From Alphaproteobacteria bacterium (GTDB lineage: Bacteria > Pseudomonadota > Alphaproteobacteria > UBA6615): a stretch of 64,000 nt of DNA. A program made the translations under genes and the position numbers. The notes below the pieces were generated by a model, which searched no databases, was not told where the DNA came from, and saw only the letters and a list, made by a program, of their open reading frames with translations. Below are positions 1 to 64,000 of the stretch, piece by piece; within the stretch, counting starts at the first letter, position 1, and each line of letters starts with the position of its first letter. The stretch is from NCBI GenBank assembly GCA_002722515.1, contig PBMH01000024.1, positions 1 through 64,000 of the forward strand, given 5' to 3'.

Positions 1-29
1 AGAACATTTTGTAAGAATGGAACACATCC

Positions 30-1052
30 ATGGTACCGGCGGACCCTCAACTCCTCCAGCGACTGCGCAACCGTATCTCTGCGCTTGAGCGTAGTAAAAA
101 CGGCAGCCCACGTACCAACGACAGCTTACCTTTGGGTTTATCGGCGATCGACGAACACCTTCCTTGGGGCGGCCTCACGGCGGGTGCTATCCACGAGATT
201 CTCGACGGCGACCCACCCACATCGAAACCTATCACCAAAAACGGCATTTCGAAGAGCCACGGTGCACTTAACGGCGCAATAACAGGCTTTACCGCCGCCG
301 TGGTCGGGCGCGCCCAGAAACTACGCGCGCGACCCGTCGTCTGGATCGCACCTCGCACAGGCCCTTGCGAGAGTCTATATGCGCCGGGCCTCGTCGGGTT
401 TGGTCTCGATCCCGTTGATCTTATTGCCGTACGTATCCCACCCGGCCGCGACTTCGCCGTAACGGCGCTGTGGGCCATGGAGGAGGCATTACGCGTGCCA
501 AACATCGGGCTGGTTTGCGCCGAGATCGAGGTGATCGATCTCACTGCCAGCCGCCGCCTACAACTCACCGCCGAAACCAGCGGCGGGCTTGGCCTGCTAT
601 TGCGCAGCGATACGGGCATCGTTCTACCCCCAACGGCATGCGCCAGTCGCTGGCGGATCGCCGCGCTGCCAGGCGGGCCCACCATTATCGAGGGGATCGA
701 ATATCCGAAACTACCCGGTGTCATACGCTGGCGCACCGAACTTCTGCGCGCCCGAGGCGGGCAGTCGCAAAACTGGCAATTGGAATGGAGAAATGACGGA
801 CAGGACAAATCCCAAACGGCGGGTAGTTTCGCTCTGGTTCCCCCGCTTCGCGACCGATCGCTGCCAACGGAACCTAGAACCCCGGAAGAAACGACAATTC
901 TACGCAGCGGGAACCATCGCCGGACAGCCTGCGCTAGCTATGGCCATAAACGAGGGGAGCACCGTCCGCCTGAGCGCGGTGACGGTGACCGCCCAGAAAG
1001 CAGGCCTATCCCCGGGCCAGACTCTAGTCGACGCGCGCGCGCTACTGCCTGA
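30..1052 (+). CDS. imuA: ImuA-family protein (RecA-like SOS mutagenesis accessory)
   Basis: Motifs LPLGLSAIDEHLPWGGLTAGAIHEI and GVIRWRTELLRARGG..WQLEW; directly upstream of ImuB and DnaE2. The last ~86 codons overlap imuB in another frame. Confidence 0.85.
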   Translation: MVPADPQLLQRLRNRISALERSKNGSPRTNDSLPLGLSAIDEHLPWGGLTAGAIHEILDGDPPTSKPITKNGISKSHGALNGAITGFTAAVVGRAQKLRARPVVWIAPRTGPCESLYAPGLVGFGLDPVDLIAVRIPPGRDFAVTALWAMEEALRVPNIGLVCAEIEVIDLTASRRLQLTAETSGGLGLLLRSDTGIVLPPTACASRWRIAALPGGPTIIEGIEYPKLPGVIRWRTELLRARGGQSQNWQLEWRNDGQDKSQTAGSFALVPPLRDRSLPTEPRTPEETTILRSGNHRRTACASYGHKRGEHRPPERGDGDRPESRPIPGPDSSRRARATA

Positions 1053-2475
1053 TGTTGCTGTACATGACGGCGATCCAGCCGGTGACAACTCGACCTTGGA
1101 GCAGATAGCCGTTTGGTGCACCCGCTACACGCCGTGGGCGGCCCCATCAGGTCTGGAACCCGGCGGTGCGGCGGGCATCTGGCTGGACATATCGGGCTGC
1201 GCTCACCTATTCGGCGGTGAGGCCGCAGTGCTGGACAACATAATCGACCGTTTAGCGGCAATAGGCTATACCACTCGGGCAGGCCTCACTGATACAGCTG
1301 GCGCATCATGGGCAGCAGCCCGGTTTGGTCAGCCCGACAGGGCGCGCCGCGTGATTATCGCGCCTGGGGAACACTCCACCCAGCTCGCGCCCCTTCCCAA
1401 CGCTGCACTCCGCCTACCGTCGGATATCCTAGATGGGCTCGAGCGGCTCGGCCTTCGTAAGATCGGCGACTTAATAACGATCCCACGCGCCGGACTTAAC
1501 CGCCGATTTGGTGAACTGCCCGCCCGCCGCCTGGATCAGGCCCTGGGACGGATCGATGAACCGATCTCGCCCCGCGCACCCGCACCGGTCTGGAAGTTAC
1601 GCACTGCATTTGCCGAGGCCCTTGGTCGCGAGGAAGATATCGCTGCAGCCGCCCGTAACCTGACCGAGGCCCTGTGTAATCGTCTTGCCCGGTCAGAATG
1701 CGGCGCACGCTGGCTGGAGTTACGTCTCTACCGGGTTGGTGGACGGGTCGATACAGTCATGGCGGGTACCAGCCAGGCAAGCCACGATCCTGACCACCTG
1801 GCGCGGCTACTTGTCGAACAGCTCGAGCACCTGACCACCCCCACCACATCCGCGCCCGATTCCCTAAGCGCCGCTAGCGAGACTATGGTTGAAACCCTAA
1901 CCCTAGCCGCCACGGTGACCGAGCCCTTGCATAAGGTTCAGACCCGACTGTTCGAGAGCCAGGACAACTATTGTGATGTGCTAGAACGCCTCGTCGACCG
2001 GCTAGCCACGCGTCTTGGCCCCGATAGTGTAGTACGTTTTTATCCCTGCGACACACATCTGCCCGAGCGGGTGCAGAGAGGTGAATCGGCCCTAGTCGTA
2101 CCACCGGTCACGGATAGAAATTGGCAGCCGCCTCAGCCCCGGCCGCCTCGCCTGCTCTCTAGGCCCGAACAGATCGAAGCCGTGACCTCTGTTCCCGACG
2201 ATCCACCGATGCTGTTCCGTTGGCGCGGTAGGGCTCACCGGGTGGTCTGTGCCGAAGGCCCCGAGCGGATCGCACACGAATGGTGGCGACAGCCGGATAC
2301 AAAAGGTGACATCACAACAACGGTCCTAGACTGGACCACCCGCGACTATTATCGCGTCGAGGACGCTGACGGTCGTCGGTTCTGGCTTTATCGCGAAGGC
2401 TTCTATGGTCGTCTCGAAGCAGACGATGCCGCGGATAAAGCCTCGCGCTGGTTCCTGCACGGACTGTTCGGATGA
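793..2475 (+). CDS. imuB: ImuB, Y-family DNA polymerase-like protein
   Basis: ORF 589..2475; internal ATG at 793 (MTDRTNPKRRVVSLWFPRFATDR) is the likely start; PGQTLVDARALLPD and LDISGCAHLFGGE motifs typical of ImuB. Confidence 0.9.
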   Translation: MTDRTNPKRRVVSLWFPRFATDRCQRNLEPRKKRQFYAAGTIAGQPALAMAINEGSTVRLSAVTVTAQKAGLSPGQTLVDARALLPDVAVHDGDPAGDNSTLEQIAVWCTRYTPWAAPSGLEPGGAAGIWLDISGCAHLFGGEAAVLDNIIDRLAAIGYTTRAGLTDTAGASWAAARFGQPDRARRVIIAPGEHSTQLAPLPNAALRLPSDILDGLERLGLRKIGDLITIPRAGLNRRFGELPARRLDQALGRIDEPISPRAPAPVWKLRTAFAEALGREEDIAAAARNLTEALCNRLARSECGARWLELRLYRVGGRVDTVMAGTSQASHDPDHLARLLVEQLEHLTTPTTSAPDSLSAASETMVETLTLAATVTEPLHKVQTRLFESQDNYCDVLERLVDRLATRLGPDSVVRFYPCDTHLPERVQRGESALVVPPVTDRNWQPPQPRPPRLLSRPEQIEAVTSVPDDPPMLFRWRGRAHRVVCAEGPERIAHEWWRQPDTKGDITTTVLDWTTRDYYRVEDADGRRFWLYREGFYGRLEADDAADKASRWFLHGLFG

Positions 2476-5400
2476 CCACACCAGAATATGTCGAACTGCA
2501 AGTGACCAGTAACTTCACATTCCTAGAGGGGGCCGCTCATCCCGAGGAACTAACCGAGCGGGCCGCCGAACTAGGCCATTCTGCCCTCGCCATCACCGAC
2601 CGCAACACACTTGCCGGAATCGTGCGTGGGCATCTGGGAGCAAAACGGGCCGGAATCCGAGTAATCGTTGGAGTGCGGCTGGATTTCATTGATGCAAGCC
2701 CGTCCCTACTGTGCCTGCCGACTGATAAGGCGGCCTATTCGCGCCTGTCGCAACTACTGACCCTAGGCAAACGCCGTACAGAAAAGTCCCAATGCCACTT
2801 GAGAATCGACGATCTAATCAATCCAAACGGTGTATTTTTGCGTGGTGCAGGACAAATCCTCATCACCCTCCCGCCAGACAACATAACAGAAAATTCGATT
2901 AGCAATTTAACTATATTTTTGAACATTTTATCAAGTAAACTTAAATCCGAAAATTATCTTGCAGTGAGTCACCTCTACCGGGGCGACGACACACGACGGA
3001 TAGCCCAACTCGCCACCATCGCCGAAACCTGCGTCACGCCACTCGTGGCCAGCAATGACGTACGCTATCACACGGTCGGTCGGCGCGCGTTAGCCGACGT
3101 CGTAACCTGTATCCGTGAGCGCTGCACTATCGACAATGCGGGCCACCGACTAACGATAAACGCTGAGCGCCACCTAAAATCCGCAGCCGAGATGGCGCGG
3201 TTATTCCGCGATTACCCAGACGCGATCGCCCGCACGAGCAAAATCGCCGCCAGATGCCAGTTTTCTCTAGACGAACTACGCTACGAATACCCCGCCGAGG
3301 CGGTTGTCGCCGGACGCACCCCGGATGCTGAACTAGCGCGGCTCACCTGGCGCGGCGCAGCGGAGCGTTATCCCAACGGTATCTCGACGAAAGTCCGCAC
3401 CCTGCTTAAGCATGAACTCAGTCTAATCGCCGAGCTACGTTACGCTGCTTACTTCCTGACTGTGCACGACATCATACGCTTCGCCCGCTCACGAAACATC
3501 CTCTGCCAAGGACGCGGCTCCGCAGCAAACTCTGCAGTCTGCTTCTGTTTGAATATAACAGCAGTGGACCCGGATAGACTTGATCTGCTGTTCGAACGCT
3601 TCATCTCCGCCGAGCGCAGCGAACCACCTGATATCGACGTGGACTTCGAACATGAGCGCCGTGAGGAGGTTATCCAATACATTTACACCAAATACGGCAG
3701 AGATCGCGCTGGGCTAGCCGCTACGGTGATCAGCTACCGCTCACGCTCGGCTCTGCGTGAGGTAGGTAAGGTTCTGGGTATGACAGAGGACACGGTGGCC
3801 GCACTGTCCGGACAGGTCTGGGGTTGGTCCAACGAAGGGGTACCGGACGATGTAGTAAGCTCGCTGGGTCTCGATCCACGCGATAACCGGTTAACCCTTT
3901 TGCTCCGCCTAACCTGCGAACTAATTGGCTTTCCCCGACACCTATCCCAACATGTCGGCGGCTTCGTCATCACCCGCAATCGATTAGACGCGATGGTGCC
4001 TATAGAAAACGCCGCGATGGACAATCGTTCGGTGATCGAGTGGGACAAGGACGATCTTGATGCGCTTGGAATCCTGAAGATCGATGTGCTCGCACTGGGC
4101 ATGCTGACCTGTATCCGCAAGGCCTTCAAACTGTTGGCCGACCATTATGACCGTCCGCTCACGCTCGAGAATGTGCCGCCAGAAGATACCGCGGTCTACG
4201 ACATGCTAAGCAGAGCAGACTCCTTAGGTGTATTTCAGTTGGAGAGCAGGGCCCAGATGGCCTTCCTGCCCCGCATGAAGCCGCGTAACTTCTATGACTT
4301 AGTGATCGAGGTCGCAATAATCCGCCCCGGTCCGATACAGGGGGACATGGTACACCCCTATATCCGCCGACGCGAAGGGCTTGAAACAGTCACCTACCCC
4401 TCTCAGGAACTCGAAGAGGTGCTAGGCAAAACCCTCGGTGTTCCTCTGTTCCAGGAACAGGCGATGAAGATCGCCATCACGGCTGCCGGCTTCACCCCCG
4501 GCGAAGCTGACCAGCTTCGTCGCGCAATGGCGACCTTCCGCAAGACCGGAACAATCCATACCTTTCATACCAAGATGGTCGACGGGATGACCGAACGCGG
4601 TTACGAGCGCAGCTTCGCAGAGAACTGTTTCCGTCAGATTGAAGGGTTCGGCGAATATGGTTTCCCTGAGAGCCATGCTGCCTCCTTCGCACTGCTCGTC
4701 TATGTCTCATCCTGGCTCAAGTGCCACTACCCAGATGTTTTCGCCACAGCCCTACTCAACAGCCAGCCGATGGGCTTCTATGCGCCAGCCCAGATCGTGC
4801 GCGACGCAAGCGAGCATGACGTCACAGTGCGCGGCCCCGACGTGAACCACTCCCTGTGGGACAATCGACTGGAACCGTTAATAGACGAACCAAATCATTC
4901 TCAGCCTATCGAAGGACGAAGTGGTGTATCCCCGTGCTCTTACAAGCTCTGCGCAAATCCCAATGAAGATGGCCCTACAAAACTGACCCACGCTCTTCGC
5001 CTCGGTTACCGACAGATAAAGTCGTTCAACCGCGAGGCGGCTAATATTATTGCGGAAGCACGTCCAGAGAAGGGCTATGTCTCGGTGGAGGATGTTTGGC
5101 GCCGCACTAATATCAACACCGCCGCGCTCGTAGCAGTTGCCGAGGCAGACGGGTTCGATTCCCTCGGGCTATCACGGCGCGAGGCGCTTTGGGCGATCCG
5201 GGCCCTCGGACATAATGGTAGCGAAACCGCCACAGCACTCCCCCTGTTCGCCGCAGCCGAGGCTCGTGATGCGATTCCTGAGGCAGCTATAGAGCTACCC
5301 GACGAGACCGCCGGCGAGATCGTCACCAACGACTACGGCGCGATCCGCATGTCCCTGAAGTATCACCCGGTGGAACTGTTACGCACGGAGCTCAACGCAA

Positions 5401-5885
5401 TGCAGGCTTTACCAGCCCGCGAGTTGCGTGAACGGCCCAACAACCAGAATCTAACTACGGCAGGCCTGATCCTAGTACGCCAACGACCGAGTACCGCCAG
5501 GGGCGTAGTCTTCCTGACCCTAGAGGACGAGACCGGTATCGCCAACATCATCGTTCGGCCCGATATATTCGAGAAATTCCGCAAGGTGATACTGTCGTCG
5601 AGATTTGTGAAGGTCAAAGGCAAACTACAACGTGAGGGGATTGTTACTCACCTGATCGCCGAGGAGGTTACCGACCTATCGGGCCAACTCGACGTGCTCG
5701 GTGATGGCAACACAAGCTGCCCGCCTGTATTTGACGATAATTGTGCCGGCATCAACGAAATTGAATACGGCACCCAGGTTTTCCCACGCGAGTTGCCGCA
5801 AAGCGGTCGCAAACTCGTTAAGCCGTCTCTGTGGCGCCAACAACGCAACAAGTACATCAACATTAAGTCACGGGATTTTCAGTAA
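2472..5885 (+). CDS. dnaE2: Error-prone DNA polymerase III alpha subunit DnaE2
   Basis: YVELQVTSNFTFLEGAAHPEEL, CQGRGSAANSAVCFCL, EPPDIDVDFEHERREEVIQYIY, IRPGPIQGDMVHPYIRRR; ATGA overlap with imuB. Confidence 0.95.
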   Translation: MTTPEYVELQVTSNFTFLEGAAHPEELTERAAELGHSALAITDRNTLAGIVRGHLGAKRAGIRVIVGVRLDFIDASPSLLCLPTDKAAYSRLSQLLTLGKRRTEKSQCHLRIDDLINPNGVFLRGAGQILITLPPDNITENSISNLTIFLNILSSKLKSENYLAVSHLYRGDDTRRIAQLATIAETCVTPLVASNDVRYHTVGRRALADVVTCIRERCTIDNAGHRLTINAERHLKSAAEMARLFRDYPDAIARTSKIAARCQFSLDELRYEYPAEAVVAGRTPDAELARLTWRGAAERYPNGISTKVRTLLKHELSLIAELRYAAYFLTVHDIIRFARSRNILCQGRGSAANSAVCFCLNITAVDPDRLDLLFERFISAERSEPPDIDVDFEHERREEVIQYIYTKYGRDRAGLAATVISYRSRSALREVGKVLGMTEDTVAALSGQVWGWSNEGVPDDVVSSLGLDPRDNRLTLLLRLTCELIGFPRHLSQHVGGFVITRNRLDAMVPIENAAMDNRSVIEWDKDDLDALGILKIDVLALGMLTCIRKAFKLLADHYDRPLTLENVPPEDTAVYDMLSRADSLGVFQLESRAQMAFLPRMKPRNFYDLVIEVAIIRPGPIQGDMVHPYIRRREGLETVTYPSQELEEVLGKTLGVPLFQEQAMKIAITAAGFTPGEADQLRRAMATFRKTGTIHTFHTKMVDGMTERGYERSFAENCFRQIEGFGEYGFPESHAASFALLVYVSSWLKCHYPDVFATALLNSQPMGFYAPAQIVRDASEHDVTVRGPDVNHSLWDNRLEPLIDEPNHSQPIEGRSGVSPCSYKLCANPNEDGPTKLTHALRLGYRQIKSFNREAANIIAEARPEKGYVSVEDVWRRTNINTAALVAVAEADGFDSLGLSRREALWAIRALGHNGSETATALPLFAAAEARDAIPEAAIELPDETAGEIVTNDYGAIRMSLKYHPVELLRTELNAMQALPARELRERPNNQNLTTAGLILVRQRPSTARGVVFLTLEDETGIANIIVRPDIFEKFRKVILSSRFVKVKGKLQREGIVTHLIAEEVTDLSGQLDVLGDGNTSCPPVFDDNCAGINEIEYGTQVFPRELPQSGRKLVKPSLWRQQRNKYINIKSRDFQ

Positions 5886-6017
5886 ACGGTGCCGCGCCGC
5901 GCATAGAATGCCCAATGTATAATAACTATATAAAGAACATGGATGTTCGCCTTCATATCACGCCGGGTTCGGAACATCTCTTGCTCGCATTAAACCAAAT
6001 TCGAAGGACGAAGCGCC

Positions 6018-6953
6018 ATGGATCTTCATCCCCAAATTCTCAAAGCCATCGCCATGATGGCGGGGATCAGCTTTCCTGATCTTTCACCCGGCGAAGCTCG
6101 CGCGACGCTACGCGAAAAGGTTGCTCTCCTAAACCAGACACCCCCACCTCTGCGCCGGGTACTGGATTTATATCCTGCCGGCCCCGGCGGCCCAGTACCG
6201 CTCCGCGTGTATGTCCCCTTAACGGCGCCAGATAACCAACTGCTGCCGGTAGTGGTCTATTTCCATGGTGGTGGATGGACCATCGGCAGTCACGATACAG
6301 TAGAGCCCCAATGCCGATATATGGCTAACGCCGCTCGGGCCATCTTTGTATCTGTGGAATATAGGTTAGCGCCCGAACATAAATTTCCTGCTGCGTTCGA
6401 CGACTGCCAATGGGCGGTACGATGGGTTCACGAAAATGCTGAAGAAATCGGTGCGGACCCTGCCCGCATCGCCATCGCAGGCGACAGTGCCGGTGGCAAT
6501 CTAACAGCCGTCACCGCCCAGCAGCTGCGCGATTCTGGACCGGAACTCTGTGCACAGATACTCATCTGCCCAATCACCAACTTGATCTTCGACACACCTT
6601 CGTATGTGGAGAATGCCGACGGCCCGGTCCTTACGCGGCGTATGCAGGAGAAGTGGGTAGAAAATTATCTCGACGACCCGGCCTTACGCTCAGATCCACG
6701 CGTTTCCCCACAACAGGCAACCAATTTTTCAGGGCTACCGCCGGCGACGGTGATCACTGCTAGCCACGATCCACTGCGCGATGAGGGGATTGCCTATGCC
6801 GAATGCCTCTCCAATGCTGGCGTGTCAGTACGTCACCGCAACTGGGAAGGCTATCCACACCTCTTTCCAAGCATGGGTGGCTATGTCGACGCTGCGTTCG
6901 AGGCCCTCGACTTTGCGGCTAAAGGACTGAACGATGCCTTCTATCCCGAATAG
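6018..6953 (+). CDS. Alpha/beta hydrolase (HSL-type esterase/lipase)
   Basis: HGGGW oxyanion motif and GDSAGG nucleophile motif; downstream D and H residues present. Confidence 0.9.
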   Translation: MDLHPQILKAIAMMAGISFPDLSPGEARATLREKVALLNQTPPPLRRVLDLYPAGPGGPVPLRVYVPLTAPDNQLLPVVVYFHGGGWTIGSHDTVEPQCRYMANAARAIFVSVEYRLAPEHKFPAAFDDCQWAVRWVHENAEEIGADPARIAIAGDSAGGNLTAVTAQQLRDSGPELCAQILICPITNLIFDTPSYVENADGPVLTRRMQEKWVENYLDDPALRSDPRVSPQQATNFSGLPPATVITASHDPLRDEGIAYAECLSNAGVSVRHRNWEGYPHLFPSMGGYVDAAFEALDFAAKGLNDAFYPE

Positions 6954-7147
6954 CTCTTAAAACAGTAAACGAACTATTGCTCCGGCTAACAGCACCGCGC
7001 TGGTGTTGATTTTCGAGGCCTAACGCAAACATAGAAATTTTGTTACCGCCCTGATCCTGTGCGCCTGACATCGCTTGCGGGCACCGAGGGCGAAAGCTAC
7101 ATTCCCGAACTTCGCGTTCCGACAGCACTACAAAAAAAGGCAGTGAA

Positions 7148-8152
7148 ATGGAATTTCACGACGGTTTTATCGAAGCGGTCGGCAATACACCGCTGATCAA
7201 ATTACACCGGGCCTCAGAAGAAACCGGTTGCACAATTCTAGGCAAGGCTGAATTTCTTAATCCTGCGGGTTCAGTAAAGGATCGCGCTGCGCTCGCCATC
7301 GTCCGGGACGCCGCAGCGAAAGGCCATCTGAAACCGGGCGGTACAATCGTCGAAGGCACAGCCGGAAACACCGGAATCGGGCTCGCCCATGTGGCAAATG
7401 CTCTTGGATACCGTACGGTCATCGTCATCCCCGAGACACAGACCCAAGAGAAAAAGGATGCGCTTCGCCAAGCAGGTGCAGAGCTGATCGAGGTTCCAGC
7501 CGTTCCCTACAAGGACCCAAACAATTACATCAAGCAATCAGGAAGGCTGGCAGAGGAACTCGCTGCAAAAGAAGAGGCCGGTGCAGTCTGGGCAAACCAG
7601 TTTGATAATGTCGCTAATCGTCAGGGCCATTTCGATACTACTGGCCCTGAAATCTGGAACCAGACCGCCGGCAGTGTCGACGGTTTTATCTGCGCAGTTG
7701 GTACCGGAGGCACCCTTGCCGGAGTCGGAATGTTTCTCAAGGCAAAGAACCCAGATATTAAAATTGGCCTCGCAGACCCGATGGGTGCCGCAATCTATAA
7801 TTTCTATGCGAACGGCGAACTGAAATCGGAAGGCTCATCAATTACCGAGGGGATTGGCCAAGGCCGCATTACCGCTAACCTCGAGGGGGCTCCGGTAGAC
7901 TTCCCTTTCCAGATCCCCGACGAAGACGCGTTAAATATCATGTACGACTTGATCCGCAACGAAGGCCTTAGCCTCGGCACATCAAGCGGCATCAACGTGG
8001 CCGGCGCTATTCGTCTTGCAAAGGAGCTAGGCCCCGACCATACGATCGTCACCATCCTTTGTGATAGCGCGCACCGTTACGCCTCGAAAATATTCAACGT
8101 CTCTTTTCTAAAAGGGAAAGGTCTACCGTTCCCAGAATGGCTTGATAAGTGA
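7148..8152 (+). CDS. cysK: Cysteine synthase A
   Basis: VGNTPLIKL, PAGSVKDRAA (PLP lysine), EGTAGNTGIGLA, GTGGTLAGVG. Confidence 0.92.
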   Translation: MEFHDGFIEAVGNTPLIKLHRASEETGCTILGKAEFLNPAGSVKDRAALAIVRDAAAKGHLKPGGTIVEGTAGNTGIGLAHVANALGYRTVIVIPETQTQEKKDALRQAGAELIEVPAVPYKDPNNYIKQSGRLAEELAAKEEAGAVWANQFDNVANRQGHFDTTGPEIWNQTAGSVDGFICAVGTGGTLAGVGMFLKAKNPDIKIGLADPMGAAIYNFYANGELKSEGSSITEGIGQGRITANLEGAPVDFPFQIPDEDALNIMYDLIRNEGLSLGTSSGINVAGAIRLAKELGPDHTIVTILCDSAHRYASKIFNVSFLKGKGLPFPEWLDK

Positions 8153-8378
8153 GCAACAGAATCCACACATGGTGACTTTATCTAGAAACAGCTCGCTCGA
8201 TTACGTTAGGAGCCCAACGTCGCACTTGACGAAAAGAACTGAAACATAGTCCGCCGAGCGGTTTTCTCTCAATAGGTAGGGCCAACCGAGGATTAGCTGA
8301 AAGTTGCACCCACTCGACGAAACGCTGACTGAAACCGACTTAAATAAAACTAAATATAAAAACCTCGGGTACCTTCTT

Positions 8379-9242
8379 ATGAGCTATGAAAATGCTGCTT
8401 CCCTTGTTAACACCGAATGGGTGGCTGAGCACTTAAACGACCCGAATGCGCGTATGCTCGACTGTTCATATCACCTTGCAGCGACCGGCCGGGACGCAAA
8501 TACCGAATACAACAATGCGCATATCCCGGGAGCGCTGCATTTCGATATCGACAAAGTGTGCGATCTATCTCCAACCCCCTCACCGCACATGTTTCCCAGC
8601 GCAGAGGGTTTCGCCGCCATCGTTGGCGGAATGGGAATTGCCAACGATACGCAGGTGATTGTCTACGACGCAGATGGCCTATTTTCAGCCCCACGTGTGT
8701 GGTGGATGTTCCGGGTATTCGGACACAAGGATGTAGCAGTAATGACCGGAGGGTTCCGCAACTGGCAAGCGGAGGGCAGACCAGTGTCGGCAGAGGTACC
8801 CGTGTTCGCACCAAAACCTTTCAAAGCCCAGATGGACCACAGCAAGATTCGTTCTATCCAAGAAATCATGGCGAACCTCGATACCGGCGAGCGACTGATC
8901 CTAGACGCCCGAGCCGTGAACCGCTTCACCGGCGAATCTCCAGAGCCGCGGACCGAAGTTAAACCCGGCCGTATTCCTGGGTCATCCAATTTGCCATATA
9001 CAGAGATTATCGATGCCGAGCCCGGTACATTCCGTGACGCTGACTCTCTGCGCAAAGCATTCGACAGCGTCGGCGCCGATGGTTCGCGCGAAGTCACAAC
9101 CACCTGCGGATCGGGGATCACGGCGTGCATACTCGGGCTAGGAATGCACCTGATCGGCCGTGACAACTGGACGCTCTATGATGGTTCATGGACCGAATGG
9201 GGCAGTAACCCCAACACACCCAAAGAAAAAGGTATCGTATGA
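8379..9242 (+). CDS. sseA: 3-mercaptopyruvate sulfurtransferase (rhodanese family)
   Basis: ORF 8304..9242 (TTG at 8304); ATG at 8379 (MSYENAASLVNTEWVAEHL) more likely. Rhodanese domains, active-site loop TTCGSGITACI. Confidence 0.88.
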   Translation: MSYENAASLVNTEWVAEHLNDPNARMLDCSYHLAATGRDANTEYNNAHIPGALHFDIDKVCDLSPTPSPHMFPSAEGFAAIVGGMGIANDTQVIVYDADGLFSAPRVWWMFRVFGHKDVAVMTGGFRNWQAEGRPVSAEVPVFAPKPFKAQMDHSKIRSIQEIMANLDTGERLILDARAVNRFTGESPEPRTEVKPGRIPGSSNLPYTEIIDAEPGTFRDADSLRKAFDSVGADGSREVTTTCGSGITACILGLGMHLIGRDNWTLYDGSWTEWGSNPNTPKEKGIV

Positions 9243-10417
9243 CAAAGAAGGACAACGTCCATCCCGAGACTTTACTCACCAGCGGAGGGCGCGATCCGGA
9301 GCATAATTTCGGGATCGTCAATCCCCCAGTCTATCACGCCTCCACTGTCACCAGCCCGACGCTTGCGGAATGGCGAGCGCGCGACTTTACCCAGCAAATT
9401 ACCTATGGGCGCATGGGTACGCCAACTCAGAAGGCGTTAGAGGAGGCCATAGCACTCGTCGAGGGCGGCGATAAGGCAATTGCCGTTTCCTCCGGCCTTG
9501 CCGCAATTACAACAGCCATTTCCGCTTTCGTTGAATCTGGCGACCATATCCTTGTTTCCGACAGCGCCTACTTCCCAACCCGAAATTTTTGCAACAATGT
9601 CTTGGGAAAATTCGGAGTTGAAACCACTTATTATGATCCCCTGATCGGCGATAACATTGCTAACCTTTTTCAGGAAAACACAAAGGCTGTACTTACGGAG
9701 GCACCGGGCTCTCAGACATTCGAAGTACAGGACATCCCGGCAATCTCCGAAGCAGCCCATGCGCACGGCGCCGTGATAATCAACGACAATACTTGGGGCA
9801 CTCCTCTAAACTTCCGGTCTTTCGAAAAGGGTGTTGATGTCTCGGTGCACGCCGCGACTAAATATATTGTCGGCCACTCTGATGCGATGCTCGGCATCAT
9901 TGTAACTACCGATGCACATTACGAAAAAATTCTCTTGAATTTTCGCTACTGGGGCCAGCACGCGGCGCCCGACGATTGCTATCTCGGCCTCCGCGGACTT
10001 CGGACTATGGCTGTCCGCCTCCACCAACACGAGGAGAACGCGCTGAAGGTTGCCAATTGGCTACAGTTACGCCCAGAAGTTACCCGGGTGCTTTTTCCAG
10101 CTCTGCCCAACGATCCCGGGCACGCACTCTGGAAACGAGACTTCGAGGGCGCGAGCGGCCTATTCGCCGTGACTCTGGATCAACATTATGACGATGCCGC
10201 GTTAGCGACCATGCTCGACGGTCTAGAATTATTCGCGATGGGGGCCAGTTGGGGCGGTTTCGAATCGCTGATCCTCCCCGCTAGTCCAATTCGAACTGCG
10301 ACCGAATGGGAAGCCAGCGGAACATTGCTGCGCCTCCATGTTGGCCTTGAGCACCCCGAGGACCTTATCTCTGACCTTGAGGCGGGCCTCGATCGCCTGA
10401 GCACAGCGGCAGGATGA
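9239..10417 (+). CDS. metC: Cystathionine beta-lyase / Cys-Met metabolism PLP enzyme
   Basis: YGRMGTPTQKALEEAIALVEGG, SVHAATKYIVGHSDAMLG (PLP lysine); ATGA overlap with the upstream sulfurtransferase. Confidence 0.9.
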   Translation: MTKKDNVHPETLLTSGGRDPEHNFGIVNPPVYHASTVTSPTLAEWRARDFTQQITYGRMGTPTQKALEEAIALVEGGDKAIAVSSGLAAITTAISAFVESGDHILVSDSAYFPTRNFCNNVLGKFGVETTYYDPLIGDNIANLFQENTKAVLTEAPGSQTFEVQDIPAISEAAHAHGAVIINDNTWGTPLNFRSFEKGVDVSVHAATKYIVGHSDAMLGIIVTTDAHYEKILLNFRYWGQHAAPDDCYLGLRGLRTMAVRLHQHEENALKVANWLQLRPEVTRVLFPALPNDPGHALWKRDFEGASGLFAVTLDQHYDDAALATMLDGLELFAMGASWGGFESLILPASPIRTATEWEASGTLLRLHVGLEHPEDLISDLEAGLDRLSTAAG

Positions 10418-10528
10418 GCGACATCACTCCACCTGCTACCAGATCGACAAGCGGATGTGCTTGGCAATAATTGCCGCTCTGGGCAAACGTCTGGATCGCA
10501 GTGCCACTATATATTGTGAGGGACCCGA

Positions 10529-11674
10529 GTGAGCCTAAAAAGAGCCTGCGCCATTGCCGGTGTTGCTGAGTCCCGTCTCGGCGTAGTTCCTGATTCGACC
10601 GTCCTAACCCTCCAGGCCGAGGCATTCGCCGCCGCATTGTTTGATGCCGGCATCGAAAAAACCGATGTGGATGGGCTCCTGGTCTCAGGCGCCTGGGGCA
10701 GATTACCCCAGCTGCAGATTGCGGAATATCTGGGCATACAGCCAACTTATGCGGACAGCACATCGGTCGGCGGCGCTTCCTTCGAATTTCACCTCGGCCA
10801 TGCCGCGGCGGCTATACAGGCCGGGCTTTGCAAGGTCGCGGTGATCCTCTACGGCAGTACCCAGCGTTCAAAACAGGACAAGTATATATTTCAGATCCGC
10901 AACGACCTCGGTTACCAGTATGAGGCGCCCTTCGGGCTACCAACTCCTGTAGGAGCTTATGCGTTGGCCGCATCCCGACATTTTGCTGAATACGGGACCA
11001 CTTCCGACCAACTCGCCGACCTTGCTGTTGCGACCCGCGCCTGGGCCGCACTAAACCCGAAGGCCTACCGCCGCGATCCGCTCACACGTGATCAGGTGAT
11101 AAACTCCGGGCTGATCGCAAGCCCGCTGCGCCGACTTGACTGCTGTCTATTCACTGACGGTGGCGGCGCCGTCGTGGTGGTAAGCCCCGACGTGGCAAAG
11201 ACCCTCGACAAGCCTCCTGTCTGGCTACTTGGACAGGGTGAATCACACTCTCATGCACAGATATCAGAAATGCCCAACCTGACGGTTACGCCAGCGGCTG
11301 AGTCAGGCAAACGAGCATTCGCCATGGCCGGTGTTACACATGACCACATCGACGTTACTGAGATTTACGATAGCTTTACTATAACCGTATTACTTACGTT
11401 GGAGTCTCTTGGCTTTTGTTCACCCGGCGAAGGAGGCGCTTTCCTTGCAAATGGTCGAACGGGGCCCGGTGGCGATTTTCCACTGAACACAAATGGTGGA
11501 GGGCTCTCCTACTGCCATCCAGGGCAATACGGAATCTTCCTAATCATTGAGGCAGTTCGCCAGCTGCGCAGTGAATGCGATGAACGTCAGGTTGCTGACG
11601 CGGTCATCGCATTGATCAGTGGCACAGGAGGCGTATTGTCATCGAATTCTACATGTATCCTGGGGTTGGAGTAG
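10529..11674 (+). CDS. Thiolase-fold protein (lipid-transfer/Ltp2-like)
   Basis: CAIAGVAES start, DVTEIYDSFTITVLLTLESLGFC, NTNGGGLSYCHPGQYG; GTG start; followed directly by a DUF35 protein. Confidence 0.8.
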   Translation: MSLKRACAIAGVAESRLGVVPDSTVLTLQAEAFAAALFDAGIEKTDVDGLLVSGAWGRLPQLQIAEYLGIQPTYADSTSVGGASFEFHLGHAAAAIQAGLCKVAVILYGSTQRSKQDKYIFQIRNDLGYQYEAPFGLPTPVGAYALAASRHFAEYGTTSDQLADLAVATRAWAALNPKAYRRDPLTRDQVINSGLIASPLRRLDCCLFTDGGGAVVVVSPDVAKTLDKPPVWLLGQGESHSHAQISEMPNLTVTPAAESGKRAFAMAGVTHDHIDVTEIYDSFTITVLLTLESLGFCSPGEGGAFLANGRTGPGGDFPLNTNGGGLSYCHPGQYGIFLIIEAVRQLRSECDERQVADAVIALISGTGGVLSSNSTCILGLE

Positions 11675-11677
11675 ACG

Positions 11678-12076
11678 ATGGCAGAAGACAAGAATACGCT
11701 TGACCCCGATGCAGATCCTTACTGGGAGGGTGCAGCGAAAGGGGTGCTGCGTTACCGCAGGTGCACGAACTGTTCTATCGCAATATTCTACCCCCGCTCG
11801 ATCTGCCCGAATTGTGGTGCCACAGATCCTAAATGGGCCGTCTCAGAGGGCGCAGGCGTTGTATATGCATGTACGACCGTTCACCGTGCACCTCCCGCTT
11901 TCGCTGAACGAGCGCCCTATACTGTTCTATTGGTCGACCTCGACGAAGGCTTTCGGATGATGGGCGGGCTTCTATCTGAGCCGTGCGAAACTACCGTTGT
12001 GGTTGGCGACCGGGTTACTGTCACCTTTACGGATGGCCCTGACGGGCGCCCCGCTCCCTATTTCAAACCTGTCTGA
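11678..12076 (+). CDS. Zn-ribbon / OB-fold (DUF35) protein
   Basis: YRRCTNCSIAIFYPRSICPNCGATD zinc ribbon followed by an OB-fold region; adjacent to a thiolase-like gene. Confidence 0.9.
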   Translation: MAEDKNTLDPDADPYWEGAAKGVLRYRRCTNCSIAIFYPRSICPNCGATDPKWAVSEGAGVVYACTTVHRAPPAFAERAPYTVLLVDLDEGFRMMGGLLSEPCETTVVVGDRVTVTFTDGPDGRPAPYFKPV

Positions 12077-12088
12077 GCGTAAAACACC

Positions 12089-12784
12089 ATGAAGAACAAA
12101 AAAGCAGATACCTTGGAGAGAGCGGTTAGCCGGGTGACAGACGGAGCAACACTCCTCGTTGGCGGCTTCGGCCAGCCCGGGGTTCCCGAGGTCCTGATTG
12201 ACGGTCTCTGCGACCTGAAACGACGCGATCTGACCATCGTGACCAATAATGCAGGCACCGGCCACAGCGGGATTGCTAGACTATTCGAGGAAGGCTGCGT
12301 GTCCAAACTAATCTGTAGTTTCCCTTGGGCGAAGGAATCTTTTATTTTCAAAGAACTACATGATTCCGGAAAGATTGAACTTGAGATCGTCCCACAAGGT
12401 ACACTAGCGGAGCGCATGCGAACGGCGGGGGCAGGCTTGGGCGGTTTCTTGACCCCAACCGGAGTGGGTACTGACCTGGCCGACGGGAAAGAGACCGTGA
12501 ACTTAGACGGCAAGGATTTTGTTTTAGAAAAACCATTGTACGGCGACTTCGCATTGATCAAAGCCTACAAGGTTGATCCGCGCGGTAACCTAATTTACCG
12601 CAAGACCGGCCGGAACTTTAATCCAATCATGGCCATGGCAGCCGCCCACACCATCGTAGAGGTTCAGGAGGAAGTGAAGATCGATGAACTGGATCCGGAG
12701 GTCATTGTAACACCGGGTGTTTTTGTAGATACCTACTACGTTACTGGCTGGGATGAGATCGGTAAGGAGCGCGACGCATCGTGA
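12089..12784 (+). CDS. 3-oxoacid CoA-transferase subunit A
   Basis: LLVGGFGQPGVPEVLIDGL, VTNNAGTGHSGIARLF; paired with subunit B. Confidence 0.9.
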   Translation: MKNKKADTLERAVSRVTDGATLLVGGFGQPGVPEVLIDGLCDLKRRDLTIVTNNAGTGHSGIARLFEEGCVSKLICSFPWAKESFIFKELHDSGKIELEIVPQGTLAERMRTAGAGLGGFLTPTGVGTDLADGKETVNLDGKDFVLEKPLYGDFALIKAYKVDPRGNLIYRKTGRNFNPIMAMAAAHTIVEVQEEVKIDELDPEVIVTPGVFVDTYYVTGWDEIGKERDAS

Positions 12785-13458
12785 CTGACAAACAAAAAAA
12801 CCTCCTTAGCCGACAACAGATAGCCGCCCGTGCCGCGCAAGACATGGAGGATGGCTGGCTAGTCAACCTTGGAATCGGTATGCCGACCATGATCCCAACT
12901 TTTATTCCAGCCGAACGCGACGTCATGTTCCATTCGGAGAATGGGCTAATTGGCATGGGTCCACCACCGGCCCAGGGAGAGGCTGATCAAGACCTAATCA
13001 GCGCAGGCAAGGAACTCGTAACTATGGTTCCCGGCGGGGCATACACCCATCATGCTGACAGCTTTGCGGTAGCTCGAGGAGGAAGACTGGATTGTGCTGT
13101 CCTCGGCGCGTTTCAGGTCGCATCGAACGGTGATCTGTGTAACTGGCGTCTACCAAAGCAGACATCCGGTAGCGTTGGCGGTGCTATGGACATCGCTGCT
13201 GGTTCCAAACGTGTGTTCGCGATGATGACCCACACCGCCCGCGATGGTGCGGCCAAGATCGTTGCCAAACGCAGCTACCCCCTGACCGCTGGAGGAGTTG
13301 TTACTCGGATATTCACTGACATGGCAGTCATATCGGTCACCGAAGGCGGCCTTGTTCTTGATGAAGTCGCGCCCGGCCTTAGCGCAGACGAGGTTCAGGC
13401 TGTTACAGATGCGCCACTAATCACGAGCAATGTCGGCACGATAACTGTACCCGCATAG
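12781..13458 (+). CDS. 3-oxoacid CoA-transferase subunit B
   Basis: RAAQDMEDGWLVNLGIGMPTMIP, HSENGLIGMGP; GTGA overlap with subunit A. Confidence 0.92.
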   Translation: MTDKQKNLLSRQQIAARAAQDMEDGWLVNLGIGMPTMIPTFIPAERDVMFHSENGLIGMGPPPAQGEADQDLISAGKELVTMVPGGAYTHHADSFAVARGGRLDCAVLGAFQVASNGDLCNWRLPKQTSGSVGGAMDIAAGSKRVFAMMTHTARDGAAKIVAKRSYPLTAGGVVTRIFTDMAVISVTEGGLVLDEVAPGLSADEVQAVTDAPLITSNVGTITVPA

Positions 13459-13460
13459 CG

Positions 13461-14219
13461 ATGAACGAACTCACCAATATCACTAACCAAGTGGCAGTTG
13501 TAACAGGCGGCACGGCTGGAATGGGCGAAGCCGCCGCTATTCGTTTCGGCGCCGAAGGTGCAAAAGTCGTTGTGATCGGCCGAACTCCAGAAAAGGGCGA
13601 GGCGGTTGTTAAGCGTATAACCGACGCCGGAGGTGAGGCCATCTTCGTAAAGGCAGAATGTGCGGACGAGGATGAAGTAAAAGCGGCGACGAAAACCATT
13701 CTCAATAAATGGGGCCGGGCCGATATCCTTGTGAACACTGCAGGCGGCTTCATCGATGCGCCGCCACTCGAGGAAATTACGCTCGATGCAATGCACCATA
13801 GCTACGACTGGAACGTCATTGCCAAGTTCCTGATCACCCGAGAGCTAGTTCCCACAATGAAGGCAAATGGCTACGGCCGGATTGTTAACATCGCCTCTGT
13901 TGCCGGCCGCACGGCAAGTGCCGGGGCGATTGAGTATTCGACTACCGAGGCGGCAATCATCGGCATGACACGCCGCCTCGCCATTGAACTAGCCGCAGAC
14001 GGCATTACCATTAACGCAATTGCACCCGGATTGGTGCTTACACCGCGGGTAACCCGTCATCCGCAAGAAATGCTGGATGCACGAGCAAAGGGAATTCCTG
14101 TTGGCCGGCTCGGCAGACCGGAAGAACTAGCCCATGCAATTTGGTACCTATGTACGCCAGGTGCGGGGTTTACCACTGGTGCCGTGCTAGATGTAAATGG
14201 TGGCGCATGGGTAGGGTAG
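13461..14219 (+). CDS. SDR-family protein with atypical active site (YSTTE)
   Basis: TGGTAGMG cofactor motif, INAIAPGLV, GAVLDVNGG; YxxxK position reads YSTTE. Confidence 0.85.
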   Translation: MNELTNITNQVAVVTGGTAGMGEAAAIRFGAEGAKVVVIGRTPEKGEAVVKRITDAGGEAIFVKAECADEDEVKAATKTILNKWGRADILVNTAGGFIDAPPLEEITLDAMHHSYDWNVIAKFLITRELVPTMKANGYGRIVNIASVAGRTASAGAIEYSTTEAAIIGMTRRLAIELAADGITINAIAPGLVLTPRVTRHPQEMLDARAKGIPVGRLGRPEELAHAIWYLCTPGAGFTTGAVLDVNGGAWVG

Positions 14220-14299
14220 TTTTATGGTGTCTTCATGAACGAATGGGGCGCTGACGATAGCTTGCCGGTGGAAGCAGGAAACAAAAGTTACGCATAATA

Positions 14300-15631
14300 A
14301 TGGAACGACAACTACATTTTAATCTTTTCATACAAGGTCGCGGTAGCCATGAAGCGGCATGGCGACATCCAATGTCGTCTACCGCCAGTCTAACGGATAT
14401 TCGCTACTATCAGGAACTTGCCCGACGCGCCGAGGCTGGACTATTTGATTCCATCTTTTTTGCGGATCAGCTCACTACAAATACAGCCCAAACAAAATCT
14501 GCAAAAGCCTTGCAGGTCTGGCTCGAACCTATGACCATGTTAGCGGCCATTGCGGTCGCTACTGAGCGTGTCGGACTGATAGCGACCGGGTCAAGTACCT
14601 ACACCGAGCCCTTTAATCTCGCGCGCCAGTTCGCCTCAATCGACCACATAAGTAACGGTCGAGCAGGCTGGAATATTGTCACCTCATGGATGGCAGCCGC
14701 GGCGCGAAACTTTGGCGATACCGGCCAACTATCGCACGCCGAACGCTATACTGTTGCCGAGGAACATGTAGAGATTGTTAAGGGTCTTTGGGATAGCTGG
14801 GCCGACGACGCCATTGTCGACGACCGTGAAAATGCCATCTACGCGAACACCGACCGCATTCGCCCCATCAACTTCAAAGGAAAACATTTCAATGTCGCCG
14901 GGCCGCTTAACCTGCCGCGCGGCCCACAAGGACGCCCGGTGCTAGTTCAAGCAGGGTCTTCTAAAGACGGTCGTGACTTTGCAGCCCGCCACGCCGAGGC
15001 GGTTTTTACCGCACACATCGAAAAAAAGACTGCCCAAGCCTTTTACTCCGACATGAAGAAACGAGTAGCCGCTGAGGGTCGTCATCCAGAACAAGTTCTC
15101 ATCCTACCTGGACTGTGCCCAACCATTGCATCGACCGAGACTGAAGCTAAACAATTGCTTCTCGAATTCGGCGAATATGCAGACGTCGAAATAGCGATTA
15201 AGTACCTCGGTACCTGGTTCGGCGGATATGACTTCTCTCACCTCTCCCTCGATAGGGCTCTGAAACCTGGGGATTTTCCCGATCTCTCGGATGTAGAAAC
15301 CAGCAAGAGCCGCACCGAAATGATACTTAACCTAGTTAAACGCGAAGACATAACACTGCGCCAACTCTTGGCACGTTTTGCACACATCGGCGGACATTAC
15401 CTTTTCGCCGGCACGCCCGAACAAGTCGCGGACTTGATCGAGGACTGGTTCACCGACGGCGCCGCAGACGGATTCAACCTTATGCCGCCCGTGTTGCCCG
15501 GTATGCTCGACGCCTTCATAGACTATGTCTTACCCATACTGCAGGCGCGCGGACTCTTCCGAACAGCATATGAAGGATCGAGCTTGCGCGACCATTACGG
15601 ACTTGACCGACCCGCAGGTTCGTTTGCTTAA
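14300..15631 (+). CDS. LLM-class flavin-dependent monooxygenase (NtaA/DszA-type)
   Basis: LARRAEAGLFDSIFFADQ, SNGRAGWNIVTSW, RPVLVQAGSSKDGRDFAARHAEAVF. Confidence 0.9.
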   Translation: MERQLHFNLFIQGRGSHEAAWRHPMSSTASLTDIRYYQELARRAEAGLFDSIFFADQLTTNTAQTKSAKALQVWLEPMTMLAAIAVATERVGLIATGSSTYTEPFNLARQFASIDHISNGRAGWNIVTSWMAAAARNFGDTGQLSHAERYTVAEEHVEIVKGLWDSWADDAIVDDRENAIYANTDRIRPINFKGKHFNVAGPLNLPRGPQGRPVLVQAGSSKDGRDFAARHAEAVFTAHIEKKTAQAFYSDMKKRVAAEGRHPEQVLILPGLCPTIASTETEAKQLLLEFGEYADVEIAIKYLGTWFGGYDFSHLSLDRALKPGDFPDLSDVETSKSRTEMILNLVKREDITLRQLLARFAHIGGHYLFAGTPEQVADLIEDWFTDGAADGFNLMPPVLPGMLDAFIDYVLPILQARGLFRTAYEGSSLRDHYGLDRPAGSFA

Positions 15632-15702
15632 CGAAGTATTCCTGTCCATACGCTGGCCATCGGTCGTATGCCCACCAGGCACCCTCGCGGGGAAATCACT
15701 TT

Positions 15703-16929
15703 TCAAGAGTTGCCTCGCGCCCACAACTTCTGCCACGCGAAGCCGACAAGAACTAATGGGATCAATCCCTCGGCAGCAACGATACGCATGGCCGCCGAAC
15801 CACCAAACCACTCCCCCATTAGACCAATATTGGTGAACCCCACAAGTCCACTCCCAATGCAGATGACGAGGACACCAAACATACGACCGCGCATCTCAGG
15901 TGGTGCAACGGTATAGATCAATGTCGACTGCATAGTTGAAAAACCGGACGCGCATAATCCAACAACAACAAGGACAACCGCCATCGGAAATACATCCGTC
16001 ATCCAGCCCGCCGTAAACGCAGCGAATAGATAACCAAGCATTCCAAAATAGTAGAGTCGCCGATAACTAAATATTCGTGCCCGCGTTGCGATTATAAGCG
16101 AACCAAGAAACGCACCACCCCCCTCAAGAGCCGTCAGCCCTCCGATTACACTTGCCGAGACATCCAACTCGTCGCGGCCAACGACTGGAATCATAGCGAG
16201 GAAGGGAAACCCCCAGAGGTTAAAAATGATTGTCACCAGCATGATACGCAGCACATCGCGATCATGCCAGATATAGGCAAAGCCCGCTCGTAGATCGTCC
16301 AAGGCCCGTGATGCCAGTCGGTCCGGACTAACGTTAACAAGCTTCGTCGATACATAGACCAAAACAATAACACATCCGGCATAGAGTAACGCGCTGAGCA
16401 TGTAGGCGCCGCTGGCCCCCTGCCATTGGTAAAGCAGGCCACCAAACAACGGGCCGAGCATCCGGGTTGCATTGTTGGTGGCGGCATCAAGGCTCATTGC
16501 TTGTGCTACGCGCGCTATTCCAACGACATCGCCGAGCATACGTCGGCGCAGGGGCATGTCTGTAGTCCAGACCAACCCCGAAACGAATGAAGCAAACGCT
16601 ACCAACCAATACGAATGATGATCGGTTAGAAAAAGTACAAACACCGTGCCCGACACAAGCATGGCTCCGAACATAGTGACGCAAATGAAAACTTTCGGTG
16701 ATAGCCGGTCTGCAAAAGTACCAACGATGGAGCCAAACGCCACCAAGGGTATCATCCGCAGGATGACCAGCAGCGCAACCAGGAAAGGAGAGCCCGTGGT
16801 ATCAAAAGCATAAACGCCTGCGACTAGCATCTCGAGCCATCGTGCGATCCCGCTAAAAATACCAACCAACCAGATGCGAACAAACTGGAAGTTCGCAAAC
16901 AGTTCACGCAGGCCTGAAGACGTCTCCAT
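15703..16929 (-). CDS. MFS transporter
   Basis: About 12 hydrophobic segments; MFS-like GSIVGTFADRLSPK. Confidence 0.85.
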   Translation of the reverse strand: METSSGLRELFANFQFVRIWLVGIFSGIARWLEMLVAGVYAFDTTGSPFLVALLVILRMIPLVAFGSIVGTFADRLSPKVFICVTMFGAMLVSGTVFVLFLTDHHSYWLVAFASFVSGLVWTTDMPLRRRMLGDVVGIARVAQAMSLDAATNNATRMLGPLFGGLLYQWQGASGAYMLSALLYAGCVIVLVYVSTKLVNVSPDRLASRALDDLRAGFAYIWHDRDVLRIMLVTIIFNLWGFPFLAMIPVVGRDELDVSASVIGGLTALEGGGAFLGSLIIATRARIFSYRRLYYFGMLGYLFAAFTAGWMTDVFPMAVVLVVVGLCASGFSTMQSTLIYTVAPPEMRGRMFGVLVICIGSGLVGFTNIGLMGEWFGGSAAMRIVAAEGLIPLVLVGFAWQKLWARGNS

Positions 16930-17163
16930 TACTTCAATACCTTCAAATATATTTTTACCGTCCGAGAAGCGTAAGTACCCAGAGAAAGCTTACAAACCGG
17001 TCTCGACGAGAGCCCGTTCGTCTGGCCGCTGAGCTAACGGCATGGCTATTTCCCGGAAGAGATCCTGACCATTTTTCCAGCAGAAAATACCTAAAAATAG
17101 TCTCATTTCCGGCCCAAGCGGGCCCTCCTCAGCCTGCCAAAAGAAGAAGCTCAAATATTAACC

Positions 17164-19452
17164 TTGGGAAAGCGAAGAATGGCACTTACCTTTTTACAGC
17201 GCTCCATTGCCAGCCAACCAGAAACGAACAAAACGCTAAACAGCATATGTTCGCCGAACATATACATCGCCTTATGCATTTCGTTCGTAGCCTTTTCGCT
17301 TTCCGCTTCCATCGCAACTGCGAATAACACTTCTGAAGAAATCAACACTCCGGCCGGATTGTTTTTCAAGTCCGCGGTCAATGAAGATATGTTCGCTGCC
17401 CCGACTGTCTCCTCAGATGTTGTTATAGATATCTCGGGTGAAATCGCTCGGGTCAATATACGACAGCGCTTTCACAATCCAACAAGCGCATGGACTGAAG
17501 GAGTTTATGTCTTTCCGCTGCCCGAGGGTTCGGCAGTTGACAGGCTAACAATGCATATCGGCGACAGAAAGGTTAAGGGTGTCATACTTGAGAAACATGA
17601 AGCCGCGAGTGTCTTTCGCAAGGCGGCCATTAACGGTCGGCATGCCTCCCTGCTGTCGAATTCGTTCTCTAATATTTTCTCTACAAGCGTGGCCAATATC
17701 GCACCGGGCGCTGAGATCAACGTAGACATCACGTACCAAGACCGCGCACGGTTCGTTGACGGCACGTTCAGCTATCGTTTCCCTATGGCTATCATTCCGC
17801 GCTATTCGTCCGACAGCAGTAGCGTCGCAGCCGTACCACCGATTTTAGGAAGAAACCCATGGAAGCCATTGCATCAAATTCGGCAACGCAAGGACTTAGG
17901 TCACTCCACCAAAACTCCAGGCCCCAGTCTATTTAGGTCATCACAGAAGTCAGCCATCGCGGCCATTAATCCGGTCTCGCTAGCTATCCTTCTCGATTCT
18001 GGAATGCCTCTGGATACGGTCAATTCTCCAAATCATTCAGTAACCACCACCAATGATGGTCCAACACGCGCGCTCGTTACGCTAAACGAAGGTCAAGTAC
18101 CGGCAGATAGGGATTTTATCCTGAACTGGACACCTATTATCGGGGCCACGCCAAAAGTTTCCAGCTTTTCTGAGAATATCGACGGCGCTGAACACATCGC
18201 CGTGTCTATTGTACCGCCGGATGACGCACGGTCACCAACGACCACCCTACCGCGCGATATTGTATTCATCCTGGACAAGTCAGGCTCAATGCACGGCTCC
18301 TCAATCGAGCACGCAAAGCAGGCGATTCGTCTGGCTATATCCCGCCTCGGCAAGAACGCGCGCTTTAACGTAATCGCATTCGACAGTGCCGCTGCCCCGC
18401 TATTCAACGGGTTAAGACCAGCACGCGATCCATTCATAACCCGCGCCTTCAGAGCATTGGGCGCTCTTGAGGCCGATGGCGGAACAGAGATGAGCCCCCC
18501 CTTGGAACTTGCTCTAGATAGTCCACGCGATTCAAACAGGCTATTACAAATTGTCTTCCTGACGGATGGTGCTGTCTACAACGAACGCAAACTATTTGAA
18601 TTAATCAATAGGCGGCTAGGCGACGCACGCCTGTTCACGGTTGGCATTGGGCCAGCTCCAAACGACGCCTTCATGCGTCGGGCCGCGGAATCGGGGCGCG
18701 GAGCTTTCACCTATATCGACAACCCGCACGAACTAAATAAAAAGGTCAATGCTCTGCTGCGCAAGCTCGAACGACCGGCAATAATAAACCTGAACGCCTC
18801 TTGGGACATCCCAGGGAAAACGGTTCCCGAGACCTATCCAGTACGTATCCCCGATATTTATTCCGGTGAGCCGATTACCTTCGTGAGCCGGTTGCCTAAG
18901 ACCTCGGAACTTTCCGGTTTTTTGACCGTATCCGGAGAGCGTAACGGGGCGGTATGGAGCCACACCATTGACCTAGCGCCCACCCGAGAAATTGAAGGCC
19001 CCGCAGCACTGTGGGCCCGAAGCAAGATCGCTGACTTCCGTGCTCCCGGAAACCGCAACAACGACGGACACGAGGGTAACCGCAAGCGTATCATCGAATT
19101 AGCCCTAGCCTATGGCCTAGTAACTGCCTTCACCAGCCTTGTAGCGGTCGACGAAAAAGAGGTCGTGCGGCCTATCGATACAGCCCTCACTAAGGCAAAG
19201 ATAGGAGCAAGCCTTCCAGTCGGAATGACTTTCACCGCGGTGTTCGACGGCCAAATGGCGCAATCTGCCGGAATGAGGCCTATCTCTCAGGACTTATTAC
19301 AGAACAATTCTTTCCGAAGGATAATTGGACTTCCAACAACCGCAACACCAGCTAAAGCAATGATTCTTGGAGGTCTAATAGCTATCCTATTGGGTGTGGG
19401 ATTAGCCATAGCGGCGCGCCGTCGAGCGGGTTTAGCAATCTACAATTCGTAA
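17164..19452 (+). CDS. VIT and VWA domain protein, marine proteobacterial sortase target type
   Basis: N-terminal VIT-like region (EGVYVFPLPEGSAVDRLTMHIGDRKVKGVILEKHEA), VWA MIDAS DKSGSMHGS, C-terminal LPTTA, hydrophobic helix and basic RRR tail; sortase gene directly downstream. Confidence 0.9.
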   Translation: MGKRRMALTFLQRSIASQPETNKTLNSICSPNIYIALCISFVAFSLSASIATANNTSEEINTPAGLFFKSAVNEDMFAAPTVSSDVVIDISGEIARVNIRQRFHNPTSAWTEGVYVFPLPEGSAVDRLTMHIGDRKVKGVILEKHEAASVFRKAAINGRHASLLSNSFSNIFSTSVANIAPGAEINVDITYQDRARFVDGTFSYRFPMAIIPRYSSDSSSVAAVPPILGRNPWKPLHQIRQRKDLGHSTKTPGPSLFRSSQKSAIAAINPVSLAILLDSGMPLDTVNSPNHSVTTTNDGPTRALVTLNEGQVPADRDFILNWTPIIGATPKVSSFSENIDGAEHIAVSIVPPDDARSPTTTLPRDIVFILDKSGSMHGSSIEHAKQAIRLAISRLGKNARFNVIAFDSAAAPLFNGLRPARDPFITRAFRALGALEADGGTEMSPPLELALDSPRDSNRLLQIVFLTDGAVYNERKLFELINRRLGDARLFTVGIGPAPNDAFMRRAAESGRGAFTYIDNPHELNKKVNALLRKLERPAIINLNASWDIPGKTVPETYPVRIPDIYSGEPITFVSRLPKTSELSGFLTVSGERNGAVWSHTIDLAPTREIEGPAALWARSKIADFRAPGNRNNDGHEGNRKRIIELALAYGLVTAFTSLVAVDEKEVVRPIDTALTKAKIGASLPVGMTFTAVFDGQMAQSAGMRPISQDLLQNNSFRRIIGLPTTATPAKAMILGGLIAILLGVGLAIAARRRAGLAIYNS

Positions 19453-19462
19453 GCCCTCTCCT

Positions 19463-20035
19463 ATGCACATAACCACCTTCATTCTCGTTATTCCGTTATT
19501 AGGAATTGGCTTGTGGAGCCTTAGTGCCGCCACCTGGATACACAGCAAAGCAGCAATTGCTCAACTACTTTTGGAGCGCGCATGGGATACAAAAATAGGC
19601 GATGACATCGAGGGCGCTACACGACCTTGGCCCTGGGCAGACACAGAACCAATTGCCCGCGTCATTGTACCAAGGTTAGGTATCGACCAGATCATCCTAT
19701 CGAACGCAAGCGGACGATCACTTGCATTTGGACCCGCTCATCTCAACGGAACCGCTTCACCCGGCTCGCCCGGGCACAGCATTGTTTCCGGACACCGGGA
19801 CACACATTTTTCTTTCCTTCGCCATCTAAAACTCGGCGATACGCTAGAAATCGTGCGCGTGGACCGCCAAAAGGTGCCTTATCGCGTTATTGCACGGACA
19901 ATAATCGATTCCCGAACAGCACTGCTCGGAGATTCACTCGGACGGACAGTTGCGTCCCTCGTGACATGCTATCCATTCGATGCACTAACGAGTAATGGCC
20001 CATTACGTTACGTCGTCACTGCCGAAGCAATTTAA
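19463..20035 (+). CDS. Class GN sortase
   Basis: Catalytic His in GHSIVSGHRDTHFSFLRHL, Cys in LVTCYPFDA, Arg in GPLRYVV; N-terminal hydrophobic anchor. Confidence 0.9.
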   Translation: MHITTFILVIPLLGIGLWSLSAATWIHSKAAIAQLLLERAWDTKIGDDIEGATRPWPWADTEPIARVIVPRLGIDQIILSNASGRSLAFGPAHLNGTASPGSPGHSIVSGHRDTHFSFLRHLKLGDTLEIVRVDRQKVPYRVIARTIIDSRTALLGDSLGRTVASLVTCYPFDALTSNGPLRYVVTAEAI

Positions 20036-20149
20036 ATTTGCGTTCCAACACTCACGGAAGAAAACGCCGTCAGGTGAAGGCCGCGATCGTTATATTGACT
20101 GACGCGATAAAGAACAAAGGCTAATCAAAAGTCCGTAAAAGGTGTCCAT

Positions 20150-20188
20150 CCGTTAAAAAAATAACGGCACAACGGCCGCTAAGCCGTT
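20150..20188 (-). terminator. Possible terminator downstream of tRNA-Arg
   Basis: Inverted repeat AACGGC-ttagcg-GCCGTT on the minus strand followed by GTGCCGTTATTTTTT; nested CCGTTA-AAAAAA-TAACGG palindrome. Confidence 0.4.
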
Positions 20189-20194
20189 GAAAAA

Positions 20195-20271
20195 TGGCGC
20201 GCCCGGCAGGATTCGAACCTGCGACAACCGGCTTAGAAGGCCGGTGCTCTATCCAGCTGAGCTACGGGCGC
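20195..20271 (-). tRNA. tRNA-Arg (anticodon TCT)
   Basis: Reverse complement GCGCCCGTAGCTCAGCTGGATAGAGCACCGGCCTTCTAAGCCGGTGGTTGTCGCAGGTTCGAATCCTGCCGGGCGCGCCA folds as a cloverleaf with encoded CCA. Confidence 0.95.
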
Positions 20272-20355
20272 CACGCAACGCTCCAGATTATCCAGCATCG
20301 CCGGATTCACAAAAATCACGAAGCCCGAAATTCCGATGCCTCATATCAAGGGCTA

Positions 20356-20661
20356 TCAGTGGCTCCAGGGAATTCTACGACGAAACGCAAAGTTATCTGC
20401 GTATGCTATTGGTTTAACTACTCTTTTCTTACTCTCCCGCACCATATATTCAAGACCTCGGCTCTCCGCGTGAGCAACCGCTTCGTCACGGGTTTCAAAC
20501 GTCAGCCGGACCTGCTGCATTGTGTCACCCGCCCCTGGCCAGCCCATTAGCGGATCGAGCTGTTGACGATGCGTCGGCTCGAACTCGAGCACCCAGTTTT
20601 GGGTCTTCGCGCGGCCTGACTGCATCGCTGTCTTCGTAGGCTTGAAAATGCGCGCCTTCAT
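20356..20661 (-). CDS. ETC complex I subunit (NDUFS4/18 kDa-like)
   Basis: MKARIFKPTKTAMQSGRAKTQNWVLEFEP...DPLMGWPGAGDTMQQVRLTFETRDEAVAHAESRG, characteristic of the family. Confidence 0.9.
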   Translation of the reverse strand: MKARIFKPTKTAMQSGRAKTQNWVLEFEPTHRQQLDPLMGWPGAGDTMQQVRLTFETRDEAVAHAESRGLEYMVRESKKRVVKPIAYADNFAFRRRIPWSH

Positions 20662-20728
20662 GTCTGATTCCTTGGTGAAAAAAGCATTCTAATGGCGAAA
20701 ATGATTGAACACAGCGCAGATAGTGCCG

Positions 20729-21481
20729 TCAACTCATGGTCAAACCACCATTCACGTCGAGACAACTCCCGGTGATGAACGCGGCCTCGTCGGATGCTAG
20801 GAAAAGAGCTGCATTTGCAATATCGCGCGCGGTCCCAAGCCGCCTTAACGGAATCTGCTCCCTAAGCGCTGCCTCCGCATCCGACAACCAACTCTCAGTC
20901 ATTGGGGTAGGTGTCGGACCAGGCGCGATCGCATTCACGGTGATATTATAGGGCCCAAGCGCTTTGCATAAGGCGCGGGTTAGCCCTATGACACCAGCCT
21001 TTGACGAGGTATATGGCAGACCACCACCGGTCGCAACACCACCGTGGCGCCACGCAGACGACGAAAGGTTGATAATCCGACCTCGGTTGCGATCCATCAT
21101 GTGCTTTGCCACCGCCCGAGCACCGTAAAACTCGCCGCTGAGGTTAACATCGAGGACTCTTTGCCAGTCAGAAATTTCGTATTCCAGCCAGTTCTTCTTG
21201 GGCGAATAGCCGGCATTATTAACGAGAATGTCGAGGGCACCGAAATCCGTTATCGCACCCTCAATAGCGCGCTGGACCGCGTCGAAATCAGAAACGTCAA
21301 GATTAACAGGGGTTAGTTTCGACGCATCAACTTCTGTCTCAGACATGGTTCGGTCAAGATTATCCAAGTCTATGTCGGCAATCACGACACGCGCACCCTC
21401 CTCGACGAAACGCTCGGCGATAGCGCGGCCGATCCCCTTAGAGCCGCCAGTTACAAACGCTGTTCGGTCGCGCAGACGCAT
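20729..21481 (-). CDS. SDR-family oxidoreductase
   Basis: ORF to 21550, likely start MRLRDRTAFVTGGSKGIG at 21481; YTSSK active site. Confidence 0.9.
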   Translation of the reverse strand: MRLRDRTAFVTGGSKGIGRAIAERFVEEGARVVIADIDLDNLDRTMSETEVDASKLTPVNLDVSDFDAVQRAIEGAITDFGALDILVNNAGYSPKKNWLEYEISDWQRVLDVNLSGEFYGARAVAKHMMDRNRGRIINLSSSAWRHGGVATGGGLPYTSSKAGVIGLTRALCKALGPYNITVNAIAPGPTPTPMTESWLSDAEAALREQIPLRRLGTARDIANAALFLASDEAAFITGSCLDVNGGLTMS

Positions 21482-21617
21482 TATGCACCTGATCAATGGC
21501 CCCGGAACGGAAGGGCGAAATAAAAATAAGAGACCCCTTTTGACCTTCAAGAATCCACATCAGGAGCTTGAGATAAAATTAGGGTCTATGCATATCCCGA
21601 TAGAAATCTGATGTTTT

Positions 21618-21965
21618 CTAACTCACATTAGAAACATCTTTAAGCCGCATGCCGTTTGGAGCAAATTCTTTTCCATCTGGAAGCATAATTTGGATACCAA
21701 TTCCCATTTTATTTTTAAATGTTTCCTCTATTTGGCCGACTGTATGCGATTTTTTTATAACTATGCCCTCGACCTTTCGCTCGCAGATGCTCGCAAGCGT
21801 TTGCTTTGGGTCAGCACGTTTGGAACCACGGCCTGTATTGAGACTTTTATAAACACGGATTTCTGTACCGAATGATTCCTTAAACGACTCAGTGAATGTG
21901 GAGACATGCTGTTTCCCATTAACTACGACGTCTTTCTTGCCCAGTACTTTATTTAACAAACCCAT
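21618..21965 (-). CDS. Small hypothetical protein, paralog of the upstream gene, with an internal two-fold repeat
   Basis: SD AGGAGG upstream of ATG; FKESFGTEIRVYK..TLAS and FKNKMGIGIQI..MRLKDV repeat units, shared with the ORF at 22002. Confidence 0.7.
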   Translation of the reverse strand: MGLLNKVLGKKDVVVNGKQHVSTFTESFKESFGTEIRVYKSLNTGRGSKRADPKQTLASICERKVEGIVIKKSHTVGQIEETFKNKMGIGIQIMLPDGKEFAPNGMRLKDVSNVS

Positions 21966-22001
21966 AAGCAGGCCTCCTGACCAAAGAAGAAATCATCGAT
22001 T

Positions 22002-22289
22002 TTACCGATTCAATGACGCCAACGTGGCATCGTTATCAGCTAAGCCACCTTTTTTATTCTCAACTTGAACTTTTATGCCCATCTCTTCTTTGAATATTTT
22101 TTCTACGTTCTTAACTTTTGTGTTGCCGCCAAAATCAATCGCGCCGCCTTTTGAACCTTTTTCTGTTAGGCTTTTAAGGGCAACATCATCAGCCAGTTTT
22201 ACACCCTTATACACACGGATGCCGACGCCAAATTCTTTTTTAAAGTCCGCCTGGAATGAACTGACTTTTTTCCGTTGATCAACCTTCAT
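22002..22289 (-). CDS. Small hypothetical protein with an internal two-fold repeat
   Basis: SD GAGGAG upstream; FKKEFGVGIRVYKGVKLADDVALKSL and FKEEMGIKVQVENKKGGLADNDATLASL are mutually similar halves. Confidence 0.75.
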   Translation of the reverse strand: MKVDQRKKVSSFQADFKKEFGVGIRVYKGVKLADDVALKSLTEKGSKGGAIDFGGNTKVKNVEKIFKEEMGIKVQVENKKGGLADNDATLASLNR

Positions 22290-22689
22290 TTGCTAACTCC
22301 TCGTATCCTTGGGTTTCTTAGTAAGCAGGAATCGTATTGCATATAAGGGATACCTGCAAGAACAAGAAAAGTGTACCATTCTCGGAACCAAAATCCAGGC
22401 ATGCATGGCCGCAAAGAGGACTGGTCGCGATATGAACTGTAGGGAGCTAACCAACCTTAGCGCCACCGGAACTTTTTCGTAAAAAACCCAGTTTCCTGGA
22501 TAACCAGATCGCAAACCGCTTACAGCTTACGTTACCGTCGTTAAAATAGAACCGCACCCCCTGCGATATGCCAAACACGCCACGCAGAAAACGCTTGAAG
22601 TGATGGGTCAGCTGCCACGAATGCTCAACAAAAGTCACACTATTCAACGATACCAAGCTTATCGAGAACGGCTAAGTCATTGATTTTAT

Positions 22690-22766
22690 TGGTCGGGGCG
22701 ACGAGATTCGAACACGCGACCCCCTGCTCCCAAAGCAGGTGCTCTACCAGGCTGAGCTACGCCCCG
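22690..22766 (-). tRNA. tRNA-Pro (anticodon TGG)
   Basis: Reverse complement CGGGGCGTAGCTCAGCCTGGTAGAGCACCTGCTTTGGGAGCAGGGGGTCGCGTGTTCGAATCTCGTCGCCCCGACCA; cloverleaf with CCA. Confidence 0.95.
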
Positions 22767-22871
22767 ACCGCGATTTTCTCGGTTTTTTTGCTTCCCGCGT
22801 CAAGGCCAAATTAACAAGTAGCAATTAAACTATGCCTTTATTCAAACTGAAGAACTCTCATTATCTAAAAT

Positions 22872-23360
22872 TCAAGGGTACGGCGCTGTTAGACCATCGT
22901 GAAATACACGGTCGCCAACCTTAATCTCCAGACGGCTTACGGTTCCTGCATTCACTTCAAGTACGGCCCGTGCTCGACGGCGCGAGGAAATCATTGCTCG
23001 AGACAGAGGTATCGCATTCTCCACGATATGGACGATATTCCCGTCACCGCCAATAAACAGCATGTCCAACGGCAGATAAGTGTTTGCCATCCACATGGTT
23101 AGCAAACGGTCCCGCTTATAAAGAAAGATCATCCCTGCGCTTGGCGCTAACTCATTACGAAACATCAGACCGCGTGAACGCTGTTCGTCATTCGTCGCGA
23201 CCTCAACATCGAATATATGAACCGCGTCAGCAGTCTCGATCCGTAGGCTTGAACGACTGAATTCAATCTCGGCATCTGCTAGGGCAGGGTACGTCGCTAC
23301 CACTTGTGTGGCGATCCCCAAAAGGTATAAAAAATATACTATTTTATTGTTTTTTTTCAA
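22872..23360 (-). CDS. DUF192 family protein with signal peptide
   Basis: RSRGLMFRNELAPSAGMIFLY..MWMANTYLPLDMLFIGGDGNIVHI..VLEVNAGT. Confidence 0.88.
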   Translation of the reverse strand: MKKNNKIVYFLYLLGIATQVVATYPALADAEIEFSRSSLRIETADAVHIFDVEVATNDEQRSRGLMFRNELAPSAGMIFLYKRDRLLTMWMANTYLPLDMLFIGGDGNIVHIVENAIPLSRAMISSRRRARAVLEVNAGTVSRLEIKVGDRVFHDGLTAPYP

Positions 23361-23680
23361 TTGGTTATCACGCCTTACTATTTTTTAGACAAGTATTGTA
23401 ATTGCCCCCGACAATAGCCTGCCTCGCGTCTAAACTCGCCTCAACCGAAATTTCGGCGACGGGTAGCGGGCACCCCCGGTACCGAAACCAGGCGTTTGAT
23501 GTCGCGATTGGAACTCCTGCAGACCCCATTGCCGATGAACAGCAGACGATCGAGCTTTGGCGCGGTTCGGGAGAGGTTTGACGTACAGTCCGGTTCATAA
23601 TGTGTCCCTAACGCGGGACGGAGCCGAAGGCAATATAAGGCGTTGACCTCGCACGCGCCTGCGAACCATATTGATCTTCA

Positions 23681-23771
23681 CCACACGGGGAGCCATAGCG
23701 GCTGAGAGGTTCTGCATTGGGCAGGACGACCCTTAGAACCTGATCCGGTTCGCACCGGCGGAGGGACGTGG
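23681..23771 (+). promoter_or_regulatory. TPP (THI-box) riboswitch
   Basis: ACGGGGAGCC...GGCTGAGAGG...GACCCTTAGAACCTGATCCGGTTCGCACCGGCGGAGGGACGTGG matches the conserved TPP aptamer; located directly before a thiamin-type ABC transporter. Confidence 0.93.
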
Positions 23772-24565
23772 ATTTGATTGATACCTCGACAAACCATGCA
23801 GCGTCCTACCGGCCAATCGGCCTCAGCGTACGAAACGGACGCCTGGCATGGGGAGAGACGGTGTTGCTGAAAGATTTTTCCTTCGACGTCAAACCTGGTT
23901 CTTGGACCTGTTTGCTTGGCGAAAGCGGTGTAGGGAAATCAACGCTACTGCGCACGATCGCGGGCTTGATCGAACCAACGGGCCCGACTGAGATTCTAGA
24001 CCATGAGGGTTGCGCTCTGCGCGACCGGGTGGCCTACATGGCTCAGCAGGACCTGCTACTTCCCTGGCTGTCAGCAATCGACAATGTGATGCTGGGAGCC
24101 CGCCTGCGCGGCGAGGCTGTCGACGGGGATCACGCCCGCGATATCCTTGCCCGCACCGGCGTGGCCGAACGCGCCAACGCGCGGCCCGCCGAGATGTCCG
24201 GTGGCGAGCGGCAGCGGGTCGCCCTCGCCCGGACGCTCATGGAGGAGTGCCCGATCGTCCTGATGGACGAACCCTTCTCCGCCCTTGACGCTATCACACG
24301 AACACGGCTGCAGGATCTTGCCGTCAATCTACTCGCGCACCGCACCGTCCTGATGGTCACTCATGACCCGTTTGAGGCGCTGCGCTTAGCCGATGACGTT
24401 ATTATCCTACGCGGGCCCGTACTAGACCATGTGGGATCACCCAACATGCCGATTGTTCCGCCGGGAACCGTACCGCGTGATCCGACTGACCCGACATTGC
24501 GGGACGCGCACCAAGCGATCATGCATGCTCTGGCCGACCCGACCGTGACTGAAAAAACGGTATGA
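23768..24565 (+). CDS. thiZ: Thiamin-precursor-type ABC transporter ATP-binding protein
   Basis: Walker A GESGVGKST, signature MSGGERQRVALAR, Walker B VLMDEPFSALD; TPP riboswitch upstream; GTG start. Confidence 0.88.
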   Translation: MDLIDTSTNHAASYRPIGLSVRNGRLAWGETVLLKDFSFDVKPGSWTCLLGESGVGKSTLLRTIAGLIEPTGPTEILDHEGCALRDRVAYMAQQDLLLPWLSAIDNVMLGARLRGEAVDGDHARDILARTGVAERANARPAEMSGGERQRVALARTLMEECPIVLMDEPFSALDAITRTRLQDLAVNLLAHRTVLMVTHDPFEALRLADDVIILRGPVLDHVGSPNMPIVPPGTVPRDPTDPTLRDAHQAIMHALADPTVTEKTV

Positions 24566-25320
24566 GCTTCCTGCGACCCATCATCGTACTCGGGGGCCTG
24601 CTGGCTATCTGGCAGACGGCAGTCAGCGCGTTTGAGATCGCTCCATTCATCCTACCGGGCCCCCTCTCGGTCATTTCGGTGGCATTCGAGCGCACCGACA
24701 TCATCGCGCGGCATGCACTAGTCACCCTAAGTGAAATCCTGCTCGGTCTTCTATTCGGAACACTTTTCGGCAGTGCAAGTGCACTCGTGATGGCATATTT
24801 CCGGGGTGCTCGCGCTTGGGTTTTACCGGTTCTCGTGGTGTCCCAGGCGGTGCCAGTATTTGCTCTAGCGCCGGTCTTGGTCCTCTGGTTCGGCTACGGA
24901 ATGGCGCCCAAGGTCGCCATGGCAACGCTGATCATTTACTTCCCAGTTACAGCAGCCTTCTATGACGGTCTGCGTCGCACGGAGGTCGGCTGGATTGATC
25001 TAGCCCGGACTATGGGCGCGTCGAAGGCGGCGATACTTTACCATATCCGACTTCCCGCCGCCCTGCCCGCCTTCTCCTCCGGACTGCGTGTCGCGGCCGC
25101 CGTAGCTCCAATCGGTGCCGTCGTGGGCGAGTGGGTCGGCTCATCAGCCGGCCTCGGCTACTATATGCTTTTGATGAACGGCCGGGTGCAGACTGCTGCG
25201 ATGTTCGCCGCCTTATTCGTGCTCGCGCTGATGGCCGTCGCGATCTACTTTGTCATCGATAGAATCTTACGACGATTGATCGACTGGCAGAACGAACTCG
25301 ATCCCGCTGTCCATGACTGA
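24562..25320 (+). CDS. thiX: ABC transporter permease (thiamin-precursor type)
   Basis: BPD-type permease with EVGWIDLARTMGASKAAILYHIRLPAALPAFSSGLRVA; ATGA overlap with thiZ. Confidence 0.88.
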   Translation: MSFLRPIIVLGGLLAIWQTAVSAFEIAPFILPGPLSVISVAFERTDIIARHALVTLSEILLGLLFGTLFGSASALVMAYFRGARAWVLPVLVVSQAVPVFALAPVLVLWFGYGMAPKVAMATLIIYFPVTAAFYDGLRRTEVGWIDLARTMGASKAAILYHIRLPAALPAFSSGLRVAAAVAPIGAVVGEWVGSSAGLGYYMLLMNGRVQTAAMFAALFVLALMAVAIYFVIDRILRRLIDWQNELDPAVHD

Positions 25321-25338
25321 AAACTCAAACCCCAGAGT

Positions 25339-26289
25339 ATGGAACTTATGAAACCTAAACTCCTAAGTGCCGTTGTCTTCCTCCTTACTGCGCTAACGAC
25401 CCCTTCGCTTGCCGCGGACAAGCTAACGGTGATGCTGGACTGGTTCATTAATCCCGACCATGGGCCCCTTTATGTCGCCCTAGAACGTGGCGAATTCGAG
25501 AGACGCGGCCTTGAGGTTGAGTTAATTGCACCAGCTGACCCTAACGACCCCCCAAAGCTTGTCGCGGCCGGGCGTGCCGATCTAGCAATCTCGTATCAGC
25601 CGCAGCTTCACCTGCAAGTGGCCGAGGGCCTACCACTCACGCGGATCGGAACACTCGTCGCTACTCCGCTCGCTTCGTTGGTTGTACTGGCGGATGGCCC
25701 CGTGATGTCGATCGCGGACCTCAAGGGACGCAAGGTCGGTTTCTCCGTCGGTGGGTTCGAGGACGCGCTCCTTGGTGCCATGCTGGCCAAGCACGGACTA
25801 ACCCTCGACGATGTGGAACTTGTTAACGTCAATTTCTCGCTGTCGCCGTCGCTGATGAGCGGCCAAGTGGACGGCGTAATTGGCGCTTACCGCAACTTCG
25901 AACTGAACCAGATGGACATCGTCGGGCGCCCAGGCCGGGCGTTTTTTCTGGAGGAGGAAGGCGTACCTGCGTATGACGAACTTATCATCGTTGCTAAGAA
26001 CAACCGCCTTTCGGAGCCGCAGTTCGCTGAGTTCCTGGACGCGATCGAGGCAGCTACCCTGTTTATGATCAACCGGCCGGATGAAGCATGGGAGCTGTTC
26101 ATCAAGGGGCGTGAAGACCTGAACGATGAACTCAACCGACGGGCCTGGCGCGACACGCTACCCCGCTTCGCACTGCGCCCGGCTGCCCTCGACCGTGGCC
26201 GCTACGACCGTTTTGCTGAGTTTCTCAAGGGCCGCGGTCTTATTGAGACAATCCCGTCAGTTGACATTTACGCCGTGGAATTGCGTTAA
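25339..26289 (+). CDS. thiY: ABC transporter substrate-binding protein, NMT1/THI5-like
   Basis: KLTVMLDWFINPDHGPLYVALERGEFERRGLEVELIAPADPNDPPKLVAAGRADLAISYQP; signal peptide. Confidence 0.9.
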   Translation: MELMKPKLLSAVVFLLTALTTPSLAADKLTVMLDWFINPDHGPLYVALERGEFERRGLEVELIAPADPNDPPKLVAAGRADLAISYQPQLHLQVAEGLPLTRIGTLVATPLASLVVLADGPVMSIADLKGRKVGFSVGGFEDALLGAMLAKHGLTLDDVELVNVNFSLSPSLMSGQVDGVIGAYRNFELNQMDIVGRPGRAFFLEEEGVPAYDELIIVAKNNRLSEPQFAEFLDAIEAATLFMINRPDEAWELFIKGREDLNDELNRRAWRDTLPRFALRPAALDRGRYDRFAEFLKGRGLIETIPSVDIYAVELR

Positions 26290-26349
26290 ACCTATTTGGC
26301 ACATGCGGGTACTAAAATGTCGTCGGCCATGCCGGGGGGTCTGATGCGC

Positions 26350-28056
26350 CTAAAAAATATCAAAGAAATATAGGAACAGATAGGCGAACAGCAGTAACGC
26401 AACCCACAATACCATACTGCCCGTCGGCCAGGTTCGCGCCAACACGCCATGCGGGCCATGATGCCGGTAAAGTTGAATCAGGATGCGCTGCCCACGCCGG
26501 TTCACCGCATCATAAAAGCGCGTCTGAATCGCTGTGCCCAAAACCATCAAGCTCCGCAGAGCAGCGCTTCCGAGGCGGCGATAGAACCAGTCCGTGTCGA
26601 GGTTGATGCCGGATTTCGGCAATGGGTATCGTCCAAAACGGTGTAACAAAACAAAGGCGAGAGCCGAGAAAAATAGCAGCTGAAGCTGAGTAACAACATG
26701 CGAGACCGCGTAGACATTAAAAACTTTATAGTCCAGCGGGAATGGCAGGACAGAAAACAAGGCCGCCGGCCAAACACCAATCGCTAAACAAAGTGCGGCG
26801 GCCAGCCCCATAGCAACCAACATGTTCATTGGTGCCTCTTTTGGCCGCGCGCCGGAATCCGGGCCGTAAAAAGCAAAATATGGAACACGAATACCACAAT
26901 AAATGAGCACCCCGGCCGATGCGAACATAAGGGCAAAAAAAGCTTCCTTGTGCTCCCCCTCGAGGACCGCAGCCAGGATCAAGGATTTGCTCACGAAGCC
27001 ACTAAAAAGTGGGGCTGCTGCAATCGATAAAGCTCCTACAATACCGAACAGTGCAGTCAATGGCATTGTACGATAGAGCCCGCCCAGATTGCTTGCGAGC
27101 GTTGTTCCCATACGGTGCAAAATGGCACCAACCGACATAAATAGTAGCGCTTTGTATACGATATGCGTAACGGCATGCGCCGCAGCTCCATTAAGAGCCA
27201 AATCTGTTCCAACGCCGACGGCAACCACCATGAAGCCAAGTTGATTATTCAGGCTATAAGCGAGCACCTTTCGCAAGTCATTCTCGATAACCGCATAGAA
27301 CATAGGAAAGATCGCCATGATGGCGCCGATCCAAATCAGTTCCTCGGTGCCGGCGTAACCGCGCGCAAGCGTATAGATGGCGAGCTTGGTGGTGAAGGCA
27401 GACAGGAGCACCGCGCCCGTAACTGTTGCCTTAGGATAGGAATCCGCCAGCCAGTTGTGGAGAAGCGGGAATGCCGCCTTGATTCCGAAGGCGAAGAAAA
27501 TCAAAACGCCACCAGGACCGTCGAGCCCGATATCCCCGAAGGCGACCGAGCCAGTCTCGTGCCAACGCACGATCAGCCCCGCCAGCAGCAACACCCCGGA
27601 GCCCACCTGGATGATTAGGTAGCGCATGCCGGCGGCGAGCGCGTCGTGCGTACGGCTGGCAAGGATCAGGAATACCGAAGCGATGGCGGTGAGTTCCCAG
27701 AACACGAAGAGCGAGATCAGGTCCCCTGCGAAGACCGCCCCTACGGCCGCGCCCGAATAAACCAGACCAGAGACATGCTCGGCAGCCGCGCGCACATGTA
27801 GTGCGTAGACGATGCCCAGGAACGCGGCGATCAAAAAGATATAAGCGAAGATCCGGGACAGCGGATCGATACGTAGCAGCTCGAGCTCCTGCCCGAACGC
27901 GATGATCCCAAAGTGATTGCCGTCGGGCAGCATCCAGACCATCGCGAACGCGACGACGGGCAGCGCGAGCATCCAGATGGCTCGCAGCGGGCCACGCAAA
28001 ACCGCCACCGGGATGGCGCCGAGAATAATAATCAAACCTGGCGGAAACTCAGTCAT
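26350..28056 (-). CDS. Proton-translocating antiporter-like subunit (MrpD/NuoL family)
   Basis: FVFWELTAIAS, KAAFPLLHNWLADSYP, TTKLAIYTLARGY, GFVSKSLILAA conserved Glu/Lys helices; likely start at 28056. Confidence 0.85.
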   Translation of the reverse strand: MTEFPPGLIIILGAIPVAVLRGPLRAIWMLALPVVAFAMVWMLPDGNHFGIIAFGQELELLRIDPLSRIFAYIFLIAAFLGIVYALHVRAAAEHVSGLVYSGAAVGAVFAGDLISLFVFWELTAIASVFLILASRTHDALAAGMRYLIIQVGSGVLLLAGLIVRWHETGSVAFGDIGLDGPGGVLIFFAFGIKAAFPLLHNWLADSYPKATVTGAVLLSAFTTKLAIYTLARGYAGTEELIWIGAIMAIFPMFYAVIENDLRKVLAYSLNNQLGFMVVAVGVGTDLALNGAAAHAVTHIVYKALLFMSVGAILHRMGTTLASNLGGLYRTMPLTALFGIVGALSIAAAPLFSGFVSKSLILAAVLEGEHKEAFFALMFASAGVLIYCGIRVPYFAFYGPDSGARPKEAPMNMLVAMGLAAALCLAIGVWPAALFSVLPFPLDYKVFNVYAVSHVVTQLQLLFFSALAFVLLHRFGRYPLPKSGINLDTDWFYRRLGSAALRSLMVLGTAIQTRFYDAVNRRGQRILIQLYRHHGPHGVLARTWPTGSMVLWVALLLFAYLFLYFFDIF

Positions 28057-28321
28057 CGTAGAAATCCTCCCGCCGATGAACGAGCCGGGCGAGGATATCT
28101 CGGGCGACGAAGACGAGGACAAAACCGCCGATCAATCCGACGAGGGCGTAGAGCCCCGTCATCTTCTCGAAATGGCCGACATGCCCCACCCGGAGCGTAA
28201 TTTCCAGTAGGACTGACGCCGCGCAGCCGATATAGAGCGCCCACATCAGTTTGCGAACGTTCCCGGGCCGCTCGAACCACCCCTGGCTTGTTTCACCGTT
28301 CTGTTGCGGTCGATCGGTCAT
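28049..28321 (-). CDS. Small two-TM membrane protein of unknown function in the Mrp-like operon
   Basis: 90 aa with two hydrophobic segments (ALYIGCAASVLLEITLRVG, GLYALVGLIGGFVLVFVARDIL); overlaps both neighbouring operon genes. Confidence 0.7.
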   Translation of the reverse strand: MTDRPQQNGETSQGWFERPGNVRKLMWALYIGCAASVLLEITLRVGHVGHFEKMTGLYALVGLIGGFVLVFVARDILARLVHRREDFYDD

Positions 28322-29832
28322 CGTGGCACCTCTAGCATTCCCGACAGCAACATCTCGATCGCATCAGGGAGGAAAAACAGGACGATACAGGCGACAGCCG
28401 TGAAGCATAGAGGCACGACACAAAACCACGGCGCCTCTGCAATCCGCGACGGTTGTTCGTCGGGCATCACATCCGAGCCCGTCGCGCCATACCCGTGATC
28501 ATCCGCGAGGTCTGGCGCTCGAAAAAATGCCCGCACCACGATTGGCATGAGGTAAGCAACGTTCAAGAGCGAACTGATCATCAGTGCAGGCACAACAAAG
28601 CCATAGCCACCGCTGAGGCCACCCAGCGCGATGTAGAGCTTGCTCCAGACCCCGCCCAAGATGGGGACACCGATAATTGACAAGGCGCCAATAAAGAAGG
28701 CCGCCATGGTAAACGGCATTACTCGCCCGATCCCATTCAGCTGACTGATCTCGGTCTTGTGGGTTGCGGTGTGGATGGCACCCGCCACAAAGAATAGCGT
28801 GATCTTACCGAAGGCGTGCATCAAGATGTGCATCGCCGCACCGAGCAGCGCCAGCGGCGTCGCAATCGCCGCGCCCAAGACGATGTAGGCGAGTTGACTC
28901 ACCGTCGAATAGGCGAGGCGGGCCTTGAGATTGTCCTTACTCACCGCGATCAGCGAGGCGGCCAGCAGCGAGAAGGTCGCGAGATAGACCAGCCATTCTG
29001 ACGCGCCCGTCTCTTGCAAATGCTCTGGCCCGAAGATGTAAATTGAAACTTTAAGAACCGTGAAAACACCAGCCTTGACGACCGCGACCGCATGTAACAA
29101 CGCGCTCACCGGCGTCGGCGCCACCATCGCGTTGGGAAGCCATTTGTGAACCGGCATGAGGGCCGCCTTACCAACACCAAAGGCGAAGAGCGCGAGCAGT
29201 AGTCCCGTCGTAAGCGCATCCGCCCGACCCGCAAGAATGCCGCCGGGGGTAAAGTCAAGCGTGCCAGCCAGTGAGAGGGTCCACAGGATCGCGGGGATCA
29301 GAAAGACGATCGAGGTCGTTAGCAAGATCAAAAGGTAAACCCGCCCGCCTTGGCGAGCCTTCGCGTCGCCGTGATGCGCGACCAGCGGATAGGTGCTGAG
29401 GGTGAGCAGCTCATAAAAAATAAACAAGGTGAACAGGTTGGCAGAGAATGCGATCCCTAGCGCCGCAGCGATCGCGACCGCGAAAGCAACATAGAACTGG
29501 GTCTGGCGAGGCTCTTTGTTCCCCCGCATATAGCCAATCGAATAGAAGGAATTGACGATCCACAGTCCCGACGCAATCAGCCCGAACAGCATACCCAGCG
29601 GCTCGATGCGGAAGGCAACCTCAAGGCCGAATGTAACGGGGAATCCGGCAAGTGCCGGACGGCCGCCTGCTAGGACTTCCGGTAAGATTTGGAGGACGTT
29701 CGCGAACAGTAGGATAGCAGTCACGAGCGTGACGGTTTCCCGCAGATTCCGTTGCTGGCCCGTCAACGCGATCAGTACGGCACCTATGCTAGGGATTAGA
29801 AGCGCAAGGAGGATATGATCGGACGGCGTCAT
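28318..29832 (-). CDS. Antiporter-like subunit (MrpD/NuoN/L family)
   Basis: FIFYELLTLSTYPLVAHH, KAALMPVHKWLPNAMVAPTPVSALLHAVAVVKAGVF. Confidence 0.88.
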   Translation of the reverse strand: MTPSDHILLALLIPSIGAVLIALTGQQRNLRETVTLVTAILLFANVLQILPEVLAGGRPALAGFPVTFGLEVAFRIEPLGMLFGLIASGLWIVNSFYSIGYMRGNKEPRQTQFYVAFAVAIAAALGIAFSANLFTLFIFYELLTLSTYPLVAHHGDAKARQGGRVYLLILLTTSIVFLIPAILWTLSLAGTLDFTPGGILAGRADALTTGLLLALFAFGVGKAALMPVHKWLPNAMVAPTPVSALLHAVAVVKAGVFTVLKVSIYIFGPEHLQETGASEWLVYLATFSLLAASLIAVSKDNLKARLAYSTVSQLAYIVLGAAIATPLALLGAAMHILMHAFGKITLFFVAGAIHTATHKTEISQLNGIGRVMPFTMAAFFIGALSIIGVPILGGVWSKLYIALGGLSGGYGFVVPALMISSLLNVAYLMPIVVRAFFRAPDLADDHGYGATGSDVMPDEQPSRIAEAPWFCVVPLCFTAVACIVLFFLPDAIEMLLSGMLEVPR

Positions 29833-29842
29833 CGTCGCGCCC

Positions 29843-31324
29843 TCAATAAACCGCTGACATGAGCTTGGCCGCCGCCTGCTCCGCCAGTCCCACCGACCAG
29901 TTCGTTTCCAGGCCGAAATAGATAGTCGCGAGCACTAAGACATAAGCCGGAATCAGCATCGACGCGGGTGCCTCGCGCATCACCGCCACCTTAGCCGACG
30001 GTTCACGGAAATACGCCACCTCGACCACCCGGCCTACATAGAGCATAGTCACGAGCGACGCGAGTACGATAAGCGCCACGAGCCACCAGTGACCATTTTC
30101 AAGCGCCGCAAGAACAAGCCACCATTTCGAGATGAAGCCCGATGTTCCGGGAACACCAAGCAGTCCAAGGCCAAGAATGACGATTCCGGCCATCGTAATA
30201 GGCATCTTCCGCCCGATGCCCGCTAGGTCGTCGATCTGCACCGAGGCCAGACGGAACATGATTGCCCCCAGCATCAGAAATATCCCGGCCTTCATTATCG
30301 CGTGGTTGAACAGATGGACCATCGCCGCCGTCAGGCCAGCCTCGGTCACGAAGCTGATACCCAGCGTGATGAAACCGATCTGCGCTACGCTCGAATAGGC
30401 AAACATCCGTTTGACGTCGTCCTGGAACACTGCAACAACCGAGGCAGCGAACATGGCGACGACTGAAAGGACCAAAAACATCTCCGGCAAAGGCGTGGTC
30501 GAGAAAAAACCACTGCCGCCGAACACCGTGTAGAAGATGCGTACAAACAGATAGATCGCCACCTTTGTAGCGGTCCCAGCCAGAAAAGCGCTTGCGACGG
30601 CGGGCGCATAGGCATAGGCGTTAGGTAACCACAGATGTAGCGGAAAAAGAGCTAGTTTCAGAGATATCCCAACCGTCAGGAAGGCGAGCGCCACCAACAC
30701 GGGGCGGGTATCACTGACCTCAGGGATTCGCTCGGCCAAGTCGGCCAAGTTGAGGGTTCCCGTCATCGCCCAAAGCATGCCGACGCCCAGCACGATGAAT
30801 GTAGCGCCAATCGTGCCCATGATCAGATACTGGTAGGCCGCCGTCAGAGCGCGCCGATCACGGCCCATAGCGATCATCACGTAACTGGCGAGCGAAGAGA
30901 TCTCAAGGAACACGAAAATGTTAAATGCATCACCCGTAATCGTAACGCCCAGCAGCCCGGTCAGCGCCAGCAGATACATGGTGTAGAACCACGCTTGGTC
31001 CGTATTGTTGAAGCGGGCCGCGGTACCGGCGCGGGCAAACGGAATGATCACCGACCCCACGCCCGTGACCACCAGCAATACGAAGACATTTATAATATCT
31101 ACTCGATACTCGATACCGATCGGCGGTACCCAGCCACCCATAGCATAGGAAATCGTGCCCTCTTCAAGCACACGAAAGACCAGCAAAATCGCAGCCGCGA
31201 AAGCGAACCAGTTCGCAGCGACAGCGATCAACCAGCCGAGATATCCGCGCCGGAAGATAGCGCACAGCGGTGCGGCCATCAGCGGGATGACGACTTGTAG
31301 CGCGGGGAGATGAGCCGCAAGCAC
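29843..31324 (-). CDS. mrpD: Mrp antiporter subunit D
   Basis: FVFLEISSLASYVMIAMG, LKLALFPLHLWLPNAYAYAPAVASAFLAGTATKVAIYLFVR, GFISKWWLVLAAL. Confidence 0.9.
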   Translation of the reverse strand: MLAAHLPALQVVIPLMAAPLCAIFRRGYLGWLIAVAANWFAFAAAILLVFRVLEEGTISYAMGGWVPPIGIEYRVDIINVFVLLVVTGVGSVIIPFARAGTAARFNNTDQAWFYTMYLLALTGLLGVTITGDAFNIFVFLEISSLASYVMIAMGRDRRALTAAYQYLIMGTIGATFIVLGVGMLWAMTGTLNLADLAERIPEVSDTRPVLVALAFLTVGISLKLALFPLHLWLPNAYAYAPAVASAFLAGTATKVAIYLFVRIFYTVFGGSGFFSTTPLPEMFLVLSVVAMFAASVVAVFQDDVKRMFAYSSVAQIGFITLGISFVTEAGLTAAMVHLFNHAIMKAGIFLMLGAIMFRLASVQIDDLAGIGRKMPITMAGIVILGLGLLGVPGTSGFISKWWLVLAALENGHWWLVALIVLASLVTMLYVGRVVEVAYFREPSAKVAVMREAPASMLIPAYVLVLATIYFGLETNWSVGLAEQAAAKLMSAVY

Positions 31325-31677
31325 TAGTCAGCCTCCAGATCATGGACTTCGTCATCCTCGATAGTGCCATAGGCCTCGTGTATACGAACGACGATGGCCA
31401 GCCCGAGCGCGATGGTCGCGACGCCGACAACGATCGCGGTCAGTATCAGGACATGTGGCAGTGGGTTTGAATAAACGTCGAAGCCCGGCGCGATGATGGG
31501 CGCGGTACCGCCAAGGATCTTGCCAGGCGAAATGAACAGCAGATAGACCGAGCTCTGGAAGATCGCCAGGCCGACCAGCTTCTTCACCATGTTGCCATGG
31601 GCGGTGATGATATACAGGCCGCCGACCAGTAGAAAGATCGTGACCCAGTAATTCAGGTCTGCGAGGAATTCGTTCAT
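31324..31677 (-). CDS. mrpC: Mrp antiporter subunit C (NuoK-like)
   Basis: NuoK-like: GLAIFQSSVYLLFI..LPHVLILTAIVVGVATIALGLAIVVRIHEAYGTIEDDEV. Confidence 0.9.
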   Translation of the reverse strand: MNEFLADLNYWVTIFLLVGGLYIITAHGNMVKKLVGLAIFQSSVYLLFISPGKILGGTAPIIAPGFDVYSNPLPHVLILTAIVVGVATIALGLAIVVRIHEAYGTIEDDEVHDLEAD

Positions 31678-32132
31678 TCCCCGCCCTCCTCATTTTTGGC
31701 CTTCTCGTCGGCCTCGTCTGCGCGTCCACCGAATACGTAAAAAATAGCTAGCATCGTGGAGGCTACGGTGACGAAGACCCCGAACTCAACGACAAGAATA
31801 CCTAGGTGCTGACCTTTCGCCGGCTTACTACCGAGAGGTGTGTAGTCGAGGTAATTCTCTCCTAGCAATATGCTTACGACGCCGGTGCCGGCAAAAATCA
31901 GAACACCCAGAGGAATCATCGTGTTGACGATACTGCGCGGCACAACCTTTCGTGCTTCCGCAATTCCGAAGACCATGCCATACAGGATAACCGCTGCTGC
32001 TGCCGCTACCCCGGCCTGGAAACCGCCACCCGGTCCGTATTCACCGTGGAACTGGACGTAAAGTGCAAACATCAGGATCGCTGGTAGCAGGACCTTCACG
32101 ACCACGCGCAGGATGACGGTATCTCGCATCAT
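31674..32132 (-). CDS. mrpB: Mrp antiporter subunit B (MnhB domain)
   Basis: ILMFALYVQFHGEYGPGGGFQAGVAAAAAVILYGMVFG. Confidence 0.9.
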   Translation of the reverse strand: MMRDTVILRVVVKVLLPAILMFALYVQFHGEYGPGGGFQAGVAAAAAVILYGMVFGIAEARKVVPRSIVNTMIPLGVLIFAGTGVVSILLGENYLDYTPLGSKPAKGQHLGILVVEFGVFVTVASTMLAIFYVFGGRADEADEKAKNEEGGE

Positions 32133-32662
32133 TTCCTGGACCGCCCCTCGTCTTCGACCACCATTTCACGACGCCGACGCCGCGACAGAAGAATCAGGAC
32201 GCCGATACCCGCGGAGAAAATCACTGCCACCTCCCCGAGCGTATCGAACCCGCGATAGCTCGCCAGGACCGCCGTCACCACGTTGGGTGACTTGGTTTCC
32301 TCGATCGAATTCTCCAAATAATACGGCGCAACATGCAGATTCTGTGGGTTATCCGGTTGGCCGAACGGCGGCAAATCGAGGGTGCCGTATACGAGGGCCC
32401 CGCCCGTCAACAGGCAGATTAGAAGAGGAATGACCGGCGCGTGGCGCAGCGGCGCCTCGCGGGTGCGCGTTAGATGCAGCACGGCGAGCAGCAGTACGGT
32501 CGACATGCCCGCGCCTACGGCCGCCTCGGTCATCGCGACATCGACCGCATCCAGCACGACCAGAACCGTGGCCATCAGGAAGCTGTAGATGCCACCGAGC
32601 ATCACGACCGCGAAAAGGTTGTGAGCACGGATGATCCCGATAACGGTAACCACCATCAGCAA
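32129..32662 (-). CDS. DUF4040/MbhD plus MbhE-like subunit (stand-alone MrpA C-terminal equivalent)
   Basis: RAHNLFAVVMLGGIYSFLMATVLVVLDAVDVAMTEAAVGAGMSTVLLLAVL, then NVVTAVLASYRGFDTLGEVAVIFSAGIGVLILL. Start codon uncertain. Confidence 0.85.
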   Translation of the reverse strand: MLMVVTVIGIIRAHNLFAVVMLGGIYSFLMATVLVVLDAVDVAMTEAAVGAGMSTVLLLAVLHLTRTREAPLRHAPVIPLLICLLTGGALVYGTLDLPPFGQPDNPQNLHVAPYYLENSIEETKSPNVVTAVLASYRGFDTLGEVAVIFSAGIGVLILLSRRRRREMVVEDEGRSRK

Positions 32663-32679
32663 TAGTAGTACGGAATCGA

Positions 32680-33033
32680 TCAGGAGTTCGATGACGCATC
32701 TTCCCCGGCGATATGGCCGCCCGTTTCGTCGTACGAGAGTTTCGGGCGGATGCCCGCATGCAACGCCGCCTGGGCCAGCGCATGGGTCGCAACCGGCGTC
32801 GTCAAAAGAACAAGCGCCGCGAGAATAATTAGCTTGGCCGCTACGAACGTAAACCCGGCCTGCAACAGCATGCCAAGGATCAAGAAACCCATGCCCAGCG
32901 TGTCGATGATCGAGGCAGCATGCAAGCGCGTGAACATATCAGGCATCCGCAACATGCCGATTGTACCGATCACGCAGAACAGGCCTCCAGCAACCAGTAA
33001 TAACCAACTAAGGATGTCGAGCGCCGCTTCCAT
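32680..33033 (-). CDS. mrpG: Mrp antiporter subunit G
   Basis: IGTIGMLRMPDMFTRLHAASIIDTLGMGFLILGMLL. Confidence 0.9.
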   Translation of the reverse strand: MEAALDILSWLLLVAGGLFCVIGTIGMLRMPDMFTRLHAASIIDTLGMGFLILGMLLQAGFTFVAAKLIILAALVLLTTPVATHALAQAALHAGIRPKLSYDETGGHIAGEDASSNS

Positions 33034-33036
33034 CGG

Positions 33037-33315
33037 CTATTTCTTTGGCACCGGCGGGGCGACCGGCTGGCTGAGCTTGAAATATCGCAGCACGGCTATC
33101 GTGCCGACGAGGTTTAGGAGCGTGTAGAGAATCGCGATGTCGAGAAAGTCGGGCCGCCCGGTGACGAAGCCAATCAGCGCAAGCGCAACAACGGACAATG
33201 TACCAATAACATTCCCGGCCAGTACCCGGTCGAACATGGTCGGGCCAAGCAATGCGCGTGACAATGCAAGCGCGAGGCTTACCAAGACGGCGATCATGGC
33301 GACGGCAAACATCAT
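33037..33315 (-). CDS. mrpF: Mrp antiporter subunit F
   Basis: LGPTMFDRVLAGNVIGTLSVVALALIGFVTGRPDFLDIAILYTLLNLVGTIAVLRYF. Confidence 0.9.
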   Translation of the reverse strand: MMFAVAMIAVLVSLALALSRALLGPTMFDRVLAGNVIGTLSVVALALIGFVTGRPDFLDIAILYTLLNLVGTIAVLRYFKLSQPVAPPVPKK

Positions 33316-33827
33316 TCCTTCGCACCCTCGAACCGCGTGACCGTCCGGTCCATGCCACCCCCTGCCAAGTCCTGCGCGCCCGCATGGGTGATTGCGTGAA
33401 CGGTGATCTCGCTGCCCTCCACCTCCACCGAAACAGTGCCCGGCGTCAGGGTGATCGAGTTCGCATAGGTGACGAGGCCCACCGCGGATTTCTGGGTCGC
33501 CTGCACATTGATAAGGGTTGGGCTAATGGGCAGCGACGGCGACAGGATAATTTTCGAAACACTCAATCCTGATCTTATAATCTCTAGGAGCAACCAAGGC
33601 CAAAACCAAACGGCACGACCGAGAAGATCGATTGGATGACCTTCGCGGTCGATGACCGCCATCCGCGTGCCTAGCGCCACCACAAGCAGAGAACTTACCG
33701 CGCCGATTGCCAGAAGCAACGGTGTGTAGTGGCCAGACAGGACCAGCCAAAAAACGTAGATGATCACAACTGCGCTCGTAAAATACAGCACGTGATGTCC
33801 CTCAACCTCGAAATAAGAGTCCGCCAA
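33312..33827 (-). CDS. mrpE: Mrp antiporter subunit E
   Basis: LVTYANSITLTPGTVSVEVEGSEITVHAI motif; adjacent to mrpF. Confidence 0.88.
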   Translation of the reverse strand: MADSYFEVEGHHVLYFTSAVVIIYVFWLVLSGHYTPLLLAIGAVSSLLVVALGTRMAVIDREGHPIDLLGRAVWFWPWLLLEIIRSGLSVSKIILSPSLPISPTLINVQATQKSAVGLVTYANSITLTPGTVSVEVEGSEITVHAITHAGAQDLAGGGMDRTVTRFEGAKE

Positions 33828-33991
33828 TTACCCCAGTCGCTATCGGCGCCAGCCCCATTTTACGACTTTGTTCGGATTACTCCTGCGGTATTACTATTCC
33901 CATTGAAGGCTTGCAAGACGTCCAGCTTAACAATCGAAACTGCACCGGAACCAACCTATCGGGACACCGGCTATGCTTGTAAGGAACGAAC

Positions 33992-35197
33992 ATGTCCGCG
34001 CGAATGATCATCGCCGCGATGTTTGCCGCCCATGTAATGAGCATGACCGGCTTCGCCGCGTTTCCAGCACTATTACTGCCGTTGCAGGACAACTGGGATT
34101 TATCCAACACTCAGGCCGGATGGATTAGCGGTATCTACTTCGCGGGGTACGTAATCGCAGTCGGTGCAATCGTCCCCTGGACGGACCGAGTTGATTCAAG
34201 GTGGATATATCTGGCTTGCCTCATGCTGTCGGCGGTCGGCCTCGCCGGATTTGCCACCCTGGCCAATGGCTTCTGGTCCGCAATTACCTGGAATGCGATA
34301 CAGGGTGCCGGCGTCGGCGGCACCTACATGTGTGGCCTTAAGGTGCTCACCGACCGTCTACCACCCCCGATACCCTCGCGAGGGATAACAATCTATACGT
34401 CTGGTTTCTCAGTCGGGGCTGGTGTTTCCTTCGCACTGAATGGCTTAATTGGTGCAGAGTTTGGTTGGCCCTGGGCTTTCGGTGTCGCCGCCATTGGCCC
34501 TGTTATCGCCGCAACCATTGTGCTGCTACTACTGCGCTCGTATGCGCCGTTACCTGAGGAGCGCCCTACCACTAACACTTTCGACTTCCGACCCGTCCTT
34601 CGAAACCGGACCGCTATGGGGTACGTCCTTGGTTATGCTGGACATTCTTGGGAGTTGTTTGCACTTCGCGGCTGGATCGTTGCGTTCCTAGTGTTCGCTG
34701 GAGAAAAGGCCAACGGCACGGCAAACGCCGAAGCAGCGGTTATCGCAGCGATCGCGAATCTAGCAGCGGTCGCGGCCAGCATTATCGGCAACGAACTCAG
34801 CGAGGTATATGGGCGGTGGCGTATTACGAGGTTAGCTATGCTCGCGTCATTTGTTACCGCCTTGCTAATGGGTTTGAGCCCGGGCCTACCCTTCTTCGTT
34901 GTGGTTATTCTATTCTTCATCTATAGCGGCTTCGTAATGGGTGACTCAGGATCTCTAACCGCTGGGGCAACTCAAGCCGCTGCGCCGGGCTATCGCGGTA
35001 TGACACTAGCCGTCCATTCCCTGTTCGGTTTTAGCGCCGGCTTCATGGGACCACTAGCTGTGGGATTGGTGCTAGATGCTAGCGGAGGCCAAACGTCAGC
35101 AACGGCATGGCTCCTCGGTTTCGCGACGATCGGGATTGGATCGCTCGCCGGTGCCACCGCGATGACCTTTTTCGGGCGCCGAATGAGCGAAGGATAA
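33992..35197 (+). CDS. MFS transporter
   Basis: 12-TM pattern; AGWISGIYFAGYVIAVGAIVPWTDRVDSRWIY MFS-like motif A region. Confidence 0.85.
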   Translation: MSARMIIAAMFAAHVMSMTGFAAFPALLLPLQDNWDLSNTQAGWISGIYFAGYVIAVGAIVPWTDRVDSRWIYLACLMLSAVGLAGFATLANGFWSAITWNAIQGAGVGGTYMCGLKVLTDRLPPPIPSRGITIYTSGFSVGAGVSFALNGLIGAEFGWPWAFGVAAIGPVIAATIVLLLLRSYAPLPEERPTTNTFDFRPVLRNRTAMGYVLGYAGHSWELFALRGWIVAFLVFAGEKANGTANAEAAVIAAIANLAAVAASIIGNELSEVYGRWRITRLAMLASFVTALLMGLSPGLPFFVVVILFFIYSGFVMGDSGSLTAGATQAAAPGYRGMTLAVHSLFGFSAGFMGPLAVGLVLDASGGQTSATAWLLGFATIGIGSLAGATAMTFFGRRMSEG

Positions 35198-35281
35198 ACG
35201 AAGTGTAGAGCCCCACTTGTCCGATATCTAGTACAGGACTAATTTTCACAACATCTATCTGAGACACCAAGGATCCCATTC

Positions 35282-35893
35282 ATGCAAATGTCCGGCGAGT
35301 ACAAAATAAATGCACCCCGCGAGAAGGTTTGGGCCGGGCTCAATGACCCGGACGTCCTAAAACTTTCTATACCTGGTTGCGAACAGATCGAGCAGACTTC
35401 CGAAACCTCCTTTGAGGCCCAGGTCACGGCGAAGGTCGGCCCGGTAAAAGCAAAATTCAACGGCGCAGTGGAGCTAACCGATATTGATGCGCCAAATGGA
35501 TATCGTATTTCGGGCGAAGGCAAGGGCGGTGCTGCAGGATTCGCTAAGGGCGGCGCAAACATTAAACTCGAGGAGGATGGTGACGGTACCCTGCTCAAAT
35601 ATGAAGTTGACGCGCAGGTTGGCGGAAAACTAGCACAACTGGGTGCACGCCTGATCGATGGCACCGCAAAGAAGATGGCCTCGCAGTTTTTTGAGAATTT
35701 CGCCGAAGCGGTTACCAACAATGATTCGATCGACCGACCTGACGAGGAAACCAGCGACACTGGTTCTACGGCCCCGCCGCCGTCATCGGAAAACACGGCC
35801 CCCACAGGAAAGGCAATTCCAAAGGTGGACGCAAAAATATTGGCCCTCGTGCTCATTGTAGCCGCCGTCGCCCTCTACGCGCTTTTTGGTTGA
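35282..35893 (+). CDS. coxG: CoxG-like SRPBCC protein with C-terminal TM anchor
   Basis: MQMSGEYKINAPREKVWAGLNDPDVLKLSIPGCEQIE...GGAAGFAKGGANIKLEEDGDGTLLKYEVDAQVGGKLAQLGARLIDG; C-terminal hydrophobic helix. Confidence 0.92.
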   Translation: MQMSGEYKINAPREKVWAGLNDPDVLKLSIPGCEQIEQTSETSFEAQVTAKVGPVKAKFNGAVELTDIDAPNGYRISGEGKGGAAGFAKGGANIKLEEDGDGTLLKYEVDAQVGGKLAQLGARLIDGTAKKMASQFFENFAEAVTNNDSIDRPDEETSDTGSTAPPPSSENTAPTGKAIPKVDAKILALVLIVAAVALYALFG

Positions 35894-36055
35894 TAATCGA
35901 CCCGGGTTTCTTTCCATATTCTAACGTTTTTAATACGTAGCGCCTTGACGACACGCGCAATGCAGCGGAAACTCTATGTACTAGTAAATGTGCCGTAATG
36001 CGGGGCGCCGCGTAGAGGCTCAATAAGGAACGACCCGAAATCAGGGAGAAATACG

Positions 36056-36523
36056 ATGCCCACCGTATCCATGACGGTGAATGGAAAATCCGTTTCGGCC
36101 GACGTCGAGTCACGGACACTTCTCGTTCAGTACCTTCGCGAACATCTTGGCCTAACCGGCACCCATGTTGGTTGTGACACTAGCCAATGCGGGGCGTGTG
36201 TAGTTCACGTAAATGGTGAATCTCTCAAGTCTTGTACCGTTCTCGCAGCCCAGGTCGAGGGGGCTGACCTGACCACCATCGAAGGTCTCGCCAATGGTGA
36301 CGAACTGCACCCAATGCAGGAAGCGTTTCGTGAAAACCACGGGCTGCAGTGCGGCTTCTGTACTCCCGGTATGGTGATGAGCGCACTGGACCTCGTTCAA
36401 AAGAATTCTGATCCCAGCGAACAAGATGTCCGCGAATGGCTTGAGGGAAACCTCTGCCGCTGCACCGGCTACCACAATATCGTAAAGTCTATTCTCGCCG
36501 GCGCCCAAGCACTGAAGGGTTAG
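36056..36523 (+). CDS. coxS: CO dehydrogenase-type small subunit (2x [2Fe-2S])
   Basis: [47 protein letters not shown]. Confidence 0.95.
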
Positions 36524-36527
36524 CACG

Positions 36528-36893
36528 GTGACCGGAACGGGCATCGGCGCTTCCATCAAGCGGGTTGAGGACCAGCGCTTCCTCACGGGCAACGGACACT
36601 ACACCGACGACATCAACCGTCCAGGCCAAGGCTACGCTTGGATTCTGCGATCGCCCCGCGCAGACGACCTACCTAACTTTTTAGTTACAACCCAAAGCGT
36701 CATGGGCGCCTCGAACCCACTTGAGGTAAAGGGCGTAGGCGAAGTGGGTGCGATTGGTTCACCTCCCGCCGTAGTAAACGCCATTCTTGACGCACTGGCA
36801 CCACTCGGTGTCGAAGATATTTCAATGCCCGCAACACCTAACAAGGTGTGGCAAGCCATCCATGATTCCAGTGTCCGCCAGGCGGCGGGATAA
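36528..36893 (+). pseudogene. coxL: Internally deleted CO dehydrogenase-type large subunit (121 aa, in frame)
   Basis: N-terminus (GIGASIKRVEDQRFLTGNGHYTDDINRPGQGYAWILRSP) runs directly into a CoxL C-terminus (RADDLPNFLVTTQSVMGASNPLEVKGVGEVGAIGSPPAVVNAILDALAPLGVEDISMPATPNKVWQAI); the central ~650+ residues are missing. Confidence 0.88.
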
Positions 36894-36914
36894 CGTCTGG
36901 CGAAGGAGAAAAAA

Positions 36915-37712
36915 ATGTACGAATTCAATTACCAGAAGGCAAACTCCGCGGCCGATGCCGTACAGGCCGTAAATTCCTCTGACGACGGACAGTTTCTCGC
37001 GGGAGGCATGACCCTAATCCCAACCATTAAACAGCGCCTAGCCCAGCCATCCGATCTGATCGACCTTGCAGGCATCAACGACCTCGTTGGAGTAGAGGAA
37101 GGTGAGGGCTCAGTTACAATCAAAGCCATGACGCGCCACGTCGATGTCGCAAACAACGACATCGTCAAATCAAAGATTCCCGCTCTCGCGAACCTTGCTG
37201 ATAATATAGGCGACCCTCAGGTGCGTAATCGCGGTACAATCGGCGGCTCACTAGCCAACAACGACCCCGCGGCCGACTATCCCGCGGCCGTTCTTGGCCT
37301 AAACGCTACGATTATTACGAACACGCGCGAGATCATCGCCGAGGATTACTTCGACGGCATGTTCACCACATCCCTTGAAGAAGGCGAACTGGTCACAGCT
37401 GTCCGGTTTCCCATCCCCGATAAAGCCGCCTACACCAAGTTCCCCAACCCGGCATCACGTTATGCACTTGTGGGTGTAATGGTCGCACAGACCAACGGCG
37501 AGATACGGGTCGCCGTAACCGGAGCAGGACAGGACGGCGTGTTCCGGGCAAGCGATATTGAAAGTGCACTGTCGGGTAGCTGGACTGTGGACGCCGCCAA
37601 AGACGTAAAGATGTCTGATGAAGGGTTAAACTCCGATATCCACGCGTCTGCCGATTATCGTGCCCATCTGATATCGGTTATGGCGAGCCGTGCAGTAGCT
37701 GCCGCAGGCTAA
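36915..37712 (+). CDS. coxM: CO dehydrogenase-type medium (FAD) subunit
   Basis: FAD motif AGGMTLIPTIKQRL, IGDPQVRNRGTIGGSLANNDPAADYPAAVLGL. Confidence 0.94.
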   Translation: MYEFNYQKANSAADAVQAVNSSDDGQFLAGGMTLIPTIKQRLAQPSDLIDLAGINDLVGVEEGEGSVTIKAMTRHVDVANNDIVKSKIPALANLADNIGDPQVRNRGTIGGSLANNDPAADYPAAVLGLNATIITNTREIIAEDYFDGMFTTSLEEGELVTAVRFPIPDKAAYTKFPNPASRYALVGVMVAQTNGEIRVAVTGAGQDGVFRASDIESALSGSWTVDAAKDVKMSDEGLNSDIHASADYRAHLISVMASRAVAAAG

Positions 37713-37737
37713 GCGTAATTAACGAAATTTATTTGGC

Positions 37738-37768
37738 ACGGCCGGAGCTTCGCTCCGGCCGTACGTTT
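37738..37768 (+). terminator. Perfect GC-rich hairpin after coxM
   Basis: ACGGCCGGAGC-TTC-GCTCCGGCCGT perfect inverted repeat (37738-37762) followed by a weak ACGTTTTC tract. Confidence 0.5.
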
Positions 37769-37885
37769 TCGCCAGGTTGGCCGAATACGGCGCGTGCGCT
37801 ATATCTCACGCAAAGGTAACGTCAACCTACACCAAACAACCCTCAACATACCCCATTGGAACCGAAGAACCCCGGATGAAATCCA

Positions 37886-38809
37886 TTGAGCAGTATACCT
37901 GAGAACGTAGAAAGCACCCTCGATCTACTTGCCACTGGCAACTACGTGCCAGATCGCAGCCTTTCGACGGCTATTTATTTGTCACTGAGACTCGGCCGCC
38001 CTCTTTTCCTTGAAGGAGAAGCCGGAGTCGGCAAGACCGAGATCGCCAAAGTTCTGGCAGAAACACTCGGCCGTCGCCTCGTACGCCTGCAGTGTTACGA
38101 GGGCCTCGATGTCGCGTCAGCTGTATATGAGTGGAATTACTCCGCACAGATGATCGAGATAAGGTTGGCCGAAGCAGAGGGTGCAGCCGATCGCGAACGG
38201 CTAACGAAAGATATCTTTTCCAATCAGTTCCTAATCCATCGCCCCCTCCTGCAGGCACTAGACCCCGCCGCCGATGGCCCACCTGTGCTCCTGATCGATG
38301 AGCTTGACCGCACTGACGAAGCCTTCGAGGCCTACCTGCTTGAGATCCTGTCGGACTTCCAGATAACCATCCCTGAATTAGGAACGGTGCGAGCAGAAAA
38401 ACCACCAATTGTAATCATCACTTCAAACCGCACTCGAGAGATCCACGATGCGCTAAAGCGGCGCTGTTTCTATTATTGGGTCGATTATCCTGATGCTACC
38501 CGCGAACTGGAGATTCTCGCGATCAAGGCACCCCAAGCGAACGAACGCCTCTCTCGCCAAGTGGTTGATTTTATTCAAAATCTGCGCACTATGGATTTGT
38601 TCAAGGTGCCGGGTATCGCTGAAACAATCGACTGGGCGTCTGCCCTACACCAGCTCGACATTATTGAACTGACCCCTGATGCGATAGACGACACACTCGG
38701 CGTCCTACTGAAATACCAAGACGATATCGCGAAGATCCGCGGCAGCGAGGCTGCAAGGATCTTGGATGAAGTCAAAAGTGAGGTCGCCCTCACCCAGGTT
38801 GCGACGTAG
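37886..38809 (+). CDS. coxD: MoxR-family AAA+ ATPase (CoxD-like)
   Basis: Walker A GEAGVGKTEIAKVLAE, Walker B VLLIDELDRTDEAFEAYLLE; TTG start. Confidence 0.9.
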   Translation: MSSIPENVESTLDLLATGNYVPDRSLSTAIYLSLRLGRPLFLEGEAGVGKTEIAKVLAETLGRRLVRLQCYEGLDVASAVYEWNYSAQMIEIRLAEAEGAADRERLTKDIFSNQFLIHRPLLQALDPAADGPPVLLIDELDRTDEAFEAYLLEILSDFQITIPELGTVRAEKPPIVIITSNRTREIHDALKRRCFYYWVDYPDATRELEILAIKAPQANERLSRQVVDFIQNLRTMDLFKVPGIAETIDWASALHQLDIIELTPDAIDDTLGVLLKYQDDIAKIRGSEAARILDEVKSEVALTQVAT

Positions 38810-38814
38810 GCGCC

Positions 38815-40122
38815 GTGTCCGAGAAAGCCATTCCAAACGAGGCTCGCCCAGCCATTAAGGCCAAGGCAAAGCTCGACGATATCAACGACGATACAAACGA
38901 AGGACCGAGCAAGCTCGCAAACAACATCATGCACTTTGCGCGTGTTCTTCGTGCCGCTGGACTTCCCGTGGGCCCAGGGAAGGTGATCGAGGCCGTCAAC
39001 GCCGTTGAGACGGTGGGGCTAACTCATCGAGATGACTTCTACTGGGCACTGCACGCGGTTTTTGTGAACCGGCGCGACCAACGCGAGATTTTCGATCAGG
39101 CCTTCCACGTCTTTTGGCGCAATCCAAAATTTCTAGAGCGGATGGCCTCTCTGGTATTGCCCTCTTTTGTCGATCCAGAAGCAACACAGAATGCCGAGGA
39201 AATGAATCGGCGACTAGCGGATGCCCTTAAACAGGAGAATCTAGATTCTCCCGGCGAGACCGAAGGCGATCATGATGATGAGGAACCAGAGATAACAGTC
39301 GATGCGGTAATGACCTTCTCGGCCAATGAAGTCTTGCAACAAACAGATTTCGAAAAGATGTCAAACGAAGAACTAGAGGCCGCCAAACGCGCTATCGCCC
39401 GCATGCAACTGCCAATCATGGAGGTACCAATCCGGCGTTTTCGTCGGAACGCCCGCGGCGAACGGATTGACATGCGCGCTACGCTACGTGCATCCCTACG
39501 CGGCGGTGGCGGGTCGGTACCGCTGCAATACCGTAGCCGCCAGCGCCGCCACCCCCCGTTGGTCGTATTATGCGACATATCCGGTTCAATGAGTCGGTAT
39601 TCCCGCATGATCCTTCATTTCATGCATGCAGTGACAAACGACCGCGACCGCGTGCACACCTTCCTATTCGGTACTCGGCTTACAAACGTCACCCGTCAGC
39701 TTCGCTATAGGGATGTTGACGAGGCACTTGATCGCGTGGCCGAGGCGGTCGACGACTGGTCCGGAGGCACCCGAATCGGACACGCCCTCCATGATTTTAA
39801 TACCAGTTGGTCACGGCGAGTATTGGGCCAAGGCGCAGTCGTCTTGCTCATCACCGACGGCCTCGATCGAGATGCGGCCGATGGTCTTGATACAGAGATC
39901 GAACGCCTCCACATGTCCTGCCGCCGCTTGATCTGGCTTAACCCGCTCCTACGTTATAATCGTTACGAACCGAAGTCTCTAGGCGCTCGGGCTATGCTGC
40001 CGCATACTGACGAGTTCCGGTCGATCCATAACCTGCAGAGCCTAGAGCAACTCGCAGAAGCTTTGTCCCGAAAGGATTGGCATGGAACCTTCCAAACATT
40101 ATTCAATCAGGAGGCTGCGTAG
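38815..40122 (+). CDS. coxE: VWA-domain protein (CoxE-like)
   Basis: PPLVVLCDISGSMSRYSRMILHFMHAV MIDAS; downstream of coxD. Confidence 0.9.
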   Translation: MSEKAIPNEARPAIKAKAKLDDINDDTNEGPSKLANNIMHFARVLRAAGLPVGPGKVIEAVNAVETVGLTHRDDFYWALHAVFVNRRDQREIFDQAFHVFWRNPKFLERMASLVLPSFVDPEATQNAEEMNRRLADALKQENLDSPGETEGDHDDEEPEITVDAVMTFSANEVLQQTDFEKMSNEELEAAKRAIARMQLPIMEVPIRRFRRNARGERIDMRATLRASLRGGGGSVPLQYRSRQRRHPPLVVLCDISGSMSRYSRMILHFMHAVTNDRDRVHTFLFGTRLTNVTRQLRYRDVDEALDRVAEAVDDWSGGTRIGHALHDFNTSWSRRVLGQGAVVLLITDGLDRDAADGLDTEIERLHMSCRRLIWLNPLLRYNRYEPKSLGARAMLPHTDEFRSIHNLQSLEQLAEALSRKDWHGTFQTLFNQEAA

Positions 40123-40469
40123 TGAGTGAAACAGTGATCGACCTGCACGCTCTGAACCATGACGACGTCGTCGAGAAGGCTGCGGCATGGCGAGAAACTG
40201 GAAAAAAAGTCGCGCTTGCCACCGTTATTGCCACATGGGGGTCGTCCCCCCGTCCTGTGGGCAGCCAACTAGCCGTCGATGAAGACGGCAACATGATAGG
40301 TTCTGTCTCCGGAGGCTGCATCGAGGGGGCCGTGGTGCATGAGGCGCAAGAAGTCATGTCGGACGGTAAGCCACGATTGCTCGATTTCGGTGTTTCCAAC
40401 GAAATGGCCTGGGAGGTCGGCCTCGCCTGCGGTGGCAAGGTCGAGGTCTGGGTCGAACGGCTGGACTGA
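40122..40469 (+). CDS. XdhC-family N-terminal domain protein
   Basis: ATWGSSPRPVGSQLAVDEDGNMIGSVSGGCIEGAVV; GTG at 40122 overlaps the coxE stop and is preferred over the ORF start at 40077. Confidence 0.88.
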   Translation: MSETVIDLHALNHDDVVEKAAAWRETGKKVALATVIATWGSSPRPVGSQLAVDEDGNMIGSVSGGCIEGAVVHEAQEVMSDGKPRLLDFGVSNEMAWEVGLACGGKVEVWVERLD

Positions 40470-40475
40470 GCCAAC

Positions 40476-41168
40476 ATGCGCCCCGAAACACTCGTATCCC
40501 TACTAGCCGCACGCGCCTCAAAACAGCAGGTTGCGCTGGTATCACACCTCGAGACCGGTGAGCAGACACTGGTGTTTCATGATCGAACGGCGGGCGACCT
40601 CGAGCTCGATGAGACAGCCATTTCCGCAGCACGCAACGCACTGAACGACGACAAGTCGGGGCGACTTCAGACGGGCAACACACCCCTGTTTGCCCAAGTA
40701 TTCAACCCGCCCAAGAGGATGATCATTGTAGGTGCGGTCCATATCGCACAACCTCTCGTCATCCTCAGCCAAACATCGGGCTACGAGACCATCATCGTTG
40801 ACCCGCGCGGCGCGTTCGCCACGCGTGACCGGTTCCCGGGTGTAACTATGAGCGAAGACTGGCCGGACGATGCACTGAAAAACATGGCAATTGATAACCG
40901 GACAGCAATTGTTACGCTCACCCATGATCCAAAACTTGACGACCCAGCACTACGTATTGCTCTGCGTTCTGAAGCTTTCTATGTTGGGTCCCTAGGCAGC
41001 AAACGCACCCATGCGGGACGCGTCGAGCGGTTAACCGAGGCCGGTTATACTGGCGAAGAAATCGAGCGCATCCACGCCCCCATTGGCCTCGACATCAATG
41101 CGAAGAGCCCGGCTGAAATAGCGGTTTCAATCATGGCACAGATCACCCAGATCTTGCGCAACGCATGA
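40476..41168 (+). CDS. XdhC-family C-terminal (Rossmann) domain protein
   Basis: MIIVGAVHIAQPLVILSQTSGYETIIVDPRGAFATRDRFPG, YVGSLGSKRTHAGRVERL, IHAPIGLDINAKSPAEIAVSIMAQI. Confidence 0.9.
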   Translation: MRPETLVSLLAARASKQQVALVSHLETGEQTLVFHDRTAGDLELDETAISAARNALNDDKSGRLQTGNTPLFAQVFNPPKRMIIVGAVHIAQPLVILSQTSGYETIIVDPRGAFATRDRFPGVTMSEDWPDDALKNMAIDNRTAIVTLTHDPKLDDPALRIALRSEAFYVGSLGSKRTHAGRVERLTEAGYTGEEIERIHAPIGLDINAKSPAEIAVSIMAQITQILRNA

Positions 41169-42802
41169 AGTTTGGACCCATCCCTACGACACAGGCTGAA
41201 GGTGCTGTGCTCGCTCACGGTCAGACCATGGGCGGACGCCGATTTCGTAAGGGGCATGTTCTTGCCCCCTCGGACATCGAACATTTCGTAGCGAACGATG
41301 TTCACGAGGTTACGGTTGCGCTCCTCGAATCGGACGATGTTGACGAGAATTCTGCTGCGCTTCGGCTTGCTGAGGCAGCAGTAGGACTTGGGGTTCGCCC
41401 AGGTATCGCGAGAACCGGGCGCGTCAACCTATTCGCACGACATGCTGGCCTAATAATGCTCAACGAGACCACGATAAATAATGTGAATAGGATCGATGAA
41501 GGAATAACAATCTCTACCCTGCATCCGCTGGACCGTGTGAACGAAGATCAGGTCGTCGCCACCATTAAAATAATTCCATTTGCGGTCTCGGAAACTGCAT
41601 TGCGAGCGACCGAAACAATTGCGGCAGGTCACCCGATAACGATTCGCGAATATCGCCCCCGCAGGGTGGGTCTGATTCAGTCCAATCTTCCTGGTTTGCC
41701 CAATAAGGTCCTAATTAAGGCAGAGAATGTTGTTCGCAAACGCGTCGAGGCACTGGGCAGCGAGCTATCGCCTCCGGTAACAGTGGATCATAACGAAATC
41801 TCTATAAAGAGCGCCTTGCTCGGTCTCATCGGAAACAGTACGGATCTCATCCTAATAGTAGGCGCTTCAGCAACCACCGACCGCCGCGACGTAATTCCGA
41901 CTGCAATTACCCAGGCAGGTGGTACGATTGAGCATTTCGGGATGCCGGTAGATCCCGGTAACCTGACCCTAATAGGCCGGATTGGCGAAACCCCAATCCT
42001 TGCGCTACCGGGTTCAGCTCGTTCCCCTAGGCCCGGCGGAAACGACCTCATTCTTGAACGGCTTATAGCTGACATTCCAATCGACGGTGAGCAAATCATG
42101 GGCCTCGGCGTCGGAGGCTTGCTTAAGGAAATCCCCTCGCGCCCTCTCCCCCGTGCACAGGCTGCACCCCGTGCCCGGCAATACAACGATACACCCGCAA
42201 ATTTCGGTGCAATAATTCTCGCCGCCGGTCAGTCTCGGCGTATGGGAAAGAGCAACAAACTTTTGATTGAGGTGAATGGGAAGGCAATGGTCAGTCACGC
42301 GGTCGACGCGGCACGCGACGCCGGCGCATCACCCGTAATAATTGTAACGGGGCACGAGCAGGAAGAAGTGGTGCGCGCCGTCGGACATGACGCAATATTC
42401 GTTCACAATCCCCACTATACGAATGGTCTCAGCACTTCGCTGAGGGCGGGGCTCTCTGCTATCCCGGATTATTGCAGCGGCGTCTTGGTTACACTCGGCG
42501 ACATGCCGCAAGTAAGAGCTGATCATCTACGGCGGCTCGCCGCCGCTCATGACCCAAACGAGGGTCATCTAATTTGCGTTCCAACAGCGGGGGGGAAACG
42601 CGGAAATCCAGTATTCTGGGATCGACGCCTCTTCGAGGTCATGTCCACATTAAGCGGTGATGTCGGAGCCAAACATCTGATTGGCGACTATGCCGACATG
42701 GTTATAGAGGTCCCGATGGATGACGATGCAGTCCTGGTAGATATCGATTCCCCAGAAGCATTGGAACGGATCATGGTAGATGATAACAGAGAATATTCGT
42801 AA
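41165..42802 (+). CDS. Molybdopterin-binding domain fused to MobA-like NTP transferase (Mo-cofactor maturation)
   Basis: N-terminal MoeA/CinA-like region (LILIVGASATTDRRDVIPTAI); C-terminal ILAAGQSRRMGKSNKLLIEVNGKAMVSHAV nucleotidyltransferase. Confidence 0.88.
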   Translation: MKFGPIPTTQAEGAVLAHGQTMGGRRFRKGHVLAPSDIEHFVANDVHEVTVALLESDDVDENSAALRLAEAAVGLGVRPGIARTGRVNLFARHAGLIMLNETTINNVNRIDEGITISTLHPLDRVNEDQVVATIKIIPFAVSETALRATETIAAGHPITIREYRPRRVGLIQSNLPGLPNKVLIKAENVVRKRVEALGSELSPPVTVDHNEISIKSALLGLIGNSTDLILIVGASATTDRRDVIPTAITQAGGTIEHFGMPVDPGNLTLIGRIGETPILALPGSARSPRPGGNDLILERLIADIPIDGEQIMGLGVGGLLKEIPSRPLPRAQAAPRARQYNDTPANFGAIILAAGQSRRMGKSNKLLIEVNGKAMVSHAVDAARDAGASPVIIVTGHEQEEVVRAVGHDAIFVHNPHYTNGLSTSLRAGLSAIPDYCSGVLVTLGDMPQVRADHLRRLAAAHDPNEGHLICVPTAGGKRGNPVFWDRRLFEVMSTLSGDVGAKHLIGDYADMVIEVPMDDDAVLVDIDSPEALERIMVDDNREYS

Positions 42803-43004
42803 TATCAGTAATCGTGCAGATATCTGCAATCGACCTGCTCTGCCCCTTCACCAAAGGAAGCAGCTAACATGTACAGAACAGTCTCCGTGGGTAGCGGTGT
42901 CGACATCCCGCAGATGCACACCTTTGCAACGCAGCTATACGGCAAGATGATATCTGAACTAACGCAACTCCGTTACCGCTCCGAAAAGGAGCGGACTAAG
43001 CGGG

Positions 43005-43796
43005 TCAAACCGCACGCTGAGTCAGACCACCATCAATTGCCGTTGCCGTCCCAGTGATATAGCCAGCCTGCTCACCTGCGAGAAAAGCGGCCATAGCACC
43101 GAATTCGGCAACGGTGCCCACACGCCCCATAGGAATCTGACCCACGTCCTCTTCGCGCACGGCATCAACATCCTTGTCCTGCTTGCTCGCTATCATCTTA
43201 TACAGTTGTTCAATCCGGTCTGTGTCTATGCGCCCCGGCATCAACGAATTAATGGTTACCCCGTCAGCAGCAATCTCAAACGACAGTGTTTTGGCCCAGT
43301 TAGTCAAAGCAATGCGTAGCGAGTTTGAAATACCAAGCGTAGGTATGGGTTCAACAACCCCTGTCGACGTAACAAGCAGGATGCGCCCCCACCCACGCTC
43401 CCGCATCCCAGGAAGCAGATGTCCCGTCAAACGCGTAACGCTGACAAACATAGATTCGAACGATTCACGCCAGCTCTCCGAATTCACCTCGCTCACAGGC
43501 CCAAATGGTGGCCCACCGGTATTGTTTACCAAAACATCAACCCCGCCGAAGGTCGTCGTCGCGAACTCCGCAATAGCGTCAACGGTAGCGACGTCGGCCA
43601 TATTACAGGCGAAACCGTGCGCCTCAGTACGATGGTCCCTTTCTATCCTCTCAGCCACATCGATACACGCCGCCTCATCCCTGCTTGCAACAATCACTCT
43701 CGCACCCTCAGCCGCCAACGCACCCGCAATACCTCGACCGATCCCGCGGCTGGCCCCCAAAACCAGCGCGCGTTTACCCGAAAGCCCCAGATCCAT
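43005..43796 (-). CDS. SDR-family oxidoreductase
   Basis: GASRGIGRGIAGALAAEGARV, VLVNNTGGPPFGP, GTATAIDGGL. Confidence 0.88.
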   Translation of the reverse strand: MDLGLSGKRALVLGASRGIGRGIAGALAAEGARVIVASRDEAACIDVAERIERDHRTEAHGFACNMADVATVDAIAEFATTTFGGVDVLVNNTGGPPFGPVSEVNSESWRESFESMFVSVTRLTGHLLPGMRERGWGRILLVTSTGVVEPIPTLGISNSLRIALTNWAKTLSFEIAADGVTINSLMPGRIDTDRIEQLYKMIASKQDKDVDAVREEDVGQIPMGRVGTVAEFGAMAAFLAGEQAGYITGTATAIDGGLTQRAV

Positions 43797-43810
43797 GATG
43801 TCCCCCTCAA

Positions 43811-43841
43811 TTAAAAACGGCCCGCACTTCTGCGAGCCGTT
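43811..43841 (-). terminator. Rho-independent terminator downstream of the Gld-like operon
   Basis: Minus strand AACGGC-t-CGCA-gaag-TGCG-g-GCCGTT followed by TTTAATT. Confidence 0.65.
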
Positions 43842-43867
43842 CTAAGTTATACAAAACTAACTATTAT

Positions 43868-44926
43868 TTACGATTTATTGCCTTCCTTCGGAACGAGCAT
43901 ATCTTCGAGTGATCGCGTTAGGTTCCCGTAGGTCGCGCTAGGAACCCAATACGTCCAGGCGCCAACACGGGCATTTATCTCCTTTACCATTGTACGTGCA
44001 GTGTTAGCTGCCTCTGACTGATCCGATGGATCGCCCGTATAGGAAACATCAAAATTAGCCCATTTCTTGCGGTCTACCTCTGCCAAACGTACGCCCACCG
44101 TGATGCCATCAAATGTTACTATAGTTGCGACAGTCGCATCGGTCGGCAGTTCAATCTCTCCTCGGGGCCGGACGTCCTCTAGTTCAACGGAAGCCAGCGC
44201 GCGGCTCACCGACGTCGCTCTAGATGGGTTCAGTTCACGGCCCTTGGGCGCACCATTGATTGTGAATGCCTTATCCGATGGCCCCTTCCGCGCGAGTGTG
44301 TAACCACCCTCTCCGGTTCCGATCGAAACACTTGCAACCTGATTGGCCGCAATACGAATAATATCCCGCTGCAGCCAAGGTATGAGGCGGGTCTGCACAT
44401 TCGTAACGCCACTGACTAGCCACACATTGTTGGTACCCGGCTCGCGGATATAGGTCCCCGATACGCGCCCATCAAAAAAACGAGCACTCGGACGACCGAT
44501 AATAGCTTCAGCCAGCACCTCACCACCGGTACCCGTAACTTTGACGTAGGCGGAATCAGAAAATTCTTCATCGATGTCCTGGACTTCAAGCCGGTAGAAT
44601 CGACCCGGGTCAGCTGTTTTTCGTTCGACATACCGCATGTCCGATAGACCCGCGACTAGACGACGAATATCCGCCTCGTCGATTGGGTAATTATTCCGAT
44701 CTGGTGTGACCCACCCCGCTTCACCCTTGTTCATGGTGAATGCGTCAAAACGGCTCTTGATCTTGATCTGCGCAGCACTGTTTGGTGCGCTTCTCAGCGC
44801 ATCGAAAACCGGCTCGCGCTTGACCAGGTCGAAGGATGCTGTCTCCTTTCCTATACCCACGATAACCGTCAGAACCACGGTAACGACCGTGACGACCAAC
44901 CAGCCCAGAAATACGCGTGGACTCAT
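43868..44926 (-). CDS. DUF4340 domain-containing protein
   Basis: DRNNYPIDEADIRRLVAGLSDMRYVERKTADPGRFYRLEVQDIDE; likely start MSPRVFLGW at 44926. Confidence 0.82.
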   Translation of the reverse strand: MSPRVFLGWLVVTVVTVVLTVIVGIGKETASFDLVKREPVFDALRSAPNSAAQIKIKSRFDAFTMNKGEAGWVTPDRNNYPIDEADIRRLVAGLSDMRYVERKTADPGRFYRLEVQDIDEEFSDSAYVKVTGTGGEVLAEAIIGRPSARFFDGRVSGTYIREPGTNNVWLVSGVTNVQTRLIPWLQRDIIRIAANQVASVSIGTGEGGYTLARKGPSDKAFTINGAPKGRELNPSRATSVSRALASVELEDVRPRGEIELPTDATVATIVTFDGITVGVRLAEVDRKKWANFDVSYTGDPSDQSEAANTARTMVKEINARVGAWTYWVPSATYGNLTRSLEDMLVPKEGNKS

Positions 44927-44936
44927 TTCTCGCCCC

Positions 44937-46871
44937 CTAGTGAAGCACGGTGCGGTAATAACGCGACCGCCTAATTCTGCGAACAACCGCCAACATGATT
45001 GCCAACACGGCAATCATCAACGGCACCGCCCAGATATTGAAAACACGAACTTGTCGTTCGAGCGATTCCACGTCCTCACGTAGGGACCTCTGTACATCAC
45101 GTAACTCTTTCCGCAGATCGAGCATCTCAAGACGGAAATTATCGATTTCTGTCTGCTGCTCAGCCGTAAGTATAACGCCAGTAGTCTGCTCTTCCCGTTG
45201 CAGACGCTCGATAGTCCCATCCATCTCTGTGATGCGCGTTAAAAGCTCCTGTTCTTTCGTTCGAAACTTGTTGTCCGCTTCCGACCGCATCGCCTCTATA
45301 ACCTCGAACGGTCGGATCGAAAAACCACGGCCACGAAGTCCTGCAAGACCTTGGCTACCACGCAAATTATCAATCGCGTTGATAAAGAAATCCGCATTAT
45401 TCGCAGTTGGAATTGCCACCTGCTCGCCGGCAACATCCTGCACCTGAGCCCAGTTTTGATTGGCAAGCATATCCACGTCCCCTACCAGAATGATTCCGGC
45501 ATCGATGTCTGCCGCACTCTTGTGCGAAGCCCGCAGGGCCTCTCCGGCGGCCTTGCTCTGCTGCGCCTCAATCACTTTCTCTGGCGGTCCGTCAGGAAAC
45601 GCCGACTTAATTTTGCCTGTAACACGAGCCGCAAGATTATAAACTGTATCTTTAGGTTCAAACCGATCTAGGAGCGCAATCGGATTAGGCTTTTGAGCGA
45701 TCTCAAACGCACTCATTAGATCTGACGTCGGGGTTGTGAATATGAGGGGCTCAAGATTTGTGTTGGCCCCCTCAGCGGCCATAAACGCACCCGATGAACT
45801 CACCACGATGCGCTGCAGCTGCGTTGCCACCGCGTCCTCCCGGGAGAACCGATCACCCTGCAAAGTCAGCCAAGCGACATAATCCACCGCAACCTGCTGG
45901 CCAGTCTCCGGATTAGGGAACCCGACGCGCACCGCGTCATCGAGGTTTGCGACGAATTCGCCACGCTCAACGGTCACCCCCCACGCATTAAGTAATGGCT
46001 CGATCGCGGCCTGAGCGACTCCTGGCGGCGGCAACTGGCCCGCCGACGGCCCTAGTAGGGCCATGGATTCTGCATATGGATCAGCAAACGCCAAAACGCG
46101 CCCACCCTTCACGACGAACTGATCTATATCATAAAGAAGTTCATCTTTGATCGTGTGTGCACCGGCAATAACTAGAACCGCCGTCTCTTCGGGCAGTTCG
46201 GTCGTATCCTTGTCTAGAAATTTGACGTCAAAAAACTGCCGCATGCCATCTAGAACTAGCCAAGGTCTAAAATTGTCAAATTGGGTGCCTTGGAACGGTA
46301 GATCCGTTAGCAGTGCAACGACCGGCTTTTCAGGTTCGGCGAGATTCGAAATCAGGCGCGTGAGGTCATACTCGAGAAACGGGCTGCGTTCTGGTGCCAG
46401 ATACCCGATTGCATCGAGGTCATCCGTCGAATTGGTACCGGACACGCCAAAATAAGCCCTCGATCCCGACTGGTCGAACGGTAGACCCTGAAGTCCATCG
46501 CTTACCGCCAAATCCTCTTCCGTCGAGAATGGTAGCGGATCGAAAACCTCGACTCGCACCATCCCGTTCGACATTCTTTCGTACTCCTCGAGAAGTTCAC
46601 GTACGCGATCAGAATGGCGCGCGATATTGGGACCAATCTCGTCGAACCGGTCTGAATAGTAGAAGCGCAGATCAATCGGCTCCTCGAGAGAGCCCAGAAC
46701 GTCCCGGGTCCCATCCGATAGCGTGAAAAGACCGTCTTCTGTAAGGTCCAGGCGCGTACTGGTGAGCACCGTATTAGACAATGCATTGAGAGCAAGAAAG
46801 AAGACCACCGCGAGGACAATCGTTCCCCACGCCAGAAGCTGACGGTCTGCATTGCGAATGCGTTCCCACAT
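44937..46871 (-). CDS. GldG-family ABC-associated protein
   Basis: LNALSNTVLTSTRLDLTEDGLFTLSDGTRDVLGSLEEPIDLRFYYSDRF; C-terminal TM helix. Confidence 0.87.
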   Translation of the reverse strand: MWERIRNADRQLLAWGTIVLAVVFFLALNALSNTVLTSTRLDLTEDGLFTLSDGTRDVLGSLEEPIDLRFYYSDRFDEIGPNIARHSDRVRELLEEYERMSNGMVRVEVFDPLPFSTEEDLAVSDGLQGLPFDQSGSRAYFGVSGTNSTDDLDAIGYLAPERSPFLEYDLTRLISNLAEPEKPVVALLTDLPFQGTQFDNFRPWLVLDGMRQFFDVKFLDKDTTELPEETAVLVIAGAHTIKDELLYDIDQFVVKGGRVLAFADPYAESMALLGPSAGQLPPPGVAQAAIEPLLNAWGVTVERGEFVANLDDAVRVGFPNPETGQQVAVDYVAWLTLQGDRFSREDAVATQLQRIVVSSSGAFMAAEGANTNLEPLIFTTPTSDLMSAFEIAQKPNPIALLDRFEPKDTVYNLAARVTGKIKSAFPDGPPEKVIEAQQSKAAGEALRASHKSAADIDAGIILVGDVDMLANQNWAQVQDVAGEQVAIPTANNADFFINAIDNLRGSQGLAGLRGRGFSIRPFEVIEAMRSEADNKFRTKEQELLTRITEMDGTIERLQREEQTTGVILTAEQQTEIDNFRLEMLDLRKELRDVQRSLREDVESLERQVRVFNIWAVPLMIAVLAIMLAVVRRIRRSRYYRTVLH

Positions 46872-46874
46872 GAC

Positions 46875-47609
46875 TTAGACCCCCTTCTTCGCTTCAACAA
46901 TTGCAGCGTTGACGTATAACGCAATACCAATGACGGATAAGAAGAAGACGAGATCACGAATATCGATCACTCCCTGCGAGACCTCGCTAAAATTGGTCAG
47001 GAAACTCAGTTCCGCGATCGATTCCACAAACGTCTGCGGCGTCCACGCCCTGAAGAAGGACTGGATGATCTCAACGCCACTCATCATGAAGACGAAGCAA
47101 AGCGCCGATGCGAGAACGAATGCTATAACTTGGTTCTTAGTCAAGGCCGACACGCAGGCACTCAGCGACAGGAAGCCGCCGGCCATAAGCCAACTTCCGA
47201 TATAGGCAGCAAGAATAACGCCATTATCTGGCTGACCCAGCATATTCACTGTGACCCACATGGGAAATGTCAGCACGAGCGCAATACCCGCGAACACCCA
47301 GGCCGCAAAAAATTTACCAATTACGATCTGGCCAGTGGTCACCGGCAGAGTTAGCAGGAACTCAATGGTACCGGACTTGCGTTCCTCTGCCCAAAGACGC
47401 ATGCCTACCGCTGGTATCAGGAACAAATAAAGATACGGGTGATAGATAAAGAAAACCTGCAGGTCTGCCTGTCCACGCTCAAGCCACTGCCCGAAGAAGA
47501 AGGTAAGCCCTCCGGCCAGAGACAGAAAGATAACGATGAACACATAAGCCAATGGCGATGTGAAATAGGCTGACAATTCTCGGCGTGTGACTATCCAGAT
47601 ATTAAGCAT
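46875..47609 (-). CDS. ABC transporter permease (GldF-like)
   Basis: WIVTRRELSAYFTSPLAYVFIVIFLSLAGGLTFFFGQ, RLWAEERKSGTIEFLLTLPVT. Confidence 0.88.
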   Translation of the reverse strand: MLNIWIVTRRELSAYFTSPLAYVFIVIFLSLAGGLTFFFGQWLERGQADLQVFFIYHPYLYLFLIPAVGMRLWAEERKSGTIEFLLTLPVTTGQIVIGKFFAAWVFAGIALVLTFPMWVTVNMLGQPDNGVILAAYIGSWLMAGGFLSLSACVSALTKNQVIAFVLASALCFVFMMSGVEIIQSFFRAWTPQTFVESIAELSFLTNFSEVSQGVIDIRDLVFFLSVIGIALYVNAAIVEAKKGV

Positions 47610-48594
47610 TAGGCGTCTCCGGATTGAAATCCGGGTCTTGCTGAAGGCCCTCAACCGCATAGGTCAGATCGCGGAATACGTCCTCGAGACGCCCACGTTC
47701 TACGAAAATCTCCTCAACCGTTACGCCCTTCTCTTCCATCGCGTTCCTAACGTTGCCAAGAATTTCATTGCCGTGGCCAGCTACGGCAAGAAGTTCAACC
47801 GTGGCTGTCGTCTCAGCAGATCTGCGCACCTGCTGGACACCCTCGACGTCATTCAACACGTCAATACAGGCCTGCGCCTGACCTGCCGGAATTCGGATGC
47901 CCACCGCGTTGTGCAGACGTGAGCGCGACTGAAGTGAAAGTGGATCGTCATCCGCGACCACCCTCCCCTTCGCGATCACGATTGCACGTGAGCAAACCGC
48001 CTCTACTTCCTCTAGGATGTGGGTTGATATAATCACTGCCTTCTTGCCCGACATTTCTTTCAGGAGCTCGCGCACTTCATGTTTCTGGTTTGGGTCAAGT
48101 CCGTCTGTCGGCTCATCGAGGATAAGTAATTCGGGCTCGTGGACGATGGCCTGAGCCAACCCAACCCGGCGCTTGTAGCCCTTCGACAGAGTCTCTATCG
48201 GCTGATAAAGAACATTCGCAATGTGCAGCTTCTCAACTGCATAGTCGATTCCGTATTTGGTCTGTTCGTCAGAAAGGCGCCGCACCTTGCATACAAACTT
48301 CAGAAGCGAGAGCGGAGTCATATCACCATAAAGCGGTGCGCCCTCTGGCAGATATCCGATGCGACGTTTGATTTCCAACGGGTAGCGGGTCACATCTTGT
48401 CCACCCACCTCTACAGCGCCCATGGTCGGTGCTAGAAAACCAGTCACGATTTTCATCGTGGTCGATTTGCCCGATCCGTTCGGACCGATAAACCCTAGGA
48501 CTTCGCCCTGATCGACCGAGAACGAAACATTGTCGACGGCGGTGATGGGGCCATAACTCTTGGTTAGCCCCCGAATATCGAGCAGTGTCGTCAC
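47602..48594 (-). CDS. ABC transporter ATP-binding protein (GldA-like)
   Basis: Walker A GPNGSGKST, LSKGYKRRVGLAQAI, LLILDEPTDGLDPNQ. Confidence 0.92.
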   Translation of the reverse strand: MTTLLDIRGLTKSYGPITAVDNVSFSVDQGEVLGFIGPNGSGKSTTMKIVTGFLAPTMGAVEVGGQDVTRYPLEIKRRIGYLPEGAPLYGDMTPLSLLKFVCKVRRLSDEQTKYGIDYAVEKLHIANVLYQPIETLSKGYKRRVGLAQAIVHEPELLILDEPTDGLDPNQKHEVRELLKEMSGKKAVIISTHILEEVEAVCSRAIVIAKGRVVADDDPLSLQSRSRLHNAVGIRIPAGQAQACIDVLNDVEGVQQVRRSAETTATVELLAVAGHGNEILGNVRNAMEEKGVTVEEIFVERGRLEDVFRDLTYAVEGLQQDPDFNPETPNA

Positions 48595-48970
48595 GTCGTT
48601 TATTCCCTCCCAGCGAAACGCCTAACAGCGAAACCACATTTATGGATAGACAAGAAGGCGTAGGCATTGCATTTAGCCCCGGCCCCCAACGCCTAGTACA
48701 TATCATATCAAGTCCGTCATTCTTACTTAGCGCGGGGACTCCCTACCCCTGCGAGCCAATCGCGGAACGATTTAGGCAATTGGCTCGAACGTTTCAAGAC
48801 GGAAACAGAATGTAAATTTCCTATCGCACCCCAAAAACACGAAACAATCGACTTTGCGGCGCCGAACAATACGTGAAAATAAAACGCAATACCGCTAACA
48901 AGAAAATCATTTTGGGGTATTTATTATACGGTAACCAACAGCCCTAATGCCATGCACCGCTAGGCCTTTT

Positions 48971-49894
48971 CTAGACACCAAATAATCCAAGCTCGCGTAG
49001 TGCAATAAATCCCATAGCTAGCCCGATAATCGCAAATAAGGTAGCGATGGTCTTTTCCATAGTTCGTTGGGATATCTTACCCTGCAGCCTTGGCCCGATC
49101 TGGCCACCGATGATCACACCTGGGATCGTGTAGCAAACAAGATTCCACGGGATCGCATTCGCACCGCCCGCCGCGATTAACGCAGAGACCTGCGTGAAAG
49201 ATGCGGCAGCAATAGTAACGATTACGATGAAGACCGAAGTCGCAGCGGCAACCGGGACGGGAACGCGGTTTCGCTTTACCAACTGCGGCATGATCACCTC
49301 ACCAACCCCAACTCCGAGCAGGCCAGTCAGGAAGGACCCGACGCCGGTAGTCGCACCACCGCCCATGCCTTGCCTAGGTTTTTTGAATTCATAGATCTGA
49401 CCATCTGCAGCAGCGACACGTACTAGCTCGCCCCCAGGCCCCTTCGCCGCCTCAATAGTTGTGGCCCCCATCCCCTGGGACGATTGATGCCGAAATATGA
49501 TCGGCGCCAGGATCAGCATCAACAGGGCGTAGGCCGCCTTTAGAAGTGCCTCTTGGTGTTGAAGCGTGGCCAGCAATAGCGCGCCAACAACTGCCACCGG
49601 CAACGCAACTATCAGAAAGGGATAAGCACTACGAAAATGGATCAGTTTCTTACGATAGTAACCCACAAAACCGGATGAAAAACCAAACACCTCGGTCATC
49701 AACGCCGTACCGATCGCCGCTGCTGTACCCGCGAGCACATATTCAGAGCCGAGGATCGGAAATATAATAAGGAAAATTGGGGCGAACAGCGCCGCTCCGC
49801 CAATTCCGCTGAGCATCGCGGTAGTAGCAACACCCATCGACACAGGAAACATGAACCAGTAACGCCCCCAGTCGAGATCCGCGAGAAATTCCAT
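48971..49894 (-). CDS. Sulfite exporter TauE/SafE-family transporter
   Basis: Hydrophobic; GGGATTGVGSFLTGLLGVGVGEVIMPQL; PGVIIGGQIGPRLQGKISQRTMEKTIATLFAIIGLAM; likely start 49894. Confidence 0.88.
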   Translation of the reverse strand: MEFLADLDWGRYWFMFPVSMGVATTAMLSGIGGAALFAPIFLIIFPILGSEYVLAGTAAAIGTALMTEVFGFSSGFVGYYRKKLIHFRSAYPFLIVALPVAVVGALLLATLQHQEALLKAAYALLMLILAPIIFRHQSSQGMGATTIEAAKGPGGELVRVAAADGQIYEFKKPRQGMGGGATTGVGSFLTGLLGVGVGEVIMPQLVKRNRVPVPVAAATSVFIVIVTIAAASFTQVSALIAAGGANAIPWNLVCYTIPGVIIGGQIGPRLQGKISQRTMEKTIATLFAIIGLAMGFIALRELGLFGV

Positions 49895-50115
49895 GGAGAC
49901 ATCCCTTGTTCGGAAATAAGATCGGAGCCGACAACTCAATGGCGGCGCAAGCTAGCGTGCCCGCCAGTGAAAATCCACGCGCAATTAAAATGTTGAAGAC
50001 GGAACCCGGCGTACGAATAGCTTGACTATCCGAACTGAATCCAAAAAAACCGGTCATCAGCACTCACCAACAAACCACATCTTCAAAGGTCAGCGTACAT
50101 AGCAAGAGGGACAGG

Positions 50116-51024
50116 ATGACAATCAATTTCAAGGGGCGGGTGGCCGTCGTAACAGGTGCCGGTAACGGTCTTGGTAAAAACTATGCACTCACGTTGGCCT
50201 CAAGAGGCGCAAGAGTAGTGGTCAACGATTTGGGTGGCGCCATCGATGGCAGTGGTCACTCCGGCAAGCCAGCCGATGCCGTCGTCGAAGAAATTCGAGC
50301 AGCCGGCGGAGAGGCCGTGGCAAATTATGACACCGTCGCCGAGCCTAAGGGCGCAGCGAACATCGTCCAGAGCGCGCTAGATACATTCGGCCAGATTGAC
50401 ATCGTTATAAACAACGCTGGAATCGTCCGGGACAAAACCTTCCATAAGATGAGCCTTGAAGATTATGAGTTTGTCGCCCGGGTGCATTATCTAGGCTCAG
50501 TATATGTAACTCATGCCGCATACCCGCATATGCGCAAGGCGAATTACGGTCGAGTGCTTATGGTCTCGTCGAACTCTGGCCTCTACGGTAATTTCGGCCA
50601 GACCAACTATTCTGCCGCCAAGATGGCTGTCGTCGGTTTCATGAACACACTAAAACTTGAGGGCGCGCGAAATAACATCTTAATAAATGCCCTCGCACCA
50701 CTAGCAGCGACGCGCATCGCAGAGCCATCTGGTATCTTTGACGTCTATGATCCAGAACTTGTGACAACCGACGCCGTGGCGGCCATGGTTGCCTACCTAG
50801 TTAGTGAGAACTGCACCGATTCCGGCAACATCATTGCCGCGACCGCCGGCTATTACTCCCGCATCCAAGTCATGGAAAGCGAAGGTGTACGGGTCGACCC
50901 ACGTGAACCGATGACGCCAGACCGGATCGCCGAGATCTGGTCTCAAGTCCGCGGGATGCGGAATCCGACCGGCTATGACGACGCAGTTGCAAACTTAACC
51001 GCCGTGATGGCAAAGGAAACATAG
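50116..51024 (+). CDS. SDR-family oxidoreductase (multifunctional-enzyme type 2-like)
   Basis: VAVVTGAGNGLGKNYALTLASRGARVVVNDLGGAIDGSG, NYSAAKMAVVGFMNTLKLEG. Confidence 0.92.
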   Translation: MTINFKGRVAVVTGAGNGLGKNYALTLASRGARVVVNDLGGAIDGSGHSGKPADAVVEEIRAAGGEAVANYDTVAEPKGAANIVQSALDTFGQIDIVINNAGIVRDKTFHKMSLEDYEFVARVHYLGSVYVTHAAYPHMRKANYGRVLMVSSNSGLYGNFGQTNYSAAKMAVVGFMNTLKLEGARNNILINALAPLAATRIAEPSGIFDVYDPELVTTDAVAAMVAYLVSENCTDSGNIIAATAGYYSRIQVMESEGVRVDPREPMTPDRIAEIWSQVRGMRNPTGYDDAVANLTAVMAKET

Positions 51025-51107
51025 AACCTTGGCTGATTCTCAGCGTGGCCCCACGTAGAAAATCAGGGCAGCGCCAGTGGCAATCCTAATCAGGGTCCTC
51101 TAGTTAT

Positions 51108-52646
51108 TCAGCCACTCTCGCCATTTTCTTCGGCCATGAGCATATTACGAAGCTCGCGTTTAACTATCTTGCCATAGTTGTTCTTAGGCAGGGACGCCGC
51201 GACCCTATAATGCTTCGGCCGCTTGAACCGAGCGATATTATCGAGGCAGAGCCGGTCGAGAGCATCGATGTCAATCTGCACGCCTTCGCTGGGCGTAACA
51301 AAAGCGATCACCTCTTCACCCCACTCTTCGTGCGGGCGGCCAATAACTGCGCATTCCGTAACATGTGGGTGTCTTAGTAGAACCTCCTCGATCTCGCGGG
51401 GATAGATGTTTGAACCGCCGGAAATGATCATGTCCTTTGATCGGTCCTTCAGGGTAAGATATCCGTCGGAGTCAAACACACCCATATCGCCAGTATGCAG
51501 CCATCCACCGCGAAGAGAATCGGCACTGGCATCGGGCCGGTTCCAATAGCCCTGCATAACAACCGCCCCGTTAACCAGAATCTCTCCTACCTCGCCCGCG
51601 GGTAATGTGTTGTCATTACCGTCAACCACCTTTACGTCAACCACCGACTGAGCATACCCGACCGAACCCAAACGCTCCTCATAGCGAGGATGTTCCGTGT
51701 CGACGTGATCCTCTCGAGGTAGCACGGTGATACACATCGGGCTTTCGCCCTGACCGTAAATCTGTACGAATTTCGACCCGAACCGATCAAGTGCCTGCTT
51801 AAGATCAGCGACATACATCGGCCCACCGCCATAAGTAACAGTACGCAGGTTTCCGATTTCACCCGAATTATGTCCTATCAAACGCTTCACCATTGTTGGT
51901 GCAGCGAACAAGGAAACCTCTTCATGTTTTTGAAATAACTCAAATATTTCGCTGGGATCAAAGCTACCTGTTTCGGGTACGACCTGGCGCGCACCAACCG
52001 CTAGGTGCGGGATCCCGTAGAAGCCTGAACCGTGGGACATCGGCGCGGGGTGCAACGCCGCGCCGTTGACGGGGACCCTGTCCACATCAAGAAAATAGCT
52101 TAGGGTCATCTCCCAAAGGTTCCGGTGCGACAGCATCGCCCCCTTGGGGTTCCCGGTAGTACCCGAAGTGTAGAAGAGCCAAGCAAGGTCATCGTCGCCC
52201 CGATCCACCATCTCTATGGGATCCGCATTCAGGTAATCGGCATACTCCGCCTCGCCTACGACTACAACACGGGCCTTGCTGCCGGCGATCTCGAGCCCAC
52301 TCGCGGCCTTCTCGGCGAGATCCGGCGTAGTAAACACCACGCGCGCACCAGAATCGTCGATAATGTAAGCGAGTTCCTTTTCGTGCAGCTTGTTGTTGAT
52401 CGGAAGCGCCGTCAGCCCAGCGTGGAGCGCGCCATGGAAGGTCTCGAGGTATTCGGGTGTATTGGTCATGAACAGGCCAACCCGATCATTGTCCGTTAGA
52501 CCAATCGACCCGCGCATGGCTCCCGCAAGACCGGCAACACGGCGCGCTAGCGTGCCGTAGTCGCAGTAGTCAGCTGCCCCGTGGGATATCGCCACCCGAT
52601 TGGGAAAAGAGCGCGCTGCCCGCACTAGCAACTGATTGAGATTCAT
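51108..52646 (-). CDS. AMP-binding acyl-CoA synthetase/ligase
   Basis: LAWLFYTSGTTGNPKGAMLSHRN, GWLHTGDMGVFDSDGYLTLKDRSKDMIISGGSNIYPREIEE, PKNNYGKIVKREL. Confidence 0.94.
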   Translation of the reverse strand: MNLNQLLVRAARSFPNRVAISHGAADYCDYGTLARRVAGLAGAMRGSIGLTDNDRVGLFMTNTPEYLETFHGALHAGLTALPINNKLHEKELAYIIDDSGARVVFTTPDLAEKAASGLEIAGSKARVVVVGEAEYADYLNADPIEMVDRGDDDLAWLFYTSGTTGNPKGAMLSHRNLWEMTLSYFLDVDRVPVNGAALHPAPMSHGSGFYGIPHLAVGARQVVPETGSFDPSEIFELFQKHEEVSLFAAPTMVKRLIGHNSGEIGNLRTVTYGGGPMYVADLKQALDRFGSKFVQIYGQGESPMCITVLPREDHVDTEHPRYEERLGSVGYAQSVVDVKVVDGNDNTLPAGEVGEILVNGAVVMQGYWNRPDASADSLRGGWLHTGDMGVFDSDGYLTLKDRSKDMIISGGSNIYPREIEEVLLRHPHVTECAVIGRPHEEWGEEVIAFVTPSEGVQIDIDALDRLCLDNIARFKRPKHYRVAASLPKNNYGKIVKRELRNMLMAEENGESG

Positions 52647-52789
52647 AGAAAACGACCCTCTTAACGACCACAATGGCGCAGGCTACAACGACCTACAAGT
52701 TAGCAAAACCCTCGTCTTTCGACAGGCAGCAAATAAGGACATATGCTCGTTCTAGCCCTGCCAGAACATTAACAAGACAGCGGTAAACT

Positions 52790-53494
52790 ATGTACGAGCT
52801 TTACTATTGGCCAACAATTCAGGGACGCGGTGAATTCGTCCGCCTCCTCCTTGAAGACGTCGGCGCGGACTATGTAGATGTGATTCGCAGACCCAAGGAA
52901 GATGGCGGCGGGGGCGACGCCCTCCGTATTCTAATAAATACGACTAGGCACTTCGCCCCACCAATACTAAGAGACGCCAACATAACCATCTCGCAAACTC
53001 CGATAATCATGGACTATCTCGGAACGAAGCACCAGCTCACCCCTGCCAATGAGGATGCCCGGCGAGAGGCGTTACGTCTGTCGATGTTACTTGCAGACTT
53101 TCTGGTCGAGGCCCATGACGTACATCACCCCTTGGCCAAGGAGTTGTATTACGAAGACCAACTGGACGAGGCGCTACGCCGGTCACTGAGTTTCCGTGAC
53201 GTACGTATTCCGAAATTTTATAGCCATCTTGAGGAGATGATCAGTGCCAACGGTGGCTACCTAGTAGAGGGTGGACTGTCGCACGCAGATTTTTCGCTAT
53301 TCCAAATCGTTGAGGGCATGCGTTACGCCTTTCCAAAATCCTCGGCTCGGCTTGAATCCGACCGCCCCCGCCTCGTCGCCCTGCATGCGGAAATAGCCGC
53401 CCGACCAAACATTCAGGCTTATATAATTTCGGACCGGCGCATCCCATTTAACAAAAATGGCATCTTCCGATATTACCCAGAACTGGATGGGTAG
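52790..53494 (+). CDS. Glutathione S-transferase family protein
   Basis: MYELYYWPTIQGRGEFVRLLLEDVGADYVDV, ISQTPIIMDYLGTK, LSHADFSLFQIVEGM. Confidence 0.85.
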   Translation: MYELYYWPTIQGRGEFVRLLLEDVGADYVDVIRRPKEDGGGGDALRILINTTRHFAPPILRDANITISQTPIIMDYLGTKHQLTPANEDARREALRLSMLLADFLVEAHDVHHPLAKELYYEDQLDEALRRSLSFRDVRIPKFYSHLEEMISANGGYLVEGGLSHADFSLFQIVEGMRYAFPKSSARLESDRPRLVALHAEIAARPNIQAYIISDRRIPFNKNGIFRYYPELDG

Positions 53495-53508
53495 AACACC
53501 GTAGTAAG

Positions 53509-54483
53509 CTATCCAGCAGCAAATCGCGGCAGCATGACCTCCTTATGGAATCGTGCCATTTCTTCAAATACAGGCATTACCTGCGGCTCGGCGTTATCGT
53601 CGCGGAACTCCCGATAAAGCGCGTAGACATTGCCGATAAAACGCTCCGCATCTCCCCAGGTATTGTAGTCCTCAAGGGAGATTTCACACGCCGCGTCCCA
53701 CTCCGAAAGACCGGCGTCAAAGCATTTGCGCGCCTCGCACTCTATATAGTCGAGATACCCCTTAAAGATCCGAACATGAGCCTTGTCCGTGACCGGTCCG
53801 TGACCCGGAACAATAACGTCGGCGTCAAGGGAAAGAATTAGGTCACAAGCCCGCTGCCAGTTGGCAATCGGACCGTCCCAGATTACCGGGTGGCCACCAT
53901 TGAAAATTATGTCGCCAGTAAAGACCAGCCGATCGCTCGGTAGATAAGTCAGGATATCACCCCGGGTATGTGCCGGGCCAACATTGTAGAGCTCGATATC
54001 CCGATCGCCGCACGTCAAGCTCATCCGATCATCGAATGTGATTGTTGGCGGCGTCAGATGGATCCCGGAAAAGTCGAACGACGAGAAACAGTGTTCTAGA
54101 AATTCACCAAGAACACCGAGATTTCTTGAATTTTCCATCATTTCTTCTAGCCGGCTCGGCAGAAAATGGGCGAACTCCTCAGCGCAACCTGACGAGGCAA
54201 TGATCTCGGCACCCTTAACCAGTTGGTTACCCCAAGTATGATCAGCATTAGCGTGCGTGTTTATAAGCCGACCTATCTTTTTTGCTGCTGGTACCGCATC
54301 GCGCATGGTAACCAACATGTCGCGAGTTAGTGGCAGGTCGAACAGTGTATCGATGAGAACCGTCTCCTCGCCATCAACAATCAATCCAGTATTAGACCAA
54401 CCCCAACCGCCGTCTGGCAGCAAATAGGCATAGAGCCCGTTACCGACCTCATGCAGCCCTTTAGTGTATTGCCATTTACTCAT
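53509..54483 (-). CDS. MBL-fold metallo-hydrolase
   Basis: LINTHANADHTWGNQLVKGAEIIAS, GPAHTRGDILTYLP, LVFTGDIIFNGGHPV. Confidence 0.9.
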   Translation of the reverse strand: MSKWQYTKGLHEVGNGLYAYLLPDGGWGWSNTGLIVDGEETVLIDTLFDLPLTRDMLVTMRDAVPAAKKIGRLINTHANADHTWGNQLVKGAEIIASSGCAEEFAHFLPSRLEEMMENSRNLGVLGEFLEHCFSSFDFSGIHLTPPTITFDDRMSLTCGDRDIELYNVGPAHTRGDILTYLPSDRLVFTGDIIFNGGHPVIWDGPIANWQRACDLILSLDADVIVPGHGPVTDKAHVRIFKGYLDYIECEARKCFDAGLSEWDAACEISLEDYNTWGDAERFIGNVYALYREFRDDNAEPQVMPVFEEMARFHKEVMLPRFAAG

Positions 54484-54577
54484 CACTTGTGTCCGGTCAT
54501 GCCGTTTTGCTCATGAAAAATATAGTCGAGGGTCGCGCTATGCAAAAAGGTCGGAACTAAAACCACGCTGCGCTCCT

Positions 54578-55759
54578 CTAGGTGTCGATGAAATTGGCTG
54601 CCCTAAGAAACAGGGTACGATTAACTCCGTCTGAGTGCAGAAAGGCCGCCGCGTCGCGTACCAGCTTCTCCACCCCAGCCTCTTTCATGTAGCCGTGTCC
54701 ACCGTGAATCTCGAGGGTCCAGGTCGCAATCTTCCAAGCTGCCTGCGACGCCATCGCCTTGGGCAGAGAACCCAACGTCATGTCCCAGCCCTCATCCCGA
54801 TGATCCGCTAGCCAAGCCGCCCGATGAATGTAGGCACGCGATGCATCGATGAGCATCTTCATCTCGGCGATCTGGGCCCGTATACCGTCGTGCTCGATGA
54901 GCCGCTTACCGCCCTGGACCCGCGTCTGCGACCAATCAAGGGACTTCTCATAACAGGCAACTGCGACCCCAAGTATGCTAGCGCCGGCGAATATATTGCT
55001 CGAAGGCCCAAATGCTCGCCGAATAGCCTGTCCCCCATGGGGTTCTCCCACGACGTTCTCGTCGGGAATAAAGCAGTCCGTAAAAAGTAACTCTGAGTTA
55101 TTAGCGAGCCGTTCCCCCATTTTGTCATGCACCCGCCCGATGGTGAACCCGGGGTGGCCGCGTTCTAGTAAGAAGCAGGTTGCCCCGTCCACCAGCGACT
55201 TTTCAGGGTCAGTCTGCATATAGACGAGAAAAAAACGCGACTGATTAGAGTTGGAGATGTAGTGCTTCATCCCGTTAGCAATCCAACCACCTTCGGTTTT
55301 TTCTGCACGTGTCGTGTAGGGCACCGGGTAACCGATTATTCCATTCGACCCGTTCGCGGGCTCGGTACCACAGATACTGACTATAGCGCGCGGATCATCG
55401 CGGAACGGAATCAGGGTGCGCTCCCTCTGCTCCTCGTTAAGCACCCTCTCCATGTGCTTGGCTATCTTCAAGGTCTGGGCCAAGACAACAGAAATCCCCA
55501 GATCACCGCGAGCAAGTTCCTCAATCACCATCGCGGTCGTTAGCGTATCCGTTTCCATGCCACCGTATTCTTCCTTTAGGGTCATGGTTCGTAGGCCCAT
55601 TCGGTCAGCCGCTTCGACAATCTCCGGCGAATAGCAGTCCACGGGATCGACCTGCGCATCGAGTTCGGCCGCACGCGGCGTTACCTCTTCCGACACGAAC
55701 CGGCGAACCGAATCAAGGATTGCACGCTGTTCCTCGGTCTGAATGAAAATTTCGTCCAT
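54578..55759 (-). CDS. Acyl-CoA dehydrogenase
   Basis: MTLKEEYGGMETDTLTTAMVIEELARGDLGIS, ALTEPANGS-like CGTEPANGSNG, EIHGGHGYMKEAGVEKLVRDAAAF. Confidence 0.93.
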   Translation of the reverse strand: MDEIFIQTEEQRAILDSVRRFVSEEVTPRAAELDAQVDPVDCYSPEIVEAADRMGLRTMTLKEEYGGMETDTLTTAMVIEELARGDLGISVVLAQTLKIAKHMERVLNEEQRERTLIPFRDDPRAIVSICGTEPANGSNGIIGYPVPYTTRAEKTEGGWIANGMKHYISNSNQSRFFLVYMQTDPEKSLVDGATCFLLERGHPGFTIGRVHDKMGERLANNSELLFTDCFIPDENVVGEPHGGQAIRRAFGPSSNIFAGASILGVAVACYEKSLDWSQTRVQGGKRLIEHDGIRAQIAEMKMLIDASRAYIHRAAWLADHRDEGWDMTLGSLPKAMASQAAWKIATWTLEIHGGHGYMKEAGVEKLVRDAAAFLHSDGVNRTLFLRAANFIDT

Positions 55760-55992
55760 TGTCTGCCCCCTCAAAAGATTGAGTATCGATAACCATGTTT
55801 CTTTCTAACTTTGTACCGCAGGGCTGTTGCCGCGGACCGACGATGCAACAAGCGACACCCCTCTGCATTCCTTGACCTAAGCCGAACCTGCCAGCAGATT
55901 TCGTCCCCCTATGAGGAAAGAAAACGTCGTATCGCGGCGAACCAGCTCGCGACCAGACCCCTAAACCTAGTCAAGCAACGTTTTTGTAGCCC

Positions 55993-56970
55993 CTACTGCT
56001 TCACCACCTTGTTCTTTAATACGCCTATACCCGTCACCTCGAGTTCGATAACGTCACCCGCAGCGAGATATTTATCGTGCTCCAGACCGCAACCCCAGCC
56101 TATGGTGCCCGAGGCAAAAAATTCTCCTGGGTAAACGGTCTCGGCACGCGATGTGTGAGCGATACAGTCTTCAAATTTATGGTACATTTCACTGGAACTT
56201 CCTCGTGAGCGCTCTTCACCGTTGATTCTCACGATCAGCTCAGCATCGTAGGGGTCGAACGCATCCGCAGTTACAATGCATGGTCCGATTATGTTACCGG
56301 TGTCAAAGTCTTTTCCTTTGCCTGGCCCAAACCCGGCCGGCATCTCGTAGGCTTGGGTATCACGGGCAGAAATGTCATTGAAAATCGAATAGCCGAAGAT
56401 CATATCGGACGCATCTTTAGGATCTACGTCTTTGCCGCCTTTGCCTAGCCAACAGCCGAACTCCATCTCGTAGTCAAGCATCTCAGAGAAATGCGGCCAG
56501 ACAATATCCGCGCCCGTACCAGTAACGCCGAGACGGCTAGGTTTGTAGAACAGAGGCTGATCGTACCAAATCTGCGGGATCGCGAAGGCGCCCTCCGCTT
56601 CGAAACGCTTGAGCGCCTCCTCAGGGTCAGGCTCAGCCTCCGCCTTTTTCTGACGTAACATACCAAATGCGTTCAGTAAGTGTTTCTCAAAGCATAGAAA
56701 GTCACGAATTTGAGGGGGCTGCGGAACCGGTGTTAATAAATCAACATCTTCGAGAACGAACACCGACCCACCGCTGGCCCCGCCACCCGATACCGAAACG
56801 ATTTCATTCGCCCGCTCCACGGCCGTATCACCGGCCTGAATCAAGTCCAGCATCGTAGAAAAATAGGGTTGATTGTCCGCTGCCGCTAGGTCGACAACAC
56901 CAGTTTCGTCTTGTGTCAACGCTCCGACTTTTTGAGCGCCTCCGCCGAGAGTGAACGTCACAAGTTTCAT
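55993..56970 (-). CDS. Fumarylacetoacetate hydrolase family protein
   Basis: DYEMEFGCWLGKGGKDVDPKDASDMIFGYSIFNDISARDTQ; FDTGNIIGPCIVTADAF; GTIGWGCGLE. Confidence 0.9.
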   Translation of the reverse strand: MKLVTFTLGGGAQKVGALTQDETGVVDLAAADNQPYFSTMLDLIQAGDTAVERANEIVSVSGGGASGGSVFVLEDVDLLTPVPQPPQIRDFLCFEKHLLNAFGMLRQKKAEAEPDPEEALKRFEAEGAFAIPQIWYDQPLFYKPSRLGVTGTGADIVWPHFSEMLDYEMEFGCWLGKGGKDVDPKDASDMIFGYSIFNDISARDTQAYEMPAGFGPGKGKDFDTGNIIGPCIVTADAFDPYDAELIVRINGEERSRGSSSEMYHKFEDCIAHTSRAETVYPGEFFASGTIGWGCGLEHDKYLAAGDVIELEVTGIGVLKNKVVKQ

Positions 56971-57011
56971 TGTTGTTTCCTCCCAACCGATCTTATCGGT
57001 CGCATTGGTTT

Positions 57012-58268
57012 CTATTCCGCCGCCGCCAAATCCGCACGACGATTTCCTTCCGGCACCTTATGAAAGGTGCCATCCTTCATAATCGCCCGGAATCGACCGG
57101 GCTCCTGCAGTATCGAAATGTCTGAGGTAGGGTCACCATCAACCAGTAAAAGATCCGCCAGAGAACCCGCCGTAACTAATCCCACCGGTTCGTTCATGAG
57201 TTCTCCCCCTGCCTGGGTCGCGGCCTGAATAGCTTCCAAAGTTGAGAATCCGAACAATTCCACAAACATCGCCAGGTCACGGGCATTGCGGCCATGTGGG
57301 TTCCACTTAAAACCATAGTCCCCGCCCGGCAGCACTCGAATGCCGCGCTTCCGAAGGTCCGCCATAGTCCGACTTACCGTCTCGATCTCCCTCTCGGCTC
57401 GCGCCCGGGTAAAATCATCAGTCGTGACCCCGTATTTCGCACCCTCGGTTAAGCGTCCGTAGGGGAGACCCATGGCGGGCGCTACGAACACTCGGTGCCG
57501 TTCTGCCTCCAGCATGTCCTTGGCTTCATCATCAGCCAGGGTCGCGTGGTAGATGATCTGAACACCGTTGCGGACGCAGATTTTTACGGCCTCAGCCGAC
57601 CGCGCATGGGCTGCGACCATGCGACCCCGCTGACGCGCCACCGCGCATACAGCAGCAACCTCGTCCTCCGACATGGCAGTGTCTTCAGCAAGCGGGTCGG
57701 GCCCTGTCCCCTGCGCCGACGGAACAATTTTGAATGTGTCTACACCCGCCCGTGCCGCTGCACGGCAGGCTTTACGGAACGCCTCGGGACCATCTAGAAC
57801 CAGCGAATAGGCATCGTCCTGGCCAATATCGCCGAAACCTCCAGTCACCGTCATCTGCCTAGTCGCCGCCTTCAGCCTAGGCCCCGGAATGTCGCCAGCA
57901 TTGATCGCATCGCGCAGCGCAACCTCCAGATTGTCGCGCGCCGAGCTACCACTAAACATACTAGTGAAGCCGTGATCGAGCATCTTTCGTGCATTCTTAG
58001 CCGCCTCGAGTACATGCCTCTCCGCCGACAGAGAATTGATATCACCCAGCGTTGCCGCATCTAGGAAACTCAAATGTGCATGAGCATCTATTAGCCCAGG
58101 CATTAGTGTCGCTCCGCCACCGTCCACGATAGCTGCTTCACCACAATCTCCAATGTCACCGCGCACTACTTCAGCAATTCGATCACCACGGATTAGAACG
58201 GCCCCGTCGAACGGTTTTGCGCCAGTCCCATCTATTACAGAGACATTCGTGAACACTGTCTCGCCCAT
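57012..58268 (-). CDS. Amidohydrolase family protein
   Basis: LMPGLIDAHAHLSFLDAATL, VAAHARSAEAVKICVRNGVQIIYHATL, GSLADLLLVDGDPTSDISIL. Confidence 0.93.
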   Translation of the reverse strand: MGETVFTNVSVIDGTGAKPFDGAVLIRGDRIAEVVRGDIGDCGEAAIVDGGGATLMPGLIDAHAHLSFLDAATLGDINSLSAERHVLEAAKNARKMLDHGFTSMFSGSSARDNLEVALRDAINAGDIPGPRLKAATRQMTVTGGFGDIGQDDAYSLVLDGPEAFRKACRAAARAGVDTFKIVPSAQGTGPDPLAEDTAMSEDEVAAVCAVARQRGRMVAAHARSAEAVKICVRNGVQIIYHATLADDEAKDMLEAERHRVFVAPAMGLPYGRLTEGAKYGVTTDDFTRARAEREIETVSRTMADLRKRGIRVLPGGDYGFKWNPHGRNARDLAMFVELFGFSTLEAIQAATQAGGELMNEPVGLVTAGSLADLLLVDGDPTSDISILQEPGRFRAIMKDGTFHKVPEGNRRADLAAAE

Positions 58269-58364
58269 ACGTCGTATTCCCCTTGGTGAAGCCCCTCATT
58301 GAACGTCCCGGCGCGAGACACTGTCAACCATGGGCAACCTCGAATAGTACTGCTATTTAGGGAT

Positions 58365-59285
58365 ATGAGTATCACGCACGCATACAGTGGGATTTGGCCG
58401 GTTGCCCCCACGCCCTTCCTAGAGAACGGCGAGATCGATCTCGCGGGCATGACCCGAGTCCTCGACTGTTTAATTGATCAGGGCGTCGACGGTATCTGCA
58501 TTTTGGCAAATTTTTCCGAGCAATTCCTACTATCCGATGATGAACGCAATCGGTTGACCCGCCTGTCCCTGGAACACGTCTCCGGGCGTGTGCCCGTAAT
58601 CGTTACCGCTAGCCACTTTGCCACCGACATCGTGGTCGCGAGGGCGCATCAGGCGGCAGAGCTCGGCGCGGCCATGATAATGCTGATGCCGCCCTATCAC
58701 GGTGCGACCCTGCGCGCCACGCAAAAGCAGATAGTCGACCAGTTCACTGCAGCTGGCGATGCCGGCATCCCGATTATGGTGCAGGACGCGCCGCTTTCAG
58801 GCACAGATCTACCCATCAAACTACTGGTGCAGATGGCGCGTGAGATCGAAGCTGTCAAATGCTTTAAGATCGAATGTCCCCAGGCGGCCAATAAACTGCG
58901 TGCACTGATCGCCGCGGGCGGCAAGGCAATCGAGGGGCCGTTTGATGGCGAGGAGGGAATCACACTCCTTGCAGATCTCGATGCCGGCGCTACGGGCTGC
59001 ATGACCTCCGCGCTAATCCCAGATCTGATCCGTCCGGCAATCGTAAGCTACCTTGCAGGCGATCGGGATACCGCCAAATCCATATACGAGCGCACGCTGC
59101 CGCTGATCAATCATGAAAATCGACTGTGCGGGTTCCGCGCGGCCAAGGTAATTATGAAGGAAGGTGGCGTGATCCAGTCTGATTTTTGCCGCCACCCGAT
59201 CGCACCATTACCGCCGGAGATCCGAACCACACTTCTAACTCTGACCGCCGCTCTAGACCCGATAGCCCTGCGCTGGGGAAAATAA
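58365..59285 (+). CDS. Dihydrodipicolinate synthase-family aldolase/lyase
   Basis: MSITHAYSGIWPVAPTPFLENGEIDLAGMTRVLDCLIDQGVDGICILANFSE; Schiff-base lysine region AVKCFKIECPQ; start at 58365 preferred. Confidence 0.85.
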   Translation: MSITHAYSGIWPVAPTPFLENGEIDLAGMTRVLDCLIDQGVDGICILANFSEQFLLSDDERNRLTRLSLEHVSGRVPVIVTASHFATDIVVARAHQAAELGAAMIMLMPPYHGATLRATQKQIVDQFTAAGDAGIPIMVQDAPLSGTDLPIKLLVQMAREIEAVKCFKIECPQAANKLRALIAAGGKAIEGPFDGEEGITLLADLDAGATGCMTSALIPDLIRPAIVSYLAGDRDTAKSIYERTLPLINHENRLCGFRAAKVIMKEGGVIQSDFCRHPIAPLPPEIRTTLLTLTAALDPIALRWGK

Positions 59286-59517
59286 ATTAACTAGATGAAA
59301 ACTCGGCTAGGCACCGCGAATTCTGGACTTGGCCGAAACGGACTTGTACGCTTCATATTCGAGTAATAAGCGGTCATGACGACTAAGGATGGCAAACTTC
59401 CCACACACACAAACACGTGTGGGTCTGCATCAATCGCGTTGTACTACTAGACAGTAGGAGGCCGTCCGATCCAATATCGGGTCATCAAAAAAATGATTTC
59501 GACCTCAGGGGGAAACC

Positions 59518-60453
59518 ATGGCGAAACAGACCAAAGTCATAATCTCATGCGCGGTCACCGGCGCAATCCACACGCCGACAATGTCGGAAAATCTGCCGAT
59601 CACACCCGATGAGATCGCACAAAGCTCGATCGAAGCTGCCGAGGCCGGCGCATCAATAATACATCTTCATGCCCGCGATCCCGAGAACGGCAAGCCGACA
59701 CCAGATCCCGATGTGTTTATGGAGTTTCTGCCACGCATCAAGCAGAACACCGAGGCGGTCGTAAACATCACTACCGGCGGCGGTCTCGGGATGACCGTAG
59801 ACGAGCGCATCGCAGCGGCTGTTCGCGCGGAGCCAGAGGTAACGTCGTTTAATATGGGGTCAATGAACTTTGGTATTTTCCCAGCGGCAGACCGTTACGA
59901 CGAATGGAAGTACGATTGGGAGAAACCCTATCTGGAAATGACCGACGACTTCATCTTTACCAATACTTTTAAGCAGATGGATTATATTATCACCGAGCTT
60001 CATGATAAGCGCGGGGTAAAGTTTGAGCACGAGTGCTACGACGTAAGCCATCTCTACAACACGGCCTACTATTACAATCAGGGCCGCCTAAAGGGCCCGA
60101 TCTTTCTACAGTTTATCTTTGGCATCATGGGAGGCATCGGCGCCGACATTGCGCATCTCATGCATATGAAGGAAACGGCCGATAAGCTGTTTGGCGATGA
60201 CTATGTCTTCTCGGTGCTGGGGGCCGGTCGGCACCAAATGAACTTCGTTACACAAGCCGCACTATTGGGCGGCAGCGTGCGTGTCGGCCTAGAGGACTCC
60301 CTTTATATCGGCAAGGGTAAGATGGCTGAATCGAATGCCCAGCAGGTCGCGAAAATCCGTCGAATTGTTGAGGATCTGTCACTCGAGGTTGCGACGCCGG
60401 ATGAAGCGCGCGAAATCCTGGATCTTAAAGGCGGCGACATGGTGAAGTTCTAA
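59518..60453 (+). CDS. BKACE/DUF849 family beta-keto acid cleavage enzyme
   Basis: KVIISCAVTGAIHTPTMSENLPITPDEIAQSSIEAAEAGASIIHLHARDPENGKPTPD; GAGRHQMNFVTQAALLGGSVRVGLEDSLY. Confidence 0.94.
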   Translation: MAKQTKVIISCAVTGAIHTPTMSENLPITPDEIAQSSIEAAEAGASIIHLHARDPENGKPTPDPDVFMEFLPRIKQNTEAVVNITTGGGLGMTVDERIAAAVRAEPEVTSFNMGSMNFGIFPAADRYDEWKYDWEKPYLEMTDDFIFTNTFKQMDYIITELHDKRGVKFEHECYDVSHLYNTAYYYNQGRLKGPIFLQFIFGIMGGIGADIAHLMHMKETADKLFGDDYVFSVLGAGRHQMNFVTQAALLGGSVRVGLEDSLYIGKGKMAESNAQQVAKIRRIVEDLSLEVATPDEAREILDLKGGDMVKF

Positions 60454-60567
60454 TATCAACTCGGAACACACCGAAACTAAAACAAATAAAAAACTGGCGC
60501 GCCATCCGAAGTGGATCCGCGTGACCAATCCGGTAACAGACCCCGGAGGTTCGGGGAGGAGAGAAAC

Positions 60568-61596
60568 ATGGCCAATAACCCTATCGACGGTTTTACCCTC
60601 ACAAAGGAGGACTTCTCGTTCACCGGAGAAGACCTGCAACGTCCGGAATGCATTCTGGCAGAAAAGAATGGTGATCTATGGGCCGCCGACGCCCGTGGCG
60701 GCGTCGTACGTATAACGCCCGATGGAAGCCAGGAGATCATAACCCAGTCGCACGACGCCGAGGCATTCAAATCAACTACCGACGAAGCCTCTAAATTCGT
60801 AGATGGGACACTCCCAAATGGGTTGGCCTTCGCCAGCAACGGGGACATCCTGATCTCCAATTTCGGAACAGACTGCCTAGAACGAATGACACGTACCGGC
60901 GAAACAGAGGTTATGTTCGATACTGTCGACGGCGAGGAAATTGGTAAGGTCAACTTCGTCGCCCGCGACAGCAAAGACCGGATCTGGATCACCGTGTCGA
61001 CGATGCTTCACGACTGGCCAAAGGCGATTAGTCCAGACATCATCGACGGACGCATACTACTTTACGAAGAAGGCAAGGGAGTACGCATTGTCACCGACGA
61101 TGTCCATTTTTCCAACGAGTGTAAACTCGACGAGAACGAAGAATGGCTATACGTCGTTCAGACCTGCGGGCGTAATATCGCTCGCTATAAAATAGCCGAT
61201 GACGGCAGCCTTGGGCCGAAGGAGATCTACGGCCCGAGCGATCATGGCCGCCTGATCGACGGGATCGCTTTTGACAGCTTCGGCAACCTGTGGGGCACAC
61301 ATGTCATGAATGACGGCATCTTCGCCATTAAACCTGACGGAGATCTGCACATTATCTTTGATGACTCCAATCCCGAAGAAGTTGCAAAACTTGACACCGC
61401 CTTCCAGAAAAGTGAGGTCACTGCCGACCTGTTACTTGAATGCGGTGGTGACATCGCTAAATGGTGTGCCTCGGTTACATTCGGCGGACCGGACTTGAAG
61501 ACGGTCTATGTGGGATCACTACGTGCTACCAACATACCCTACTTCACCTCGCCGGTGGCGGGACTGCCCATGGTGCACTGGAACGAATCCTTCTAG
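60568..61596 (+). CDS. SMP-30/gluconolactonase/LRE family protein
   Basis: GLAFASNGDILISNFGTDCLERM, ISNECKLDENEEWLYVVQT-like FSNECKLDENEEWLYV, DGIAFDSFGNLWGTHV; start at 60568 preferred. Confidence 0.88.
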   Translation: MANNPIDGFTLTKEDFSFTGEDLQRPECILAEKNGDLWAADARGGVVRITPDGSQEIITQSHDAEAFKSTTDEASKFVDGTLPNGLAFASNGDILISNFGTDCLERMTRTGETEVMFDTVDGEEIGKVNFVARDSKDRIWITVSTMLHDWPKAISPDIIDGRILLYEEGKGVRIVTDDVHFSNECKLDENEEWLYVVQTCGRNIARYKIADDGSLGPKEIYGPSDHGRLIDGIAFDSFGNLWGTHVMNDGIFAIKPDGDLHIIFDDSNPEEVAKLDTAFQKSEVTADLLLECGGDIAKWCASVTFGGPDLKTVYVGSLRATNIPYFTSPVAGLPMVHWNESF

Positions 61597-61617
61597 CAAA
61601 CGATCATACTGAATGCG

Positions 61618-61655
61618 AAATGGCCGGGCTTCGACCCGGCCATTTTTCTTTTTTA
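61618..61655 (+). terminator. Rho-independent terminator
   Basis: AAATGGCCGGG-CTTCGA-CCCGGCCATTT followed by TTCTTTTTT. Confidence 0.88.
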
Positions 61656-61684
61656 ATACAGATTCCAAACCGATGGAGGAAACG

Positions 61685-62281
61685 CTAACCCCAAACGCTA
61701 GTATATTTGTTAGCGTCCGGACGCTCCTTTGTCGGTCTGGGTCCGTCGATGCACCCAAGATAGACGAAGCCAAGAAGTTCATCCTGATCCACAAGATCGA
61801 ACGCTTTACGAACAACACCATCGTGAGCATTGCGACCGGTCAGAACAATTGCACCATACCCCATGGACTGGGCCGCGATAACCAGATGTTCCATAGCCGC
61901 CGCCGTTGCAACAATCTGCTCAACTACAGGAACCTTCGGCGCACGGGACGGGTCTACTTTAGCGCAGACCGCAATAATCGTAGGGGCACGCAAGGGACGG
62001 CGCCTCTCCTTATCGACTGCACCTGTCGGAGCGACGGGGTCGCGTACTAATAGAGCCTGTGCAAATACTTCACCGAGCTTATAACGCGCATCTCCCTCGA
62101 TAATATGGAAACGCCATGGCCGGACCATTCCATGATCAGGAGCGCTCATTGCCGCCTCAAGCATACGATCGATATCCGAGCGTTTTGGTGAAACCCCGTC
62201 GAACAGGCGCGGTGGCGTCGAACTCCGGCTAATCAACCCGTCAAGGACGGCATTAGATGTCTGTCTGTTCGCATCAGCCAT
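61685..62281 (-). CDS. Nitroreductase family protein
   Basis: LISRSSTPPRLFDGVSPKRSDIDRMLEAAMSAPDHGMVRPWRFHIIEGDAR; FVYLGCIDGP. Confidence 0.9.
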   Translation of the reverse strand: MADANRQTSNAVLDGLISRSSTPPRLFDGVSPKRSDIDRMLEAAMSAPDHGMVRPWRFHIIEGDARYKLGEVFAQALLVRDPVAPTGAVDKERRRPLRAPTIIAVCAKVDPSRAPKVPVVEQIVATAAAMEHLVIAAQSMGYGAIVLTGRNAHDGVVRKAFDLVDQDELLGFVYLGCIDGPRPTKERPDANKYTSVWG

Positions 62282-62437
62282 GACTGCTGGTCCTTACTAA
62301 CGTTCTTCGCATCACTTAAGCGTAACCACAACACATACAAGCCCCCGGAACCTGCGTCCGCAATTTTTTCAATGCCGAGAACTCAGTGAGGCACTGTGAG
62401 CGCAAACACGAACAGACAGACAAACAAACTGCCCTCG

Positions 62438-63232
62438 TCAATCGACAAAAGTCACATCCACATCCCCGATACCCGCGAACCGGGCGCGCACATCAGATAC
62501 CTGGCCTAGCAACTTTGGCACTGCCGCGGCGCCCGTAGTCATATAATCGCCGGCCTTGATGCCGACGCCACGGGAGGAGAAATGATTAACGATCCAGGTC
62601 AACGACCAGACTTCGTCGCAGCGGGCGGACAGCGGCATTCCCTCGGAAACAATCTCACCATCGAACAGCAGTTCGATATCGAGAGACTTTAGATCACGGG
62701 TCTTCCATTCGGGGATATCGGGACCCGCGACAAAACCCATTGCAGCACCATTATCAGCTGCCAAGTGTAGCATCGGCTGATTCAATGGATCGGCGATACG
62801 AGGTACCGCCAATTCGATACCGACGATCGCACTGTCTACCGAAGCCAAAACCTCCACGTCTGTGTATTCTCGTTCACGGGCCGGCAAGTCCGCCCCCATT
62901 CGAAACCCGACTTCCGCTTCAACCAGAGTGCCCGCGCCAATATCCATCCGCTGCAGCGTTCCGCCACTTAAAACTGTAAACTCTCGAAACATTACGCCGG
63001 CCATAGGACCGTCAGGACCCGCTTTTTCTAGCAAGGGAGGATTGGTGAAGCCGGCCTTGTAACCCGACGCATCGAGCCCAATTCTATCAAGCAGGGAAAG
63101 CTGAATCTGTAACGCCTCAGCGGCGGTGGAGGGCCAGCATTCATCTGGAAGCGAGATAATTGTAGTGCGGTTCACGAAGGCATCCGCCAACGCAGAAGCA
63201 GCTTTAGAAACCTGTGGGTTACTCAAGACCAT
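62438..63232 (-). CDS. 2-keto-4-pentenoate hydratase-like (FAH superfamily) protein
   Basis: IQLSLLDRIGLDASGYKAGFTNP, EAEVGFRMGADLP, GIKAGDYMTTGAAAVPKL. Confidence 0.85.
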   Translation of the reverse strand: MVLSNPQVSKAASALADAFVNRTTIISLPDECWPSTAAEALQIQLSLLDRIGLDASGYKAGFTNPPLLEKAGPDGPMAGVMFREFTVLSGGTLQRMDIGAGTLVEAEVGFRMGADLPAREREYTDVEVLASVDSAIVGIELAVPRIADPLNQPMLHLAADNGAAMGFVAGPDIPEWKTRDLKSLDIELLFDGEIVSEGMPLSARCDEVWSLTWIVNHFSSRGVGIKAGDYMTTGAAAVPKLLGQVSDVRARFAGIGDVDVTFVD

Positions 63233-63244
63233 CTTCGTCCCTCC

Positions 63245-63991
63245 TTAATAACCTGCGGACCGGTCAACAGTCGAAAGCTGCGGATCACCCACCATATCGC
63301 GGCGGATAATTTCTATTACCTGAGGCGCAATAACATCTGCTCGCACACGCCGCGCTGTATGCGGCATGACTGTAATTCCCGGATGCTGCCAGAGCGGACT
63401 CTCGGGCGGTAGCGGCTCGGGGTTCGTCGCATCAAGTGTTGCACCAGTCAGTTGGCCGCTATCAAGTGCCGCAATTAAGTCTATGTCCACGAGATGGGAT
63501 CCACGGGCCAAGTTTATAACCGAAGCCCCCGTCGGCATTAGACTGAATAGCTCCGCATTGAGAATGCCTTCCGTCTCAGAAGTCAGCGGCAACAAGCAGA
63601 CCAAAATATCTGTCCGCACCAGGAACGCCGGGAGCGTGGCCGGTCCATGAAATATTTCAACCTCGGGATCAACGCCCTCCGATCGCCTCCAGGCCGCAAC
63701 GTCAAAACCGAGACTGCACAACACACGCGCCGGCGGCCGCGCCAGAGCCCCGAACCCCATGAATCCCACGCGCTGTTCGCGTGGTAACTTCTGCGGGCGG
63801 ACGCGCCATTCGGCGCGCCGTTGCTGTGCGAGATAGTCTGGCATTTGGCGGTGATGCCGAAGCACGTGTAGGAGCGCATATTCGGTCATCGCGGGATCTC
63901 CATCAGGAGGGCCAGTCCGTACAATCGGCACGTTTGGTAGATCTGAGTGCCCTAGGAGATGGTCGAAACCTGCGAACATAGGCATTACCAA
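63245..63991 (-). CDS. ghrA: D-2-hydroxyacid dehydrogenase (glyoxylate/hydroxypyruvate reductase A-like), truncated by the window edge
   Basis: RVGFMGFGALARPPARVLCSLGFDVAAWRRS, SVINLARGSHLVDIDLIAALDSGQLTGATLDATNPEPLPPESPLWQHPGITVMPHTARR; 5' end appears to lie outside the window. Confidence 0.85.
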   Translation of the reverse strand: MVMPMFAGFDHLLGHSDLPNVPIVRTGPPDGDPAMTEYALLHVLRHHRQMPDYLAQQRRAEWRVRPQKLPREQRVGFMGFGALARPPARVLCSLGFDVAAWRRSEGVDPEVEIFHGPATLPAFLVRTDILVCLLPLTSETEGILNAELFSLMPTGASVINLARGSHLVDIDLIAALDSGQLTGATLDATNPEPLPPESPLWQHPGITVMPHTARRVRADVIAPQVIEIIRRDMVGDPQLSTVDRSAGY

Positions 63992-64000
63992 ACGCAGGTT

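Follow-up and report, generated by a model that had tools for sequence, protein, structure and literature searches.

The form II (putative) carbon monoxide dehydrogenase operons, coxSLM, are the closest described systems to the locus reported here. The activity and function of form II enzymes are described as not settled in two reports (PMC13203968; PMC13240472). Form I enzymes are characterised in the first of these by the gene order MSL and an AYxCSFR loop. By sequence, the solved structures closest to the large subunits (CoxL) of the relatives considered below are those of the form I CO dehydrogenase of Afipia (Oligotropha) carboxidovorans (PDB 1n5w) and of the CoxL 8uem. Proteins resembling CoxL are numerous in ocean genomes, and one survey gives 119,560 of them in 26,690 genomes (PMC13203968). 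Expansions of CoxL-like proteins (COG1529), with many paralogs per genome, have been described in marine and sponge-associated bacteria (PMC8941161) and in SAR202 (PMC5395668), and the paralogs are presumed in these sources to be active on diverse organic substrates. The occurrence of lone coxL genes has been attributed to incomplete genomes in one survey of form I (PMC13240472).

In the current analysis a stretch of 64,000 nucleotides, referred to as the window, has been studied from an alphaproteobacterial genome (G000) available as a draft assembly of 58 contigs that is 83% complete. The window encodes an operon with the same gene order, subunit families and coxG, coxD, coxE, XdhC and Mob accessory genes as the form II operon (Table 1), and differs from it in that coxL is cut to 121 codons devoid of the Mo-cofactor domains. 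The order S-L-M is maintained on one strand, as coxS, coxL remnant and coxM. The intact orthologs in relatives carry the loop AYRGAGR, and neither they nor the window operon have the order MSL or the AYxCSFR loop of form I; in the window the region of the loop is deleted. On the basis of loop and gene order the operon is classified as a form II putative molybdenum hydroxylase and not as the CO dehydrogenase-type enzyme assumed in an earlier sequence-only reading of this DNA. Since it is not a demonstrated CO dehydrogenase, the deletion does not mean that a CO oxidizer has been lost.

Table 1. Features of the cox operon (nucleotide positions in the window)
Feature	Position	Strand	Evidence
coxG	35282..35893	+	Pfam COXG
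coxS, [2Fe-2S] small subunit, intact	36056..36523	+	Pfam Fer2, Fer2_2; own-branch omega 0.017
5' coxL remnant, codons 1-43	36528..36656	+	tblastn and codon alignment to intact coxL of relatives
Deletion junction, GCCCC microhomology	36653..36657	+	N side TCGCCCCATG; C side ATGCCCCGGGC/ATGCCCCGCGC in relatives
3' coxL remnant, last 78 codons and stop	36657..36893	+	comparison with intact coxL of relatives
coxM, FAD medium subunit, intact	36915..37712	+	Pfam FAD_binding_5, CO_deh_flav_C; own-branch omega 0.033
coxD-like AAA+ ATPase (maturation)	37886..38809	+	Pfam AAA_5; syntenic in relatives
coxE, VWA protein (maturation)	38815..40122	+	Pfam VWA_CoxE
XdhC/CoxI-domain protein, first half of split XdhC	40077..40469	+	Pfam XdhC_CoxI
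XdhC Rossmann-domain protein, second half of split XdhC	40476..41168	+	Pfam XdhC_C
Molybdopterin-binding / MobA-like nucleotidyltransferase fusion	41165..42802	+	Pfam MoCF_biosynth, NTP_transf_3

The open reading frame between coxS and coxM (36528-36893, plus strand) comprises 121 codons with a GTG start and no internal stop, in which codons 1-43 of coxL are fused in frame to its final 78 codons. The two parts match both ends of the 792-residue CoxL of relatives, and the loss thus amounts to 671 codons (792-121) or 2,013 bp. The sequence-only reading had recognised both the in-frame union of a CoxL N-terminus with a CoxL C-terminus and the absence of about 2 kb including the Mo-cofactor regions, and on both points it was right. 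In an intact CoxL of a relative the Pfam domains Ald_Xan_dh_C, MoCoBD_1 and MoCoBD_2, which together mark a complete large subunit, are assigned to residues 20-139, 155-404 and 432-720, respectively. No Pfam domain has been found in the 121-residue product; its 3' part retains the motif VKGVGEVG and lacks AYRGAGR and both the Mo-cofactor domains. An AlphaFold2 model of the product has a mean pLDDT of 35, which is weak evidence as the input alignment was shallow and residues 23-43 were misplaced in it by MAFFT. The remnant is most likely a dead gene, because both Mo-cofactor domains are gone and no confident fold was obtained. The start codon at 36528-36530 is GTG in the remnant and ATG in the coxL of all relatives from which the gene was extracted.

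The sequences on the two sides of the joint are TCGCCCC/ATG (N side) and ATGCCCC/GCGC (C side), with the bases GCCCC in common. The microhomology is of 5 nucleotides in the 5 of 9 relatives that use CCC for the C-side proline, and is shorter in the others; the 8-base match of the type CCCC(G/A)CGC suggested earlier is not what the comparison reveals. In each of the six genomes of the same genus (G001-G006; tblastn and codon alignment) a full-length coxL separates coxS from coxM, and it occupies the same locus in the three further family members with the gene extracted (G011, G022 and G019).

The 2,013-bp deletion is present in the assembly and, we infer, in the cells themselves. The search of the genome and its relatives for a full-length coxL, advised by the sequence-only reading, returned intact genes in the congeners; the remainder of the 83%-complete assembly contains no ortholog of the deleted segment, and relocation of the gene is rejected, as only paralogs of at most 51% identity match the missing part. 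A collapse of the assembly over a repeat, also considered in that reading, is unlikely: the breakpoint shares only 5 nucleotides, no longer repeat exists at the joint, and of the 246 matches to ORFs from syntenic stretches of six relatives across the window none but that of coxL shows a large internal loss. The same observations bear on a subtler alternative, namely that the deletion is not fixed and represents a chimeric contig, a library artefact or a minority allele, while most cells have the full-length gene. The draft state of the assembly would permit this, as would the fact that the remnant evolves just as the intact gene does, and a single-base frameshift in another coxL of this genome could point to sequence errors. 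However, the joint is exact, in frame and placed at a microhomology, no second such event occurs in the 246 matches and the coxL middle is absent from the assembly. A contig can also extend across a 5-nucleotide overlap only if reads or k-mers bridge it. We therefore regard an unfixed deletion as unlikely.

The frameshifted gene is a second coxL of this genome, on contig 13 at about 9720 (L170:4663-7154), which has its own S and M. The frameshift that splits it is consistent with one missing base and may reflect either a real change or an error in the sequence. A candidate for another broken coxL, in the relative G021 (L131), has been dropped as it contains several frameshifts that are probably sequencing or assembly errors.

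The age of the deletion was estimated with a codon model over seven genomes in which omega on the own branch of the window is compared with the background. The remnant has an omega of 0.035 on its own branch against a background of 0.058, and omega = 1 is rejected (2dL 29.9). Making the final 5% of the branch neutral costs 2dL 4.5, so that neutrality can extend over about 4% of the terminal branch at most. The cut in coxL is very recent, since constraint cannot have been lost before this last fraction of the branch. The flanking coxS and coxM are equally constrained on this branch (Table 1), and the dN/dS test proposed for them earlier thus reveals purifying selection. Amino-acid singletons are numerous in the cox genes (97, against 34+49 in G001+G003; 86 against 51+94 in the other genes), which suggested a faster evolution of these genes in this genome, and relaxed selection on the cox genes was considered for this reason. 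It is rejected because the codon model gives just as much synonymous change and no rise in omega. A recent transfer of the cox block is also rejected, as GC3 and pS match the remainder of the window.

The coxS, coxM and maturation genes are intact and collinear with those of relatives, as judged from Pfam matches and synteny and in agreement with the sequence-only reading. The two XdhC genes counted in that reading are a single XdhC split into a CoxI domain and a Rossmann domain, as in relatives. The first of these ORFs overlaps coxE, and its true start probably lies downstream of 40077. Among the four explanations that had been offered for the mini-gene a very recent deletion is the best supported, given the intact congeners, the microhomology and the codon model. 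The deletion being so recent, the intact sequences of the neighbours alone cannot tell their later fate, and it is too young to show retention of S and M after the loss in this lineage.

The genome encodes many more large subunits than partners for them, with 11 genes containing MoCoBD_1 (coxL) and 4 each with Fer2_2 (coxS) and FAD_binding_5 (coxM). Three other coxL genes (contigs 13, 10 and 7) have their own S and M. The eight orphans are of normal length and possess all the three large-subunit domains without a Fe-S or FAD domain; their neighbourhoods contain transporters and other metabolic genes. In a tree of CoxL, the operon CoxLs have as their sister group a clade that unites six of the orphans (contigs 8, 26, 54, 14, 50 and 49) with most orphans from other genomes, and the large subunits of this genome that have their own S and M stand apart. 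The orphan on contig 54 shares 78% identity with an orphan CoxL of another genome, which indicates that at least some orphans are old and conserved. Contig 1 (L169:3044-8015) carries two adjoining orphan CoxL-like genes, without S or M, that are 32-34% identical to the operon type.

The same surplus has been identified in the congeners counted, with 16-20 L against 5-7 S. The genome of L071, a 4.1-Mb chromosome record, has 42 coxL and 14 coxS, and that of L053 has 53 and 21. In 36 genomes of other families, matches to form-II-like coxL occur in all 14 that have an operon-type coxM and in 1 of the 22 that do not, a co-occurrence that may reflect lifestyle. Three members of the same family (G018, G020 and G023), all of them fragmented assemblies, have many coxL-like genes and no operon-type coxM.

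A class of cassettes without coxL has been identified among 80 related loci fetched with coxM. In 14 of these coxM comes immediately after coxS and the stretch of the locus contains no coxL, and in five (L051, L060, L068, L071 and L072) the remaining cassette coxG-S-M-D-E-xdhC-xdhC-mobA is complete, with no coxL remnant found in the S-M gap. The window operon would be functionally similar, but differs from these five in the 121-codon remnant still present between S and M. In a quick coxM tree the SM state requires nine changes, and well-supported branches make a minimum of five of them unavoidable, gains and losses not being told apart. The record that contains L071 is a 4.1-Mb sequence labelled a chromosome, so that incompleteness of the genome does not account for its missing coxL. 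Among the CoxLs of the five genomes with a full cassette the best match shares only 46-51% identity with the operon type, compared with 61-63% where coxL is in place; coxL has thus been lost rather than moved. The SM-only sister pairs L060/L071 and L068/L072 have a dN of 0.03-0.07 in coxS and coxM with dS saturated or nearly so, and the module thus remains under selection without a linked large subunit. L116 is a weak instance of the SM-only state, as its genome has a coxL some 7 kb off, slightly outside the locus. L113 and L115 have the rearranged orders S-M-L and L-M-S with divergent CoxLs (42-44%), a further hint that operons of this type may exchange their large subunit.

These cassettes are relevant to the view that the operon has merely lost its function, its sole enzyme being dead, coxS, coxM and the maturation genes starting to decay and the orphan CoxLs being unrelated. 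Such a view gains from the recency of the deletion, by which intact neighbours prove nothing alone, and from the smaller genome with fewer coxL than in the congeners counted (11 against 16-20). But coxL-less operons elsewhere outlast speciation with S and M under strong purifying selection, and the orphans, which are without S and M of their own, adjoin the operon CoxL in the tree; plain loss of function appears quite improbable. A new role for the 121-residue product as a retained mini-protein, or as partner of another large subunit as proposed earlier, is most improbable: its in-frame joint is expected for one-third of random deletions, its omega well below 1 is equally well explained by recency, no similar mini-gene was seen in the other genomes examined, and the lack of any Pfam domain, the loss of both Mo domains and the low pLDDT argue against a working protein.

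We favour, with moderate confidence, a real and very recent in-frame deletion of coxL in an operon whose small and medium subunits would constitute a shared electron-transfer module for orphan large subunits, which would make the large subunit of the operon itself dispensable. The catalytic body of coxL was most likely excised through replication slippage or end joining at GCCCC, and a joint in frame, which places no early stop codon ahead of coxM, would leave the downstream genes unaffected. A shared module calls for CoxLs without S and M of their own in the same genome, and the 11 large subunits beside 4 small and 4 medium ones include them. CoxS and CoxM would plausibly continue to serve these orphans, which would dock on them. 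The S, M and maturation genes are probably kept because eight large subunits elsewhere in the genome are without partners of their own. Orphan large subunits and recurrent coxL-less operons best explain the intact rest of the operon; neither these nor the form II assignment were known to the sequence-only reading, of which the recent deletion stands.

The deletion is best read as a fresh case of the recurrent loss of coxL from a shared small/medium-subunit module. More tentatively, form II cox operons in many Alphaproteobacteria may serve as shared S, M and maturation modules for interchangeable orphan large subunits, with repeated loss of coxL and the window caught just after one such loss. 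If S and M are common to many orphan large subunits, the number of coxL genes does not give the number of complete enzymes, a cox operon that looks incomplete in a metagenome-assembled genome need not be a gap, and a single operon could let a cell hydroxylate many different organic compounds.

No description of cox cassettes without coxL, or of a shared S/M module, was found in the open-access PMC literature. The accessible parts of the reports on marine and sponge-associated expansions (PMC8941161; PMC5395668) describe neither, unlike the present case, which resembles those expansions in the many paralogs per genome. The expansion of CoxL-like genes is thus already known, and the pattern of coxL-less cassettes and the proposed shared S/M module would be the new part.
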